The notes below the pieces were generated by a model. The model was not told where the DNA came from. It ran no database searches and saw nothing but the letters and a program-made list of their open reading frames with translations. This document shows, piece by piece, positions 1 through 64,000 of a stretch of DNA of 64,000 bases. Numbering within the stretch: position 1 is the stretch's first letter; each line of letters opens with the position of its first letter. The position numbers and the translations under genes were made by a program. Source of the DNA: a beta proteobacterium KB13 (GTDB lineage: Bacteria; Pseudomonadota; Gammaproteobacteria; Burkholderiales; Methylophilaceae); NCBI GenBank assembly GCA_000156155.1, contig DS995299.1:459827-523826 (forward strand). The letters are read 5' to 3'.

Positions 1-31
1 TTACTAAAATTTTACTAATCATTTTAATGTC

Positions 32-51
32 GGGAATAATTCCCTTTTTTT
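32..51 (+). terminator. Rho-independent terminator of the gene upstream of the window
   Basis: A GC-containing hairpin GGGAA-TAA-TTCCC (32-44) is followed directly by seven T residues. It would end a gene lying to the left of the window. The stem is short, so efficiency is uncertain. Confidence 0.55.
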
Positions 52-95
52 AATATATTTGTGATGATAGTGTAAATGTTGTAAGGGAGGAATAT

Positions 96-431
96 ATGAT
101 TATTCATAAATTTTTTGTTTCAAAGTTTACTATTGTACTATTTCCAATAATTTTCTCTTGTATTTCCAATGCAGCTGATCCATTAGTTGGGGAAAAAAAA
201 TTTAAAGAAAAGAATTGTGTGAGTTGTCATGGCCCGAAAGGAATGGGTATGGCAAGTTATCCTCGAATTGGTGGTAAAGAGGTAGACTATTTAACAAAAA
301 GATTGGAAACCTATCGCGCTGGGGAAAGAATTGGCGCTAATTCTGATTTAATGATCATGAATGCTAAAAAATTAACAGATGAAGATATTGCTGATTTGAC
401 TGCATACCTTTCTGAGCAAAGTTTTGATTAA
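96..431 (+). CDS. Periplasmic class I cytochrome c (c553-like)
   Basis: A small single-haem electron carrier of 111 aa. The N-terminus is a Sec signal peptide, with likely cleavage after the SNA at about residue 26. The haem-binding motif CVSCH is at residues 41-45, and Met86 or Met88 is the likely distal ligand, followed by a C-terminal helix. A strong ribosome site AAGGGAGG (83-90) sits 5 nt before the ATG. The next gene is a PQQ dehydrogenase 20 nt downstream, so this is probably its electron acceptor passing electrons to the respiratory chain. The family is clear; the partnership is inferred from adjacency. Confidence 0.9.
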   Translation: MIIHKFFVSKFTIVLFPIIFSCISNAADPLVGEKKFKEKNCVSCHGPKGMGMASYPRIGGKEVDYLTKRLETYRAGERIGANSDLMIMNAKKLTDEDIADLTAYLSEQSFD

Positions 432-451
432 TTTTTTAAGGAGTAAGTGAG

Positions 452-1741
452 ATGCGAAACACAATGAAATGGCTTGCTAAGTCATTAGTAGTTGGTTTGT
501 CTGTAATCTCTGTCAATGCAATGGCAGACGACACACCTAAAATCAAAGTCGAAAAAATCCATAAAGATTTAAAAAATCCTTGGGATATGTCATTTGTTGA
601 TAATGACACAATGTTTTTTTCAGAAAAGTGTGACGGCTTATCTGTGAAAACTAAGGATGGGATTAATAAACTCTATGGTATGAAAGGATCTAAAGGTTAC
701 AACTCAGCTGGCGAAGATCTCTTCTGTGAAGGGCAAGCAGGTATGATGGGTATAGCAGTAGACCCAAATTTTGCTAAAAATAGACACATATATGTAGCTT
801 CAACATCTAAAAAGTATCACGGTGATGGTTGTAAAGATAATATGGACGTTTGTAACGGTAATATCGTCATGAAATTTACAGTAAGTGAAGACTTCAAGAG
901 TGTGTCCGATCGAACAGACATCATCACTGATATTCAGTACAAACCATTTGAATCAGATCATCCATTTGGTGGACCAGGTGCACACAATGGTGCCCGCTTA
1001 AGGTTTGATAAAACAGGCGCACTTTGGGTTACTGGCGGCGACCGCCATAAAGGCGACTGCCCACAATCTCCTACACTGATTTGCGGTAAAGTGCTCAGAG
1101 TTGACACCAATGGTAAGGCACACCCTGACAATAAACCTCCAAAAGGTTTCGATAAGAGAATCTACACTTATGGACATCGAAATGTACAAGGTATTGCTTT
1201 CCATCCTGCAAATGATCAGGTCTTTACAGCAGAACACGGTCCTTGGCATAACGATGAAATTACTTTGTTAGTTAAAGGTAAAAATGCTGGTTGGGACCCT
1301 GCACAAAATGCAGGTGGTCGAGGTGAGTGTCCTGATGCATATTGTGGATATATGCCTAATCAAAAAGAGGGTATGGATCCAGCAGTAAGAGGGGCTTTTA
1401 CTCCAATGAGTGATACACGCTTCAAAGACTTAATGTACCCAACATGGAATAATATGGGTCTATCTCAAGGCACTGGTTCTGCAGCATTCCTTGCTGGTAA
1501 GCAGTGGGGTAAGTGGGAGAATAGGCTTGTTGTTGGTGTTATGGGTATTGCCTTTGGTGATACACCGGCTGGTGCAAGAATTGATGTCATTGATTTAACT
1601 GCTGATGGTACATCGGTTCACGGAGTGATCACAATGCCTTTAGGCATAAGTGAGAGATTTAGAGGTGTGACAATGGGTCCTGATGGGGCATTATATGCAG
1701 CAGTGGATGAAGGAAATATTTATAGAATTACTGCAGAGTAA
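452..1741 (+). CDS. PQQ-dependent soluble aldose dehydrogenase (GSDH/YliI family)
   Basis: A periplasmic quinoprotein predicted to oxidise aldose sugars to lactones with PQQ. A signal peptide ends near AMADD (about residue 26). The six-bladed beta-propeller family is recognised from NPWDMSF near the mature N-terminus, GAHNGARLRFD, GHRNVQGIAFHP and EHGPWHNDE, which in this family carry the catalytic His and the PQQ and calcium contacts. The length of 429 aa is somewhat longer than YliI-type proteins. AAGGAG at 438-443 is a good ribosome site. It forms a two-gene unit with the upstream cytochrome c and ends at a clear terminator. Substrate is not deducible. Confidence 0.9.
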   Translation: MRNTMKWLAKSLVVGLSVISVNAMADDTPKIKVEKIHKDLKNPWDMSFVDNDTMFFSEKCDGLSVKTKDGINKLYGMKGSKGYNSAGEDLFCEGQAGMMGIAVDPNFAKNRHIYVASTSKKYHGDGCKDNMDVCNGNIVMKFTVSEDFKSVSDRTDIITDIQYKPFESDHPFGGPGAHNGARLRFDKTGALWVTGGDRHKGDCPQSPTLICGKVLRVDTNGKAHPDNKPPKGFDKRIYTYGHRNVQGIAFHPANDQVFTAEHGPWHNDEITLLVKGKNAGWDPAQNAGGRGECPDAYCGYMPNQKEGMDPAVRGAFTPMSDTRFKDLMYPTWNNMGLSQGTGSAAFLAGKQWGKWENRLVVGVMGIAFGDTPAGARIDVIDLTADGTSVHGVITMPLGISERFRGVTMGPDGALYAAVDEGNIYRITAE

Positions 1742-1763
1742 TTTTTTCTCTTTTTACTTTTTT

Positions 1764-1790
1764 AAAAACCACCTTCGGGTGGTTTTTTTT
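1764..1790 (+). terminator. Rho-independent terminator after the PQQ dehydrogenase
   Basis: The hairpin AAAACCACC-TTCG-GGTGGTTTT has a nine-base-pair stem, a UUCG tetraloop and a T tract. It closes the cytochrome/dehydrogenase unit. Confidence 0.92.
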
Positions 1791-1950
1791 AGTTAGAAAT
1801 CTAAAATTCGTGGGTCATTTCTTAATCGTGGGTCACTTTGTTTTAGATTTGGTTAAATTGGGTTAAACTTAATTAGAGAGCTGATACTTTTTAAGCACGA
1901 TTTTTGAGGATAAGGAGCTTATAAATACAAGGGTTTCATGGGACATTTTA

Positions 1951-1968
1951 TTCCCCCCAGCTCCATCA
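1951..1968 (+). other. tmRNA-3'-end-like fragment, possible old attachment site
   Basis: TTCCCCCCAGCTCCATCA differs at two of 18 positions from the canonical 3' end of tmRNA (TTCCCGCCAGCTCCACCA). No upstream tmRNA body is present. Just before it lie short direct repeats: CGTGGGTCA at 1809-1817 and 1827-1835, and GGTTAAA at 1851 and 1861, of the kind seen as integrase arm sites. There is no integrase gene nearby, so this is at best a scar. Confidence 0.35.
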
Positions 1969-1988
1969 ATTAAAGTGATTAATACATT

Positions 1989-2603
1989 ATGATTAAAGAC
2001 ATTATCGCTATATTGCAAGAGTCTTATAAAAAAAATTGGATTACACCACGAGATGGCAATGTGTCATTTAAATGTTCAGGTTGTAATGAATTTATCATCA
2101 CACCGAGTGGTTTAAGAAAACAAGATTTAAAAGAGTCGGATTTTGTTAAAGTTGATATTTTAGATTCTGGATGGAAACAAAAAGATAATTTTAATTTAAA
2201 ACCTAGTGGTGAGATTGAAATGCACTATGAAATCTTAAAGTCAGTTGATAAAGATGTTTGCGTAATTCATTTACACCCCACTTTTACAATTTCAGCTATG
2301 TATGCTGGCATTGAGTTATCAGAATTGGCAAAATCTTTTCCTGAGTTGAGCAGATACACAAATGTTGCATACAATACAAAAAATGTTGCTCCTTTGTCTT
2401 CAGATTTAGCTTATGAGTGCTGTTCTAAGCTATTGTTTGATAAAAATTTGTCTAAATTTAAAAAAAATATCATTGGTATCCCTTATCATGGTGTTGTTTC
2501 AATAGGATCTAATGTATATGAGGCTTTTGAGCATATTGAGAGATTAGAGCATATAGCACAAATTGTAATGTCATCAACTAAATCACCAAAAATATTAAAT
2601 TGA
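1989..2603 (+). CDS. Class II aldolase/adducin-family protein (AraD/FucA-like)
   Basis: A 204-aa zinc aldolase or epimerase fold. The metal ligands are visible as HLHP (about residues 94-97) and a later His in PYHGVVS. The KPSGEIEMH segment holds the Glu usually needed for catalysis. Family members cleave or epimerise sugar phosphates such as fuculose- or ribulose-phosphates, or dehydrate methylthioribulose phosphate; nothing here picks one. It stands alone, without a good ribosome site, 248 bp downstream of the previous gene and just after the tmRNA-like fragment, so it may have arrived with an integrated element. Probably cytosolic. Confidence 0.8.
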   Translation: MIKDIIAILQESYKKNWITPRDGNVSFKCSGCNEFIITPSGLRKQDLKESDFVKVDILDSGWKQKDNFNLKPSGEIEMHYEILKSVDKDVCVIHLHPTFTISAMYAGIELSELAKSFPELSRYTNVAYNTKNVAPLSSDLAYECCSKLLFDKNLSKFKKNIIGIPYHGVVSIGSNVYEAFEHIERLEHIAQIVMSSTKSPKILN

Positions 2604-2793
2604 ATTAATGTTATGCAATTAAGTATTTATTCAATTATTGTATTCTTCAGTCTTCAGCAACCATATAAAACACAATAAATTTTGTGGCAGTGTCTCTTGA
2701 ATTAAATCCAGAATGTTCTTTTATTAATCATCTTTTTAACCACATCTCCTTAGGAAAAATTTTTTTCAATGCAGTACTCCTCTCAAATGAGTA

Positions 2794-3354
2794 TTAAAAG
2801 TTGACTTTAAAGTTTAGTCCGATGCTGTTAAATTGGCTTTCACCACGAGCATGATTGAAGTTGGTTGTGAAACTGTATACATCTGAAATTTTATAAATTA
2901 ATCCCATCTTATAAGTGCGATCAAATTCATTCCATTTCTCTTGATTGAAACTATCCCGAAATCTGAGTGAGACAACTCCATCAAGTTTCTCGCTAATTTT
3001 TAACTTTAAACCATTTTCAATATTCCAATAACTGTAGTTGTCAGTATGTAAATACTTTTTACCAACAGCCACTCTTGAAAATAAACTTAAATTCGCATGT
3101 AATTTATTTTTATATTTTGCGCCAATCTCAACTCTTGAATTTGAGATGCCGTTATGTGGATATTTTTTCCTGGTAAAAATATCAATTTCAAAATTTGGAT
3201 TTATGTATTTCCCAAAAGCGATGCCATAGGTTTCGGAATCCGAAAGACTGTTTCTCCCAGCCCGATCTTCAAATCTTATTTCAGAAAAATAGTCTGCAGC
3301 GATGGCAGGATATGATAGAAAAAAAAGTATTAGAAATTTTGATATGTTACTCAT
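2794..3354 (-). CDS. Small outer-membrane beta-barrel protein, function unknown
   Basis: A 186-aa protein with a signal peptide (cleavage near AIAAD, about residue 20). The rest is a run of alternating polar and apolar segments rich in Tyr, Asn and Lys, ending in Phe (NFKVNF), which is the usual C-terminal signal for insertion by the BAM complex. About eight strands would fit. No catalytic motif is seen. It is transcribed away from the MDR oxidoreductase at 3422. It could be a porin-like or OmpW/YfaZ-like barrel; I cannot assign a function. Confidence 0.7.
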   Translation of the reverse strand: MSNISKFLILFFLSYPAIAADYFSEIRFEDRAGRNSLSDSETYGIAFGKYINPNFEIDIFTRKKYPHNGISNSRVEIGAKYKNKLHANLSLFSRVAVGKKYLHTDNYSYWNIENGLKLKISEKLDGVVSLRFRDSFNQEKWNEFDRTYKMGLIYKISDVYSFTTNFNHARGESQFNSIGLNFKVNF

Positions 3355-3421
3355 TAATCTAATTAGTAAGTAAAAATTTTATGTTTATAATCTTAATTAG
3401 TCTAATTTACTCAGGGTGTTT

Positions 3422-4432
3422 ATGCAGTCAAGAACTTTGCGAATAAAAAAGGGCGGTGGTTTTGATTCGTTATCTATTACAAAATGTGATATTCCAGCTA
3501 TCAATGATCACCAGATTCTGGTGCAAATTAAAGCCTCATCGTTAAATTACCATGATTATGCTGTTGTTTCCGGAATGTGGGGACCAGCAGAGGACCGAAT
3601 TCCAATGTCGGATGGAGCGGGGGAAATTCTTGCCATCGGGTCAAATGTAAAAAACTTCAAAGTGGGAGATCATGTAGTTAGCACCTTTTTTCCTGATTGG
3701 AATAAAGGCGAGCCAATTTATTCAGACTTTAAAACAGTTCCTGGAGATGGTGTTGATGGCTATGCACGTGATCATGTTGTAGTGGATGAAAATTTTTTTA
3801 CCAAGGCTCCAAAACTTTGGACCCATCTTGAGTCTTCAACATTAACTACAGCCGCTTTAACAGCCTGGCGTGCCTTGTTCGAGGACATACAAATTACAAA
3901 AAATGACACCATTCTTATTCAAGGTACCGGCGGGGTATCTATTTATGCTTTACAGTTTGCCAAGATGATTGGAGCAAAAGTTGTTGCAACCAGCTCTAAT
4001 GATGACAAAATAAAAAGACTGTATGAGCTTGGCGCTGATTATTGTATTAATTATAAAAAAACCCCTGAATGGGGCAATGCTGTTTTAGATTGGACTAATG
4101 GTCAAGGAGTTGACTGTGTTGTTGACGTTGGAGGTCCAAACACCATCAATCATTCATTGATGGCTTGTAAGGTGAATGGCCATATTTCTTTTATTGGAAT
4201 TTTAAGTGGCCTCGATGGAAAATTAGATATGATCAATTTGCTTTTAAAACAAATTAAAATTCAGGGAGTTTTAGTTGGAAGTCGTCAGCATCAGCTGAAT
4301 ATGATTAACGCAATTAATCAATATCAATTTAAGCCAGTTATTGATAAAGTGTTTCCGTTTGAAAGTTTAATTGATGCCTTCAAGTATCAAGAATCTAATC
4401 GACATTTTGGTAAAATTTGTATCCAATATTAA
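3422..4432 (+). CDS. Zinc-independent MDR-family alcohol dehydrogenase/quinone oxidoreductase
   Basis: A cytosolic NAD(P)H-dependent medium-chain reductase. The N-terminal GroES-like domain contains SSLNYHDYAVVSG and the central Rossmann fold has the nucleotide-binding GTGGVSIYALQFAK. The structural-zinc cysteines of true alcohol dehydrogenases are absent, which places it with quinone reductases and related proteins. A GTG at 3416 is in frame, but AGGG at 3413-3416 is spaced properly only for the ATG at 3422, so I start there. A TATAAT at 3386-3391 may be its -10. Substrate unknown. The flippase gene follows 13 nt downstream. Confidence 0.85.
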   Translation: MQSRTLRIKKGGGFDSLSITKCDIPAINDHQILVQIKASSLNYHDYAVVSGMWGPAEDRIPMSDGAGEILAIGSNVKNFKVGDHVVSTFFPDWNKGEPIYSDFKTVPGDGVDGYARDHVVVDENFFTKAPKLWTHLESSTLTTAALTAWRALFEDIQITKNDTILIQGTGGVSIYALQFAKMIGAKVVATSSNDDKIKRLYELGADYCINYKKTPEWGNAVLDWTNGQGVDCVVDVGGPNTINHSLMACKVNGHISFIGILSGLDGKLDMINLLLKQIKIQGVLVGSRQHQLNMINAINQYQFKPVIDKVFPFESLIDAFKYQESNRHFGKICIQY

Positions 4433-4445
4433 TGAATAGAATCTA

Positions 4446-5660
4446 ATGTTCTTTAGTATTCTCAAGCATGCCCTAAGCCGCGGATCAATAATACTTACCA
4501 ATCAACTCTCGGTTCTTATTGCCATTCCTATTTTAGCGTCACGCTTGGATTTTTTTATTTTTGGTCAAGTCGCCATTGGTTTTGTGCTTGTTCAATTATC
4601 TTGGGTCGTTAGTGACTGGGGGGTCCAGCATTTTAGTATAGAGAATTGGAGTAGAGCAAAAACACTGCGGGATAAAAATAGATTAATTAGTCTTCTGCTG
4701 AGTCTAAGATTAAGTGTCGCTGTTGTTTGTTTGTTGATTATCCTTTTTTTAATTCAGGCAAATTTACTTAACTTTCCTCTGTTGTTTTGGATTTGTATTT
4801 TTCCAAGCATCTTAATGGGCGGAGCATACCCACTGTGGTTTTTTCAAGTCAACAAAATTCCACAAACCATGATATTTCCAACATTTATATCTCGACTGGT
4901 TTATTTGCTCGTCATATATTTTTTGGTTAACGATAATTCATCAGCTTACTGGGCTTTCTTAGCTCAAGGAATTAATATGGGTGCGATTACGTTGTATGCA
5001 TATTGGTATATGATTATGCGACATTCCTACTCCTGGATAAATTTTAATAAAAAACAGTTCACACTTTTTATTCGATCGAGTTTTCCTTACTTGTTAAATG
5101 CAGTTACTAATAATCAAATTAATACCTTATGGGGATTTGGTCTTGCTGTTGTAGGAGGACCAATGGCTATGGCAATCTTTAACCTAGGTGATCAAATTTA
5201 CCGAATGGGAGGTGCTTTAACCAATGTGATTGCCCAGTCGGTCAGAATATATTCTAAGGAGAGTAGCTTTGACAAAACCTTACCCAGTGTTTTATTTTTC
5301 ATCTCAATTTATTTGATGCTCGCTTTTATTGTTAGTTTTTTTGCTAAAGACATCGTTATTAAATTATTTAGTGAGGACTATTATGAAGCAATCAAGTTAA
5401 TTCAAATAATGACAATAATATGGGCTTTGCATGCCATTATTAAAATACTGAATTATCCTATCCTGGGAAAATTTTTTAGCACTCATTTTATAAATAGGCT
5501 TACCTTTAAATTTTTAATACTTCATATATTTATATTTTTAGTATGGATTAATTTATTTGACTCACCCATATCTATGTCATATTTCTTCGGATGTGTCGTG
5601 CTAATTCATTTAATAACATTTATCTATCTCGTTTACTTAAAAGCATATTTAAAGAAATAA
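4446..5660 (+). CDS. Wzx-like polysaccharide flippase (MOP superfamily)
   Basis: A 404-aa inner-membrane protein with about 12 hydrophobic segments. The N-terminal part (LSRGSIILTNQLSVLIAIPILASRL) has the pattern of polysaccharide-biosynthesis/O-antigen flippases that move undecaprenyl-linked oligosaccharides across the inner membrane. It has no glycosyltransferases beside it; the polysaccharide region starts 5 kb further on and carries its own ABC exporter. It may therefore serve a separate glycan. Start ATG lies 13 nt after the MDR gene without an obvious ribosome site. Family confident, substrate unknown. Confidence 0.8.
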   Translation: MFFSILKHALSRGSIILTNQLSVLIAIPILASRLDFFIFGQVAIGFVLVQLSWVVSDWGVQHFSIENWSRAKTLRDKNRLISLLLSLRLSVAVVCLLIILFLIQANLLNFPLLFWICIFPSILMGGAYPLWFFQVNKIPQTMIFPTFISRLVYLLVIYFLVNDNSSAYWAFLAQGINMGAITLYAYWYMIMRHSYSWINFNKKQFTLFIRSSFPYLLNAVTNNQINTLWGFGLAVVGGPMAMAIFNLGDQIYRMGGALTNVIAQSVRIYSKESSFDKTLPSVLFFISIYLMLAFIVSFFAKDIVIKLFSEDYYEAIKLIQIMTIIWALHAIIKILNYPILGKFFSTHFINRLTFKFLILHIFIFLVWINLFDSPISMSYFFGCVVLIHLITFIYLVYLKAYLKK

Positions 5661-5743
5661 GTTCCTAATTTTGAGATTTAGAAATTTTGAATTTTATTCT
5701 TAAAACACTAAAATGATATTAAAAACACAATTAAAGGATAGCC

Positions 5744-7021
5744 ATGAACTTAGAAAGCATAGCACTGCACTCCGGGTATACATCAGAATCTACAACCAAA
5801 GCAGCCACAACTCCAATCTATCAGACAACATCATTCACATTTGATAACACACAGCATGGAGCCGACCTCTTTGATCTAAAAGTTGAAGGCAATATTTATT
5901 CAAGAATCATGAATCCAACCAATGCTGTTTTGGAGCAGAGAATTGCTGAAATGGAAGGGGGTATTGGCGCATTGGCCTTGGCTTCTGGTATGGCAGCTAT
6001 TACATATTCAATCCAGTGCATCACAAGGGCTGGAGATAATATCATTAGTGCAAACCAGTTGTATGGAGGAACATTTAACTTATTTGCCCATACATTCCCT
6101 CAGCAGGGTATTGAGGTAAAGATGGTTGACGCTTCTGATTTTGACTTAATAGAACAATCTATTGATGACAAAACGAGGGCTATTTATTGTGAATCGATTG
6201 GTAATCCACTAGGCAATGTAGTTGATATTGAGAGCTTAGCAAAAATTGCTCACAAACATGGGATACCTTTAATTGTAGATAACACAGTCCCAACACCTTA
6301 CTTGTGTAGACCTATAGATTTTGGTGCAGATATTGTTGTTCATTCTTTAACAAAATATATAGGTGGCCATGGAACAACAGTGGGAGGGGTAATTGTTGAT
6401 TCAGGAAAATTTGATTGGGCAAAAAATAAAGAAAGATTTCCAATGTTGAATGAGCCTGATCCCTCATACCATGGGGTTGTTTACACTGAGGCGTTAGGTC
6501 CCGCAGCATACATTGGAAGATGTCGGGTTGTCCCATTGAGAAATACCGGGTCAGCGCTGTCAGCCTTTAGTGCATTTCAAATTCTTCAGGGTTTGGAGAC
6601 GTTAGGTTTGAGGATTGAAAGACACTGTGAGAATGCTCAAGCATTAGCAGAACATTTAAGAAATCATGCCAGTGTAAATTGGGTTAACTATGCAGGACTT
6701 GCCACAGATAAGTATCATGATGTCTGTAAAAAAATCTCAAAAGGAAAGGCCTCAGGTATTATCAGCTTTGGTGTGAATGGGGGTCGAGAGGCTGGCGCAA
6801 AGTTTATTGATGCTTTGCAGATGATTCTTCGTTTAGTGAATATTGGCGATGCAAAATCATTGGCATGCCACCCAGCATCAACTACACATCGACAACTTAA
6901 CCCTGAGGAGTTAAAAAGCGCTGGTGTTTCGGAAGATATGGTCAGAATTTCTGTGGGTATCGAACATATTGAGGATATTATTGCGGATATAGATCAGGCT
7001 TTAAAAGCGTCCCAGGAATAG
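5744..7021 (+). CDS. metY: O-acetylhomoserine sulfhydrylase (aminocarboxypropyltransferase)
   Basis: A PLP enzyme that makes homocysteine from O-acetylhomoserine and sulfide in direct-sulfhydrylation methionine synthesis. At 425 aa it has the typical length of the MetY group, longer than cystathionine gamma-synthase. The cofactor lysine lies in SLTKYIGGHGTTVGG, and the Cys/Met-metabolism signatures NPTN, LASGMAAI and SIGNPLGN are present. AAGGA at 5732-5736 precedes the ATG. No regulatory RNA is obvious upstream. It appears monocistronic, with an AT-rich region holding DnaA-type sites after it. Confidence 0.92.
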   Translation: MNLESIALHSGYTSESTTKAATTPIYQTTSFTFDNTQHGADLFDLKVEGNIYSRIMNPTNAVLEQRIAEMEGGIGALALASGMAAITYSIQCITRAGDNIISANQLYGGTFNLFAHTFPQQGIEVKMVDASDFDLIEQSIDDKTRAIYCESIGNPLGNVVDIESLAKIAHKHGIPLIVDNTVPTPYLCRPIDFGADIVVHSLTKYIGGHGTTVGGVIVDSGKFDWAKNKERFPMLNEPDPSYHGVVYTEALGPAAYIGRCRVVPLRNTGSALSAFSAFQILQGLETLGLRIERHCENAQALAEHLRNHASVNWVNYAGLATDKYHDVCKKISKGKASGIISFGVNGGREAGAKFIDALQMILRLVNIGDAKSLACHPASTTHRQLNPEELKSAGVSEDMVRISVGIEHIEDIIADIDQALKASQE

Positions 7022-7319
7022 TCGAAATCAAGTTATCCTACGATTTATCCACAGTTTTATATTTTTTATATAAAACAAATTAAATCTCTTTGATTTGATC
7101 TATGCTTGTTACAATTTTTTGTATTATAAATAAATTATTGTTTTTATTATTAAATTTTTAATAAGATTTATTAAATTAAATCTTAATTATTGAAATTTGG
7201 ATTGTTATTTTAATTTATCCACATAGTTATCCACAGTTAATTAGTTATTGCATCGTAAATTTTTATATGCTAATTTATAAATATTATAAGTCTATTTTCC
7301 AAAAGGGAGAGATTTGGAA
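7022..7319. other. AT-rich intergenic region with three perfect DnaA boxes
   Basis: This non-coding stretch holds exact TTATCCACA boxes at 7045-7053, 7215-7223 and 7227-7235, all in the same orientation. A degenerate TTATCCTAC lies at 7033-7041. The roughly 150 bp between the outer boxes is almost entirely A and T. The architecture resembles a replication origin or a DnaA-titration site. No dnaA gene is adjacent. A promoter for the BLUF operon must also lie here, but I see no convincing -35/-10 pair. Confidence 0.6.
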
Positions 7320-7727
7320 ATGTTTGAATTAATTTATGTAAGTACCGCTGCTAATAGAATGACTAAGGACGACCTGCAATCCATCATGTTTGAAAGCATG
7401 CGTCATAATTCTGATCACAGCATCACTGGGTTATTGCTTTACGATCAAGGTTCCTTTTGTCAGGTTCTTGAGGGTGAGGAAAAAGATCTAAAAAATCTTT
7501 ATAAAAAAATTTGCAAAGACCCACGCCACTTCAATGTCAACCTAATTTCTGAGAAAAATATTGATATTAGAGAATTTTCAGCTTGGTCCATGCGTTTTAT
7601 TAATTTAGATTTTTATGATCGAGATAAAATTAAAGGCTACCAAAAAGATAATGGCAATCTAATGGATTGGAATGCAATCAATGCCTCACTTGCTAAGAAC
7701 ATTCTTATGCAATTCAAGAGTATTTAA
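7320..7727 (+). CDS. BLUF-domain blue-light photoreceptor
   Basis: A stand-alone BLUF protein that binds FAD and senses blue light. Signature parts are seen in order: the N-terminal ELIYVSTAA with the key Tyr, SITGLLLY, SFCQVLEG with the flavin-contacting Gln, DPRHFNV, and FSAWSMRF. About 35 residues follow as a short C-terminal extension with no output enzyme, so it must signal by protein contact. A TTG at 7314 is in frame, but GGGAGA at 7305-7310 fits the ATG at 7320 better. It heads a run with a PsiE-like gene and an SLC13 transporter. Confidence 0.9.
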   Translation: MFELIYVSTAANRMTKDDLQSIMFESMRHNSDHSITGLLLYDQGSFCQVLEGEEKDLKNLYKKICKDPRHFNVNLISEKNIDIREFSAWSMRFINLDFYDRDKIKGYQKDNGNLMDWNAINASLAKNILMQFKSI

Positions 7728-7746
7728 TTCCCAATAAATTTTCCTC

Positions 7747-8124
7747 GTGAAAGATCATTTTAAAGATTTAATAACTTACGCCGAAAAGATTCTTCTTATA
7801 ATTGTCGCTATCGCTACATTGTGTGCAGCTCTTTTGGAAATTAAAAATATGTTTTTAAATATGAATGTTACTCTTGCTGAGTTACTTTTATTATTTATTT
7901 ACTCAGAGATTTTAGGAATGGTAGCTGTATTTTGTAAAAGCAATAGAATTCCAATTTCTATACCCATGTACATTGCTATAACTGCTCTTTGTCGACTTAT
8001 AATTCTAAAAGGCAATCAGTCGGATCCAACAAATATATTAATTGAGGCTGGCGCAATCTTACTGATTGCCATAGCAATTCTAGTAATTAATTATCGCCCA
8101 ACTAATAAGCTACTAGATGAATGA
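7747..8124 (+). CDS. PsiE-like inner-membrane protein
   Basis: A 125-aa protein with four hydrophobic helices that resembles the phosphate-starvation-inducible PsiE family (EILGMVAVFCK, PISIPMYIAITALCRLIIL). The start is GTG at 7747, 19 nt after the BLUF gene. It overlaps the SLC13 gene by 8 nt, so the two are translationally coupled. Biochemical function is unknown across the family. Position after a blue-light receptor suggests that light or nutrient state influences it, but this is inferred from context only. Confidence 0.75.
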   Translation: MKDHFKDLITYAEKILLIIVAIATLCAALLEIKNMFLNMNVTLAELLLLFIYSEILGMVAVFCKSNRIPISIPMYIAITALCRLIILKGNQSDPTNILIEAGAILLIAIAILVINYRPTNKLLDE

Positions 8125-9520
8125 AACTAACCAAGCGATTAAAAAATATGGTTTTTGGTTTGGGTTAGTCACTTTTTTAATCTTAACTTTTAGCAATACT
8201 CTGACATCAATCAACTCTGAAGCTTGGACAGTTTTATCAATTATGCTGCTAATGATTGCTTGGTGGTTCTTTGAAGTGATTCCTATTTATGTTACCGCCT
8301 TATTACCTTTAATTCTCTTACCTTTATTGACTAATCAGAGTTTTCAAGAGGTATCAGCTCCTTATGCAAGCCCTAGTATTTTTCTATTTTTAGGTGGGTT
8401 TATGCTGGCCATTGCAATAGAAATATCTGGCTTACATAAAAGATTTGCTTATCTCATGATTTTAAAATTTGGACGAAGTATGTTTAGTATTTTGGCGTGT
8501 TTTATGTTGGTGTCTTATTTCACAAGTATGTGGATCATTAATACAGCTACAGCCCTAATGCTTCTCCCCATTGCACTTCAGGTTTGCAAAGAACTGAAGG
8601 TAGAGAGTACACAATTTGAAATTTTACTATTACTTAGTATTGCATATTCAGCAAGTATTGGAGGGATGAGCACCATTATTGGCACAGCTCCAAATGTTTT
8701 TTTCGTTGGCTTTATGCATGAAAATTTTGATATACAGATATCTTTCCTGGAATGGATGAAATTCGCCTTGCCGATATCAGCAATCATATTATTCGTATCT
8801 TTTTTTATCTTCTTTTTTTTGATTAAAAAAAATAAAAACATTGACCAAACTAATTGGCAAAGTATTTCATTAGAAAAATTACCCACTATGAGCAGCGATG
8901 AAGTTAAGGTCTTATTGGTTTTTATTGTAACGGTCTCTGCATGGGTGTTCCGTGGTCACTTAAATCAGTTTAATTTTTTATCTAACTTAACTGATTCAGG
9001 TATTGCTATCACTTCAGCTTTTTTATTTTTTCTTATCCCATCGTCAAATAAAAAAAATGATTTATTGCAATGGAAGCATATGAAACAACTACCCTGGGGT
9101 TTATTATTACTATTTGGGGGCGGCTTGGCCCTGGCAAAAGCAATTATGGTCAGCGGCTTGGGTGATTGGCTTGGTGCTCAATTATCTTTTCTGAATAACT
9201 TTTCTGTACTTTATATTATTTTTGTTTTGATTTTTGCAACGGTATTTTTAACCGAAGTTTTGTCTAACACAGCTTTAACTATATCTTTTCTTCCGATCAT
9301 TGGTGTAATAGCCGTTGATATGGGACTTCCAGTTAGTATTATTGGCATGGCTGTTGTGATGGCTGCCAGTTGCGCTTTTATGTTGCCAATTGCAACTCCT
9401 CCAAATGCTGTTATTTTTTCAACTGAAAAAATTAAGGTCATGGATATGGTCAAGGTTGGTTTTATCATGAATATTTTGACAATATTTATTATCACTTCAA
9501 TTTTTTATATTATGATGTGA
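8117..9520 (+). CDS. SLC13/DASS-family anion (dicarboxylate or sulfate) transporter
   Basis: A 467-aa inner-membrane symporter with about 11-12 helices. Family landmarks include WWFFEVIPIYVTALLPL, TSMWIINTATALMLLPIA (the first Ser-Asn/Thr-type substrate motif region), STIIGTAPN and the C-terminal mirror repeat SNTALTISFLPI with IATPPNAVIF. Members import di- and tricarboxylates or sulfate with sodium. It is coupled to the PsiE-like gene by an 8-nt overlap. In a C1-type oligotroph, uptake of succinate-like compounds or sulfate would both make sense; the sequence does not decide. Confidence 0.88.
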   Translation: MNETNQAIKKYGFWFGLVTFLILTFSNTLTSINSEAWTVLSIMLLMIAWWFFEVIPIYVTALLPLILLPLLTNQSFQEVSAPYASPSIFLFLGGFMLAIAIEISGLHKRFAYLMILKFGRSMFSILACFMLVSYFTSMWIINTATALMLLPIALQVCKELKVESTQFEILLLLSIAYSASIGGMSTIIGTAPNVFFVGFMHENFDIQISFLEWMKFALPISAIILFVSFFIFFFLIKKNKNIDQTNWQSISLEKLPTMSSDEVKVLLVFIVTVSAWVFRGHLNQFNFLSNLTDSGIAITSAFLFFLIPSSNKKNDLLQWKHMKQLPWGLLLLFGGGLALAKAIMVSGLGDWLGAQLSFLNNFSVLYIIFVLIFATVFLTEVLSNTALTISFLPIIGVIAVDMGLPVSIIGMAVVMAASCAFMLPIATPPNAVIFSTEKIKVMDMVKVGFIMNILTIFIITSIFYIMM

Positions 9521-9548
9521 TTAACGAATAACTTAATCTATTTGTCAT

Positions 9549-9959
9549 ATGAACCCACTCATGGAAGTTGCAAGCGCTATTCAACTGGCTGTTGCCCCAG
9601 CTTTTCTTCTCACGGCCATCGGCGCCACTTTAACGGTCATGACCAACCGACTAGCAAGAATTATTGATCGCTTTCGAGTGCTTAATGAGGTTCGATCTAA
9701 GTTGAGTAATGATGATCTAGTAGAGCTTAATATGTTGCGGTTAAGAGCCAAATGGACGCATTGGGCTATTGCCTTGACTACTTTATCAGCACTCCTCACC
9801 TGTATTGTTATTGCCTCAATATTTATTGGTACGGAAATTCAATTCAACTTTGATCAGTTTATTGCCTTCTTATTTATTGGAGCGATGAGCGCACTTATTT
9901 TAGGACTTATTTCATTTACGAGAGAGGTGACACTCTCAAAGAATGTGGTGAAACAGTAA
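9549..9959 (+). CDS. DUF2721 family inner-membrane protein
   Basis: A 136-aa protein with three hydrophobic helices and a conserved cytoplasmic loop. The start AIQLAVAPAFLLTAIGATLTV and the segment TNRLARIIDRFR are diagnostic of DUF2721. No function is known for the family. It follows the SLC13 gene by 28 nt and may be its last cotranscribed partner. It is convergent with the small minus-strand gene that ends at 9963. Confidence 0.85.
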   Translation: MNPLMEVASAIQLAVAPAFLLTAIGATLTVMTNRLARIIDRFRVLNEVRSKLSNDDLVELNMLRLRAKWTHWAIALTTLSALLTCIVIASIFIGTEIQFNFDQFIAFLFIGAMSALILGLISFTREVTLSKNVVKQ

Positions 9960-9962
9960 GAA

Positions 9963-10094
9963 CTAAATTAGTGAACCTGAATTTACTACAATGGCTACCA
10001 GTGCAATCAGAGACAGAATGCCAACATAATAAACACTCTTGCTAGTTTTTTGTTTTTGCTGGTGACTCTTTAAATATTTTTCAAAATCTGTCAT
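9963..10094 (-). CDS. Unlisted 43-aa single-helix membrane protein behind a Fur box
   Basis: A short open frame with ATG at 10094-10092 and TAG at 9963. It codes for a charged N-terminus (MTDFEKYLKSHQQKQK) followed by one transmembrane helix (VYYVGILSLIALVAIVV) and a short tail. No strong ribosome site is seen. A 9-1-9 Fur-box-like palindrome lies 32-50 bp upstream, where an iron-responsive promoter operator would be. I do not recognise the family. It could be a small Fur-regulated membrane protein acting with an iron or TonB system; it may also be untranslated. Confidence 0.5.
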   Translation of the reverse strand: MTDFEKYLKSHQQKQKTSKSVYYVGILSLIALVAIVVNSGSLI

Positions 10095-10125
10095 TTGTAC
10101 TTATATTTTTGTTAATCTTAATGTT

Positions 10126-10144
10126 AATGATAATGATTCTCATT
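10126..10144. promoter_or_regulatory. Fur-box-like palindrome
   Basis: AATGATAATGATTCTCATT is a 19-bp 9-1-9 inverted repeat: the right arm's complement AATGAGAAT matches eight of nine bases of the left arm AATGATAAT. It closely follows the enterobacterial Fur consensus. It is best placed to control the minus-strand 43-aa gene; the GtrA gene on the plus strand starts 40 bp away and is the other candidate. Confidence 0.65.
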
Positions 10145-10183
10145 TAAAAAATCAACAACTTTTTTATATATTATTGGTAAAGA

Positions 10184-10585
10184 TTGATAACAGCATTAAT
10201 TTGCCAAAAAAAATTGTTACATATATTTAAATTTTATTTAATTGGCTTTATAAACACTATATTTGGTTATTTTGTAACGGTAAGTTTTTTAGCTTATTTT
10301 ATGAACTCGTTTCCAATTTTTTTGATATCCATATTTTCTACTCTGGTATGTGTTTCATTCTCATTTATCATGTATCAGTTATTTTTATATAAATTAAAAA
10401 AAAATTTATTTAAATCCTATTTAAAGGCTATTTTATCTTATTCAATAATTTTCTTATTAAATGCCGTACTTTTGACTCTTTTATTGAGTTATTCATATAG
10501 TATTTATGTATCGCAAGCTATAACAATGTTAATTTCATCTATATTTCTTTATTTTTTGCATAATCTATTTACATTCAAAAACTAA
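10184..10585 (+). CDS. GtrA-family membrane protein
   Basis: A 133-aa protein with four transmembrane helices. The pattern FYLIGFINTIFGYFV near the start and the C-terminal LFTFKN are typical of GtrA, which works with GtrB to move lipid-linked sugars (bactoprenol-glucose type) across the inner membrane for surface glycan decoration. The only usable start is TTG at 10184, with no good ribosome site, so the N-terminus is uncertain. A GtrB-like transferase lies at 21502 at the end of the next operon, and a second GtrA at 40189. Partner not proven. Confidence 0.75.
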   Translation: MITALICQKKLLHIFKFYLIGFINTIFGYFVTVSFLAYFMNSFPIFLISIFSTLVCVSFSFIMYQLFLYKLKKNLFKSYLKAILSYSIIFLLNAVLLTLLLSYSYSIYVSQAITMLISSIFLYFLHNLFTFKN

Positions 10586-10596
10586 CTTTATTTTTT

Positions 10597-10624
10597 TTGA
10601 CACTAATTTACTTTTTGTTAGAAT
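10597..10624 (+). promoter_or_regulatory. Sigma-70 promoter of the CDP-sugar operon, probably leaderless
   Basis: TTGACA (10597-10602) and TAGAAT (10619-10624) are separated by 16 bp. The ATG of rfbF begins 6 bp after the -10 box, so transcription would start at or next to the A of the start codon. No ribosome site fits between them. The transcript is predicted to be leaderless. Confidence 0.7.
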
Positions 10625-10630
10625 TGATTT

Positions 10631-11404
10631 ATGAAAGCTGTTATATTAGCTGGCGGTCTCGGTACTCGCATATCTGAGGAATCAACATCCAAACCAAAAC
10701 CTATGATTGATATAGGCGGTATGCCTATCTTATGGCATATTTTAAAATGTTATTCGCATTTTGGAATTAATGATTTTATTATCTGTTGTGGGTATAAGGG
10801 ATACTTGATTAAAGAGTACTTTGCCAATTATTTTCTTCATATGTCTGACGTTAGTTTTGACATGACTTCTAATAAAATGGAAGTGCATCACCAACATGCT
10901 GAGCCTTGGAGAATTACATTAATAGATACAGGTGAGCACACAATGACAGGTGGAAGATTGAATCGCATTAAGGAGTATGTTGCCCACGATCCAGCATTTT
11001 GTGTTACATACGGCGATGGTCTATCTAACATCAATTTTGATCAATTAATTAATCACCACAACAAAAGCAAAGCCATTGTTACCTTAACAGCAGTCCATCC
11101 ACCTGCAAGATTTGGATCTTTGGAGTTAGACGGTGGTAATGTTTCTGGTTTTAAAGAAAAGCCGAAAGGTGATGGAGCAAGGATTAATGGAGGTTTTTTT
11201 GTGATGTCTCCAGAAGTATTTAATTATTTTAAAAATGATAATACAGTACTTGAAAAAGAGCCGCTTGAAAGCTTAGCATCTGAAAGAAAACTTAACGCAT
11301 TTAAACATGATGGGTTTTGGTATGCTATGGATACATTAAGAGATAAGAATATCCTGGAAGATCTATGGTCATCAGGTAAAGCGCCTTGGAAAGTATGGAA
11401 ATAA
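10631..11404 (+). CDS. rfbF: Glucose-1-phosphate cytidylyltransferase
   Basis: Makes CDP-glucose from glucose 1-phosphate and CTP, the entry step to CDP-3,6-dideoxyhexoses. The 257 aa equal the family length. The nucleotidyltransferase signature AGGLGTRISEESTSKPKPM is at the N-terminus. GDGLSNI (metal-binding Asp) and EKPKGDGARINGGFFV follow, as in RfbF/DdhA. It is the first gene of a unidirectional operon running to about 22.4 kb and overlaps rfbG by 19 nt. The promoter just upstream has almost no leader. Confidence 0.95.
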   Translation: MKAVILAGGLGTRISEESTSKPKPMIDIGGMPILWHILKCYSHFGINDFIICCGYKGYLIKEYFANYFLHMSDVSFDMTSNKMEVHHQHAEPWRITLIDTGEHTMTGGRLNRIKEYVAHDPAFCVTYGDGLSNINFDQLINHHNKSKAIVTLTAVHPPARFGSLELDGGNVSGFKEKPKGDGARINGGFFVMSPEVFNYFKNDNTVLEKEPLESLASERKLNAFKHDGFWYAMDTLRDKNILEDLWSSGKAPWKVWK

Positions 11405-12462
11405 AAGGTAATTTTTGGAAAAATAAAAGAGTACTGGTCACAGGCAATACCGGCTTTAAGGGTTCTTGGATTGTAATTTGGCTATCTCATTTAGGTGCAG
11501 ATATTAGAGGCTATTCATTGCAAGCTCCCACGAACCCAAGTTTATTTGATGTTAGCGGTATTGGAGATCATGTCGAAACAACTTTTGGGGACATTAGAGA
11601 TAAATACACTCTAAAAAAAAGTGTTCAAGAGTTTGATCCTGAAATAATTTTTCATCTGGCAGCGCAACCTTTAGTGAGAGCATCATACCAAGACCCAGTT
11701 GTGACTTTTGAAACAAACTTAATGGGTACAATAAATCTTTTTGAAGTGGCTCGATCATTGAAGAATTTAAAGGTGCTTGTCAATATCACTAGTGACAAAT
11801 GCTATCAAAATAATGAAACTAATTTACCTTTTAAAGAGAGCGACCCTATGGGAGGGTTTGATCCATACAGTGCCAGTAAGGGTTGCGCTGAGTTAATAAC
11901 TAACGCTTATCGGTCTTCTTTTTTTGGTGGAAAAGATTGCGATGTAGCTCTTTCATCTGCACGATCTGGAAATGTTATAGGAGGTGGTGATTGGTCAGAG
12001 GATAGAATCATTCCTGATTTTTTTAGAGCCTTGGAAACAAGCAAATCATTATTAATTAGAAATCCTGAATCAACAAGACCCTGGCAACATGTATTGGAGC
12101 CGTTATCTGGCTATTTGTTACTAGCAGAAAAAATGTTCACAAATTCTAAAAAATTTTCTCAGGCTTGGAATTTTGGACCCAATGAAAACGAAGCTCATAC
12201 AGTGAAGTGGCTTATTGATGAACTTGCAAAAAAATGGAATGATATTAAGATTGATTATTTACATAATGAAACAGAAATATTACATGAGGCAAAGTTTTTG
12301 CGATTATCAATTGATAAGTCATACTCTAAATTAAAATGGTCGCCTAAGTGGAATACCCTTAAAGCGATTGATATGATTAATGAATTTTATACAGCATACT
12401 TCGAAAAACAAAACATCCTTGACTTAGTTATTGGGCAAATAAAAAGCTATTCATCAAAGTAA
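11386..12462 (+). CDS. rfbG: CDP-glucose 4,6-dehydratase
   Basis: An extended SDR that converts CDP-glucose to CDP-4-keto-6-deoxyglucose using tightly bound NAD. It has the cofactor motif TGNTGFKGSW, the dehydratase Thr-x-Asp-Lys variant ITSDKCY, and the Tyr/Lys pair in YSASKGC. At 358 aa it matches DdhB/RfbG. The ATG lies inside the last codons of rfbF, so the two are coupled. Its product is the substrate of the next gene's enzyme. Confidence 0.95.
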   Translation: MESMEIKGNFWKNKRVLVTGNTGFKGSWIVIWLSHLGADIRGYSLQAPTNPSLFDVSGIGDHVETTFGDIRDKYTLKKSVQEFDPEIIFHLAAQPLVRASYQDPVVTFETNLMGTINLFEVARSLKNLKVLVNITSDKCYQNNETNLPFKESDPMGGFDPYSASKGCAELITNAYRSSFFGGKDCDVALSSARSGNVIGGGDWSEDRIIPDFFRALETSKSLLIRNPESTRPWQHVLEPLSGYLLLAEKMFTNSKKFSQAWNFGPNENEAHTVKWLIDELAKKWNDIKIDYLHNETEILHEAKFLRLSIDKSYSKLKWSPKWNTLKAIDMINEFYTAYFEKQNILDLVIGQIKSYSSK

Positions 12463-12480
12463 TCTAATGATTGAAATATA

Positions 12481-13800
12481 ATGGAAGAAAAAGAAATACA
12501 AATTAGAAAAAAAATAGCTAGTTTAGTAAATGAGCTCGCTGAAAATAAATACCAAGCCCAGGCATTTATTCCTGGTGAAACTATCATTCCACCTTCAGGT
12601 AAAGTGATGGATGTCAATGAATTACAACTAATGGTTGATGCCTCACTAGATGGTTGGCTTACTTCCGGACGATTTAATGAGGTATTTGAAAAGAAATTGG
12701 CTAATTACTTGGGGGTAAGGCATTTATTAACTGTTAATTCTGGCTCGTCAGCTAACCTTGTTGCTTTTTCGGCATTAACATCTTCAAAATTAGGTGAGCG
12801 TGCGATTCAAAAAGGCGATGAAGTTATTACGGTGGCTGCTGGCTTTCCAACTACCGTTAATCCTGCATTACAATTTGGAGCTGTTCCAGTATTTGTTGAT
12901 ATCGATATTCAAACTCATAATATTCAGCCAGAATTAATAGAAGATGCAATTAGCGAAAAAACAAAGGCGATTATGCTTGCTCACTCTCTTGGCAACCCTT
13001 TTAACTTAAAAGTAATTCTTGAAATATGTAAAAAATATCAATTATGGTTAATTGAAGATAATTGTGATGCGCTCGGTTCAAGATATAACAATCAGTTAAC
13101 AGGAACATTTGGAGATATTGGAACCTTAAGTTTTTATCCTGCTCATCATATTACAATGGGTGAGGGAGGGGCTGTGTTTACTAATGATTCTGAGCTTAAA
13201 AAAATCCTTGAGTCTTTTAGAGATTGGGGTAGGGATTGTTATTGCCCCGGGGGCAAAGATAACACGTGCGGAAAAAGATTCTCATGGAAGCTGGGTGAGC
13301 TACCTGAGGGTTATGATCACAAATATACATACTCACATCTTGGTTATAATTTAAAAATTACAGACATGCAAGCGGCATGTGGACTTGCACAGTTGGATAA
13401 ATTAGATGGTTTTATTGAAACTCGAAAATCAAACTTTCAATTTTTAAAAAACAGATTGCAATCTTGTGCTGAATTTTTAGAGCTGCCTGAGGCAACTAAT
13501 AATAGTGACCCATCTTGGTTTGGTTTCTTGATCACGATTAAAAAGGAGTCTGGACTAAACAGAGTGGATTTTTTAAGGTATTTAGATCAATATAAAATAG
13601 GTACTCGACTTCTATTTGCCGGAAATTTAACAAAACAACCATATATGGTTAATCACGAATATAGAATCTCCGGTTCATTGGATAACACTGATTATGTTAT
13701 GAATAATAGTTTTTGGATTGGAGTATATCCTGGATTATCTGAAGAAATATTGAGTTTCGTATGCGACAAGATCGAAACTTTTTGTGGAGTTAATTTTTGA
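12481..13800 (+). CDS. rfbH: CDP-4-keto-6-deoxyglucose 3-dehydrase (RfbH/E1)
   Basis: A PMP- and [2Fe-2S]-dependent enzyme of the DegT aminotransferase fold that removes the 3-hydroxyl to begin formation of CDP-4-keto-3,6-dideoxyglucose. The usual PLP lysine is replaced by His in AHHITMGEGG (residues 221-230), the hallmark of this dehydrase. The Cys cluster CYCPGGKDNTC follows at about residues 254-264. Length 439 aa is typical. A separate E3 reductase (AscD) is not seen in the window. It overlaps the next gene by 4 nt. Confidence 0.95.
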   Translation: MEEKEIQIRKKIASLVNELAENKYQAQAFIPGETIIPPSGKVMDVNELQLMVDASLDGWLTSGRFNEVFEKKLANYLGVRHLLTVNSGSSANLVAFSALTSSKLGERAIQKGDEVITVAAGFPTTVNPALQFGAVPVFVDIDIQTHNIQPELIEDAISEKTKAIMLAHSLGNPFNLKVILEICKKYQLWLIEDNCDALGSRYNNQLTGTFGDIGTLSFYPAHHITMGEGGAVFTNDSELKKILESFRDWGRDCYCPGGKDNTCGKRFSWKLGELPEGYDHKYTYSHLGYNLKITDMQAACGLAQLDKLDGFIETRKSNFQFLKNRLQSCAEFLELPEATNNSDPSWFGFLITIKKESGLNRVDFLRYLDQYKIGTRLLFAGNLTKQPYMVNHEYRISGSLDNTDYVMNNSFWIGVYPGLSEEILSFVCDKIETFCGVNF

Positions 13801-14675
13801 CTAAAAAAATTCCAATAGCTATTTTAGGTACTGGTAATATTGGAACTGACCTCTTAATTAAAGTTTTGAAATCTTCATATCTTGAATGTGTCGCCTTTGT
13901 GGGAAGAAACTTGAATTCAAGCGGTATGCTGAGAGCAGCATCTTTAGGCGTCAATATCAGTGATAAAGGTATTATTTATTTGGAAGAGAATAAAAGATTA
14001 TATGATTTCGTTTTTGATGCAACATCAGCAAAATCTCATTTAATTAATTCTAAAGTTTTTTCTAAATTAAAAAAAAAAGTAATTGATCTCACACCAGCAA
14101 AAATTGGTCCAATGTGCGTTCCGTCAATAAGTGTTTCTGATTTTGTTGAGCATGGGAATGTGAATATGATTTCTTGTGGAGGTCAAGCTTCTATTCCAAT
14201 TGCATACGCTATTACCAATTTTGGAAAGGATGATGTTGAATATATTGAAGTTGTGTCAAATATAGCATCTAGGAGCGCTGGACCGGCTACAAGACAAAAC
14301 TTAGATGAATACATATCAACCACTGAAAAAGGTTTAAGTTTTTTCACCAATGCTAAAAAAGTTAAAGCAATACTTAATTTAAACCCAGCAGAGCCTGCAA
14401 TTGATATGCAAACAACAATATTAGCAAAACTTAAAAAAACTAATTTAAGTGAAATTAAAAGCAATATCGATAAAATAGAAAAAATAGTTAAAACATATGT
14501 TCCTGGATATAAAGTTATTGTAGGACCTCTAATTGACGATTCTAGAGTGTTTGTTACAGTAAAAGTTAAAGGCTTGGGTGATTATTTACCATCCTTTGCA
14601 GGTAATTTGGATATTATTAATTGTGCAGCTATTGCTGTTGCGGAAAGTTCAGCAAAAAAATATTATGGAAAGTAA
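13797..14675 (+). CDS. Acylating acetaldehyde dehydrogenase (DmpF/MhpF family)
   Basis: Interconverts an aldehyde and its acyl-CoA with NAD. It begins with the Rossmann motif ILGTGNIGTDLL. The catalytic Cys127 is in SCGGQASIP, which is the DmpF thiol site. Length 292 aa is slightly shorter than DmpF (about 310). The start is TTG, overlapping the rfbH stop. In the family it forms a channelled complex with the aldolase coded by the next gene. Such pairs normally degrade aromatic compounds; here no such genes exist and the pair is embedded in a nucleotide-sugar operon. An in-frame A10 tract lies at 14069-14078. Confidence 0.88.
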   Translation: MTKKIPIAILGTGNIGTDLLIKVLKSSYLECVAFVGRNLNSSGMLRAASLGVNISDKGIIYLEENKRLYDFVFDATSAKSHLINSKVFSKLKKKVIDLTPAKIGPMCVPSISVSDFVEHGNVNMISCGGQASIPIAYAITNFGKDDVEYIEVVSNIASRSAGPATRQNLDEYISTTEKGLSFFTNAKKVKAILNLNPAEPAIDMQTTILAKLKKTNLSEIKSNIDKIEKIVKTYVPGYKVIVGPLIDDSRVFVTVKVKGLGDYLPSFAGNLDIINCAAIAVAESSAKKYYGK

Positions 14676-15678
14676 GAAGATATTAATTAGTGATCCGACA
14701 TTAAGAGATGGCAGCCATGCTATCAAACATAAATTTTCAAAAGATGATATTAGTAATTATTGCAAATTAGCCGACAAAGCAAGAATTCCAATTGTTGAAG
14801 TTGGGCATGGTAATGGAATTGGTGCTTCATCATTGCAATTAGGTGAATCTCTTCTTTCTGATTTTGATATGTTATCAACAGCAAGAAAGAACTTAAAAAA
14901 AAGCAAACTTGGAGTCCATGTAATCCCAGGTTTTGCAACAATTGATAAAGATATTTTGCCTGCAGTAGATGTTGGTGTTGATGTCTTCAGAATAGCAACA
15001 CATTGTACTGAGTCAGATTTAAGTGAGAGACATATTAGCTTTTTAAGAAAGAAGAATTTGGAGGTTTGGGGTTGTTTGATGATGGCTCATATGGTAGATA
15101 CAGAAACTTTAATAGATCAAGCAAAAAAAATTGAAAACTATGGGGCAGATGGAGTTATTTTTATGGATTCTGCAGGAAGTTTTATCCCAAATCAAATTAA
15201 AGAAAGGGTAGAGGGCCTTGTCTCTGAGCTTAATATCATGGTTGGTTTTCATGGTCATAATAATCTAAATTTAGCAGTAGCAAACTCATTAGAAGCTATT
15301 CAAAGTGGAGCAACTTTGGTTGATGCCTGCTCAGCTGGGTTTGGAGCAGGTGCAGGAAATACACAGCTTGAAGTTCTTATTCCTGTGCTATTAAAACAAA
15401 ATTTTGACACTAATATCGACTTTAACGGGTTATTAGATTTAGCCGAATTTGTTATCTCAAAATTTGGTAAATCTACTTCATCTGTTCATATTGATAGTAT
15501 GATAAGCGGTTATTATGGAGTATTTTCTGGGTTTTTGGTTCCAGTTCGAAGAGTTGCACTGGAATACAAAATAAGTCCAATTGATATTTTTAAGGAACTA
15601 GGAAGAAGGAATATCATTGCTGGGCAGGAAGATTTAATAATTGAAGTTGCGAACTCAATCAGAGATAAATCTAAATGA
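14665..15678 (+). CDS. 4-hydroxy-2-oxovalerate aldolase-like (DmpG/MhpE, HMGL fold)
   Basis: A metal-dependent TIM-barrel aldolase that splits or forms 4-hydroxy-2-oxoacids from pyruvate and an aldehyde. ISDPTLRDGSHA near the N-terminus carries the Arg, Asp and His of the DmpG active site, and GFHGHNNLNLAV holds the two His metal ligands. The frame is open further upstream, but ATG 14665, 11 nt inside the dehydrogenase gene, gives the family N-terminus. The length (337 aa) agrees with DmpG. In this setting it could make or use a 2-oxoacid for the downstream ThDP enzyme (inference). Confidence 0.88.
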   Translation: MESKKILISDPTLRDGSHAIKHKFSKDDISNYCKLADKARIPIVEVGHGNGIGASSLQLGESLLSDFDMLSTARKNLKKSKLGVHVIPGFATIDKDILPAVDVGVDVFRIATHCTESDLSERHISFLRKKNLEVWGCLMMAHMVDTETLIDQAKKIENYGADGVIFMDSAGSFIPNQIKERVEGLVSELNIMVGFHGHNNLNLAVANSLEAIQSGATLVDACSAGFGAGAGNTQLEVLIPVLLKQNFDTNIDFNGLLDLAEFVISKFGKSTSSVHIDSMISGYYGVFSGFLVPVRRVALEYKISPIDIFKELGRRNIIAGQEDLIIEVANSIRDKSK

Positions 15679-16733
15679 TTATTAATGAACATCAGCGTGA
15701 GCACATTAATAATGATTGTATTGAGATTTTGGAAAATAAAACTCATGATTTAGTTTTTTTAAAAAATACTAAAATAGTGATAATTGGAGGAACCGGTTTT
15801 TTAGGTTCGTGGATAGCAGAATTAGTTCTGGTTTTAAACTTAAAACATTCTTTCTCAATTAAACTTTATATAATTGCAAATGATATTGACAATTTTAAAG
15901 AGAGTAAACAACATTTATGTAATCACAGCTTTATAGAATTAATTAATTCTGATGTAAGAAGTTTAATAGATCTTCCATCGGATGCCGATTATATAATTAA
16001 CGCAGCTTCTAGCCCGGATACCCGAATCCATGCAAGCAAACCTTTTGATACAGCGTCAATCATATCAGATGGGATTATAAAAATTTTAAACGCGTGTTTG
16101 AGATTGAGCAATCTAAGAAAAATTATTCATTTAAGTTCTGGTTTGATTGCAAATCCTATTAATAAAATGCAGGGTATTTCTGAAAAGAGTTCCAATATTT
16201 TCGATTTTAAAAATGATAGTTCAAATATCTATCAATGTTCGAAAATTTATTCAGAGGCACTGTGTAATTCTGCAAGGAGTCAATTAAGATTACCTATAAC
16301 AATTTTAAGACCGTTTAATTTTATGGGCCCCTATCAAAAACTTTCAAGTCCATGGGCGCATACATCACTTTTAAATGATGCAATTAATTCTCGAATTTTA
16401 AATATAAAAGGAGATGGTGAGATTGTGCGCAGTTATTTATATGGTGCAGATGCTGCCTTTTGGACTCTTAAATTTTTAGTCTCAGGAAATATTGGTGGGG
16501 TATATAACATTGGGAGTGATCAGCCCATCTCTTTAAAAGAATTGGCAAAAAAAATATCTTACCACTCAGGATTATCAGATAAAATAAAAATTAATCATTT
16601 TCTAGATAACACAAAAATAAATAAATATTTTTATCCAGATTTAACTTTAATAAAAAAAGAATTTAGTTTAACAGTCACCATTCCTATTGATGATTCTATA
16701 AAAAAAACAATTTCATGGCATAGATTAAAATAA
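15675..16733 (+). CDS. NAD-dependent epimerase/dehydratase family protein (extended SDR)
   Basis: A 352-aa extended SDR. After about 35 extra N-terminal residues comes the Rossmann motif IIGGTGFLGSWIAE. The Tyr/Lys pair is in YQCSKIYSE, and the substrate-side segments LRPFNFMGP and VYNIGSDQPIS are conserved. The dehydratase Thr-Asp-Glu signature is absent; LSSGLIA sits in its place, which suggests a reductase or epimerase. It overlaps the aldolase gene by 4 nt. Immediately before a YerE-like ThDP enzyme it is a candidate reductase of the branch ketone (the role of YerF in yersiniose synthesis), but this is inferred. Confidence 0.75.
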   Translation: MIINEHQREHINNDCIEILENKTHDLVFLKNTKIVIIGGTGFLGSWIAELVLVLNLKHSFSIKLYIIANDIDNFKESKQHLCNHSFIELINSDVRSLIDLPSDADYIINAASSPDTRIHASKPFDTASIISDGIIKILNACLRLSNLRKIIHLSSGLIANPINKMQGISEKSSNIFDFKNDSSNIYQCSKIYSEALCNSARSQLRLPITILRPFNFMGPYQKLSSPWAHTSLLNDAINSRILNIKGDGEIVRSYLYGADAAFWTLKFLVSGNIGGVYNIGSDQPISLKELAKKISYHSGLSDKIKINHFLDNTKINKYFYPDLTLIKKEFSLTVTIPIDDSIKKTISWHRLK

Positions 16734-16750
16734 AATAAGTATAAGAAAAT

Positions 16751-18586
16751 ATGAGAGTATCAGATTACATTGCACAATTTTTTGAAGAACATAATATTAA
16801 AAAGGTTTTTGGAATTGTTGGGGCTGGTAATGCACAAATTTTTGACTCAATAAGCCAGTTAAATTATACGGAAATAATTTATGTTCATCATGAACAGGCG
16901 GCTGTTATGGCTGCTGGAGCATTTTATAGAGCTTCTGGTAAAATTTCGGCTGCATTATTAACAACCGGTGGAGGTTCAACGAATGGTATTACGGGCGTTG
17001 TCAGTGCATGGATGGATTCTATTCCTTTAATAGTAATATCTGGTAATGAAAATTCAAAATTTACAAAAAATTCAAATCCTTTAAGAATATGGGGAGTGCA
17101 AGGTTACGATTCTACAAAAATGGTTTCAGATGTGACTAAGTGGACATACAGGGTTGACGATTCTTTGAAAATTAAAAGCGCTTTGCAATATGGTATGCAT
17201 CAAGCTCTTCATGGAAGAAAAGGTCCTGTTTGGATTGATGTACCAATGAATATTCAATCATCCATGTTTTCAGATAATGATAAAAAAATTAATAAATGTT
17301 TTTTAAACAAAAACAATATTTTTAAAAATAAACATTCAAACCTCAACAGTGGAGTAAAAAAATCTTTGTCCTTAATACAAAAATCAAGAAGACCATTATT
17401 GTTATTAGGAGCTGGGTTGAGGAATTTCCAAAAACAAAATAAATTAATTTCTTTATTAGATAAAATAAATATTCCTTTCGTATTGAGTTGGCAAGCTTCT
17501 GATTTAATTAAGACAGACCATTCTTTAAATTTTGGAAGACCTGGTGTGTATGGTCAAAGATATAGTAACTTTATAATTCAAAATACAGATTGTTTGATTT
17601 GTGTTGGTACTAGATTGGCAATTCCACAGATTGGATATGATATCAACGAATTTGCTAGAGAGGCTTCAATAGTTCAAGTCGATATTGACCCCAATGAGTT
17701 AGATAAATATTTTAATAATATTGATGTTACTGTGTTATCTGATGCTAATGATTTCTTAAATAAGTTATCAGCATCCATAAAAGTTAATAACTTTTCTACT
17801 TGGAAAAATTTTTGTAATAAGATGAAAAATAAATATCCTATACTCGGAAAAGAACATCGCGACCCCGTTGGTAAAGATGGAAAAAAATATATAAATTCTT
17901 ATAGATTTATGGTTCATCTGGAAAATTTTTTTGCGAATGATCAAATCATAGTTACAGACATGGGAACAGCTTTGTTATCAGGACACCAGATAATTAAATT
18001 AAAATCAAGACAAAGAATGTTTACGTCAACAGGCCTTGGTGAAATGGGCTATGGATTACCAGCCGCGATTGGAGCTGCATTGGCTAACAAAAATAAAGAT
18101 ATTCTTTGTTTAAACTGCGACGGTGGCATGATGCTAAATCTTCAAGAATTACAAACAATCAAGCATTATAATTTATCAATTAAGATAATCATATTTAACA
18201 ATGATGGTTATTTGATGATAAAACACACTCAAAATAATTTATTTAATGGAAGGTATGTCGGAGTAAATAAAAAAACAGGTGTTTCTTGCCCAGATTTTGG
18301 TAAGCTTGCAAAAGCTTTTGGTTTTCCAGCTTTTAAAATAAACAAAGTAAGTGAAATAGATAGAAAATTGACCAAAGTATTTCAAACTAGCGGCCCAGTC
18401 ATTTGCGAGATTATGATGCATCCTGAACAGATGTTTTATCCTAAGCTGTCTGTTGCTAAAGACGAAAAAGGAATATTAGTATCTCCACCCCTTGAGGATT
18501 TGTCACCATTAGTCGAAAAAGACGACCTTGAAGATAGCATGCTCATTCCAATTCATGCTAAGTCATCAAAAATAAGAAATAGTTAA
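16751..18586 (+). CDS. Thiamine-diphosphate enzyme of the acetolactate synthase/YerE type
   Basis: A 611-aa protein with the three-domain layout of 2-oxoacid-decarboxylating carboligases: a PYR domain with the catalytic Glu in HHEQAAVMAAG (about residue 51), a central FAD/DHS-like domain (about 190-330), and a PP domain with NCDGGMMLNLQELQ continuing to FNNDGYL. The usual GDG of the ThDP motif reads CDG. YerE of this superfamily transfers an acetyl unit from pyruvate to C4 of CDP-4-keto-3,6-dideoxyglucose, which is exactly the product of rfbFGH plus a reductase. An alternative is an ordinary acetolactate synthase, unlikely here. Confidence 0.8.
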   Translation: MRVSDYIAQFFEEHNIKKVFGIVGAGNAQIFDSISQLNYTEIIYVHHEQAAVMAAGAFYRASGKISAALLTTGGGSTNGITGVVSAWMDSIPLIVISGNENSKFTKNSNPLRIWGVQGYDSTKMVSDVTKWTYRVDDSLKIKSALQYGMHQALHGRKGPVWIDVPMNIQSSMFSDNDKKINKCFLNKNNIFKNKHSNLNSGVKKSLSLIQKSRRPLLLLGAGLRNFQKQNKLISLLDKINIPFVLSWQASDLIKTDHSLNFGRPGVYGQRYSNFIIQNTDCLICVGTRLAIPQIGYDINEFAREASIVQVDIDPNELDKYFNNIDVTVLSDANDFLNKLSASIKVNNFSTWKNFCNKMKNKYPILGKEHRDPVGKDGKKYINSYRFMVHLENFFANDQIIVTDMGTALLSGHQIIKLKSRQRMFTSTGLGEMGYGLPAAIGAALANKNKDILCLNCDGGMMLNLQELQTIKHYNLSIKIIIFNNDGYLMIKHTQNNLFNGRYVGVNKKTGVSCPDFGKLAKAFGFPAFKINKVSEIDRKLTKVFQTSGPVICEIMMHPEQMFYPKLSVAKDEKGILVSPPLEDLSPLVEKDDLEDSMLIPIHAKSSKIRNS

Positions 18587-19245
18587 TGGATATTTTACTA
18601 GACAACATTATAAACAAATTTGATTATTTGAAATCAATTGATGATTACAACATATTAAAAGAAAATTCTCTTTATATAAAAAAAAATGGTATTTATTTAA
18701 TATGTGCTTCAGTATTTTTTTCTAAAAATGACTATGTAATTAATCTATTATCAATCTGGAGAAAAGAGGCAAAGACGTTTCACAATAAATTTAATGTTAC
18801 AGCTGAAGGAACAAGGAAGTGGTATAAAAATCTTTTGCTTGATATTCAAGATAGAATCCTCTTTTTTGTTTTGGATGAAAAAGAAAATTTTATTGGTCAT
18901 TTAGGCTTTGCTAATCTTTGTAAAAAAAATAACTTTATTCAGATTGAGCTCGATAATGTTATTAGGGGTGAAAAAAATACAAAACCAGGAGCTATGTCAA
19001 TTGCTTGCAAAGAGCTAATAAATTTTGCTTTTGAGGATTTGAAAGTTAATGAGGTTATTTTAAAAACTCTTAAATCTAATGCGCACGCTGTAAATTTCTA
19101 TAAAAAAATCGGATTTCAAGAATATGACAAAATTCCTTTAACAAAAATTTTCAATGATGAAGGTTTTGACCATAAGGTAATACTTAATAATGATTTGATT
19201 CCAGATGATTATTTTATTTGTATGAAATTAGGTAAACTTAAATGA
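18586..19245 (+). CDS. GNAT-family N-acetyltransferase (RimJ/PseH-like)
   Basis: A 219-aa acyltransferase. The central FIGHLGFANL strand, the GAMSIACKELINFAF acetyl-CoA region and the C-terminal LKSNAHAVNFYKKIGFQEY are the normal GNAT elements. The N-terminal FNVTAEGTRKWYKN resembles acetyltransferases acting on amino sugars. Its ATG shares one base with the preceding stop and its end overlaps the aminotransferase gene by 4 nt. N-acetylation of the amine made by that aminotransferase is the likely job, on the branched sugar or another nucleotide sugar. Confidence 0.75.
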   Translation: MDILLDNIINKFDYLKSIDDYNILKENSLYIKKNGIYLICASVFFSKNDYVINLLSIWRKEAKTFHNKFNVTAEGTRKWYKNLLLDIQDRILFFVLDEKENFIGHLGFANLCKKNNFIQIELDNVIRGEKNTKPGAMSIACKELINFAFEDLKVNEVILKTLKSNAHAVNFYKKIGFQEYDKIPLTKIFNDEGFDHKVILNNDLIPDDYFICMKLGKLK

Positions 19246-20390
19246 CCAGTAAATTATCAAAACTTATAACGCAATCTGAAATAAGAAATATGTCCATTGA
19301 ATGTGATAGGTTGAATGGAATAAACCTATCACAAGGTGTATGTGATTTTCCACTTAGTGATATTTTAAAAACTGGTGTTAATGATGCAATAAATAGAAAC
19401 TACAACCATTATACTAGTTTTGATGGTCTAGCAGAACTGAGAAAATCAATTTCAAAAAAAGCAAAAATTTTTAATAATATCGATACTGATTTTAAAAAAA
19501 ATATTTTAGTAACATCCGGAGCAACAGCTGCATTTTATTCTGCCTGTATTTCATTAATGGAACCAGGTGATGAAGTTATAGTTTTTCAACCATATTATGG
19601 ATATCATTGCAGTACACTGTTAGCCGCAAACTTAAAACCAGTATTTGCAAAACTCAACCCCCCTGATTGGAAATTTGATATTGAGGATTTATGTGATCTA
19701 ATCTCAAAAAAAACTAAAGGTATCATAATTTGCACTCCTAGCAATCCATGTGGAAAAGTTTTTACTAAAGATGAGTTGGACACACTTGCAGACTTCGCAA
19801 TAGATCATAATTTAATTATTTTTACTGATGAGATATATGAATATTTTACATATGATGGAAATACTCATATTAGTCCCGGATCAATAAAAAAAATTGATGA
19901 TCGGGTAGTTACTATTTCTGGTTTTTCAAAAACTTATAGCATAACTGGGTGGAGAATTGGTTATCTTGTTTGTAGAAATGAGGAATGGGTGAAAGCTATA
20001 GGATATGTTCACGATCTAATCTATGTATGCGCTCCCGCTCCTCTTCAGCTGGCTGTATCTAGAGCTATTGATTTGTTAGACGATAAATTTTATCGTGATT
20101 TATGTAAAGCATATTCTAAAAAAAGAGAGATCATTTGCTCATCATTAAAAAAGTCTGGATTAACACCATATATCCCTGATGGTGCCTATTATGTGTTATT
20201 CGACGCAAGTAATATCAGCGGTGCTAGTAGTAAAGAAAAAGCAATGAATTTATTAAAATTAACAAGAATTGCAACTGTACCTGGTGATTCATTCTTTAAT
20301 GATCAAGCAGGTCATAATTTGTTAAGATTATGCTTTGCAAAGACAGATTCTGTGCTAAATGAAGCGTCAAATTTGATAACTAAATTATAA
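19242..20390 (+). CDS. Class I/II PLP aminotransferase
   Basis: A 382-aa fold-type I aminotransferase of the aspartate/aromatic group. The cofactor lysine is in ISGFSKTYSITGWRIGY. The Asp/Tyr pair is in FTDEIYEYF, CTPSNPCGKV holds the substrate-side Asn, and the C-terminal Arg lies in NLLRLCFAK. Enzymes of this class act on 2-oxoacids and amino acids rather than nucleotide sugars, so its presence inside a sugar operon is unusual. It could aminate the 2-oxoacid from the DmpG-like aldolase or a branch-chain ketone. Coupled by overlap to the GNAT gene. Confidence 0.85.
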   Translation: MTSKLSKLITQSEIRNMSIECDRLNGINLSQGVCDFPLSDILKTGVNDAINRNYNHYTSFDGLAELRKSISKKAKIFNNIDTDFKKNILVTSGATAAFYSACISLMEPGDEVIVFQPYYGYHCSTLLAANLKPVFAKLNPPDWKFDIEDLCDLISKKTKGIIICTPSNPCGKVFTKDELDTLADFAIDHNLIIFTDEIYEYFTYDGNTHISPGSIKKIDDRVVTISGFSKTYSITGWRIGYLVCRNEEWVKAIGYVHDLIYVCAPAPLQLAVSRAIDLLDDKFYRDLCKAYSKKREIICSSLKKSGLTPYIPDGAYYVLFDASNISGASSKEKAMNLLKLTRIATVPGDSFFNDQAGHNLLRLCFAKTDSVLNEASNLITKL

Positions 20391-20399
20391 GGATATGAT

Positions 20400-21518
20400 T
20401 TGAAAAAAATTAGTTTTGCTGGACCATGGATAACTGATAAAGAAGTAGAGTATGTTACTGATGCCACAATAAATGGTTTTTATGAAAACTATGATGGTTA
20501 TGCGAAAAAATTAGAAAATGAAATTACTTCTTATTTAGGCGTTAAGTATTCCATAGCTACTCATTGTTGTACTGTGGCATTACATATGGCTGCCTTGGCT
20601 ATCGGACTTAAAGATGATGATGAAGTTATCGTAACTGATTTTAGTTGGGTGGCTACAGCATATGCTATTTCTTATACTGGGGCAAAGTGTGTATTTGTAG
20701 ATATTGATCCTGATTCATGGTGCATCTCAGCAGAAGCTATAGAGGCAGCAATCACTAATAAAACAAAGGCAATTATGTTGGTCCATTCGTTTGGTTATCC
20801 AGCCCAGATGGATAAAATTATGTCTATAGCAAAAAAATATAACCTCAAGGTCATTGAAGATGCTGCTCCAGCATTGGGCTCTGAATTTAAGGGACAAAAA
20901 GTTGGCACTTTTGGTGATGTAGGCTGTTTTAGTTTCCAAGGTGCAAAGTTAACTGTTAGTGGTGAGGGTGGTGTTTTTGTAACTAATGATGAGGAGATAT
21001 ATAAAAAAGCACTTTTGTTATCATCAATGGGAAGAACTGATTCTAATGCAGTTTTCTGGTCTGATTCTTTAGGTTATCAATACACGATTGCAAATTTAAC
21101 AGCTGCATTAGCTCTTGCTCAAGTTGAAAGAGTCGACGAGTTAATTCACAAAAAAAGAGAAATCTTTAATTGGTATTATTCAGGACTAAAAGACGTTAAA
21201 GGTATAAAATTCATTAAAGAGAAAGAGGATGTGAGGTCAAATTATTGCTATCCATCAATATTGCTCGAAGATGAATTAAATATCGATAGAGACAAGTTAT
21301 TGGATTTTTTAAGAGATAACAATATTCACTGTAGACCAGGTTTTCCTCAAATGAGTAAATTTCCAATTTATGAACAGAGATTTGAAAATAAAAATGCTCA
21401 TAAAGCTTGGAAAAGAGGCGTGTCACTGGCCTCAGCAGCAAATTTAAATAGGGAAGATATTAATTTAGTATGTAAATTAATAAGAGAATTTATCGAGTTA
21501 AATGAAAAAAGCAAATAA
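20400..21518 (+). CDS. DegT/DnrJ/EryC1/StrS nucleotide-sugar aminotransferase
   Basis: A 372-aa PLP aminotransferase that installs an amino group on a keto nucleotide sugar. Unlike RfbH in the same operon, it keeps the catalytic lysine in FQGAKLTVSGEGG. EDAAPALGSEF carries the cofactor Asp and VTDFSWVATAYAI is typical of perosamine- and QdtB-type enzymes. It starts with TTG at 20400, with AAGGA about 7 nt before. It overlaps the next gene by 17 nt. The acceptor may be the CDP-4-ketosugar made upstream or a dTDP/GDP ketosugar from the other clusters. Confidence 0.88.
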   Translation: MKKISFAGPWITDKEVEYVTDATINGFYENYDGYAKKLENEITSYLGVKYSIATHCCTVALHMAALAIGLKDDDEVIVTDFSWVATAYAISYTGAKCVFVDIDPDSWCISAEAIEAAITNKTKAIMLVHSFGYPAQMDKIMSIAKKYNLKVIEDAAPALGSEFKGQKVGTFGDVGCFSFQGAKLTVSGEGGVFVTNDEEIYKKALLLSSMGRTDSNAVFWSDSLGYQYTIANLTAALALAQVERVDELIHKKREIFNWYYSGLKDVKGIKFIKEKEDVRSNYCYPSILLEDELNIDRDKLLDFLRDNNIHCRPGFPQMSKFPIYEQRFENKNAHKAWKRGVSLASAANLNREDINLVCKLIREFIELNEKSK

Positions 21519-22449
21519 AAAGATCGCTTTTGTAATTCCATGCCTTAATGAAGAGTCGAATATCCTAAAAATATATCACTCTTTATCTAAAGAAAAAATA
21601 TCATTTAAAAAAAAATATAATTTTGAGTTCATTTTTATTGATAATTATTCTACCGATAATACCAAAAAAATTTTAAGAGAGCTTGCCAAGAAGGATAAAT
21701 CTGTAAAAGTTATTTTTAATAACAGGAATTATGGACCAGTGAGATCTCCTTATTACGGTTTGCTTGCTTCTGATGCAAATGCAACTATTCTAATTGCTGC
21801 CGACTTTCAAGAGCCTCCTTCCTTAGTCAAAGATTTTATTTGTCATTGGGAAAGTGATAATTTCAAAATTGTGCTTGGTTCAAAATATAATTCTGAAGAG
21901 TCAATTATTATGAAGACTATTAGAAGAAAATATTATGACTTTATTAACTCTATTAGTGATATTCCATTAGAAAAAAATGTTACAGGTTTTGGTTTATACG
22001 ATAAAGATGTTCTTGATCAATTGAGGATAATTGACGATCCTTATCCATATTTTAGAGGGCTTATATGTGAGTTAGGCTACAGTAGAAAGCTAGTATTTTA
22101 CAAGCAGAATAAAAGAAGATCAGGTGTATCAAAGGCAACCTTCTATGGCATGTTTGATCAATCTCTACTTGCAATGACGAAACATTCAAAGTTGCCAATT
22201 AGAATAATGACCATATCAGGTCTATTCTTTGGATTTGGATCATTATTAATTTCAATAATATTTTTGATCTTAAAGTTTATTTATTGGGATTATTTTGCAT
22301 TAGGTATATCACCAATCCTTATTGGTATGTTTTTTATCGCATCGATTCAATTTTTCTTTTTAGGTATCCTTGGTGAGTATGTTGGGAGCATATTGACACA
22401 TAATAGAAAATTACCCCATGTAATAGAAGAAGAAAGAATTAATTTTTAA
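21502..22449 (+). CDS. GtrB-like polyprenyl-phosphate glycosyltransferase (GT2)
   Basis: A 315-aa GT-A enzyme with two C-terminal transmembrane helices. The N-terminal IPCLNEESNI, IDNYSTDNT and the metal-binding AADFQEPP (DXQ-type motif) are those of GtrB/ArnC/DPM1 enzymes that load a sugar from a nucleotide onto undecaprenyl phosphate. It is the last gene of the CDP-sugar operon and meets the minus-strand membrane gene end to end with a 3-bp gap. It may pass the operon's unusual sugar to the GtrA at 10184 and to one of the neighbouring GT-C proteins. Confidence 0.85.
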   Translation: MKKANKKIAFVIPCLNEESNILKIYHSLSKEKISFKKKYNFEFIFIDNYSTDNTKKILRELAKKDKSVKVIFNNRNYGPVRSPYYGLLASDANATILIAADFQEPPSLVKDFICHWESDNFKIVLGSKYNSEESIIMKTIRRKYYDFINSISDIPLEKNVTGFGLYDKDVLDQLRIIDDPYPYFRGLICELGYSRKLVFYKQNKRRSGVSKATFYGMFDQSLLAMTKHSKLPIRIMTISGLFFGFGSLLISIIFLILKFIYWDYFALGISPILIGMFFIASIQFFFLGILGEYVGSILTHNRKLPHVIEEERINF

Positions 22450-22452
22450 TTC

Positions 22453-24573
22453 CTATTCCAATCTTTTTGGGTAGTTGATAACATAAAAAAATAAAGATGG
22501 TAATAGCAAAAATAATATGAATACTATTGAACTTAAAATTTTATCAACATAAACAAACTCAATAACCCTTGCATTTTCTGGTAGCTTAACCCCTTTAAAT
22601 GCTTTATCAATAACTAATATGTCTGCTGGCGCTTCGTTAACATATGCTTTCCATTTGTTAGAAAAACTATCTGCATATTTTATTAATAAACTATCATAAT
22701 TATTCTCTGTTAATTTAAGTTTAATTTTATTATTTGTAAATTGATCTAAAGAATATTCTACTGGGACTTGTATCATATTCTTAGTTAATGAATAATCATA
22801 TTTAGCGCTTTTCCAAAATGTAATTTTAGATGAATCACAAGATATTAATGCTTCTAGTGAATCAATATTATATGTTCTCATATTGTCAGCTGGATCATTA
22901 ATGTACCTTATAAGGTTTCTTTCATTATTGAGCAATTTCATAATTAATTGACCCACTATATCTTGCTTTGGTTGACTGCATGAATCTATGTTAAAAAATG
23001 AATTAGACAAGCTGTAGTAATGTTTTTGCTGTTTATTGTTAAATGTTTCAAATTTTTTTTCATAAAAATCATCAATATCAATTTTTTTTCTTTCAACAAA
23101 TTGAATTTTCTTGGCGATCTTAAATTCACTCTTAATTGAAGCATTTCCGTAGGAATCAGAATCAAAATTATAAATTATCCTATAAGCTACATAATCCAAT
23201 AATGATAAAAAAACTAAAATGTAGATAACAAATTTTTTAACAGTTTTTGTGTAAAAAAATAAGATAACAGTTAATGAAAGAAGTAACGAAATAAAAAGAG
23301 TATGAATATTATAGAAGTTCATACCGTTCAGATTTTGGAAAATTATATTTATAAAAAGAAATATAAATATTAATAAATGATATTTATAATTTTTGTTAAA
23401 AATTAAGTGAGCTTTTGTTAAAGCTAATGAGGAGCCAATAATGATGCTTATTTTAAACAACGAACCAAAATAGCCAATATGTCTGACTTTATCAAAACCG
23501 GGGAGGTAATAAAAAATTTTAGCAAAACCTAATGATGGGTTAATCAAGTAAACTGTAAACAAAAATAAAGAATAAACACCTAAGTAATTTTTATTATCTT
23601 TTAATATCCATACTCCAAATAGAAACATCACAAAAGAAATTAATCCTGAATAAATTAAAAAATCATGATTTATGGAAAAAGGTTTTGAAATAAATAATTC
23701 TTGTAATTTATCGATTGATAGAAATCCTCCGTAATTCAAGAATACATCTTTAGTATTTTTAAAATCTTCAATTCTATCAATTCCATTAAAACTGTAGGAA
23801 TGACTAATTTGTTGATAGAAATAAAATACACTTGATGTTAGAAATAAAATAATAAAAAAATAAATAAATGTTTCTATTTTATTGATTTCAAGTGTAATTT
23901 TTTTTAACCATTTTTTATTTATTCGGCGTGCCCAGATAAGCTCTGAAATAAAGTTGACAGAGAAATATAACAATAAGATATAAAACTGAATTACTAAAGT
24001 ATATCCAACAGAACCAAAGCTGAAAATAAGAAGAATAATTAATGCAAGTAAAATATTTTTTATTTTTTGTGTCTGAAAAAACATATTTATAAAATATAAA
24101 GAAAAGGGGAGTGAGCAGATCAATTTAATTCCAAAATATAATTGATTATCAATGAATAAAATTAGCATACTGACAATCGCTATATAAATTGAAATTACCT
24201 TATTTTTATTAAGGGAGTATGTTAGATAGTAACAACCAAGACTAAAAAAAAGTATATCTATCATATTGCTTAATATAAATAGATTTAGTGTATTTTGAAT
24301 TTGGAATATGTATCCAATTAAAACAGACAAATAATTTGACATCGAAATGTTCAAAAATATAAATGCATCCGTGTGTGTTCCATACCCGCTGAATGGAAAC
24401 CATAATGGTATTTCATGATTAAAATATAATGAACTGTAGAAATGAGAAAATGTATGATACACACTTAAAGAATCATTAGTAGGATAAAATCCATTTGAAT
24501 AAAATATTGTATTTATTAAAAAAATGCTTATTACTATTGAAAGCAGATGGTGGTTTTTAAAATAATTAATCAT
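22453..24573 (-). CDS. Large GT-C/YfhO-like membrane protein, paralogue 2
   Basis: A 706-aa inner-membrane protein with about 12 hydrophobic helices and a soluble C-terminal domain of roughly 200 residues before a final helix. The first external loop has FYPTNDSLSVYHTF and IPLWFPFSGYG, the acidic-loop layout of GT-C and YfhO-type glycosyltransferases that use lipid-linked sugars on the periplasmic face. YLPGFDKVRHIGY is shared nearly word for word with the upstream protein (YLPGMSYVRHISY), so the two are tandem paralogues. Start overlaps that gene by 8 nt. Exact acceptor unknown. Confidence 0.7.
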   Translation of the reverse strand: MINYFKNHHLLSIVISIFLINTIFYSNGFYPTNDSLSVYHTFSHFYSSLYFNHEIPLWFPFSGYGTHTDAFIFLNISMSNYLSVLIGYIFQIQNTLNLFILSNMIDILFFSLGCYYLTYSLNKNKVISIYIAIVSMLILFIDNQLYFGIKLICSLPFSLYFINMFFQTQKIKNILLALIILLIFSFGSVGYTLVIQFYILLLYFSVNFISELIWARRINKKWLKKITLEINKIETFIYFFIILFLTSSVFYFYQQISHSYSFNGIDRIEDFKNTKDVFLNYGGFLSIDKLQELFISKPFSINHDFLIYSGLISFVMFLFGVWILKDNKNYLGVYSLFLFTVYLINPSLGFAKIFYYLPGFDKVRHIGYFGSLFKISIIIGSSLALTKAHLIFNKNYKYHLLIFIFLFINIIFQNLNGMNFYNIHTLFISLLLSLTVILFFYTKTVKKFVIYILVFLSLLDYVAYRIIYNFDSDSYGNASIKSEFKIAKKIQFVERKKIDIDDFYEKKFETFNNKQQKHYYSLSNSFFNIDSCSQPKQDIVGQLIMKLLNNERNLIRYINDPADNMRTYNIDSLEALISCDSSKITFWKSAKYDYSLTKNMIQVPVEYSLDQFTNNKIKLKLTENNYDSLLIKYADSFSNKWKAYVNEAPADILVIDKAFKGVKLPENARVIEFVYVDKILSSIVFILFLLLPSLFFYVINYPKRLE

Positions 24574-26650
24574 TTTTTAATTTTAGAATTATCATAAAAA
24601 TAAATAGCGAGAAAACTATAGATGAAATATAAGCTCTTAAAGTTTCAAGAATTATGTATCCTTTACTAATTTTAAACTCTACCAAACTTTTGCCTTTATT
24701 TATTTTAAAAGATTTAAATCCATTTACAATTTTTATGTCATGTAATTTTGAATTAATAAATAACTTCCAATAAGGGTGATATGCATCATAATAAATATAA
24801 TGCTCTTCTTCATTTATTAAATTTTCAATATCAATTGATATTTGATTCGGTGTAAATGTTTTTATATTTATATTATGCTCAATTGAACTGTCAAAGTTAT
24901 TTAAATTTTCAATTTTATATCTATTGCAACCAACAACTTTTCTCCTGGATAATGAAAAATCTGAATCATTATCAAATTTGATATTAGTTGGATTAAAGTT
25001 GAGTTTATTTTTCGAAAGGGTTTTGTTTATTTCGCTATGAATTAAATCGTTTCTATAATAAGGATAGCAATAATCCTCTCTAAAAAAAACATGATTCGAA
25101 TCATAGTCAGCATAAGCTGTATTTTTCTTATTTCTAAAGTTTACTAAATAGTTAAAGAATCTTTGTTTGGTTGATATTTCTGGGTCTATTCGTTTTGTTA
25201 TGAAAGGAAAGTCATTATTTCTGATATTGTTTATTTGATTTGGATCTAACTCATAGTCTTTATTTGGAAATACTGAAATTCTGTGATGAAGAACATTTAT
25301 AATTACAAATAATAACAAAATAACTAAACTAATCTTATTTGTTTTTTTTGATTTTAAAATTATCAATAAGGCAAAAATTGAAATCAATATTGTAAAGATA
25401 TCTTCTTTATAAATTAATCCAACTAAACAAAATAAATAAAAAAATAAAATTAACGTAATTGTTTTTTTAAATGATTGTTTAAAGTATTCATCTTTTAATA
25501 AAATATTATTCAATCCAATAGCAGAAAGAAGAATTAAAATAGGTTTTAAAATAATTGACATATATGATATGTGTCTAACATATGACATTCCTGGGAGGTA
25601 AAAAAAGATTTGATGTATTATTTTAGATATAGGATTTGAAAAAATAATTACAAATATTGCAACAGCAATTAAACTTTTTGAAACATAGTTGGTGTATTTA
25701 TCTTTTATGTTTAGACAAAAAAATGATAAAAATATTGGAATAATTCCTATAAATAAATCAAAATCAAGTGAGTATATTTTTTCACCAAACAATCCATACA
25801 TTTTGTTGATTTCAGTAAATCCACCATAATTTAACCAGTCATCAAATGTTACCAATCCATCTTCAGTTCTTGCCGGTGATAAAATAACAAAATTATTTAA
25901 AAGATCATTGATATGTATCAAATATGTCATTATGAAAAAAAGTGACAAACCCATCATAATCAAATCTAGTTTATTAAGAGTAAATGATGGTCTTAATTTT
26001 ACTTTTGATTGATATAAGTATGCTAATGAGAAAACAATTAGAACATAAAATATTACTATAAAGAAATATATTAACGTGCCGCAAACAATGAGATACAGAA
26101 ATGACAAAATAAAAAATTGTAATCTTTTGGAAGGGTTGTCAAAAAAATAAATTAATAAAAATATTAACGGGGGAATCTTTGATATTAAATTAAAATCAAA
26201 GCCAACTTGATGAATTGGATTTATTGTTAAAGCTGCTAATATCGTAGCATAAAGAATGGATATTTTTTTTAATTTTAATTTTTTGAGAATTAAAGCGATT
26301 GATCCAATATATAAAAAAGTATTTAAAATAATAGATAAATTATAGAAAAATAAATTAGAGTTTTTACTAAATAATGAACCTGTAATAATAGATAAAAACT
26401 CAGCACTTGATGTGACAAAAAGATTTGAGGTTTGCGAAAGACCATATGAGATATAGGGATTCCATAATGGAATTTCTTTAAAATCATTAAAAGTATCAAA
26501 TAGGTACGTATAACTTATATATCGCTCAAGAGAGTCATGAGCATAAAATCCATTAAAGATCGAAAAAATAAAAAAGATTGGTAAAAAAGATAAAAAGGGT
26601 ATTGAATAAAGAAGCCAATATTTACTCAAATTTTTTATAGATTGGTACAT
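24566..26650 (-). CDS. Large GT-C/YfhO-like membrane protein, paralogue 1
   Basis: A 694-aa multi-pass protein with the same layout as its downstream neighbour: an N-terminal helix, a first loop with FYAHDSLERYIS and IPLWNPYISYGLS, about 11 further helices, and a soluble C-terminal domain with HYIYYDAYHPYWKLFI. The DSxxxY...PLWNP pattern is that of bacterial YfhO-like proteins needed for sugar decoration of surface polymers. It is read from a palindromic divergent promoter; the ATG at 26650 is only 5 nt past a TATAAT, so its message may lack a leader. Confidence 0.7.
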   Translation of the reverse strand: MYQSIKNLSKYWLLYSIPFLSFLPIFFIFSIFNGFYAHDSLERYISYTYLFDTFNDFKEIPLWNPYISYGLSQTSNLFVTSSAEFLSIITGSLFSKNSNLFFYNLSIILNTFLYIGSIALILKKLKLKKISILYATILAALTINPIHQVGFDFNLISKIPPLIFLLIYFFDNPSKRLQFFILSFLYLIVCGTLIYFFIVIFYVLIVFSLAYLYQSKVKLRPSFTLNKLDLIMMGLSLFFIMTYLIHINDLLNNFVILSPARTEDGLVTFDDWLNYGGFTEINKMYGLFGEKIYSLDFDLFIGIIPIFLSFFCLNIKDKYTNYVSKSLIAVAIFVIIFSNPISKIIHQIFFYLPGMSYVRHISYMSIILKPILILLSAIGLNNILLKDEYFKQSFKKTITLILFFYLFCLVGLIYKEDIFTILISIFALLIILKSKKTNKISLVILLLFVIINVLHHRISVFPNKDYELDPNQINNIRNNDFPFITKRIDPEISTKQRFFNYLVNFRNKKNTAYADYDSNHVFFREDYCYPYYRNDLIHSEINKTLSKNKLNFNPTNIKFDNDSDFSLSRRKVVGCNRYKIENLNNFDSSIEHNINIKTFTPNQISIDIENLINEEEHYIYYDAYHPYWKLFINSKLHDIKIVNGFKSFKINKGKSLVEFKISKGYIILETLRAYISSIVFSLFIFMIILKLKND

Positions 26651-26680
26651 AGCCTATTATACATTGTATAATTGGGTATG
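26643..26680. promoter_or_regulatory. Palindromic divergent promoter with symmetrical leaderless starts
   Basis: ATTATACA-T-TGTATAAT (26656-26672) is a perfect 8-bp inverted repeat whose two arms each form a -10 box, one for each strand. The plus-strand ATG (26678) and the minus-strand ATG (26650) both lie exactly 14 bp from the centre, with 5 nt after the -10. A plus-strand -35 TTGGTA (26643-26648) is spaced 18 bp; the minus-strand -35 is weak. Both messages would be leaderless. Confidence 0.6.
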
Positions 26681-27391
26681 AAAGTAACATTGTTAGTAAT
26701 GACACTCAACGAAATTGATGGCATGAAACAAATTATGCCAAAAATTAAGAAATCTTGGGTTAATCAGATTATAGTGGTTGATGGTGGTTCAACTGATGGT
26801 ACGGTTGAATGGGCAAAAGCCAATGGGTATGATGTGTATGTTCAAAGTAAAAAAGGTTTTCGTCACGCCTATGAAGAAGTTTGGCCTCTGATAAAAGGTG
26901 ATTATGTGTTAACCTTTAGTCCAGATGGAAATTCAGTTCCGCAGTTAATCACTAGCTTAGTATCAAAAGCAAAAAAAGGCTACGATATGGTTATCTGCTC
27001 ACGATATTTAGATGATGCTAAAAGCGATGATGATGATTTAATAACCGCTTTTGGAAATTTCTTGTTTACAAAAACAGTCAATATCCTTTTTCAAGGAAAA
27101 TATACAGATGTAATGGTAATTTATAGAATTTTTAGGAAATCTTTAGCTAATGAATTGCAGTTAATTGGTGATGAGGCATTTTCGTTACCTGAAAAATTAT
27201 TTTCTACTAAGATTAGTTGGGAGCCACTATTATCAGTTAGGGCATTGAAGGCTAAGAAAAAAATTGGAGAAATCCCTGGTGATGAGCCAAAAAGAATTGG
27301 AGGAGAAAGAAAGTTGCAAGTCCTTCGATGGGGAGCAGCCTACTACTTTCAATTCTTTAGGGAGCTATGGTTTTGGAAGCCAAAAAAATAA
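26678..27391 (+). CDS. DPM1-like family 2 glycosyltransferase, soluble
   Basis: A 237-aa GT-A enzyme without transmembrane helices. VMTLNEIDGM, VVDGGSTDGT, FSPDGNSVP (acidic metal site) and VICSRYLDDA are in normal order for transferases that act on polyprenyl phosphate. A TTG at 26672 is in frame but overlaps the -10 box; ATG 26678 is the better start. It overlaps the following GT-C gene by 25 nt, so the two probably act in sequence: this enzyme loads the lipid carrier and the membrane enzyme uses it. Confidence 0.82.
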   Translation: MKVTLLVMTLNEIDGMKQIMPKIKKSWVNQIIVVDGGSTDGTVEWAKANGYDVYVQSKKGFRHAYEEVWPLIKGDYVLTFSPDGNSVPQLITSLVSKAKKGYDMVICSRYLDDAKSDDDDLITAFGNFLFTKTVNILFQGKYTDVMVIYRIFRKSLANELQLIGDEAFSLPEKLFSTKISWEPLLSVRALKAKKKIGEIPGDEPKRIGGERKLQVLRWGAAYYFQFFRELWFWKPKK

Positions 27392-29673
27392 TACGTCTTT
27401 ATGAAAGATACTTTGGCTATTTAATATTATTCATCTTAATCCTCTTTAACATTCTTTGGCATTTAAATAATAATCAACTTCCATTGTCTGACGATGGAGA
27501 TCATTTTCGAATATCACTAGAAATATACCAAAAATTATCTCTAAATTTTTTTGACGGTGTTAAGTTTGCCTTACATTCCCCAGGTAAACCTATTTTATTT
27601 TCGATTTTTGCAATACCCTTCATGCCATTATTTAGTATTAATTATTTGTTACCTCTTATTATATTTACAATAACTATATTCACGCTTACGACCTTTGCTT
27701 ACTATCGTTTATTTAGGATTAACAATACTAGAAATGTTTCAGCGCTATTTACTGTTACTCTTTTAAGCTCACCGTTTATTTTTTCAATTCATACAATGTT
27801 TATGTCTGAAATAGTCTGGCATTTATGGTTTGTGATATTTCTGCTATGTATTCATTATTCTAAAAATTTCAGCCATAATTATTTTTCAATTCTAGCTGGC
27901 TTCTTTTTGGCTTTAGCTTTCTTGGCAAGACCTATTGAAAGCATATTAATTATTTCTCCATTATTGTGCATATATTTTTTTTATTTAAATCAGATCGCTT
28001 TAAAAAATATAATTTTTTTCTTAAAACCAACTTTTTTTTTAATTTTATCCATTTTCATTTTTTCACTTATTTCGTGGTTTGGGATAAATAAAACTCTAAG
28101 CATAATTTTTTTATCCCTCATTACTTTTTTAGTTATTTATTTCTATAGCTCAAAATATCAGTTTATAGAAAGATCAATTATTAATTTCTATACGACTTTT
28201 AATTTTTTTATATGTTTTTGGTTTATTTTTTATTTTAGACCTTTGGCTTATTGGTCTTTTGATAGTTCGTTTGGTAATGGCGCACTTGTGAACGATCAAT
28301 CTAATTCAGATACAGGTTTTTTTAAAATCTTATACGAACTAACAAATGATTATGGTTTTATTTTTATCTTTATTTTGTCATTTTATGTGTGCGTATTATT
28401 TATTCAAATCTTGATTAAAAATCAAAAAAAACAATTGATTGATTTGCGTCATTTTTACGCTTTTTTAGCTTGTATATTTTCAATTTTGCCTATGGTTGGT
28501 ATATACGTTTTGACTGGAACGAGTGACTCACGGAGAATTTTTTTAGGATTTGTGATTTTTTGTTTCCTAGGCTTAAATATATTAGGTAATTTAAATTTTA
28601 AATTAAAATTTTTGAATATTTTAAAGTTTTTTCTTATTTCAACAATTCTTATTATTCATCTATTTTCAATATTAATTGTTATTTATAAAAATGATTTTTT
28701 ACTCAATACTGGTAATAATATTGAGAAAATATATGGCAGCTTAAAATATCGACAGCCAAGTAAGATACCGTATGCTGATGATGCTGTTATCAGGGAATTA
28801 AAAGATGTTGGTGTTAATAATTCAAAAGTATGTGTTTTATCCTTAGGTCTTTTAAATGAGGGCGCTAATAATTTATCCCTTAAAAAGAATTCATTTACTG
28901 ATTATGTATTTGTTGCTGATTATTCAAGTGAAAGTATAAGGTATGTTGATATGATAAATTCTGATAAGAATGAATATATGCATTTATTTGGTTTCGTAAA
29001 AAATGAGGAGTATGAAAATTCCATTAACAGATTACGTACAATGAATTTTGAATACCTTCTTCTTGATTCAAGACCTGAGAATATTTTGGATGAAAAATTA
29101 AAAACAAGATATTTATCACATACCCACTTTGTTAACAATTTATTAGAGAAAATTAAAGAATTTGGACCTAATAAGCTTCCTGGTCTTGAATTTGTGCATG
29201 ATTTTGAAATTAATGGAAGACCACATTATTTATTTCGGATTCAATATCCTCCCAAACCAACTGTCAAGGCAAGTAGTCAGCTTGATGATTTATCTGCATC
29301 AGGCTTATTAGATTCAGTCCAACCAGGCTGGCATGCGGAATTAAATCCGACTTACCCACAAGAGATTGAAATAAAATTTACCGAATTACAAAAAAATATA
29401 ACCGTATTTAAATTTTTATTCCAAGATCATTACCCCAAAAGAGGCCCTAAAAATATTGATATATTAGCAAGTGTTGATGGTGAAAAATGGAATTTAATTC
29501 ATACTGACAATGATTTATGCTCAAAAAAAACACTTACGACATCATTAACAGATGGTGAAACAATTAGGTCTGTCATAAAAAATAAAGTTTCATTTAAACA
29601 GCTTCGGATTAAAATAAACTCAAATTGTGGCGATGAAGAGTACCTTACACTTAGAGGATTTCAAGTTCAATAG
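27367..29673 (+). CDS. GT39/GT-C-like membrane glycosyltransferase with a C-terminal discoidin-like domain
   Basis: A 768-aa protein. Residues 1-460 form about 12 hydrophobic helices with a first-loop acidic motif (LSDDGDHFRIS) typical of GT-C enzymes that use polyprenyl-phosphate sugars. Residues about 460-620 are soluble. Residues about 630-768 look like a discoidin/F5-F8 type C beta-sandwich: the VKASSQLDD opening, PTYPQEIEIKF, NIDILASVDGEKWNLI, and FKQLRIKI near the end. Such domains bind carbohydrate, so this may hold the acceptor polysaccharide. It overlaps the preceding GT2 gene. Confidence 0.75.
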   Translation: MVLEAKKIIRLYERYFGYLILFILILFNILWHLNNNQLPLSDDGDHFRISLEIYQKLSLNFFDGVKFALHSPGKPILFSIFAIPFMPLFSINYLLPLIIFTITIFTLTTFAYYRLFRINNTRNVSALFTVTLLSSPFIFSIHTMFMSEIVWHLWFVIFLLCIHYSKNFSHNYFSILAGFFLALAFLARPIESILIISPLLCIYFFYLNQIALKNIIFFLKPTFFLILSIFIFSLISWFGINKTLSIIFLSLITFLVIYFYSSKYQFIERSIINFYTTFNFFICFWFIFYFRPLAYWSFDSSFGNGALVNDQSNSDTGFFKILYELTNDYGFIFIFILSFYVCVLFIQILIKNQKKQLIDLRHFYAFLACIFSILPMVGIYVLTGTSDSRRIFLGFVIFCFLGLNILGNLNFKLKFLNILKFFLISTILIIHLFSILIVIYKNDFLLNTGNNIEKIYGSLKYRQPSKIPYADDAVIRELKDVGVNNSKVCVLSLGLLNEGANNLSLKKNSFTDYVFVADYSSESIRYVDMINSDKNEYMHLFGFVKNEEYENSINRLRTMNFEYLLLDSRPENILDEKLKTRYLSHTHFVNNLLEKIKEFGPNKLPGLEFVHDFEINGRPHYLFRIQYPPKPTVKASSQLDDLSASGLLDSVQPGWHAELNPTYPQEIEIKFTELQKNITVFKFLFQDHYPKRGPKNIDILASVDGEKWNLIHTDNDLCSKKTLTTSLTDGETIRSVIKNKVSFKQLRIKINSNCGDEEYLTLRGFQVQ

Positions 29674-29687
29674 TTAAATATTAATGA

Positions 29688-30878
29688 TTAAGCTAACCTC
29701 TCTCTTGCTTTGCTGAATGCAGATATAGCGTATTCAATATCTTCTAGGCTATGAGCAGATGAGAGTTGAGTCCTGATTCTGGCTTTACCTTTAGGAACAA
29801 CTGGGTAAAAGAAGCCAATCGCATATACACCAAGTTTGAGTAATTCGTGACTCATCTTTTGTGCTAGCACGGCATCACCAAGCATGATTGGGACAATTGG
29901 ATGATCACCATCATCTACATCAAAACCTTGCTCTTTCATTCCCTTTCTAAAAAAATGTGTATTTTTTTCTAATTTGTCCCTTAAGTCAGTAGATTGATTA
30001 AGCATTTCAAATACTTTTACTGAAGCTGCGCATATATTAGGAGCAAGGGAATTAGAAAAAAGATATGGTCGAGATCGCTGTCTGAGCATATCAATAATTT
30101 CTTCCCGACCTGAGGTGAATCCACCGGATGCTCCACCAAGAGCTTTCCCAAAGGTGCTGGTGATTATATCTACACGATCCATGACATTGCGGTATTCATG
30201 AACACCTTTGCCATGTTTGCCCATGAAGCCTGTGGCATGACAATCATCATGATGAACCATGGCACCAAATTCATCAGCGAGGTCACAAATCTCATCGAGC
30301 TTGGCAATTGTGCCATCCATTGAAAATACACCGTCGGTGGTAATTAAAATACGTCGTGCTTTATTTTTTTTGGCTTCCTCAAGCTTAGCTCTTAAGTCTT
30401 GCATATCGTTATTCTTATATCGGTAACGTTGAGCTTTACATAATCGAACGCCATCAATAATGGAGGCGTGGTTTAATTCGTCAGAAATAATCGCATCTTC
30501 ATTATTTAATATAGTTTCAAATAACCCGGCATTAGCATCAAAACAGGCCGCATATAAAATAGTATCTTCAGTACCAAGAAATTTTGAAACTTCTTCTTCT
30601 AATCTTTTGTGCAGAGTTTGTGTTCCACATATAAATCTAACAGATGCTACTCCAAAACCCCAGCGATCTAGACTTTCTTTGGCAGCTTGAATGATTTCTT
30701 GATTATTGGCTAATCCGAGGTAGTTATTCGCACACATATTGATGACGGAAGATCCATCTTCAAGCGTGATTTTACTTTTTTGATCCGAATCAATAAAACG
30801 TTCGTTTTTCCACAACCCTGAATCTTTAATATCCTGTAGATCTGTTTGGAAGGATTTTTTTAGTGTTTTGAAGCTCAT
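29688..30878 (-). CDS. kbl: 2-amino-3-ketobutyrate CoA ligase (glycine C-acetyltransferase)
   Basis: Cleaves 2-amino-3-ketobutyrate with CoA to glycine and acetyl-CoA, the second step of threonine breakdown. At 396 aa it matches E. coli Kbl (398). The PLP lysine is in [32 protein letters not shown] and [10 protein letters not shown] are typical of the alpha-oxoamine synthase family. It follows tdh by 3 nt on the same strand and is separated by 14 bp from the convergent GT-C gene. Confidence 0.96.
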
Positions 30879-30881
30879 AAC

Positions 30882-31913
30882 TTATATCCAGTTTAAGATG
30901 ACTTTTCCAGAATTTCCAGAGCGCATGACATCGAAACCCTCTTGAAAATCTTCATATGAGAATCGGTGTGTGATGATCTTTTCTAATGGCAGGCCGCTTT
31001 GTACCATCATGGATCCTTTGTACCAGGTCTCAAAGATTTCACGCCCATAAATCCCTTTAATGGTTAAACCTTTAAATACCACCATATCCCAATCAATTCC
31101 TGATCCAGCAGGCATAATGGCAAGCATGGCGATATTACCACCGTTAATCATGAGATCTAACATCCCGCTGAATGCTTGTGGAGAGCCTGACATCTCTAAA
31201 CCAACATCAAAACCTTCAAAGATACCGAGTTTAGCCATCATCTCTTTGGTGATTTTTTCCTTAGATACATTAATAGTAATTACTTCTGGTAGTATTTTTT
31301 TAATGAGATCGAGACGGAACTGGTTCATGTCAGTGATGACAATATTTCTGGCACCCGCATGTTTGGCAACAAGCGCAGCCATACTTCCAATGGGACCTGC
31401 TCCGGTAATTAAAACATCTTCACCCACCATGTTAAAGGAAAGGGCGGTGTGCACTGCATTACCATATGGATCAAATACAGACAGAAGATCAGTTGAGATT
31501 TCTCGACTTGGCTTGAAAATATTCTTGGCTGGAATAGAGACGAACTCAGCGAATGCTCCTGTACGATTCACTCCCACGCCAATAGTATTGGGACAAAGAT
31601 GAATTCTGCCAGCCAAACAGTTGCGGCAGCGCCCACATGTGATATGGCCTTCACCAGATACAATGTCGCCCACAGACAAGTCAGTGACATTTTGACCCAC
31701 TTCGACAATTTCACCAGCATACTCATGACCAGTAATCATAGGGACTGGGATGGTTTTTTGTGCCCATTCATCCCAGTTATAGATATGAATATCTGTGCCA
31801 CAGATGGCCGTTTTGTGGATTTTTACTATGACGTCATTGTTACCACATTCCGGTTCAGGCATATCCTGAAGCCATATACCTTCTTCGGCTTTTGCTTTGA
31901 CTAGGGCTTTCAT
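30882..31913 (-). CDS. tdh: L-threonine 3-dehydrogenase
   Basis: Oxidises threonine to 2-amino-3-ketobutyrate with NAD. The 343-aa zinc MDR enzyme shows the catalytic zinc ligands in AICGTDIH and [10 protein letters not shown], the structural-zinc cysteines in [15 protein letters not shown], and the cofactor motif [10 protein letters not shown]. It is translationally close to kbl (3 nt) and 3 nt downstream of a small lipoprotein gene. GC is visibly higher than in the neighbouring polysaccharide genes, as expected for a core gene. Confidence 0.96.
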
Positions 31914-31916
31914 GAT

Positions 31917-32225
31917 TTATTTACACTTATAGATAGCGTATACAGCAATTCCTGGTTCAGGTTCTTCAATTTTTACGATCGTGTCACCACCTTGATCCAC
32001 TGCGGCGTTTTTACCCATTATGTCAAGTTTTTCTGCAACATACTCGTCCATTAAGTCTGCTACCCCTATTTCAGACAGCACCGTGACGCGAGATTTACCC
32101 ATGGATTGGCAATTTGCAACGGCATCCTTGTCAGTTACAGCAACATTTTCAGAGCCAGGTTTTTGTTCGACAAAAGAACAAGCAGATAGGCTGGTAATAA
32201 CAGCAATTATGAGATATCGCAACAT
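31917..32225 (-). CDS. DUF4156-family lipoprotein
   Basis: A 102-aa lipoprotein: signal peptide with lipobox LSAC (Cys16), then a small domain with ANCQSMGKSRVTVLSEIG and a Cys near the C-terminus (YKCK), as in DUF4156. Function unknown; envelope location is expected. It is the first gene of the lipoprotein-tdh-kbl unit, only 3 nt before tdh, which is an unusual partner for threonine catabolism. Confidence 0.8.
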   Translation of the reverse strand: MLRYLIIAVITSLSACSFVEQKPGSENVAVTDKDAVANCQSMGKSRVTVLSEIGVADLMDEYVAEKLDIMGKNAAVDQGGDTIVKIEEPEPGIAVYAIYKCK

Positions 32226-32335
32226 AAAATTAATACCCTTATTAAAGTTGAATTAAGTATGCAAACTTTATCACGAAATAAGTGTTAAAAAAACTATATT
32301 AATTTTATGGTTTTATTGATAATTTATAAAAAAAA

Positions 32336-32434
32336 TTAAAAGTAAACCTGTGTAAAAATTAAAAGACCGATCATAATAGATAACAAAATACCTGATGCAA
32401 TCAAGACATCTTTCATTTCTTTTAAAAGTTTCAT
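32336..32434 (-). CDS. Unlisted 32-aa single-helix membrane peptide
   Basis: ATG at 32434-32432, TAA at 32336. A short charged start (MKLLKEMKDVL) leads into one hydrophobic helix (IASGILLSIMIGLLIF) and a TQVYF end. A strong ribosome site GGGAGAG lies 5 nt before the ATG, and a good sigma-70 promoter lies further upstream. This is far better equipped for expression than a chance ORF. No family is recognised; size and layout recall stress-induced small membrane proteins or a type I toxin-like peptide. No antisense RNA promoter was identified. Confidence 0.55.
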   Translation of the reverse strand: MKLLKEMKDVLIASGILLSIMIGLLIFTQVYF

Positions 32435-32458
32435 TTTTCTCTCCCAATAACTCTAAAA

Positions 32459-32488
32459 ATAATACACATACTTCATAAATTTTGACAA
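32459..32488 (-). promoter_or_regulatory. Sigma-70 promoter of the 32-aa membrane peptide gene
   Basis: On the minus strand TTGTCA (32488-32483) and TATTAT (32464-32459) are separated by 18 bp, 25 bp before the start codon. A typical promoter followed by a short leader with ribosome site. Confidence 0.55.
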
Positions 32489-32546
32489 CCCCTTTTTTCA
32501 AAAAAACGGTTTTAATAAGAAAAAAAAATCAAAAAAAGGGATTGAC

Positions 32547-32756
32547 TTATGCACACCTTTACTCACCTCCCTTTTTTTTCCTAATTTTTCTAATTTGTGC
32601 CATAGATAAATCAAAGACTTAATTATAAGTTATTGATTTTATTATTATTTTTTTTGATTAAAAATTAATCAATTTTTTAAAACACTATAAAAAAAGGGGC
32701 ATTTAAACTAATTTTCAGGGTTTATACACAATTTTATCCACAGATAATGTGGAAAA
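32547..32756. other. Cluster of DnaA-box-like sites
   Basis: TTATGCACA (32547-32555), TTATACACA (32722-32730) and TTATCCACA (32734-32742) all satisfy the consensus TTATNCACA, and an inverted one-mismatch copy (TTTTCCACA on the minus strand) lies at 32748-32756. The last three are packed within 35 bp. An AT-rich block lies between the first and the others. A second such region is at 7045-7235. Confidence 0.55.
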
Positions 32757-32978
32757 AATTGAATAATTATTGAACCTATTTTAATGCACCATTGTTGAGC
32801 AACTCTCTAAGTATCTGATTGGCCTAATTTTTTACAATTTTGTTACAAATTCCCTCTTCTTATTTAAATATTTTAGGTGTAATTTAAAGATGTGGATCTA
32901 ATAAATCCATAGAAAAGGAGATGTAAATTTAGTAACAAATTCTATAGTTGAATAAACCTATTAATTGAAGGAGTTTTA

Positions 32979-33134
32979 ATGAATTTACAACATTTACAAT
33001 CTAGACATAAAGAGTTAAGTGAAAAAATCGTTGATGCTTATCAACACTACCTATCAGATAACGTTATTACGAAATTAAAAAAAGAAAGATTGAGACTAAA
33101 AACATTAATTGTTAATGAGTTAAAAAACACGTGA
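32979..33134 (+). CDS. DUF465 (YdcH-like) small coiled-coil protein
   Basis: A 51-aa protein: MNLQHLQSRHKELSEKIVDA, a short linker, then VITKLKKERLRLKTLI. The helical hairpin with KLKKERLRLKTLI is the DUF465/YdcH signature. Function is unknown although the family is widespread in proteobacteria. AAGGAG (32968-32973) sits 5 nt before the ATG and a clear terminator follows, so it is a complete monocistronic gene. It is too short for usual ORF cut-offs. Confidence 0.85.
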   Translation: MNLQHLQSRHKELSEKIVDAYQHYLSDNVITKLKKERLRLKTLIVNELKNT

Positions 33135-33154
33135 CAAATAATTAAATATCTTAC

Positions 33155-33179
33155 AAAACCAGCTTAGGCTGGTTTTTTT
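33155..33179 (+). terminator. Rho-independent terminator of the DUF465 gene
   Basis: AAAACCAGC-TTAG-GCTGGTTTT hairpin followed by further T residues, 20 bp after the DUF465 stop codon. Confidence 0.9.
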
Positions 33180-33215
33180 GTAGTAAAGATTTATGATGGA
33201 ATGTAATTCCTTAGC

Positions 33216-33221
33216 TATAAT
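33216..33221 (+). promoter_or_regulatory. -10 box of the gmhA-rfb operon, possible leaderless start
   Basis: A perfect TATAAT ends 7 nt before the ATG at 33229, so transcription would begin at the start codon. A -35 is weak (TTATGA at 33191-33196, 19 bp away). AGGG at 33222-33225 is too close to the ATG to be a normal ribosome site. Confidence 0.45.
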
Positions 33222-33228
33222 AGGGATT

Positions 33229-33801
33229 ATGAATGAAACTATTAAAAAACACCTCGAAGAACATCAATCTGTATTATCCACCCTTGAGTCTTTAGCACCT
33301 CAGATCGAAACAGTGGCTCGACATATGATTCAGGCCTTACAGAATGACAACGCCATTTTCTGGTGTGGCAATGGCGGCAGCGCCTCAGATGCTCAACATC
33401 TCGCAGGCGAGTTAATAGGTAGATTTATTGGAAATCGAATCCCTCTTAAATCGATTGCACTGACTGTCGGTGGCGCTGAAGGAAGTTGTATTGCAAACGA
33501 TTTTGGTTATGATCAGATATTCTCTCGCCAGGTGGAGGGTCTAGGAGCTAAGGGGGATGTGCTGGTTGGCATAACCACCTCGGGTAACAGTGAGAATGTA
33601 TTAAACGCTCTTGCAGTCGCTAACCAAAAACAGATGACCACCATTGGCTTATTGGGTAAGGGTGGAGGTAAAGCAATATCTTTGGTTAATGAATCGCTTG
33701 TGATTGAATCCAACATAACAGCCCGTATTCAGGAGATGCACATCACCATCGGCCATATTCTATGTGACCTCATTGAAGAAGGACTAAATTTAAAAGCATG
33801 A
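33229..33801 (+). CDS. gmhA: Phosphoheptose (sedoheptulose-7-phosphate) isomerase
   Basis: Converts sedoheptulose 7-phosphate to D-glycero-D-manno-heptose 7-phosphate, the first step to ADP- or GDP-heptose. The SIS domain is evident: [27 protein letters not shown], and the C-terminal [16 protein letters not shown] with the catalytic His/Glu region. An in-frame ATG at 33193 would add 12 residues that do not look conserved; ATG 33229 gives 190 aa, the usual size. The close relative DiaA is an alternative. It overlaps rfbB by 4 nt. GDP-heptose-type genes lie at 49.6-55.2 kb. Confidence 0.88.
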
Positions 33802-34856
33802 GTATTATCGTCACCGGCGCGGCGGGATTTATCGGCTCTAATTTTGTCCTGAATTGGTTAAATAACAATAACGAAAAGGTCGTTGCTTTGGATAAGTTGA
33901 CTTACGCGGGCAATCTAGAGAATTTAAAATCTGTTGAAACCAAACCCAATTATGTTTTTGTGCAGGGCGACATTGGCGATTCGAAACTAATTGCTGAGAT
34001 ATTTCAAGAACATCAACCCCGCGCGGTTGTCAACTTTGCGGCAGAGAGTCACGTGGATCGATCGATTCATGGACCAGATGACTTTATGCAGACTAATATT
34101 ATTGGCACATATCGCTTGCTAGATGAGGCAAGATCATTTTTTAATGCATTGAACGAGGATGCAAAAAAACAATTCCGCTTCCTGCATGTGTCGACAGACG
34201 AAGTATACGGGACCTTAAGTTCAACCGATCCGGCTTTTAAAGAGACTAACCAATATGAACCCAATAGTCCTTATAGTGCCTCGAAGGCTGCATCAGACCA
34301 TTTGGTCCGTGCTTGGCACCACACCTACGGATTACCTGTGTTGACCACCAACTGCTCCAATAACTACGGACCCTTCCACTTCCCAGAAAAGCTAATCCCG
34401 TTGTGTATCCTCAAGGCCTTGCAAGGCCAGGATCTTCCAATCTATGGCGATGGTCAGCAGATTAGAGACTGGCTTTATGTGGTCGATCACTGCCGGGGGA
34501 TTACGACTGTACTTGAAAAGGGTGTAGTTGGTGAGACTTACAACATCGGCGGTTGGAATGAGAAGACAAACCTGGAAGTCGTGCATGCCCTGTGTGACTT
34601 ATTAGATGAACTCAAACCTCTTGATGACGCTAGGTCTTACCGTGAACAAATCACCTTCATCAAGGATCGGCCTGGACACGATCGACGCTACGCCATTGAT
34701 GCAACCAAGATCTCCAACGAGCTCGGCTGGAAACCGGAAGAGACCTTTGAGACCGGCATCCGTAAAACGGTTCAGTGGTACTTGGATAACCAGGACTGGG
34801 TTACACGCGTGCAGTCGGGTGAGTACCAACACTGGCTCAATAAAAACTATTCATGA
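33798..34856 (+). CDS. rfbB: dTDP-glucose 4,6-dehydratase
   Basis: Second enzyme of dTDP-L-rhamnose synthesis, forming dTDP-4-keto-6-deoxyglucose. The 352-aa SDR has [11 protein letters not shown], the dehydratase signature [16 protein letters not shown] with the catalytic Tyr and Lys, and RDWLYV. It is coupled to gmhA and to rfbD by 4-nt overlaps. Base composition is strikingly GC-rich compared with the region (33 of 60 bases are G or C at 34681-34740), hinting at a different origin or stronger purifying selection. Confidence 0.97.
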
Positions 34857-35704
34857 AGATCTTAATCACGGGCATCAACGGTCAGGTGGGGCATGCTTTG
34901 ATGCAAGAACTCTCCGAGTATGAACTAATCGGCTTAACAAGACAAGATTGTGATCTGACCAACTTAGACCAAATTAAACAGGTCATCGATAACCACCAAC
35001 CGGACCTGATCATCAACCCCGCGGCATATACGAAAGTGGACCAGGCCGAGGACGAGCCTGAGTTGGCTTTTAAAATAAACCGAGACGTACCCAAGGTGAT
35101 GGCAGAAAAGGCTCGTGAATGTCATATCCCATTCATTCACTTTTCGACCGACTATGTGTTTGATGGAGAAAAAGAAGGATCTTATGTGGAGGATGACCCT
35201 ACCCATCCGTTAGGTGTTTATGGCGAGTCCAAGTGTGCGGGTGAAGAAGCGATCCAAGAGGTGGGTGGTTTAACTTATATCTTTAGAACCAGCTGGGTCT
35301 ATTCAAACATTGGAAATAACTTTTTCCTCACCATGCAAAAACTAAGTCAAAAGCAAGGAGATCATAAGATCGTGGCTGATCAGCATGGTATACCAACCTC
35401 TAGTCAGTTTATTGCCAAACATCTTAAAAGTATTATTCCGCAATTAGATAAAAATAGTATTGGTATCTATCATTTAGTAGCTAATGGAAAATGTTCTTGG
35501 TATGAGTTTGCAAAACAAATTTTTACTCAAACCAATCCCGGATTTAATTTAGAAAAGATACATCCGATATCATCACATGAATATGATACTAAAGTTAAAA
35601 GACCAGCTAACAGCGTGTTAAGTAATGTTAAGATAACGAATACCTTCAATTTAAAATTAAACAATTGGGATAAAGAGCTGGAGGAAGTTATTAATGAAGC
35701 GTAA
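34853..35704 (+). CDS. rfbD: dTDP-4-dehydrorhamnose reductase
   Basis: Reduces dTDP-4-keto-L-rhamnose to dTDP-L-rhamnose with NADPH. The 283-aa SDR has [12 protein letters not shown], the RmlD pattern FSTDYVFDG, and YGESKCAGE with the active Tyr/Lys. The 5' part shares the GC-rich composition of rfbB; after about position 35400 the gene becomes AT-rich like the rest of the cluster, with no break in the reading frame. Overlaps rfbA by 11 nt. Confidence 0.95.
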
Positions 35705-36563
35705 GGGTATTATTTTAGCTGGAGGATCTGGCACCAGACTGTACCCAGTCACACACACCATCTCTAAACAGCTACTGCCTATCTACGACAAGCCGATGGT
35801 TTACTATCCTTTATCTACACTTATGTTAGGTGACATCAAAGAGATTTTAATTATATCTACTCCGCAAGATCTGCCTCAGTTTGAAAATTTGTTAGGTGAC
35901 GGTTCTCAATGGGGCCTGAAATTAAGTTACACAGCACAACCAAATCCAGACGGCCTCGCTCAGGCATTCCTCTTAGGAGAGGATTTTATTGGCGATGATG
36001 TATCTACGCTGATCTTAGGAGACAATATTTTTTATGGGCACGATCTTGAACATTTACTACACTCTGCAAACACAAGAGAATCAGGCGCTACTGTCTTTGC
36101 ATACCATGTGAATGATCCAGAGCGTTACGGGGTCGCAGAATTTAATTCTGATAATCAAGTCATCAGCTTAGAAGAAAAGCCGAATCAACCGAAGTCTAAT
36201 TATGCGGTGACGGGCCTATACTTTTACGACCAAAAGGTAGTCGAATTGGCTAGCAATCTTAAACCATCCGCACGAGGGGAGTTGGAAATTACAGATCTAA
36301 ATAAATTGTATCTAGATAAGAGTGAACTATTTGTAGAAATGATGGATCGCGGTTATGCTTGGCTTGATACCGGAACGCATGATAGCTTATTAGATGCGGG
36401 ACAATTTATCTCCACCATTGAAAATAGACAAGGACTCAAGGTGGCATGTCCAGAAGAAATCGCTTTCCGTAAAAAATGGATTACCAAAACTGATTTACAA
36501 AACTTAGCGAAACCATTACTCAAGAATCAATACGGTGAGTACCTATTAAAACTAATAAAATAA
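35694..36563 (+). CDS. rfbA: Glucose-1-phosphate thymidylyltransferase
   Basis: Makes dTDP-glucose from dTTP and glucose 1-phosphate. The 289 aa match RmlA. The signature [17 protein letters not shown] is at the N-terminus, followed by [15 protein letters not shown] and [11 protein letters not shown]. The ATG lies inside the end of rfbD, and rfbC begins one base after its stop, so all four rhamnose genes form one block in the order B-D-A-C. Confidence 0.97.
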
Positions 36564-36564
36564 T

Positions 36565-37089
36565 ATGAAAGTGACTTCCTTAAAAATTCCTGAAGTAAAG
36601 CTGATTGAGCCTGATGTGTTTGAAGATGAGAGAGGATTTTTTTACGAATCATTTAATCAACATGAATTTAATAATGCAATTGGTCAAGAAATTAGTTTTG
36701 TTCAAGATAACCAATCTAAATCTAAAAAAGGAGTTTTACGAGGCCTTCATTATCAAAAATCACCTTTTTCACAAGGAAAGCTTGTTCGAGTTATTTCGGG
36801 TCAAGTTTTTGATGTTGCAGTAGATATTAGAGAGGGTTCAGAAACATATGGAAATTGGGTTGCAGAAGTGCTCACTGGAGAGAACAAAAAACAACTTTGG
36901 ATTCCGGAAGGTTTTGCACATGGTTTTCTGAGCTTGGAAAACGATACAGTCTTTTCTTATAAGGTCAGCAATTATTACAGTAGTTACCACGAAGTATCAA
37001 TTAATCCTTTTTTAAAAGAATTTTCAATTACCTGGCCCCAATTAGATTATTTATTATCAGATAAAGATTTAAAAGCTTGTGATTTATAA
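36565..37089 (+). CDS. rfbC: dTDP-4-dehydrorhamnose 3,5-epimerase
   Basis: Epimerises dTDP-4-keto-6-deoxyglucose at C3 and C5. The 174-aa cupin contains VLRGLHYQKSPFSQGKLV with the active-site His, FDVAVDIREGS, and WIPEGFAHGFLSLE. Length is slightly below the usual 180 or so. It overlaps the following membrane-protein gene by 11 nt, joining rhamnose synthesis to glycan assembly. Confidence 0.95.
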   Translation: MKVTSLKIPEVKLIEPDVFEDERGFFYESFNQHEFNNAIGQEISFVQDNQSKSKKGVLRGLHYQKSPFSQGKLVRVISGQVFDVAVDIREGSETYGNWVAEVLTGENKKQLWIPEGFAHGFLSLENDTVFSYKVSNYYSSYHEVSINPFLKEFSITWPQLDYLLSDKDLKACDL

Positions 37090-38485
37090 AAAAAATTTCT
37101 TCAAAACAAAACAAAATATATATTTGATTATTTTTTTTATTTTTAGCTTTTTTGAAATATTTTTAAATAATACCTATTTCAACAAGGACGCAGCGCTTTA
37201 TTTAGCACAATCACACACTTTTTTAAATAACGGATATCAGAAATCGCTAGAAGTATATAATTGGCCATTTTATTCAATATTCATTGCATTATTCTCTAAG
37301 GCATTTTCATTAGATTTAACTATAGGGGTGAAATGTTTTAATCTCATTACAATTAACTTATTATTTTTTGTCTTATTGAAATTAAATAGAAATATTCACA
37401 AAACAAAGAATTTAGACTTTTTTCTTTTAATTTCTTTTTTATTTTTTTATAGGTATGCAGATAATTACCTAAATTTTGTAATTAGAGACCATGGTTTTTT
37501 ACTTTTTGTTTTTTTATATATTTACTTTCAATTTTTATATATTGATAGTTTGGATAATAAAAAAAATAATAATAAATATCTTTTTTATGCGCTCATATCA
37601 ATTTTTCTAGCATTTTTATTCAGGCATGAGGCGATCCTTTTTTTGATTAGTTTATTTTTTATATATAAAAATTTTTATAAGATAAATTTAAATAAAATTT
37701 TTTTTTCTACTTTGGTACTTTTAGTGACTCTATTTTATGTATCAATACAATTGGAGTCATTTAAGGTTTATGAATATTATGAGAGAGCTATTACTTTATT
37801 TTTTAATTTAGGAAGAGAGATATCAGGTTCAGAAAATATTTTCCCCCTATCTTACCTTCAGGGTAGTTCCGGATTATTTTTAATACCTGCATTTATAATG
37901 ATTTTTATAATTAAATTTATGTCATTAGTGGGTTTTTTAAATGTTTTTTTTATTTATCCATTCAAAGTCAATTTTAATAGTTTAAAAGTCCAAATTTTTT
38001 CATCTGTTGTTGTAATTTACTTTGCCCTGATTTTACTAAATTTTATTTCCACTTATGTTATTACTGGCAGATATTTGCTTTTTCTTGGTTTTATTATTTT
38101 ATTTTTAACCTCACCTAATTTAAAAATTTTTTATGATTATCTTTCAAAACCCTTTAAGATCTCATTTTTAGTATTTGTAGCATTGTTTGCTTTATATATT
38201 TTATTTAATACTAAAAAGGTAAGTGATGAGTTTGAAGCGGTTACATGGGTAAATAATAACCTCCATGGGAGTTCTGTTTTTTACAATCAACCAAGAATGA
38301 ATCTTTACTCTAATAATTACCTGTATACAAAGCAGGAGGATATTGATTATTCCAATCTTCATAACAGCGAGTATGATTATTTTGTTATAAAATTTTATTC
38401 AACACAGGATCAAACTAGTGTTGAATTAAATAATCTTAAGCTAATTAAAAAAATATCAGAAAAAATAAGAATTTATGCAAAGTAA
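37079..38485 (+). CDS. Multi-pass membrane protein, probable GT-C glycosyltransferase
   Basis: A 468-aa inner-membrane protein with about 11 helices and a short soluble tail. FNKDAALYLAQSH in the first external loop supplies the acidic residue expected in GT39-like GT-C enzymes, and FVIRDHGFLLFVF and FLFRHEAILFL follow the same plan. DNA here is extremely AT-rich (13 of 60 bases G or C at 37621-37680). It overlaps both neighbours, so it belongs to the rfbC-wecA-like run. A polymerase role cannot be excluded; O-antigen polymerases look similar at this level. Confidence 0.6.
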   Translation: MIYKKNFFKTKQNIYLIIFFIFSFFEIFLNNTYFNKDAALYLAQSHTFLNNGYQKSLEVYNWPFYSIFIALFSKAFSLDLTIGVKCFNLITINLLFFVLLKLNRNIHKTKNLDFFLLISFLFFYRYADNYLNFVIRDHGFLLFVFLYIYFQFLYIDSLDNKKNNNKYLFYALISIFLAFLFRHEAILFLISLFFIYKNFYKINLNKIFFSTLVLLVTLFYVSIQLESFKVYEYYERAITLFFNLGREISGSENIFPLSYLQGSSGLFLIPAFIMIFIIKFMSLVGFLNVFFIYPFKVNFNSLKVQIFSSVVVIYFALILLNFISTYVITGRYLLFLGFIILFLTSPNLKIFYDYLSKPFKISFLVFVALFALYILFNTKKVSDEFEAVTWVNNNLHGSSVFYNQPRMNLYSNNYLYTKQEDIDYSNLHNSEYDYFVIKFYSTQDQTSVELNNLKLIKKISEKIRIYAK

Positions 38486-39482
38486 TATTTTTGTTCTATT
38501 ATTGATTTCCTTATTGATAAATTTGATTTTTATTAAATTTAACTTTCTAAAAAAGGATTATGATAATCCTCAAAAAATACATACTGGATATATACCGAAA
38601 TTAGGCGGTATTTCTATAATATTTTTTAATTTCTTAATTACTAATTCAATGGGCTATGTGTTGATTTTTTTACCACTGTTTATCGCTTCCTTATATGAAG
38701 ATATAAATAATCAAGGCAATATTAACATTAGATTTATATGCACTTTGATTGTTTCAGTTTTATTTTGTGTCTATTTTGAAACAATTCAACAGATCGACAC
38801 GCCTGTTCTCTCTGGTTTAATGAGCTATCATTTTTTTGCAGTCATCCTTACAACAATTGCTATAGCTTCAATTACTCAATGTTTTAATTTAATTGATGGT
38901 CTCAACGGACAAACAGTATTTAATTTTTGCTTAATCGTATTAAGTCTTCTACTCTTTGAAAAATTTGATGGTAATACTGATCAAGTTTATTTTTATTTAT
39001 ATTTCTTACTTTCCTGTCTTCCTTTCATAATATTAAACTTTCCTTTTGGTAAAATTTTTCTAGGTGATCACGGAGCTTATTTTTTGGGGTTTCTTGCTGC
39101 AATTCTCGTAGTTGAGTTCTTTAATTCCCATCAAGAATTATTTTCATGGAATGCAATTCTTATATTAATTTATCCAATTTTTGAACTTTTGTTTACTATT
39201 TCAAGGCGCTTTATTAATGGAAAAAAAGTTTTATCACCTGATACGTTTCATATCCATTCGCTGATCTATAAAATTGTAAGTGAAAGGTTAAGATTTAAAA
39301 ACACCTTTAAAAATTCAATTTCAACAATTATATTATTACCTTTATACATTTATGGACCAATTTCTTTTCTTATTTTTAATGACAGTTTTAATGTGGTTTT
39401 ACTTTTAGTTTTGTCTTACTGTTTAATCTATTCTTTTCTATATTTTATTTTATTTAAACTTACAAGAGATTATTCCCTATGA
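38475..39482 (+). CDS. WecA/MraY-family polyprenyl-phosphate sugar-1-phosphate transferase
   Basis: Starts a lipid-linked glycan by moving a (probably N-acetylhexosamine) sugar phosphate to undecaprenyl phosphate. A 335-aa protein with about ten helices. It shows HTGYIPKLGGISI, FNLIDGLNGQTV with the catalytic acidic cluster, FLGDHGAYFLG (metal-binding Asp), and DTFHIHSLIYK corresponding to the HIHH motif, with its last His replaced by Ser. Coupled to the next GT2 gene through ATGA overlap. This is the only clear initiating enzyme seen in the window. Confidence 0.88.
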   Translation: MQSNIFVLLLISLLINLIFIKFNFLKKDYDNPQKIHTGYIPKLGGISIIFFNFLITNSMGYVLIFLPLFIASLYEDINNQGNINIRFICTLIVSVLFCVYFETIQQIDTPVLSGLMSYHFFAVILTTIAIASITQCFNLIDGLNGQTVFNFCLIVLSLLLFEKFDGNTDQVYFYLYFLLSCLPFIILNFPFGKIFLGDHGAYFLGFLAAILVVEFFNSHQELFSWNAILILIYPIFELLFTISRRFINGKKVLSPDTFHIHSLIYKIVSERLRFKNTFKNSISTIILLPLYIYGPISFLIFNDSFNVVLLLVLSYCLIYSFLYFILFKLTRDYSL

Positions 39483-40192
39483 AACAAGATAAGATTTTTT
39501 TGAGTATAGTCATACCATGTTTTAATGAAGAAAAAACACTCAAAGATATAGTTGAGAAAGTAATTTGTAATACAAAAAAATATAGAATTGAAATTTTAAT
39601 TGTCGATGACTTTTCAACGGATAATTCAATTAAAGTCATAAATAATTTACAAAAAAAATATAAATTTATTAGGCTGTTGGCACATAATAATAACCAAGGT
39701 AAAGGCGCAGCATTAAGAACTGGTTTTAACAATTTGTCAGATTCTGACATTACCATAATTCAAGATGCTGACCTGGAATATGACCCATCTGAATATGAAA
39801 AATTAATCGAGCCAATTATCAAAAAAAATTCCGATGTAGTTTATGGATCGAGATTTTTATCTGGATCTGAAAGAAGGGTACTTTATTTTTGGCATAGATA
39901 TGCAAATGGACTTTTAACTTTTTTATCAAATGTTTTTACCAATTTGAATTTAACTGACATGGAAACCTGTTATAAAGTCTTTAAAACAAAAATACTTAAA
40001 CAAATTACCATAGAGGAAAATAGATTTGGTATCGAACCAGAAATTACTGCAAAAATATCCAAAATGAATTTAGTTATCTATGAAGTTGGTATTTCTTATC
40101 ATGGCAGGACTTATGAAGAAGGTAAAAAGATAGGTCTTAAGGATGCTTTCAGGGCATTATTTTGTATTTTAAAGTACAACATTTTTAGATGA
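39479..40192 (+). CDS. DPM1-like family 2 glycosyltransferase
   Basis: A 237-aa GT-A enzyme: IPCFNEEKTL, VDDFSTDNS, the metal-binding IQDADLEYDPSEY and VVYGSRFLSG, then MLE-type C-terminal segment EITAKISKM and YHGRTYEEGKKI. No transmembrane helices. This group makes polyprenyl-phosphate sugars. ATGA overlaps on both sides join it to the WecA-like gene and to a GtrA gene, making a GtrB/GtrA-like pair. Confidence 0.88.
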   Translation: MKQDKIFLSIVIPCFNEEKTLKDIVEKVICNTKKYRIEILIVDDFSTDNSIKVINNLQKKYKFIRLLAHNNNQGKGAALRTGFNNLSDSDITIIQDADLEYDPSEYEKLIEPIIKKNSDVVYGSRFLSGSERRVLYFWHRYANGLLTFLSNVFTNLNLTDMETCYKVFKTKILKQITIEENRFGIEPEITAKISKMNLVIYEVGISYHGRTYEEGKKIGLKDAFRALFCILKYNIFR

Positions 40193-40566
40193 TAGATATC
40201 TCTTTTATTAAATATGGATTCGTTGGCGGTTTATGTTTTGGTGTCGATTTTATAATTTTTTATTCACTTATAGAATTTTTTGACTACAGCTGGTATTTCT
40301 CACTAACCTTATCATTCATAATTGCAACTTACTTAAATTATTTCTTATCTAGAAAATTTGTTTTTATTAAAAGTTTTACCCGAAAAAAACAAAGCCAAAT
40401 TTTTTTAACTTTTGCTGTAAGTTTTTTTACATTAGGTTTTAATTACACTATTATATTCGTTAGCCATGAGTCGTTTGGTTTGAACATATATTTATCAAAA
40501 TTTATTTCAATTTTTTTTGGTTTTATTATTAATTATCTAGTCAGAAAGAAAATAATATTTGTATGA
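40189..40566 (+). CDS. GtrA-family membrane protein
   Basis: A 125-aa protein with four helices; FIKYGFVGGLCFGVDFIIFY at the start and FIINYLVRKKIIF at the end are typical of GtrA. It probably assists flipping of the polyprenyl-linked sugar made by the preceding GT2. ATGA overlaps link it to both neighbours. Confidence 0.85.
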   Translation: MIDISFIKYGFVGGLCFGVDFIIFYSLIEFFDYSWYFSLTLSFIIATYLNYFLSRKFVFIKSFTRKKQSQIFLTFAVSFFTLGFNYTIIFVSHESFGLNIYLSKFISIFFGFIINYLVRKKIIFV

Positions 40567-41885
40567 CCACATTTAATGTAGTAATTTTAGATGCCTATAA
40601 ACCTTCTAGATACAGAATCTCAAAAGACACTTGTGGAGGGTATGGAACAGAGAATGATTTTGGATATGGGTTTATTCCAAACATGCTCTCTTTTGTTGCA
40701 AAGCATTCATTGTTTTGGTCTCCCTTGGCTGTTTTAAATCTCATTAGTGAGTTCAAAAATAATAATCTTTTTGATACTACTTATACATCAAATCCAGAAT
40801 CTATTGGTGAATCCACAGATTACCTATTCATTTCTAGCTCTATAGTATGTTGTAATTATGAACTTGAAGTTGTTAAAAAAATTAAACAAAACTTCCCTAA
40901 AATAAAAATATTTGCCTTTGGGTCTTTTGTTGATTTCTATAAAGATAGATATTTGGAGCTCGGTGCCGCAGTAATTATTGGTGAGCCAGAATTTCTTTTT
41001 CAAAATTATAAGATTGATAGTAAAAATCTAAATTTATTATTTGCAAATAAAATTATTAGCATTACAAAAAGAGACCCAAACAATCTTGCTCCACCTTTGT
41101 GGTCTACTGAGACAGATGTTCATTCAAAAAACTTTTTATTTGGGTATAAGAATGGGTATGCCCCAATTATCGCAACGAGAGGATGTCCATACAGTTGTTA
41201 TGAGTACTGTGTGTATCCTCTCCAACAGGGAAGAAAGATTAATGCAGCCGATCCCGAAAAAATTATTTCTGATATTGAATTTATTAATACGAATACGAAA
41301 ATTAAAAATTTTGTTTACAGAGACCCAGTTTTTTCAATTAATCGTAAATATACAGATCAATTAGTATCAGCAATGAGTAAATTGGAAAATAAATATGAAT
41401 TTACCATTGAAACTCATCTGAATAATATTGATTCGCAGCTTGCAGAAGATTTTAGTAATGCAAATATCAAGTGGGTAAAATTTGGAATTGAATCAGCAAT
41501 TGATGATGTTAAAAGCAATGTAAATAGATATTCTCTAAATAATGATGATCAATTTAAGAGGGTTGAGTACTGTAGAAATAATAAGATCAAAACAGTGGCT
41601 ATGTATATTCTTTGCCAGCCGGATGACAACTTTGAAACGCATCGCAAAACAATTGAATATGCTAAATTACTCAGAACAAATTTAGCTCAATTTAGTATTT
41701 TTACACCATATCCAGGAACCCCATATTATAAAAAAAACAAGGACTTGATTAATGATTTTGATTTCGAAAACTTTAATCAATATAATTTGGTATTTAAGCA
41801 TAATATATTTAATAAAGATTCTGCAAAAAGAGAGCTTGGAAAGGCTTACAGTAAATATTATTTAAATAAATTAAAGGTATGGTAA
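40563..41885 (+). CDS. Radical SAM protein with unusual CX3CX3C cluster motif
   Basis: A 440-aa protein. An N-terminal alpha/beta domain of about 180 residues looks like the cobalamin-binding-like domain of B12-type radical SAM enzymes (DYLFISSSIVCC, KIFAFGSF). A radical SAM barrel follows. The cluster motif reads GCPYSCYEYC, giving CX3CX3C rather than the standard CX3CX2C. Downstream elements are normal: WVKFGIESAIDD, and FTPYPGTPYY near the end. It sits in a polysaccharide operon, so a radical modification of a sugar or lipid carrier is possible. The substrate is unknown. Confidence 0.8.
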   Translation: MTTFNVVILDAYKPSRYRISKDTCGGYGTENDFGYGFIPNMLSFVAKHSLFWSPLAVLNLISEFKNNNLFDTTYTSNPESIGESTDYLFISSSIVCCNYELEVVKKIKQNFPKIKIFAFGSFVDFYKDRYLELGAAVIIGEPEFLFQNYKIDSKNLNLLFANKIISITKRDPNNLAPPLWSTETDVHSKNFLFGYKNGYAPIIATRGCPYSCYEYCVYPLQQGRKINAADPEKIISDIEFINTNTKIKNFVYRDPVFSINRKYTDQLVSAMSKLENKYEFTIETHLNNIDSQLAEDFSNANIKWVKFGIESAIDDVKSNVNRYSLNNDDQFKRVEYCRNNKIKTVAMYILCQPDDNFETHRKTIEYAKLLRTNLAQFSIFTPYPGTPYYKKNKDLINDFDFENFNQYNLVFKHNIFNKDSAKRELGKAYSKYYLNKLKVW

Positions 41886-42561
41886 AAAAAAAATACTGAT
41901 ATTTGGCGCTTCATCCCCAATCGCTGTTGAGCTCATTAGGATATTTCACCAATCCGATAAAAATGATTATCACTTTACTCTTTTTACAACTAATCCTGAT
42001 AAGCTCAGAAATATTTTAAATTACTTAAAAGAAATTGATTTTACAATTCAAATTTGGGACCCATCCAAAGAATTAAATCCATTTTTGAAAATTTATTCAG
42101 GTATAAGTATCGATAAAATATTCTTATTTCATTGCCTACCAGAATCTAAACTTCATACTGTTTCTGAAAAAATTTTTTTTAGCGTTAATAGTCATTCTCA
42201 TATTGAAATTATAAAAACTCTATATCCCAGTACTTTAAGGTTTTATTTCATCAGTTCAGTGTTGAGTAATTTAAATTTAAAGCATAAATCGAATTACTCT
42301 TACTCAAAAAAAATTGTAGAGGATTTTATTCGTAAAAATAATTATATAAAATGTAAGATACTTAGATTAGGGCCAATCAATTCAGGTTTTGATGATCCAG
42401 CATTCAAAATTCTAGGTTGTTCAATATTTTATGCCTCAAAGAAGATTTATTCTAAACTTAATGAGCCATCACAGATTTACACAATTCCTATTTATTGGAA
42501 TTTAGTAAATATATTAGTTAAAACCTTAACTTCTTTTCGAAATTTATTAACAAAGAAATAA
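41879..42561 (+). pseudogene. Frameshifted SDR-family protein gene (A10 tract at the start)
   Basis: The open frame continues from an N-terminal KKKILIFGASSPIAVELIR (nucleotide-binding fold) to KTLTSFRNLLTKK, about 226 residues with an apparent Tyr-x3-Lys in YSYSKKIVED. The natural start is the ATG at 41879 overlapping the stop of the radical SAM gene. After ATGGT the DNA has ten A residues (41884-41893), which puts that ATG out of frame; eleven or eight would restore it. No ATG, GTG or TTG occurs in frame until a TTG at 42085, which would lose the cofactor domain. Slippage, phase variation, decay or a base-calling error are all possible. Confidence 0.7.
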
Positions 42562-43657
42562 TTAGTATTAACTGTAATGGCATTGTAATCCTGTCAATAG
42601 ATTGACCAATATGCGTTGTTAAATCCACAGGTGTTACTAAATAAATAAGTGTTAGTGCTGAAAAATATCCGATAAAACTTAGAAATAATAAATTGAGAGG
42701 GTTAAAACTTATTCTTATATTGGTGATCGCTGCAACACCAACCCAAAGTATTAGGTATGGAGACAGTTGTAATAATATAGATTTTAAAATTATAAAAATT
42801 TCCTTATTGGTTAGTCTATTTATAAGCGTGTCGATCGAGTGAAATCCAATATTCATAAAATTATGTATATCTGTTTGATCAACTTGATATTTCCATGTAG
42901 CGAAATAAATTAAAAATGGCATGGACAATAAAATTAATTTTTTCTCCCATTTGCTTGATAATAAAAGGGCGATTATTGATATTAAATACAAAAGCATCCC
43001 TTCGTTTTTCATAAGCACTATCAGGCATGCTGTTATGACACCCAAAATAATGTTCGAATTATTTCTATCTTTTCTTTCTAGCAAGACTAAAAGGGATACA
43101 AAATTTATTGCTAGTAGAGCATCTATATAACCATTAATTAGAAATTTTTTTCCAAAAAAAAGTAACATGATCAAAAATATCGTCTTGGTCACATTGTATT
43201 TGAATTTATTCGTTAAGATTATTACAGGAATAAAAATGAAAAATATTGAAGATAGCTTTGGAATAATTTCATTCCATATATTAAATGATTTTGCAATTGA
43301 GGCCGATAAGCTTGGCACCATGTTTGGATAATCATTCATGCAACAATAGTCATATCCGTCTAGCTGAGAGTAAAGGTCCATATCAAAAAAAATTCGTTTG
43401 GCATGGAATAACCATATTGTCTGAGCATCCCATTGCCAACAAGGCACGCCAAGTGATGCAACAAGCATAGCAATAAAAAAAATAGTTATATTTTTATTAT
43501 TTATTTTGACTAGCAGGAAAATACTGGAAATAACAAGTAATAGTAAAATGAAAGCAGCTAGAGGCTGACTTTGGATACCCATTGCCCAAAAAATATAATT
43601 TATAAGCATTAAGCTCGCAAAAAATATTTGTGTATACAATATTGGGTTTACTTGCAT
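42518..43657 (-). CDS. Multi-pass membrane protein, GT-C-like
   Basis: A 379-aa inner-membrane protein with about ten helices. The first long loop holds CWQWDAQTIWLFHAKRIFFD and CCMNDYPNMVPSLSA, with acidic and aromatic residues in the position of GT-C active-site loops. Its 3' end overlaps the broken SDR gene on the other strand by 44 nt. It is last in a three-gene minus-strand run behind the UDP-xylose synthase gene, which suggests a role in glycan assembly. No specific family is recognised. Confidence 0.6.
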   Translation of the reverse strand: MQVNPILYTQIFFASLMLINYIFWAMGIQSQPLAAFILLLLVISSIFLLVKINNKNITIFFIAMLVASLGVPCWQWDAQTIWLFHAKRIFFDMDLYSQLDGYDYCCMNDYPNMVPSLSASIAKSFNIWNEIIPKLSSIFFIFIPVIILTNKFKYNVTKTIFLIMLLFFGKKFLINGYIDALLAINFVSLLVLLERKDRNNSNIILGVITACLIVLMKNEGMLLYLISIIALLLSSKWEKKLILLSMPFLIYFATWKYQVDQTDIHNFMNIGFHSIDTLINRLTNKEIFIILKSILLQLSPYLILWVGVAAITNIRISFNPLNLLFLSFIGYFSALTLIYLVTPVDLTTHIGQSIDRITMPLQLILIISLLINFEKKLRF

Positions 43658-44040
43658 TTGATTGCTGAGACTATTGATTTTTTCTCAATTAGATCACAAT
43701 TATCAAATAATTGAAGATTATGATTATAGACAATGAAATCTTTTGATTTCTTATTGTATCTATTTGGGTATGTGGTAGTGAAGATAGATCGATATGTAAA
43801 TCCATCAGGGTTGTCAAGTAATTCAAGGTCAACATTAAATGACTTCAAATTATACTTTTTAACTAAATAATTTAATTCTAAAACCTTTTCTCTTTTTATA
43901 GCCTTTTCTAATCCTGCGTTAGGCTTTAAAGCGTTGATAAAGATATCAAAATCAAATCGCATTATTAAAAAAACATAAATTAATATTAAGAAAATAAAAA
44001 TAATATTTACGATTTTTTCTAATTTTTTTGTATTAATCAT
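43648..44040 (-). CDS. Membrane-anchored protein of unknown function
   Basis: A 130-aa protein: an N-terminal transmembrane helix (IVNIIFIFLILIYVFLIM) and about 100 soluble residues with two cysteines near the C-terminus (NCDLI, IKCK). It is unlike anything I recognise. It overlaps the UDP-xylose synthase gene upstream by 8 nt and the membrane protein gene downstream by 10 nt, so it is translated with them. It may be a periplasmic accessory subunit of the adjacent GT-C-like protein. Confidence 0.6.
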   Translation of the reverse strand: MINTKKLEKIVNIIFIFLILIYVFLIMRFDFDIFINALKPNAGLEKAIKREKVLELNYLVKKYNLKSFNVDLELLDNPDGFTYRSIFTTTYPNRYNKKSKDFIVYNHNLQLFDNCDLIEKKSIVSAIKCK

Positions 44041-44983
44041 TTTTTTTATTTAAAAAATAATTATATGTTTTAAGTAGCCCGTCTTCCAACCTGACTTTTG
44101 GTGACCAATTTATAATATTTTGAATTTTTGATATGTCTGGCTTTCTTTTTCTTGGGTCATCCATCGGTAATTCAATATTTATAGTTGTAATTTTTCTTCT
44201 ACTTATTTTTTTTAGTAAGCTTATTACTTCATTCAGGTTAAATTCACTTGGATTTCCGATATTGCATGGGCCCGTATGTTTTGCAGCAGATTGCATAAAC
44301 TTTACAATACCCAACACCATGTCATCAATATAGCAGAAGCTTCTGGTCTGTTTTCCTGAGCCATAAACCGTGAGTGGTTTTTCATCTAAAGTTTGAGTAA
44401 TAAAATTACTTATTACCCTGCCATCATCTTTGAGCATTTTCGGCCCGTATGTATTGAATAGCCTAAGAACTTTTATCTTTGTTTTGTGCGCTCTATTGTA
44501 ATCAAAAAATATTGTTTCAGCTAACCTTTTTGATTCATCGTAACAGGCGCGAATGCCAGTCGTATTTACATTACCATTGTAACTTTCAACTTGAGGATGC
44601 ACTTCTGGGTCACCGTAAACCTCACTTGTGCTGGCTAAAAGAATTTTTGCATCATGTTTTTTTGCCAAATCCAGAAGATTAATGGAGCCGTGAACATTTG
44701 ATTTAATAGTAAAAATTGGATCAAGTTGGTATTTTTTTGGTGAAGCGGGTGAGGCTAGATGATAGATTTCGTCAATTTTTTCGTTAATTGTAATTTTATT
44801 TATTATATTTTTTTTTAAAAAAATAAAATTTTTTTCCCTTAATAAGTGAATAATGTTTTGTTTGTTACTTGAGCAATTGTTATCAACACAAATCACCCGA
44901 TTATTTTTTTTTAAAAGGTATTCGCATAAATGAGACCCAATGAATCCTGAACCTCCTGCAACAAGAATTGTTTTCATAGTCAT
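44033..44983 (-). CDS. UDP-glucuronate decarboxylase (UDP-xylose synthase-like)
   Basis: An SDR of 316 aa that would turn UDP-glucuronate into UDP-xylose. AGGSGFIGSHLCEYLL is the NAD motif; HLASPASPKKYQ is characteristic of UXS enzymes, and YDESKRLAE carries Tyr/Lys. STSEVYGDPEVHPQ and RLFNTYGPKM also fit. The UDP-glucose dehydrogenase that supplies its substrate starts 55 bp away on the opposite strand, a shared intergenic promoter region. A related UDP-sugar epimerase or reductase is less likely. Confidence 0.85.
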   Translation of the reverse strand: MTMKTILVAGGSGFIGSHLCEYLLKKNNRVICVDNNCSSNKQNIIHLLREKNFIFLKKNIINKITINEKIDEIYHLASPASPKKYQLDPIFTIKSNVHGSINLLDLAKKHDAKILLASTSEVYGDPEVHPQVESYNGNVNTTGIRACYDESKRLAETIFFDYNRAHKTKIKVLRLFNTYGPKMLKDDGRVISNFITQTLDEKPLTVYGSGKQTRSFCYIDDMVLGIVKFMQSAAKHTGPCNIGNPSEFNLNEVISLLKKISRRKITTINIELPMDDPRKRKPDISKIQNIINWSPKVRLEDGLLKTYNYFLNKKND

Positions 44984-45038
44984 TTTTTTGTAATAAAACA
45001 GTGGTAATATTCTACAAGAATTTTATAGGAAAAAATAA

Positions 45039-46208
45039 ATGATAGTGGTAATTGGTTTAGGTTATGTGGGTTTGGCTAATTTGCTTACCTTTTCTTCCAA
45101 ATTTAAAGCATGTGGAATAGATATTGATCAAAATAGGGTGCAGCAGTTAAAAAATAAAAAATCATATCTGGATGAAAAAGAACTCAATAATGCATTAAGA
45201 AATAATTTTCACAACTTAAGTTTTCATAACAACATTACTAAAAACATTGTTAATAAAAGTAAATTTATCGTTATTTGCTTACCAACAAATTTTAATCATA
45301 AATTAAATAGTTTTGATACGAGCATAATTGAACATGCAGTCCACAATATATATAACTTAAAGAAAGATATTAATTTTGTTATTAAATCAACCATACCAAT
45401 TGGCTTCACAGAAAAACTACAGAAAAAATTCAAAAAAGCTAATTTTATTTTCTCGCCAGAATTCTTAAGAGAAGGAAGCTCTCTTTCAGACAATGTCAAT
45501 CCATCACGAATTGTCCTTGGAGGAAGCAACATGATGATGATAAATAAGTTTAAATTGATGATGAATAAAACTATTGAATGTAAGCCAAAATTTATTGTCA
45601 CTGATTCAGGATCAGCTGAAGCCATAAAACTGTTTTCAAATACTTATTTAGCCCTAAGAGTAGCATTTTTTAATGAAGTTGATAATTTTTGCCTAGATGG
45701 AAAAATCAATTCACTTGATGTCATACAGGGTATGAGTTTAGATACACGTATTGGGGATTTCTACAATAACCCATCTTTCGGTTATGGTGGTTATTGTCTG
45801 CCGAAAGATACCTTGCAGGTAAAAAATGAATTTAAAAGAAGAGGTGTAGCATCAAAATTGATAAACAATATCAGCGCATCAAATGATGCAAGGTCCAAAT
45901 TACTCTTTAATGATTTTTTTAAGAAATATAAAAATAGTACGGTATGTGTCTATAGGCTTTCAATGAAAGCTGGTTCTGATAATTTTAGAGAGTCTTCCAT
46001 TATAAAAATAGTAAAGTTACTTAAAAAGAATGATATGAAGCTTGTTATATATGAACCTATGATTTCAAACAAGAGCTTCATGGGTATTCCTTTATTAAGC
46101 AATCGCGAAGACATTAAAAAGTATGATGTGGTTATTTCTAATAGGAAAGATAAGTTTATATCTAAAATAAAAAACGTATATTCTAGAGATTTATTTTCTA
46201 ACAACTAA
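45039..46208 (+). CDS. ugd: UDP-glucose 6-dehydrogenase
   Basis: Oxidises UDP-glucose to UDP-glucuronate using two NAD. The 389-aa protein shows VIGLGYVGLANLL at the N-terminus, STIPIGFTEKL, FSPEFLREGSS, and the catalytic Cys in GYGGYCLPKDT. This length is typical of the short E. coli/Streptococcus type. AGGA lies about 9 nt before the ATG. Its product feeds the divergently encoded UDP-xylose synthase. The 3' end overlaps the convergent GT gene by 18 nt. Confidence 0.93.
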   Translation: MIVVIGLGYVGLANLLTFSSKFKACGIDIDQNRVQQLKNKKSYLDEKELNNALRNNFHNLSFHNNITKNIVNKSKFIVICLPTNFNHKLNSFDTSIIEHAVHNIYNLKKDINFVIKSTIPIGFTEKLQKKFKKANFIFSPEFLREGSSLSDNVNPSRIVLGGSNMMMINKFKLMMNKTIECKPKFIVTDSGSAEAIKLFSNTYLALRVAFFNEVDNFCLDGKINSLDVIQGMSLDTRIGDFYNNPSFGYGGYCLPKDTLQVKNEFKRRGVASKLINNISASNDARSKLLFNDFFKKYKNSTVCVYRLSMKAGSDNFRESSIIKIVKLLKKNDMKLVIYEPMISNKSFMGIPLLSNREDIKKYDVVISNRKDKFISKIKNVYSRDLFSNN

Positions 46209-47051
46209 AAACACATATATAGCTCTCAAAGTAAAATAGATCCATTGTTTCACAGCATATGTAAACTTGTAGTTGTTGGATAAGATATATATCTTGAATA
46301 TTGAAAAAATTTTCTGAGTAATCGTATCTACTGATACATTAATATCTGATGCACGATTTTTTGATCTCAAACGTTCTAAAATTAAATTTGAATGATCTAC
46401 CCTTGTTTTAATTTTTTTTAAGAAAGCATTATCGTCACCAAAGCGGTCACGTTTTAAATATATTTCATCTACTTTAGACTTTCCAGTTCGGTAATGTAGA
46501 TGCTCAATAACAAATTTTTCAAGATATTCAAATCTATCTTGATATTTTTTTCTTATGATTTGAAATAAATCATTAAGATGTGTGTCAATAAAGGCCCCTT
46601 TATATTCAAGAGGGTAGGGATCTTTAATAAGCTCAATTAGTGTTCTATTTAAAATCGGGAATGTAGGGAGTTTTGGACCTTTAAATAAGTCATTTCCATA
46701 TCCCAAATAAACACCATCCTTATGTTTTAAGGCCAGATCAATAACTAATTTATCCCAATCTTTAGTTTTGAATATAACATCATCATTAATTAATATGATC
46801 GATTCTCCAGATGATTTTTTTAAGCACGCTGAATTGTAAAAACCCATTGATGACTGCTCTGACTTAATTTGAATATTTTTGAATTTACATTTTTTAAATT
46901 CAATTTCTTCAAATGATTCATCGTCGTTGTCATGAATCGATATCAATTCAATAGAGGATAAATCGAAAGTAGTTTTATTTATTGAGGATATTAGCCTGTT
47001 AAATTTTTTAGGTCTCCCTCTGGAAGGAAGAAGTAATGAAATCTTTATCAT
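46191..47051 (-). CDS. Family 2-like glycosyltransferase
   Basis: A 286-aa cytosolic GT-A fold protein. LLPSRGRPKKFNRLI and IHDNDDES give the nucleotide-binding strand; LINDDVIFKTKDWD provides a DD-type metal motif; FGDDNAFLKKI could be the catalytic acidic segment. The last 40 residues contain a hydrophobic stretch (WIYFTLRAIYVFLVV) that may associate with the membrane. It is a single minus-strand gene between two plus-strand runs. Donor unknown; UDP-xylose or UDP-galactose are suggested by neighbours. Confidence 0.72.
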   Translation of the reverse strand: MIKISLLLPSRGRPKKFNRLISSINKTTFDLSSIELISIHDNDDESFEEIEFKKCKFKNIQIKSEQSSMGFYNSACLKKSSGESIILINDDVIFKTKDWDKLVIDLALKHKDGVYLGYGNDLFKGPKLPTFPILNRTLIELIKDPYPLEYKGAFIDTHLNDLFQIIRKKYQDRFEYLEKFVIEHLHYRTGKSKVDEIYLKRDRFGDDNAFLKKIKTRVDHSNLILERLRSKNRASDINVSVDTITQKIFSIFKIYILSNNYKFTYAVKQWIYFTLRAIYVFLVVRK

Positions 47052-47104
47052 TATATAATTATATTTTAGTTTAATAATTTAAAGTGAATTAACCAGGAAT
47101 TATT

Positions 47105-48094
47105 TTGAAGATTTTAATAACCGGTGGGGCAGGATATATAGGCTCACATATGCTTGTGAAAACATTAATTCATGGTCATGATGTTGTCGTAGTTGACAAT
47201 CTTAGTAATTCTAATTTAAAAAATATTCATAATATTCAGTCCAAAATTTCAAAACCGTTTCATTTTATCGAAGATACAATTCTTAATGATGGCGCGATGG
47301 ATGAAATCTTTAACGAATTTAATTTTGATGCCGTTCTTCATTTTGCAGGTTTAAAATCTATTACAGAATCATTCGCTAAAAAAGAGCATTATTTTGAAAA
47401 TAATGTTCAGGGATCAAATATTTTAAGAGTATTAGCTAAGAAATATAATGTGAATAAATTTATCTTCTCATCGTCTGCAAATGTTTATGGTACTGTTAAT
47501 AGATCTCCCATAAAGGAAACAGATAATCTTAATCCTGAAAGCCCATACGGCAAAACGAAACAGCATTTTGAGAATGATTTAATTTCAGACCCGTACTTTG
47601 CAAATCAAAAAGAATGTTACATCTTAAGATATTTTAATCCTGTTGGATCTTGGTTGAAATACTCAATCGGGGAAGTTGTAGACTCCACAAAGTCAAACAT
47701 TTTTCCAATGATTGTAAACTCATTAAGAAACAACGAGCCATTTAAGATATTTGGAACTGACTACAAAACAAAAGACGGGACTGCTATAAGAGATTATATT
47801 CATATTATTGATTTGATTGAAGCGCATTATGCATGTCTTGAAAGTGATAAAAAAGGTATCAATATTTATAATGTTGGCACAGGAATTGGTTATACCGTCA
47901 ATGAGGTTTTAAATACATACAAAGAAGTTAACAATGTCGATATGATGATTGAAAAAGCATCAAAAAGACAAGGCGATGCATCTGAAGTCTATGCTTCTAA
48001 TAAGAGAATTTGTGAAGATTTAAAATGGACTCCAAAGTATGATTTGGCCCAAATGTGCTATGATGTTCACAAGTTTTCATTTCATTCAATGTAG
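47105..48094 (+). CDS. galE: UDP-glucose 4-epimerase
   Basis: Interconverts UDP-glucose and UDP-galactose (or the N-acetyl forms). The 329-aa SDR shows TGGAGYIGSHMLV, VVDNLSNS, FAGLKSITES, FSSSANVYG and YGKTKQHFE with Tyr/Lys, and YFNPVGS. The start is TTG at 47105 without a strong ribosome site. It begins the plus-strand run that continues to the ABC exporter at 58.9 kb. Confidence 0.9.
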   Translation: MKILITGGAGYIGSHMLVKTLIHGHDVVVVDNLSNSNLKNIHNIQSKISKPFHFIEDTILNDGAMDEIFNEFNFDAVLHFAGLKSITESFAKKEHYFENNVQGSNILRVLAKKYNVNKFIFSSSANVYGTVNRSPIKETDNLNPESPYGKTKQHFENDLISDPYFANQKECYILRYFNPVGSWLKYSIGEVVDSTKSNIFPMIVNSLRNNEPFKIFGTDYKTKDGTAIRDYIHIIDLIEAHYACLESDKKGINIYNVGTGIGYTVNEVLNTYKEVNNVDMMIEKASKRQGDASEVYASNKRICEDLKWTPKYDLAQMCYDVHKFSFHSM

Positions 48095-48106
48095 GTAAAG
48101 ATATTT

Positions 48107-49633
48107 ATGGATGTGTTGTTTGTTAATCCAGACTCCTCTAAACAAGCTTACCAGGACTTAGCAAAAAATTACTCAGCCATTGAGCCACCAACATGGTCCT
48201 TGCTTTTGGCCGAGTCTTGCAGATCAAAAGGTTATTCGGTTGGTATTCTCGATTGTGATGCCGAGAGACTTACAATCCCAAAAGCCTTAACTAGAATAGA
48301 TGATTGCAAACCTAAATTAATATGTTTTGTTGTCTACGGACAAAATCCTAACTCTGGCACCACCAGCATGATAGGTGCTATTTCTTTAGCAGAATCAATT
48401 AAAGAACATAATAGCGAATACACCATTGCTTTTGTTGGGTCTCATACCAGCGCACTACCAATGCAAGTTTTATCATATAACTGTGTTGACATAGTTCTAT
48501 TAAATGAGGGTGTTTATGCTCTTCATAACTTATTAAAATCTAATTTGAAATCTGATTTAGCTAATATAAAGGGCATAGGCTATAAGAAAAAGGGCCCAGG
48601 AAGTTTTCAAACTCCTCATCTAAATAAACCAGAGATTGTTGTTCCACAATCCAGAATGGATAACGATTTACCAGGTTATGCCTGGGACCTTCTTCCATTT
48701 GAAAAAGAACCCTTAGATTTATACAGAGCGCATTTTTGGCATGCAGATTTTGATTATGGCAAAAGAACTCCATTTGCTGCAATTTACACATCCCTCGGAT
48801 GTAGTTTCGGATGTGATTTTTGTATGATTAATATTATTAACCGAAATAACAATGATGATGGTATCAGTGCCGCTGATTCTCGTGGCATGAGATTTTGGAG
48901 TCCTGATTGGGTAATGCGAGAGATGGAAAAATTGTCTAATCTTGGAGTTGAGACCCTAAGGCTGAGTGACGAAATGTTCTTTCTAAATAAAAAATTCTAC
49001 GAGCCAATTTTACAAGGCATTGTTGATCGAGGTTTTAAATTTAATATGTGGGCATATTCAAGGATTGATTCTGTTAGAAAAGATTATTTGGACCTGTTTA
49101 AAAAAGCTGGAGTTAATTGGTTGGCGCTGGGTGTAGAAGCAGGAAACCAGAACGTTAGACAAGAAGTTTCAAAAGGTTCGTTTAAGGAAGTTAATATTCG
49201 TGACGTGAGCAAAACTATCCAGAATTCGGATATAAATATTATAAGTAATTATATTTTTGGCTTTCCTGAGGATACATTTGATACCATGCAAGAGACCCTT
49301 GACTTAGCCCTAGAGCTTAATACGGAAATGGCCAATATGTACCCATGTCAAGCACTTCCTGGCAGTCCAATGTATCAAAAAGCATTACAAAATAATTGGA
49401 AGTTACCAGATTCTTATGAAGGATATGCTTTTTTATCTTATGAATCAGAACCATTGCCAACAAAATACTTGAGCTCGGCTGAGGTACTCAAGTTTAGAGA
49501 TGATGCATGGAACCAATATTTTACAAATCCAAATTATTTAAATTTAGTTGAAAATAAATTTGGCTTTCAGCAAAGGAAAAACATTGAGGATATGGCTAAG
49601 ATTAAACTTAAAAGAAAATTATTGGGTGATTAA
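48107..49633 (+). CDS. B12-binding-domain radical SAM protein
   Basis: A 508-aa protein with an N-terminal cobalamin-binding-like Rossmann domain (SLLLAESCRSKGYSVGILDCD, FVGSHTSALP, about residues 1-150) and a radical SAM barrel with the normal CX3CX2C motif in GCSFGCDFC (about residue 233). WLALGVEAGNQNVR and YPCQALPGSPMY mark the barrel's C-terminal half. Such enzymes methylate or rearrange unactivated carbons. Lying between galE and a GHMP kinase, it probably modifies a nucleotide sugar. The substrate is unknown. Confidence 0.85.
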   Translation: MDVLFVNPDSSKQAYQDLAKNYSAIEPPTWSLLLAESCRSKGYSVGILDCDAERLTIPKALTRIDDCKPKLICFVVYGQNPNSGTTSMIGAISLAESIKEHNSEYTIAFVGSHTSALPMQVLSYNCVDIVLLNEGVYALHNLLKSNLKSDLANIKGIGYKKKGPGSFQTPHLNKPEIVVPQSRMDNDLPGYAWDLLPFEKEPLDLYRAHFWHADFDYGKRTPFAAIYTSLGCSFGCDFCMINIINRNNNDDGISAADSRGMRFWSPDWVMREMEKLSNLGVETLRLSDEMFFLNKKFYEPILQGIVDRGFKFNMWAYSRIDSVRKDYLDLFKKAGVNWLALGVEAGNQNVRQEVSKGSFKEVNIRDVSKTIQNSDINIISNYIFGFPEDTFDTMQETLDLALELNTEMANMYPCQALPGSPMYQKALQNNWKLPDSYEGYAFLSYESEPLPTKYLSSAEVLKFRDDAWNQYFTNPNYLNLVENKFGFQQRKNIEDMAKIKLKRKLLGD

Positions 49634-49641
49634 GATTTGTA

Positions 49642-50646
49642 ATGATTATTTCAAAAACACCATTTAGAGTCTCTCTTTTTGGAGGAGGTACGGATTTTCC
49701 AGACTGGTTTCTAGAGAATGGTGGTGAAGTTGTATCTATGTCTATCGATAAATACTGTTATATATCAGTCAGAAAACTTCCCCCTTTTTTTGATCACATT
49801 CATAGAATTGTATATTCAAGAATTGAGAATGTTAAAGATGTAAACGATATTCAACATCCTGTAGTAAGGGCGTTGTTAAAAAAATATTATTTTAAGGGTC
49901 TTGAAATCCATCATGATGCGGATCTTCCAGCTAGATCAGGCCTTGGTTCAAGCTCAGCATTTACCGTTGGTCTAATTAAAGCGTTGTCTGCAAAAAAAGG
50001 AAAATTAATTACTAAGAAACAGCTTGCATGTGACGCAATTGATCTGGAAAGGAATATTTTAAAAGAGAATGTTGGTTTACAAGATCAAATTGCAGTAAGC
50101 TATGGTGGATTAAATAATATTAAATTTCATAAAAATTTTGACAATAACTTTGTTGTTAATCCCATACCGATAAGCAATAAAATTCTTGAGGAGTTAAATT
50201 CTTCTTTGTTACTTGTATTTACTGGTATATCAAGATTTTCAAGTGTTATTCAAGGCGATACCTTAGCTGCTATTAAAAAAAATTACTCAAATTTATCTGA
50301 AATAGCAAAAATCGCAAAAATTGGTCTTAAAAAGTTTATTGACCAGGATGGAGATATTATTAATGAGCTTGGATTATTGTTAGATGAAACTTGGCAGTTA
50401 AAGAAAAAATTATCAACATCGGTATCGAATAATCTAATCGATGATTTATATAATCTTGCAAAAAAAAATGGAGCTATAGGAGGTAAAGTCCTTGGAGCTG
50501 GTGGTGGTGGGTTTGTTTTATTAGTTGCTAAAAAAGAAAATATAGACGCTCTAAAAAAAGCAATGTCTAAATTTGTTGTTGTTCCATTCAATATCGATAA
50601 TACTGGATCTGTAGTAAGTTATTATCAGCCTGATCGAGATTATTAA
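49642..50646 (+). CDS. GHMP-family sugar kinase (HddA-like heptose 7-phosphate kinase)
   Basis: A 334-aa kinase with the GHMP fold: TPFRVSLFGGGTDFPDW at the N-terminus, the ATP-binding LPARSGLGSSSAFTVG, and the C-terminal GKVLGAGGGGFVLLV. It resembles HddA, which phosphorylates D-glycero-D-manno-heptose 7-phosphate at C1 on the way to GDP-heptose. A HddC-like guanylyltransferase 5 kb downstream in the same run and gmhA at 33.2 kb support this. No GmhB phosphatase was found. A fucokinase-type activity is an alternative. Confidence 0.82.
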   Translation: MIISKTPFRVSLFGGGTDFPDWFLENGGEVVSMSIDKYCYISVRKLPPFFDHIHRIVYSRIENVKDVNDIQHPVVRALLKKYYFKGLEIHHDADLPARSGLGSSSAFTVGLIKALSAKKGKLITKKQLACDAIDLERNILKENVGLQDQIAVSYGGLNNIKFHKNFDNNFVVNPIPISNKILEELNSSLLLVFTGISRFSSVIQGDTLAAIKKNYSNLSEIAKIAKIGLKKFIDQDGDIINELGLLLDETWQLKKKLSTSVSNNLIDDLYNLAKKNGAIGGKVLGAGGGGFVLLVAKKENIDALKKAMSKFVVVPFNIDNTGSVVSYYQPDRDY

Positions 50647-50649
50647 AAA

Positions 50650-51591
50650 TTGAAAAAAAAAGACACGATTTTAGTTTTAGGATCAACAGGTTTAATTGGT
50701 TCTTCGATTAAAAAAAAATTACTTGAAACAGGTTATGAAAATATTTTAACCCCTGCTCGATCAGATTTAGATCTTGAGGATATTATTGCTGTAGATAGTT
50801 ATTTTAAAAATCATAATCCTAAATATTTATTTAATGCAGCTGGTAAAGTTGGCGGTATTTTAGAAAATAAGACTTTCCCGTTTGATTTTATTAATAAAAA
50901 CCTATTAATTCAAAATAATGTTTTCCAAATGGCAGAAAAATATAATTTGAATAGAGTTATTTTTTTCGGTTCATCATGCATGTACCCCCTTTCAAGCCCT
51001 CAGCCAATGAGTGTAGACAATATCTTGAAAGGTGAACTTGAAAGTACTAGTTTAGGATACGCCATGGCAAAGCTCTCTGGGCTTTTCTTTTGCACTTACT
51101 ATAACAAGCAGCATAAAAAAAATAAGTATGCAGTATTAATTCCTAATAGCACTTTTGGTCCCAATGATAACTTTGATAATAATAGCTCTCATGTTCTTTC
51201 AGCCTTAATTGCTAAATTTTATAAAGCAAAAAAAAATAGTGAAGATGTTTTTTTATGGGGCTCAGGAAAGCCTATGAGAGAATTTATTTATTCTAATGAT
51301 GTTGCTGATGCATCAATATTTATTGCAAATTCTTATGATATAGATCTCACGAGCCCAATTAACATAGGAACAGGAAATGAAATCTCAATTTATGACTTAT
51401 CACAATTAATTGCCAAGCTTATTAATTTTGAAGGCAAGATTCATTGGGATGACTCCAAACCAGATGGGGCAATGAGGAAGCTACTAGACTCATCCCCAAT
51501 AAGAAGCATGGGTTGGAAGCCTAATTATTCTTTTAACGAGGCATTAAAAAATACCATTGAGTGGTATATTTACGATTATGAAAAAAAGTGA
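50650..51591 (+). CDS. GDP-fucose synthase-like epimerase/reductase (Fcl/ColC type)
   Basis: A 313-aa SDR: LVLGSTGLIGSSI as cofactor site, the fucose-synthase hallmark GKVGGILEN, FFGSSCMYP, and YAMAKLSG with Tyr/Lys (YAIAK in Fcl). Members epimerise and reduce GDP-4-keto-6-deoxymannose; ColC does the same on the 3-deoxy form made by ColD. A ColD-like gene lies 1.8 kb downstream, but no GDP-mannose 4,6-dehydratase is present in the window. The start is TTG before an A9 run; its end overlaps the transketolase gene by 14 nt. Confidence 0.85.
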   Translation: MKKKDTILVLGSTGLIGSSIKKKLLETGYENILTPARSDLDLEDIIAVDSYFKNHNPKYLFNAAGKVGGILENKTFPFDFINKNLLIQNNVFQMAEKYNLNRVIFFGSSCMYPLSSPQPMSVDNILKGELESTSLGYAMAKLSGLFFCTYYNKQHKKNKYAVLIPNSTFGPNDNFDNNSSHVLSALIAKFYKAKKNSEDVFLWGSGKPMREFIYSNDVADASIFIANSYDIDLTSPINIGTGNEISIYDLSQLIAKLINFEGKIHWDDSKPDGAMRKLLDSSPIRSMGWKPNYSFNEALKNTIEWYIYDYEKK

Positions 51592-52393
51592 CCTAGAGAA
51601 ATTACAATTAAAAGCTAATTGGGTATGGCAAGAAACAGTAAGAATTCATTATCTTGCTCCAGAGACAAGAGTTGCATCATCATTGTCACCAGTAGAAATT
51701 CTCACTGTTCTCTACTATGGTGGATTTATTGATTTTTTTCCAAAAAATAGATTTTCAAAAAAAAGAGACAGGGTCATCATAAGCAAAGGTCACGGTTCGT
51801 TATGTATGTACCCTATATTGGCTGACTTGGGATTTTTTTCAAAAAATAAACTTAAAACGGTTTGTCAAAGCGGGAGTTTTTTAGGAGGTATACCAGATCC
51901 TATCATTCCTGGATATGAAACTATTAACGGATCCTTGGGTCATGGAATAGGTGTGTCAAGTGGCATTGCTATCGCGCTGAAAAAGCAAAAAATATCAAAA
52001 AAAGTTTTTGTTCTTGTTGGTGATGGAGAACTTCATGAGGGCTCAAATTGGGAAGCTATTATGTTGGCTGGTCAATTAAAACTGAGCAATCTTGTTGTTC
52101 TTTTAGATAATAATAAAATTAGCATGCTTGATAAAACTGACAATATTATCAATCATCGCAATCTATCACAAAAAATGAAAGAATTTGGTTGGGAGACTTT
52201 TGAGGTTAAAGATGGACACTCTGTTAGGGAGGTTTATTCTGCACTAAATAAAACCAAAAAACAGACCAAACCACAATTCATTATTTTTAATACCAATAAA
52301 GGAAATAAAGTTCCTAAACTTGAAAATCTTCCACTCTCACATGTCATTCCTATAGATAAAAATTATATGAAAGAAATTTTTAAAGGTGAGTAA
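51578..52393 (+). CDS. Transketolase N-terminal subunit (split ThDP enzyme)
   Basis: A 271-aa PP-domain half of transketolase. ISKGHGSLCMYP, the ThDP motif VGDGELHEGSNWEAIMLA ending at LLDNN, and GHSVREVYSAL are all conserved. The frame is open upstream, but ATG 51578, inside the end of the Fcl-like gene, gives the family N-terminus. The partner subunit follows with an 8-nt overlap. Split transketolases are common in secondary pathways; in sugar clusters two-subunit ThDP enzymes can add two-carbon branches to ketosugars (as AviB1/AviB2 are thought to). Confidence 0.9.
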   Translation: MKKSDLEKLQLKANWVWQETVRIHYLAPETRVASSLSPVEILTVLYYGGFIDFFPKNRFSKKRDRVIISKGHGSLCMYPILADLGFFSKNKLKTVCQSGSFLGGIPDPIIPGYETINGSLGHGIGVSSGIAIALKKQKISKKVFVLVGDGELHEGSNWEAIMLAGQLKLSNLVVLLDNNKISMLDKTDNIINHRNLSQKMKEFGWETFEVKDGHSVREVYSALNKTKKQTKPQFIIFNTNKGNKVPKLENLPLSHVIPIDKNYMKEIFKGE

Positions 52394-52397
52394 GGGT

Positions 52398-53339
52398 ATG
52401 AATTTTGATAAGTTAGTCATGAGGGATGTTTTTTTAAAAAATATTCTTCAGTCTATGGAGCGAAATAAAGATATTTTTTTTGTTACTGCAGACTTTGGCT
52501 CGCCTGTTTTGGACGATATAAGAGTTAAGTATCCAGATCGTTTTTTAAACGTTGGCATCGCTGAACAAAATTTAATTAATATCTCTTCTGGTTTAGCTCT
52601 AGAGGGTTATCGTGTTTTTGCATATGCCATAGCTCCATTTATTACAATGCGTTGCTATGAACAAATTAGAATAAATCTTGCTTTATTATCCAGTGTTAGA
52701 CCATTAAATGTGACTCTAATTGGTGTTGGAGCAGGTTATAGTTATGTTGTCTCTGGCCCAACTCATCAGTGTTATGAAGATATATCTATTATGAGATCTT
52801 TACCTAATATTAATATCTATTCACCATCTGATAGCAGCCAGACTGATTCAGTTTATCACCACGTCATTAGTCAGGATGGTATCAATTATGTTCGTTTAGA
52901 TGCTCAACTTTTACCTAAGTTAAGCGACGTTAAATCAAACAAAAATAATGGTTACAGAAAAATTGCTAGTGGTAATTCTGCACTTATAATATCCACAGGG
53001 TATTGTTCTCATACTGCTTTAGAAATAAGTGATCAATTATCCAAGAATAATAAATCTATCACCATAATTGATTTATTTGACCTCCGTAATTTTAATGAAC
53101 GGTCATTATTAGCAATTATAAAAAAACATAAATTTATTTTTTCAATTGAAGAAGGTTTTTTGGGAAGAGGGGGCTTAGACTCGATAATTTTCAACTTAAC
53201 AAAAAATCTAGATGTTAAGTATTTAAATTTTGGAGTAAATCCAGAGTACCTTTTTGAGATTGGATCTAGACGTGAGATTCATGAAAAAGTAGGCATTGGG
53301 TCCAAAAATATTATTAAGAAAATAAATTCATTAATATAA
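52398..53339 (+). CDS. Transketolase C-terminal subunit (split ThDP enzyme)
   Basis: The PYR-domain and C-terminal half. NVGIAEQNLINISSGLALEG carries the catalytic Glu that activates ThDP, GPTHQCYEDISIMRSLPN the phosphate/substrate loop, and IEEGFLGRGGLDS the C-terminal domain. A GTG at 52386 is in frame, but AGGTGAG at 52382-52388 is correctly placed for the ATG at 52398, so I start there (313 aa). Works with the preceding subunit; the pair is separate from any housekeeping transketolase. Confidence 0.88.
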   Translation: MNFDKLVMRDVFLKNILQSMERNKDIFFVTADFGSPVLDDIRVKYPDRFLNVGIAEQNLINISSGLALEGYRVFAYAIAPFITMRCYEQIRINLALLSSVRPLNVTLIGVGAGYSYVVSGPTHQCYEDISIMRSLPNINIYSPSDSSQTDSVYHHVISQDGINYVRLDAQLLPKLSDVKSNKNNGYRKIASGNSALIISTGYCSHTALEISDQLSKNNKSITIIDLFDLRNFNERSLLAIIKKHKFIFSIEEGFLGRGGLDSIIFNLTKNLDVKYLNFGVNPEYLFEIGSRREIHEKVGIGSKNIIKKINSLI

Positions 53340-53354
53340 TTAAGAGAGACGATA

Positions 53355-54524
53355 ATGAAATTTCCTTTAATGAGAAACAATATTCTTAGAGAAGATTTAG
53401 ATTTAGTGATTAATCATCTGAAACAAGATGACCCAATCCTTACAAATGGACCAAAAGTTAGAGAGTTTGAGTCAGAGTGGTCCAAATGGCTAGGAGTAAA
53501 ATATAGTGTATTTGTAAACTCTGGGGCATCTTCAAATCTTTTATCAATGGCAATTTTAAAAAATAAATTCCCTCATGGAGGTGAAGTTATAGTCCCGCCT
53601 TTAACATGGATTTCTGATGTTTCATCAGTTATACAAAATGGGTTTAAGCCAATTTTTGCTGATATCGATCTTGAAACATTGGGCATGAATACAGATAAAA
53701 TTATTGAGAAAGTAAATGAAAATACTAGAGCTGTTTTTTTATCTCATATTCAGGGATTTAATGCGCTCTCAGATCGGTTAATTAAATTTTTAGCTGAAAA
53801 AAATATTTTTCTTATAGAGGACGTATGTGAGTCTCATGGTGTTATGCATGGAAATAAAAAAGCTGGCTCTATTGGATGGATGTCGAATTTTTCCTTTTAC
53901 TATGCTCATCATATGACAACAATAGAAGGCGGGATGGTTTGTACAGATGACTATGAAGTTTATCAAATGGCTAGAATGTTAAGGTCTCATGGAATGGTTA
54001 GAGAATCAAGAGATCAAGAAGTGATGGAAAAATGGATTAAGGAAAATCCAGAATTGAACCCGGACTTCATTTTTGCATACCCCGCTTACAATCTTCGAAA
54101 TAACGAAATTGGAGCAATTATGGGGATCAATCAACTCAAGAGACTTGACGATATTGTTGCCAAAAGAACAGAGAATTTAATTTATTTTCTTGAGAATTTG
54201 AACAGCAAGCTTTACTTTACTGAATTCCTTACTGAAGGATCTAGTAACTATGCATTTAATTTAATTTTAAAAGAAAAAAATGACAAGTTTGTCCAAAAAT
54301 TAATGGAAGAAATGACAAAAAGTGGAATTGAGTATAGAAGAGGTAGTGCCGGGGGTGGAAATCAGCTTAGACAACCATATATTAAACCTTATTTAAATGA
54401 CGACAGCTTTTCTAATTACCCTAATACTGAGCATATTCACTTTTACGGTTTTTATATTGGAAATTTTCCAGATTTAGATAAAGATGAGATTGATGAAATC
54501 TTACAAAGTATAAATAATTTATAA
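53355..54524 (+). CDS. ColD-like PLP-dependent 3-dehydratase (DegT fold, His in place of Lys)
   Basis: A 389-aa DegT-fold enzyme in which the PLP lysine is replaced by His: YYAHHMTTIEGG at residues 183-193, with HH at 185-186. GDP-4-keto-6-deoxymannose 3-dehydratase (ColD) has the same replacement (His188), so this protein should remove a 3-hydroxyl from a 4-ketosugar rather than transaminate. Unlike RfbH it has no iron-sulfur Cys cluster, again as in ColD. EDVCESHGVMHG and MARMLRSHGMVRE are conserved. It lies between the split transketolase and a sugar nucleotidyltransferase. Confidence 0.82.
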   Translation: MKFPLMRNNILREDLDLVINHLKQDDPILTNGPKVREFESEWSKWLGVKYSVFVNSGASSNLLSMAILKNKFPHGGEVIVPPLTWISDVSSVIQNGFKPIFADIDLETLGMNTDKIIEKVNENTRAVFLSHIQGFNALSDRLIKFLAEKNIFLIEDVCESHGVMHGNKKAGSIGWMSNFSFYYAHHMTTIEGGMVCTDDYEVYQMARMLRSHGMVRESRDQEVMEKWIKENPELNPDFIFAYPAYNLRNNEIGAIMGINQLKRLDDIVAKRTENLIYFLENLNSKLYFTEFLTEGSSNYAFNLILKEKNDKFVQKLMEEMTKSGIEYRRGSAGGGNQLRQPYIKPYLNDDSFSNYPNTEHIHFYGFYIGNFPDLDKDEIDEILQSINNL

Positions 54525-55231
54525 TGCAAGCCCTTATATTAGCTGGAGGTCTTGGGAAAAGATTAAGGTCTATGGTCAGCGATGTTCCTAAACCTCTTGC
54601 TCCAATAAATAATTATCCATTTATTTATTATCAGTTAAGGTATTTAGAAAAATATAATTTTCAAAAAGTCTTTATTTCAATTGGCTATAAAAAAGAATTA
54701 ATTGTTAATTATTTTAAAAAAAATAAATTTTCTTTCGATATAAAATTTATCGAAGAAAATTCACCACTTGGCACCGGCGGTGCGATTAAACACTTTTTAA
54801 TTACACAGGATTCTGGCATTGATGACAATTTTTTTGTTCTCAATGGTGATACATATTTTCCAATAGACTTATCAGAATTTTATAAGTTTTATTTAAATTT
54901 AAATTCCGATCTATCCATAGCCTCAAGAAATATGGATAAGAATGATCGTTATTCTTCAATTGATGTAGATGAAAATAATAGGATTATTAAGTTTGTTAAA
55001 CCGAATGGTCATAGTTCTTTAATTAATGGAGGTATTTATATTTTTAAAAAAAATAAAATCAATTCAATTTTTTTTGCAAACAGGAATGAGAATTTTTCTG
55101 TAGAAGAAGATATATTTCCAATTGCTATTCATGAAATTAAATGTCATACAAAAAAATTTGATACTGATTTTATAGACATAGGTATTCCTGATGATTATGT
55201 CAGAGCCTCTGATATAATATCAAAAATTTAA
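54524..55231 (+). CDS. Sugar-1-phosphate nucleotidyltransferase (HddC-like)
   Basis: A 235-aa nucleotidyltransferase: LILAGGLGKRLRSMVSDVPKP, ENSPLGTGGAIK, and the metal-binding LNGDTYFP. It resembles HddC, which makes GDP-D-glycero-D-manno-heptose from the 1-phosphate made by HddA; the GHMP kinase at 49642 is the expected partner. The ATG overlaps the ColD-like stop (TAATG). Nucleotide preference (GDP versus others) cannot be read directly. Confidence 0.85.
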   Translation: MQALILAGGLGKRLRSMVSDVPKPLAPINNYPFIYYQLRYLEKYNFQKVFISIGYKKELIVNYFKKNKFSFDIKFIEENSPLGTGGAIKHFLITQDSGIDDNFFVLNGDTYFPIDLSEFYKFYLNLNSDLSIASRNMDKNDRYSSIDVDENNRIIKFVKPNGHSSLINGGIYIFKKNKINSIFFANRNENFSVEEDIFPIAIHEIKCHTKKFDTDFIDIGIPDDYVRASDIISKI

Positions 55232-55245
55232 TGGGAATCTAATAT

Positions 55246-56184
55246 ATGTCATTATCAATTTTGGTCACTGGGGGTGCGGGGTACCTTGGATCTACTCTAG
55301 TACCTGTTCTTCTTGATAGAGGATTTGATGTTACTGTTGTTGATAACTTTTTCTACAAACAATCAAGCCTAAATCAATTATGTAAAAATCCTAATTTTTC
55401 AATTGTCAATGGTGATGTCCGAATTAAGGAAACTATCAAACCTTTAATTAAAAAAACAGATATTGTTATTCCACTTGCGGCATATGTTGGAGCTCCATTA
55501 TGTAAAAAAGATCCAATTGGTGCATCAAGTGTGAACAAGGATTCAATTTTCATGCTTTTAGAACTTTTGAGCCCTAATCAATCCATATTGATGCCGACAA
55601 CGAATAGCGCTTATGGATCTGGCGATGAAAATAATTTTTGCACTGAAGAATCTCCTTTAAGGCCAATTTCACAATATGCAATTGAGAAAGTTGAAGTTGA
55701 ACAAAGATTAATGGAATTTTCAAACTTTATTAGCTTTAGACTTGCAACTGTTTTTGGTATGTCACCAAGAATGAGGATGGATTTGTTAGTTAATGACTTT
55801 TGCTATAGAGCTGTTAATGATAAGTTTATTGTATTATTTGAATCTCACTTCAAAAGAAACTACATTCATGTAGCAGATGTAGCAAAAGCATTTACTCATG
55901 GTATTGATAATTTTGAAACAATGAGGGGCAATGTTTTTAATGTGGGTTTAAGCTCTGCTAATTTATCTAAATTAGAGCTCTGTGAGGAAATAAAAAAACA
56001 AATTCCAGATTTTGTGATTACAGAGGCAAAAGTAGGAAAAGACCCAGATCAGAGAAATTATATAGTATCAAATGAAAAAATCGAAAAAACAGGATATATC
56101 CCCGATGTAACATTGAGAGATGGTATCAGTGAGCTGATAAAAGGGTATCAAATGATTAAAAACAATCAGTACTCAAATATATAG
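55246..56184 (+). CDS. Extended SDR, NAD-dependent epimerase/reductase of nucleotide sugars
   Basis: A 312-aa SDR with TGGAGYLGSTLVP, LAAYVGAPLCKKDP, and YAIEKVEVE with the Tyr/Lys pair. PTTNSAYGSG sits where dehydratases have Thr-Asp-Glu, so it is more likely a reductase or epimerase than a 4,6-dehydratase. It follows the guanylyltransferase by 14 nt, and is a candidate last step on the GDP-sugar of this module. Confidence 0.78.
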   Translation: MSLSILVTGGAGYLGSTLVPVLLDRGFDVTVVDNFFYKQSSLNQLCKNPNFSIVNGDVRIKETIKPLIKKTDIVIPLAAYVGAPLCKKDPIGASSVNKDSIFMLLELLSPNQSILMPTTNSAYGSGDENNFCTEESPLRPISQYAIEKVEVEQRLMEFSNFISFRLATVFGMSPRMRMDLLVNDFCYRAVNDKFIVLFESHFKRNYIHVADVAKAFTHGIDNFETMRGNVFNVGLSSANLSKLELCEEIKKQIPDFVITEAKVGKDPDQRNYIVSNEKIEKTGYIPDVTLRDGISELIKGYQMIKNNQYSNI

Positions 56185-56191
56185 ATCTTCA

Positions 56192-57403
56192 ATGAGTAAA
56201 GAAATTAATATCTATAAAGGTAACCATAAATTCGAATATGGAATTCAAGACATTGTAGAAATTATTGAAAATACCCTAATACGAAAAAAAATTAATTACA
56301 AAATATCGGATAAATTAGATCATAATTGTAATAATATTATTATTGAAGAATTTACTAATCCTTATTTTATTGAGAATATCAAATCTTTAAAAAATTCGAA
56401 CAAAATTGAAATTACATTAATAGCAACAGAATTTATAACGCAATACAAAACTGAAAATGAAAAATTTATTATTTCCTACTTTAATAATTTTGATCTAAAA
56501 AGTATAAAACTCATTTATTTATATTCATTTGTTGCATTTATTGTTTCAAATATATTTTTTTTTAATTTAATCAATTTTTCGAAATATTTTACTAAACTAA
56601 TATTATTCTTTTTTGACCTCATTATTTATTTTTTTTATGGGGGTTTTTTAATTCCTTATAATTTTTTTAAAAAATTTACTTTGAGATCAAATATAGATAT
56701 TTCAAAAACTCAGCCTGACATAAAATTATTTAAGACAGAGGAGTTAATTAAAAAAACTTTATTTAATAGAAATATTAAATTTCTAAACCATATATATTTT
56801 TTTGTACGATATAAGTATTTTTTAAAATCATTAATCTATGTTGATAATGTAATTTTTCTAAATTCGAAACAAGAGAAACAGTATAAATTTTTGAATTTAA
56901 AATCACTTGGATGTATTTCTCCTGAATTTTCTATTAAAAAATTTACAGAAAAATTAGATCAAAATGAATATGGTATTAAAATGACCGGTACTATCACCCC
57001 ATTTAGATATAAAATGATGGAACACTTCTTAAATCATTATTATTTAATTAATAATGATCATATTCCTTACTTAATTCAGTCATTCTCAAAAAAAGAAGCC
57101 AGTAATTTTTTATTTTCATTTCATCCACCTCAAACAAAGGATTGGATATATTCTAGTCCAACTAGAATTTTTAGATCATTTAATAATGATTTTTCTATTC
57201 CTATAGTTATTCATTATTTTAAACAATCGCAAATTGAAGACTTATGTATCTTATTTAATGAAGAGACTAAAGAAAATGTTTTTAAAAATTTTATTTCTAA
57301 GAAAAATTTTAAAAATTATTTACAAAAATATAAAATTAAATTGAATGCTTACATTTCAAAATCAGAAAAAATTAATGATTTGATATTTGATCAGTTATTA
57401 TGA
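56192..57403 (+). CDS. Unknown protein next to the ABC exporter, possibly a glycosyltransferase
   Basis: A 403-aa protein, very rich in Lys, Asn, Ile and Phe. Residues about 105-165 contain hydrophobic segments (YLYSFVAFIVSNIFFF, LILFFFDLIIYFFYGGFL) that could be one or two membrane helices; the rest is soluble. MTGTITPFRYKMMEHFLNHY recalls a donor-side segment of some glycosyltransferases, but no full motif set is present. It overlaps wzm by 4 nt, so it belongs to export or chain assembly. I cannot assign a function. Confidence 0.6.
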   Translation: MSKEINIYKGNHKFEYGIQDIVEIIENTLIRKKINYKISDKLDHNCNNIIIEEFTNPYFIENIKSLKNSNKIEITLIATEFITQYKTENEKFIISYFNNFDLKSIKLIYLYSFVAFIVSNIFFFNLINFSKYFTKLILFFFDLIIYFFYGGFLIPYNFFKKFTLRSNIDISKTQPDIKLFKTEELIKKTLFNRNIKFLNHIYFFVRYKYFLKSLIYVDNVIFLNSKQEKQYKFLNLKSLGCISPEFSIKKFTEKLDQNEYGIKMTGTITPFRYKMMEHFLNHYYLINNDHIPYLIQSFSKKEASNFLFSFHPPQTKDWIYSSPTRIFRSFNNDFSIPIVIHYFKQSQIEDLCILFNEETKENVFKNFISKKNFKNYLQKYKIKLNAYISKSEKINDLIFDQLL

Positions 57404-58173
57404 ATAAGATAAATAGGATTAAAATAGATTTACAATTATTGTATTTTCTTACTTTGAAAGAATTCAAACTAAGATATAAAAATAGTTTTATTGGCTATAT
57501 TTGGGCAGTTTTAAACCCTTTGGCATTTGCTTCCGTTTATTTCTTTGCTTTTAAACTTGTAATGAAATTTGATATCGAAAATTACTCAATGATATTATTA
57601 ACAGGATTATTTCCGTGGGTATGGATAAATACATCTTTATCAAAAGGTGCATTATCATTTGTAGCAAATTCCGGCATCATTAAAAAAATATCATTTAATT
57701 ACAACATGATTCCAATCAGTATGATTATGCATGATTTTGTTCATTTTCTTTTTTCAATTCCTATTTTAATTATTTATATTCTTGTTACTGGAATGGATCT
57801 GCACTTTTCATACTTAATAGGAATTCCAATTCTACTTATTACGCAGATAATTATGTTAATACCTTTTGTTACAATTTTATCAACTTTTAATGTTTTTATA
57901 AGGGATGTTGAATATCTTACTTCTGTGGCTTTGTCATTATTATTTTTTTTGACGCCTATCGTATACCCAATTGATATTGTTCCTGAGAAATTTCTTCATA
58001 TTTACATGTTAAATCCTTTTGTATATTTAATTGAGTTATGGAGAGAATTATTTTTAAATGGCAAAATTATTTTTAAAAACGTTTTTATTATTTTGAGTGT
58101 ATTTGTCCCTTTCTCAATCATTTGCAGAAAAATTGCTAAAAGCCAATATAAAAGGTTCTCAGAGTATTTATAA
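57400..58173 (+). CDS. wzm: Polysaccharide ABC transporter permease (Wzm type)
   Basis: A 257-aa ABC-2 permease with six helices. The N-terminal LKEFKLRYKNSFIGYIWAVLNPL and the C-terminal LNPFVYLIELWRELFLNG are typical of Wzm/KpsM/TagG proteins. It forms with the next gene's ATPase the exporter of a completed lipid-linked O-antigen or capsule chain. Overlaps the preceding gene by 4 nt; the ATPase gene starts 1 base after its stop. Confidence 0.92.
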   Translation: MNKINRIKIDLQLLYFLTLKEFKLRYKNSFIGYIWAVLNPLAFASVYFFAFKLVMKFDIENYSMILLTGLFPWVWINTSLSKGALSFVANSGIIKKISFNYNMIPISMIMHDFVHFLFSIPILIIYILVTGMDLHFSYLIGIPILLITQIIMLIPFVTILSTFNVFIRDVEYLTSVALSLLFFLTPIVYPIDIVPEKFLHIYMLNPFVYLIELWRELFLNGKIIFKNVFIILSVFVPFSIICRKIAKSQYKRFSEYL

Positions 58174-58174
58174 A

Positions 58175-58903
58175 ATGGATATCCTAAAGGTTAAAAAATT
58201 ACATAAAAAATTTGAAAAACGTTTGGTTTTAGGTTTAAAAGAATTTTTTATCAACATAAATAAAAATCAATATTCCAAATTTAATAGAAAATCTGCTTTA
58301 TCTGATTTAAATTTTAATCTAAAAAAAGGCGATTCAATGGCAATTTTTGGTCACAACGGTTCCGGAAAATCCACATTGTTATCTATATTATCCAATACTA
58401 TAGTTCCTTCAAGTGGTGAAATATTTATCAATGGAAATACTTCATCTATGTTAGACCTATCCTCTGGGATTGAACTTGATTTAAGTGGCTATGAAAATAT
58501 TTTTTTATACGGTTCAATTGTTGGAAAACCCTACTCTCATATAAAAAGAGATTTGGATGAAATTATTCAATTTTCTGAACTTGGATCTGCAATACATAAT
58601 CAAGTTAAGACTTATTCAAGCGGGATGTTGGCTAGATTGGCTTTTTCAATAATCAAAACAACTGAACCTGATATTTTCTTTATAGATGAGGTATTTAGCG
58701 TTGGGGATATCAATTTTAGAAAAAAATGTAATGATTATTTTCAAGCCTTTAGAAAAAATTATGGGTCGATAGTTTTTGTAACGCATAACCTTGATGAGGC
58801 AAAAATGTTTTGTAATAAGTCTTTGATCCTAAATGAGGGTAAGCAAGTTTTTTTTGGTCAAATTGATGAAGGTATAAAAAAATATAAAAAGATAATGTCA
58901 TAA
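58175..58903 (+). CDS. wzt: Polysaccharide ABC transporter ATPase (Wzt type, short form)
   Basis: A 242-aa nucleotide-binding subunit. Walker A is GHNGSGKST, the signature YSSGMLARLAF, and Walker B DIFFIDEVFSVGD, with the switch His in FVTHNLDEA. The frame is open to 58097, but the ATG at 58175 is the first after the permease and gives the correct N-terminus (MDILKVKKLHKKF). About 25 residues (KRLVLGLKEFFININKNQYS) form an insert before the core. It lacks the C-terminal carbohydrate-binding domain of long Wzt proteins, so chain length is probably controlled otherwise. Confidence 0.92.
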   Translation: MDILKVKKLHKKFEKRLVLGLKEFFININKNQYSKFNRKSALSDLNFNLKKGDSMAIFGHNGSGKSTLLSILSNTIVPSSGEIFINGNTSSMLDLSSGIELDLSGYENIFLYGSIVGKPYSHIKRDLDEIIQFSELGSAIHNQVKTYSSGMLARLAFSIIKTTEPDIFFIDEVFSVGDINFRKKCNDYFQAFRKNYGSIVFVTHNLDEAKMFCNKSLILNEGKQVFFGQIDEGIKKYKKIMS

Positions 58904-58906
58904 ATG

Positions 58907-59560
58907 TTAACTATCTAATAATTCTAATATATCGTTTATCTTTTCTATTTTTTTGTATATTTGAATCTGATGCCAATCCTCATTTATTCCATAACCATAT
59001 AATGCTTGTATAAATTTACATCTATTTTGATTTGCTGATACAGCATCATGACGAGTGTCACCAACAAAGTAGCATCCTTTAAAAAAACTGCTCTGATTTA
59101 TGATGTCTTTTATTATAGTGCCTTTATTTCTAATACCTTTTTGACTATCGCTACACTCAATGTATTTAAAATATTTATTCCAATTAAAAAATGAAATTAG
59201 TTTTTGTGTTGGAACTTTCCTTTTATTGGTAGCAATGGCCATTGGTATTTGTTTTTTATGAAGCAATTCTAATGTACTAACAACATTCGGATATGGTTGT
59301 GTATGCTGAATTACTTTTTCATCATGCATTTGAATGAAAAGTTGAACAAATTTATCTAAAAGGTTTTGATTTTCCTGACCTAGTATCTCTGATGCGGTAT
59401 CGCGCAAAGGTGGTCCGATGAGTATATTTTTTGCATAATCTATTCTTTCAGGAGCAAGTTGTTTGGTAATGCTCTTAAAACATTGGTATATAGCTTGTTT
59501 GGAATCGACTAACGTCCCATCAAAATCAAAAATGAAGGCTGTGGTCAAACGGATACCCAC
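58907..59560 (-). CDS. HAD-superfamily phosphatase (phosphoglycolate phosphatase-like)
   Basis: A 217-aa haloacid dehalogenase-fold hydrolase: FIFDFDGTLVDS with the nucleophile Asp, a cap domain, AIATNKRK (motif II), and FVGDTRHDAVSANQ (motif IV acidic pair). It resembles Gph/PpaX. The start is GTG at 59560, overlapping the oxidoreductase stop by 16 nt. No GmhB-type phosphatase is otherwise seen, but the motif set is Gph-like, so a heptose role is doubtful. Confidence 0.85.
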   Translation of the reverse strand: MGIRLTTAFIFDFDGTLVDSKQAIYQCFKSITKQLAPERIDYAKNILIGPPLRDTASEILGQENQNLLDKFVQLFIQMHDEKVIQHTQPYPNVVSTLELLHKKQIPMAIATNKRKVPTQKLISFFNWNKYFKYIECSDSQKGIRNKGTIIKDIINQSSFFKGCYFVGDTRHDAVSANQNRCKFIQALYGYGINEDWHQIQIYKKIEKINDILELLDS

Positions 59561-60549
59561 TGATTACTTTTAATAGATTTATATGTGGCTTGCATTGCAG
59601 CCGCCTGCTGAATGGCATCATCCATACTTAATTTGTTGCTTTCTTGATTGTTATGAATGCAATCAACGAAGTGATTAATTTCTAAATTAAAATGATTTCC
59701 CTTTTGAATTTTTTCAACAACTGGAGCGGACCCGTCTAATTCGAAACTAATAATCGCCTCATCATTTTCATGCTGCCATACGGTATGACATTTTAATCGT
59801 CCTTTTTCACCGAAAATTTCAAATTCCGATCGTCTTGTGCATTCAAAACTAATATCAAAAGTAGCTCGTCGCTGATCAGCAAACTCTAAAATTCCACTGG
59901 TAGACATATCCGCTTGATGACTATTCATTTTAGCGGAAGCGTTCACTTGTTTAATGCGACCCCCCATAACTTGTCTGATTGTGTGAATGGCATAGGGGCC
60001 GATATCCCACAAAGCTCCACCACCATCCTTCATGGATCGATTGATGCGGTAGTAACGCGCTGGCTGGATTGGAAAGGAAAACATGCTATGCGCGTATTGA
60101 ATTTTCCCTAATTTGCCTGATTTAATAAAGTCTAGAACAAAATCAAATTGCGGATGAAAGACATACATAAAGCCTTCCATAACGATTACATTATTATCTT
60201 TTGCCGCTTGAGCGATGATTTCGACTTCCTGTTTAGTTAATGCCATTGGCTTTTCTATTAACACATGTTTTTTTTGTGCTATTGATTTTAATGCGACTTC
60301 AGTATGTTCCTCATTAGCCAAAGGGATATAAATGGCGTTAATGTCAGGGCGGTTAATAACCTCATCAAAATCGGTTGTTGTTTTTATCTCTTCAGGATTT
60401 TTTGCATACTGTTGGACACATTCTTCTGCAGCACCATTACGTCTGCTGGCTAACATTAATATTTTTGAATGTTTATTGTTTTCAATAGCTGGTAAAAGCC
60501 TTTGGTTGACCCTTGCAGCTCCTAAAATACCCCAGTTAACTATCTTCAT
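59545..60549 (-). CDS. Gfo/Idh/MocA-family NAD(P)-dependent oxidoreductase
   Basis: A 334-aa dehydrogenase. [17 protein letters not shown] is the N-terminal NAD site; [10 protein letters not shown] contains the EKP motif; [12 protein letters not shown] carries the Asp/His catalytic pair. A longer frame reaches 60591, but AAGGA on the minus strand lies 6 nt before the ATG at 60549, so I use that start, overlapping the trhO gene by 14 nt. Members act on sugars or their nucleotide forms and on inositol; the substrate is not evident. Confidence 0.88.
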
Positions 60550-61501
60550 GTAATTCCTTTTTGGCAACACTGTCATCAAACTCCCGACCAATATGTTTTT
60601 CGCCTCTTGCTTTTGCTAAATCAATTTGTTTTTGTCTTTCATGCAGCGAGGCTTTTTTCTCAGAACTTAACTTATCATGACAGTAAGGACAGGATTCTCC
60701 TCTGACATACATGGAAGATTTCATTTCATCTGGATTGAGAGGGTGGCGGCAGGCATAGCATTGATCGTAAATTCCTTCCTCAAGACCATGCTTGACGCTA
60801 ACGCGTTGATCAAAAACAAAGCATTCTCCTTCCCATAAACTTTCTTCTTTGGGAACGTTTTCTAAATATTTTAAAATTCCACCTTTAAGGTGATATACCT
60901 CATCAAACCCCTCATCAAGAAGCAGGGAGGTAGCTTTTTCACAACGAATGCCACCGGTACAGAACATGGCGATTTTCTTATTTTTTTGCCCGTCAAGATT
61001 TTTTTTGACGTATTCAGGAAACTCACGAAATGTTTTTGTATTTGGGTTAGTGGCATTTTTAAAGGTGCCAATGTCATACTCATAGTCGTTGCGGGTGTCG
61101 ATAAGAATTGTATTTGGGTCATTAATTAAATCATTCCAGTCTAAGGGGTCTACGTACTGACCCACATTTTTCTTTGGACTAATCCCAGGTACACCTAAAG
61201 TGACGATTTCTTTTTTAAGTTTGACCTTCATTCTGTAAAAAGGGTTGGATGAGGACCAAGACTCCTTGTGATCGACATTTTCAAAAGCACCCAAAAAAAT
61301 GGGGTCAGACTTAATAAAATGATGGAATTCAGTGATTGCTTCGGATAGTCCTGCAATAGTGCCATTGATACCCTCTTTAGCAAGCAATAAGGTCCCCTTG
61401 ATGTCATTTGCTTTGCAAAAATCTAGGATGGGCTGTTGAAAAGATTTAAATTGATCAATATTAACAAAATGATACAAGGCGGTGACTAGATACTTATCCA
61501 T
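60536..61501 (-). CDS. trhO: tRNA uridine(34) hydroxylase (rhodanese-like)
   Basis: A 321-aa enzyme that hydroxylates uridine 34 in certain tRNAs, with oxygen-dependent 5-hydroxyuridine formation. The N-terminal domain has [21 protein letters not shown]. The rhodanese domain includes [14 protein letters not shown] and the active Cys in [13 protein letters not shown]. The C-terminal extension carries CYACRHP and CPYC cysteines, likely metal binding. It heads a three-gene minus-strand run with overlaps to Gfo/Idh and HAD genes. Confidence 0.93.
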
Positions 61502-61587
61502 ATAGATTAAACTTCCCGATTAAAACGTTTATTAAAAGCTTAAAAAATGTTATTTTAACGCTCTTTTAAGATCAATTGGAGATATTC

Positions 61588-61992
61588 ATGGCAACAGAAC
61601 AAACCCTATCAATCATTAAGCCAGACGCAGTGGCAAAGAATGTCATTGGTAAAATTTACACAAGATTTGAAGAAAATGGCTTAAAAATAGTGCAAGCTAA
61701 AATGGCTCATCTCAGCAAAGAGGAAGCAGAAGGATTCTATGCAGTTCATAAAGAACGTCCTTTCTTCAACGATTTAGTAACTTTTATGACTTCAGGCCCA
61801 GTGATGATTCAGGCATTAGAGGGCGACAATGCTGTACTTAAAAATCGCGAATTAATGGGTGCTACCAATCCACAAGAAGCTGCACCTGGCACGATTCGTG
61901 CTGACTTTGCTGCAAGTATTGATGCAAATGCTGTGCATGGATCTGATTCATTAGAAAATGCTAAAATTGAAATTGAATATTTCTTTGGCTAA
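61588..61992 (+). CDS. ndk: Nucleoside diphosphate kinase
   Basis: Balances NTP pools by phosphate transfer through an active-site His. A 134-aa protein, slightly short of the usual 141. It begins [18 protein letters not shown] and has [30 protein letters not shown], and the active His in [15 protein letters not shown] 61588 with GGAG at 61578-61581 is preferred to the longer frame from 61576. It is followed by rlmN after 5 nt, a conserved proteobacterial neighbourhood. Confidence 0.96.
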
Positions 61993-61997
61993 TTTTT

Positions 61998-63086
61998 TTG
62001 ATTAATTTACTTGATATTGATTTAAAAACCTTTCAAGATCAAATTGCAAAATCTGGTCATCAACCTTTTCGAGCCAAGCAGCTATGGCGCTGGCTCTTTA
62101 AGGAAGAGCAAACCGATTTTACTAAGATGACTGATCTTGCCAAAGATTTCCGCTTATTTCTTACCAATAACTACCAGCTCAATTTCCCAAAAATCAACTT
62201 CGATCATGTTTCGAGAGATGGAACACGTAAATGGTTATTTGATATGGGATCAAATAACGCGATCGAAACCGTTTTTATTCCAGAAAAAAATAGAGGAACC
62301 CTTTGTATTTCATCACAAGTGGGTTGTGCCCTGGAGTGTACATTCTGCTCAACCGGTCGCCAAGGGTTTAATCGCAATTTATCTCAGGCTGAGATTATTG
62401 GCCAGCTGTGGTTGGCTAACAATTTGCTATCTAATGATTATGATACAAGTGAACATAAGCCGGTGACTAATGTGGTAATGATGGGAATGGGAGAGCCCTT
62501 AGCTAACTACGATCAGGTGGTTTCTTCTTTAAAAATTATGTTGGACGATAAGGCTTATGGATTAAGCCGAAGAAGAGTCACAGTCTCTACCAGCGGCTTA
62601 GTTCCTGCAGTAGAGAAATTGAAATATGATTGCCCTGTGTCTTTAGCCATTTCTTTGCATGCACCCAATAACAAAATTAGAGACGAAATTGTACCGATTA
62701 ATAAGAAGTATCCAATTGAGGTATTACTAGATTCTTGTCAAAGTTATCTTGAAGAAGCACCACGAGATTTTATTACAATGGAATATGTGATGTTAAAGGA
62801 TGTTAATGACCAAGATCAGCATGCAGAAGAATTAGTTGATTTAGTTAAAAATACTCCTTGTAAATTTAATCTCATCCCATTTAATCCTTTTCCAAAAAGC
62901 GGATATGAATCTTCAAGCAGGGAGCGTATATTAAGTTTTCAGAAAATTTTAATGGATAGTGGCATCGTCACAACTATCCGTAAAACTCGAGGTGATGATA
63001 TTGATGCAGCTTGTGGTCAGTTAGCTGGTGATGTAAAAGATAAAACAAAACGGACATTGCGATTAATCCAAGAGGGAAAAAAATAA
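61998..63086 (+). CDS. rlmN: 23S rRNA (A2503)-C2 / tRNA (A37)-C2 methyltransferase
   Basis: A radical SAM methylase of 362 aa. [13 protein letters not shown] is the N-terminal accessory domain, [12 protein letters not shown] gives the CX3CX2C cluster, [11 protein letters not shown] the SAM site, and the Cys near the C-terminus in AACGQLAGD accepts the methyl intermediate. The start is TTG at 61998, 5 nt after ndk. GC and codon use are typical of core genes. Confidence 0.96.
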
Positions 63087-64000
63087 TTGATCAAAAAAAA
63101 TAGATTAGTTGTAAAAGTCGGTGATATTCATATTGGAGGTCATCACCCCGTGGTCATTCAATCTATGACCAATACCGATACTGAAAATGTAGAGGCGACT
63201 GTTGAACAAACTCTTGAGCTGTGGAAGGCTGGTTCTGAAATAGTTCGAATTACAGTGAACACTGAGGCCGCTGCTCAAGCAACAATAAAAATTAAAGAAA
63301 AGTTGTTAAGCATGGGTTGTAATGTCCCGCTCGTTGGAGATTTCCACTTTAACGGACACAAGCTACTGAAACTTTATCCAGATTGCGCAAAGGCGCTAGA
63401 TAAATACAGAATAAATCCAGGGAATGTAGGTAAAGGCTCAAAACGTGAGGATCAATTTTCACAAATGATCCAATGTGCTATTGACCATGACAAGCCAGTT
63501 CGTATTGGTGTTAATTGGGGGTCATTGGATCAAGATTTACTTGCTAAAATGATGGATGAGAACCAACAATTGAGTGAGCCAAAATCCTCTAACGATCTCA
63601 TGCGTGAAGCCTTGATTAAGTCTGCTTTGATGAGTGCTGAAGCTGCAGTCAAACAAGGATTAGCAAAAGATCGAATTATTATTTCTTGTAAAACAAGCGA
63701 TACACAAGATCTTATTTTTGTGTATGAACAACTGGCAAAGCGATGCAATTTTCCCCTTCATTTAGGATTAACAGAGGCTGGAATGGGGACTAAGGGTGTA
63801 GTCGCTTCCAGTGCATCGATGGGTTATCTTTTGCAACAAGGTATTGGTGACACAATAAGGATATCGCTAACTCCTGAACCAGGAGAAACAAGAACTAAAG
63901 AAGTTGTTGTTGCGCAAGAACTACTTCAAACAATGAATATCCGATCTTTTGTTCCTTTGGTAATTGCTTGTCCTGGATGCGGAAGGACTACTTCAACTTT
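63087..64000 (+). CDS. ispG: 4-hydroxy-3-methylbut-2-enyl diphosphate synthase, cut by the window end
   Basis: The [4Fe-4S] enzyme of the MEP isoprenoid pathway. No stop codon is reached, so only the first 304 residues are visible. The TTG start at 63087 follows the rlmN stop directly. [36 protein letters not shown] and the long TIM-barrel end [14 protein letters not shown] are typical. CPGCGRT near 63975 supplies the first two cluster cysteines; the third lies beyond the window. Confidence 0.95.

Follow-up and report, generated by a model that had tools for sequence, protein, structure and literature searches.

Two back-to-back, probably leaderless promoters predicted in a 27-bp divergent gap of a Methylophilaceae polysaccharide island

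How can two head-to-head genes both be transcribed and translated when 27 bp separate their start codons? The question is raised by a junction in the KB13 genome, within the 64,000-nt stretch analysed here (hereafter the window, genome positions 459827-523826). A perfect palindromic core, ATTATACA-T-TGTATAAT, can be read directly at 26656-26672 (arms 26656-26663 and 26665-26672, central T at 26664). An earlier note described an inverted repeat that supplies -10 boxes to both strands, and an exact TATAAT is present on each side. On the plus strand, TATAAT (26667-26672) is followed by a 5-nt spacer and the ATG at 26678-26680; on the minus strand, TATAAT (26661-26656) is followed by a 5-nt spacer and the ATG at 26650-26648. 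The distance from the centre to the A of each start codon is 14 bp on both strands, in agreement with the equal spacing claimed before. The A/T-rich intergenic gap thus has a 5-6-5-6-5 arrangement of spacer, -10 box, centre, -10 box, and spacer. While the perfect 17-bp core stands as described, the real symmetry is longer than was claimed, since the whole dyad, CATAGCCTATTATACA-T-TGTATAATTGGGTATG, spans 26648-26680, both start codons included, and its arms are complementary at 14 of 16 positions. The features of the locus are as follows.

22453-24573, minus strand: 706-aa hydrophobic protein, second gene of the minus-strand unit and paralogue (27%) of the 694-aa protein
24566-26650, minus strand: 694-aa hydrophobic protein, a polytopic membrane protein by inspection and 27% paralogue of its 706-aa neighbour
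26648-26680, no strand: imperfect 33-bp palindrome with 16-nt arms (26648-26663 and 26665-26680) and a 1-nt centre (26664)
26656-26672, no strand: perfect palindrome core, read from the sequence
26656-26661, minus strand: predicted -10 box TATAAT of the 694-aa gene, 5 nt from the ATG
26667-26672, plus strand: predicted -10 box TATAAT of the GT2 gene, 5 nt from the ATG
26678-27391, plus strand: family 2 glycosyltransferase (GT2), 237 aa, whose best curated relatives (AglJ and polyprenyl-phosphate hexose transferases) score below the cut-off
27367-29673, plus strand: 768-aa membrane protein directly after the GT2 gene, with a C-terminus resembling an F5/8 type C domain

The start codons are well constrained. 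The plus-strand frame has a TAA at 26669-26671, and the sole alternative upstream start is a TTG at 26672, two codons before the ATG; the minus-strand frame has TAG and TAA codons just upstream of its ATG. Since these in-frame stops lie within the palindrome, neither gene can begin further upstream, apart from the plus-strand TTG, and longer starts are excluded for both genes. ATG 26678 is the likely start because GT2 homologues align from the first residue. We also rejected a terminator reading of the palindrome, as it has no T run and the terminator scan found none.

In simulated random 27-bp gaps of local composition, TATAAT occurred at exactly both positions with P ~6e-6, and an equally good centred palindrome with P ~1e-4. 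Both values overstate the surprise, since ~3.6% of first genes in the genus carry TATAAT at -15 to -11; independent promoters at this frequency would give ~0.16 double TATAAT pairs per genome, with 130 divergent pairs assumed by extrapolation. Beyond the hexamers and start codons, symmetry is found at 5 of 7 positions (P ~0.03). Since the residual symmetry is just this, back-to-back promoters account for most of the palindrome. The pair of promoters is non-random, and a modest amount of luck could account for the extra symmetry. At 57280, an A/T-rich run gives the window's one other 14/16 match for arms of 16 nt and a loop of 0-3 nt.

TATAAT near this distance is enriched at the level of the genus. 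We counted hexamers relative to start codons in 464 kb of the KB13 genome and 400 kb of four congeners (864 kb in total), with genes defined by a simple ORF rule, the 26656-26672 locus left out, and the expectation taken from -80 to -16. TATAAT was found to begin at -15 to -11 of 12 first genes, whereas 2.15 were expected (P 3e-6); no other of the 20 hexamers composed of three A and three T is as enriched there. Genes classed as internal show a weaker excess (6 vs 1.3). When gene starts were ignored, TATAAT-N5-ATG showed no excess across the genome (18 matches vs 16 in the control), because intragenic matches swamp the signal and a start-anchored count is required. Shine-Dalgarno words are far more enriched than TATAAT and form the main signal of the KB13 genome, so leaderless initiation is, judged by these counts, a minority mode in this lineage.

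Leaderless genes elsewhere carry a TATAAT-like box ~12 bp upstream of the start codon, allowed at about -14 to -8 as counted from the second base, and in beta-proteobacteria this TA-led mode is found in a minority of genes only (PMC3160421). The palindrome locus resembles such genes in its -10-like hexamer, for which a centre ~10-12 nt ahead of the start codon is expected, in the missing Shine-Dalgarno sequence, and in the TA signal of the organism as a whole, and differs from them in a spacing shorter by 1 nt and in having two such genes back to back (PMC3160421). At neither gene is there a usable Shine-Dalgarno sequence at -15 to -5; GGG at -4 to -2 (plus) and AGG at -5 to -3 (minus) are too near the ATG. 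The commonest offset in the genus is -12, with 6 nt between box and ATG, and the boxes studied here lie at -11. With this 5-nt discriminator, initiation could miss the A of AUG. The -35 elements are weak on both strands: GGTACA (3/6, spacing 17) or TTGGTA (4/6, spacing 19) for the plus promoter, and CTTTCA (3/6, spacing 17) or TTCATA (4/6, spacing 15) for the minus promoter. A simple promoter scan listed neither predicted -10 site. Leaderless starts at both genes are plausible; because of the short spacing, the weak -35 boxes, and the scan result, we regard the case as good but not secure. The earlier proposal of divergent -10 boxes with transcripts beginning at the AUG is thus supported as a prediction by the genus TATAAT signal, the missing Shine-Dalgarno sequences, and the conserved similar pair described below.

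The main alternative is that each gene has an ordinary leadered promoter within the gene opposite, so that the divergent transcripts overlap, the TATAAT boxes having arisen by chance in A+T-rich DNA. The A/T-rich gap and the poor -35 boxes agree with it, and divergent gaps in this genome go down to 2 bp (L013), which makes it probable that some of its promoters lie within an opposing gene. However, chance seldom puts both boxes at their exact places (the P ~6e-6 given above), and TATAAT is specifically enriched at the leaderless distance in the genus. Moreover, hypothetical longer RNAs, which have no Shine-Dalgarno sequence, would hide each AUG inside a hairpin of -11.6 or -8.6 kcal/mol (z = -2.55 for a 49-nt plus-strand fragment and -1.65 for a 71-nt minus-strand fragment). 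Such folding would be unfavourable to translation and so agrees with starts at the ATG; it could also be a regulatory feature. We therefore consider leadered promoters unlikely, if still deserving of attention.

In the region 33193-33232 of the window, a phosphoheptose-isomerase-like gene is listed from ATG 33193, while its matches to the family set in at residue 14. The ATG at 33229, preceded at 7 nt by a TATAAT at 33216, is the likelier start and perhaps the head of another leaderless operon; an AGGG between the two could serve as a Shine-Dalgarno sequence.

A second compact divergent pair, consisting of a heptosyltransferase and a family 1-type glycosyltransferase (both identified from their sequences, without a family search), has an 18-bp gap in the KB13 genome (L017:5566-7494; also L037 and L057-L062). 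It is kept in six genus genomes (G000, G002, G004, G013, G014, and G029), with gaps of 18-20 bp in the last five. On the heptosyltransferase side, TATAAT is located at -12 to -14. Since the gap core AAATTATAAAC is nearly invariant while glycosyltransferase identity drops to 62-81%, the comparison favours the view that compact divergent promoters function at glycan genes of this lineage. Both pairs are head-to-head surface-glycan genes with a short gap and TATAAT at the leaderless distance. In the heptosyltransferase pair, however, the -10 boxes of the two strands overlap and have a TATA core in common, and that pair is conserved between species, whereas the palindrome pair is strain-specific.

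The KB13 genome is 1.334 Mb, has 35% GC in the sample, and encodes a RuMP-pathway isomerase; other 1.3-Mb genomes occur in the same family, and we infer that these features fit pelagic Methylophilaceae. A tmRNA (genome 457686-458036) precedes the window by 1.8 kb, and a tRNA-Ser(gga) (genome 549550) follows it by 26 kb. The replacement island fGI-1 of 'Ca. Methylopumilus' and OM43 has a tRNA-Ser(gga) at its boundary and a tmRNA within it, is strain-variable and polysaccharide-rich, and is ascribed to phage evasion (PMC10872708). The window shares with it the tmRNA, the tRNA-Ser(gga), glycan genes, and variable content, as judged at the tRNA-Ser(gga) side. The palindrome locus is located within a strain-variable polysaccharide island matching fGI-1 of pelagic Methylophilaceae. 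The island also contains tdh and kbl (29688-31913).

A search of 30 congeners found neither of the two genes that flank the palindrome. A search for orthologues of the junction in the genus and the order found none in the genus, so the site itself offers no phylogenetic footprint. Close GT2 homologues (60-76%) are found in distant phyla, and those outside the genus (L003-L010) have different upstream DNA without the palindrome site. In L003, L004, L005, and L010, the GT2 homologue likewise precedes a relative of the 768-aa protein, so the GT2/768-aa pair looks like a mobile module. In an order-level relative (L066:4637-7839), the next gene after a GT2 homologue has the same orientation and encodes a large membrane protein akin to the 694- and 706-aa proteins. 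Because homologues of both genes are adjacent and co-directional there, GT2 and the 694/706-aa-type membrane protein look like partners that would cooperate rather than oppose each other.

Taken as a whole, we think it probable that the 27-bp gap contains two back-to-back sigma70-type promoters, probably leaderless and weakly coupled, that arose in the polysaccharide island. One housekeeping-sigma promoter would serve each strand, its exact TATAAT being so near the ATG that the RNA would begin at the start codon or at most 1-2 nt away, and translation of both genes would be leaderless. The two polymerases would require the same DNA, and only one could be bound at a time; at ordinary activity this exclusion would couple the two transcripts weakly. 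The arrangement may have originated as a membrane-protein gene in a replacement island of a streamlined Methylophilaceae-type genome acquired a horizontally mobile GT2 gene as its head-to-head neighbour. The divergent arrangement is probably an ordinary consequence of genome compaction. Divergent promoters can shrink far in streamlined genomes, and 27 bp, or 18 bp in the conserved case, may suffice if both genes are leaderless. The counts also add computational evidence that this lineage begins a minority of its operons leaderless (~3.6% with an exact TATAAT). The palindrome locus does not demonstrate a new regulatory principle.

The palindrome could instead be an operator, at which a dimeric regulator binds a 7-1-7 site, TTATACA-T-TGTATAA, and represses both genes. 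The perfect 17-bp dyad is centred between the predicted start sites as such a site would be, and the residual symmetry outside the -10 boxes (P ~0.03) points the same way. However, the regulator site suggested in the earlier note does not recur: the genome holds 9 matches at up to two mismatches against 12 in the control, and among 31 genus genomes the palindrome locus is the only occurrence. No regulator gene was found among the annotated neighbours, and we consider an operator improbable.

The same note also proposed that the two polymerases compete for the site and so form a built-in toggle between surface-glycan modules. Mutually exclusive binding does follow from the geometry of the overlapping predicted footprints. 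Without feedback, exclusion between polymerases leads to rapid stochastic alternation and not to stable states. It is highly improbable that the mirror-image leaderless promoters constitute a minimal exclusion element, with the ratio of two surface-glycan activities determined by nothing but polymerase choice, and that such a compact architecture is found again at divergent glycan genes of streamlined methylotrophs. At five tested E. coli bidirectional promoters, basal activity was too low for competition, which arose only once one side was strongly activated; where interference constrained transcription, cell-to-cell variation decreased (PMC12825309). A true toggle, in which polymerase exclusion would let any single cell express only one side or the other and so yield phase-like glycan heterogeneity, has in its favour the completely overlapping footprints and an island under phage pressure (PMC10872708), but it is scarcely credible given the required feedback with no regulator among the annotated genes, the fast random alternation expected otherwise, the behaviour of the E. 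coli promoters, and the co-directional homologues in L066.

Weakly coupled back-to-back promoters, as preferred here, have partial counterparts among known systems. The divergent promoters of the EcoRV restriction-modification system likewise have overlapping polymerase sites and hence coupled transcription; unlike the palindrome locus, which has no known regulator, they have a C-protein regulator, and the C transcript is not leaderless (PMC5333194). In bidirectional promoters (Warman et al. 2021, cited in PMC10268837; PMC12825309), one shared -10 element serves both strands and the distance between start sites is 7-25 bp, in most cases 18 bp. The palindrome locus shares with them a symmetric -10 sequence, mutually exclusive polymerases, and very close divergent starts, and differs in having two separate -10 hexamers 5 bp apart with predicted starts ~28 bp apart. 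With its separate -10 elements and a predicted start-to-start distance of 28 bp, it lies outside the Grainger definition (shared -10, starts 7-25 bp apart) while resembling bidirectional promoters in logic. TATTAT at 26655-26660, as an alternative element shared by both strands, would agree with the definition only if the transcripts had leaders. Elsewhere, at L019:8128-8174, a divergent pair with a 45-bp gap shares one symmetric box, TTATTATAATG, and this box comes closer than the palindrome site to the classic geometry of a bidirectional promoter.
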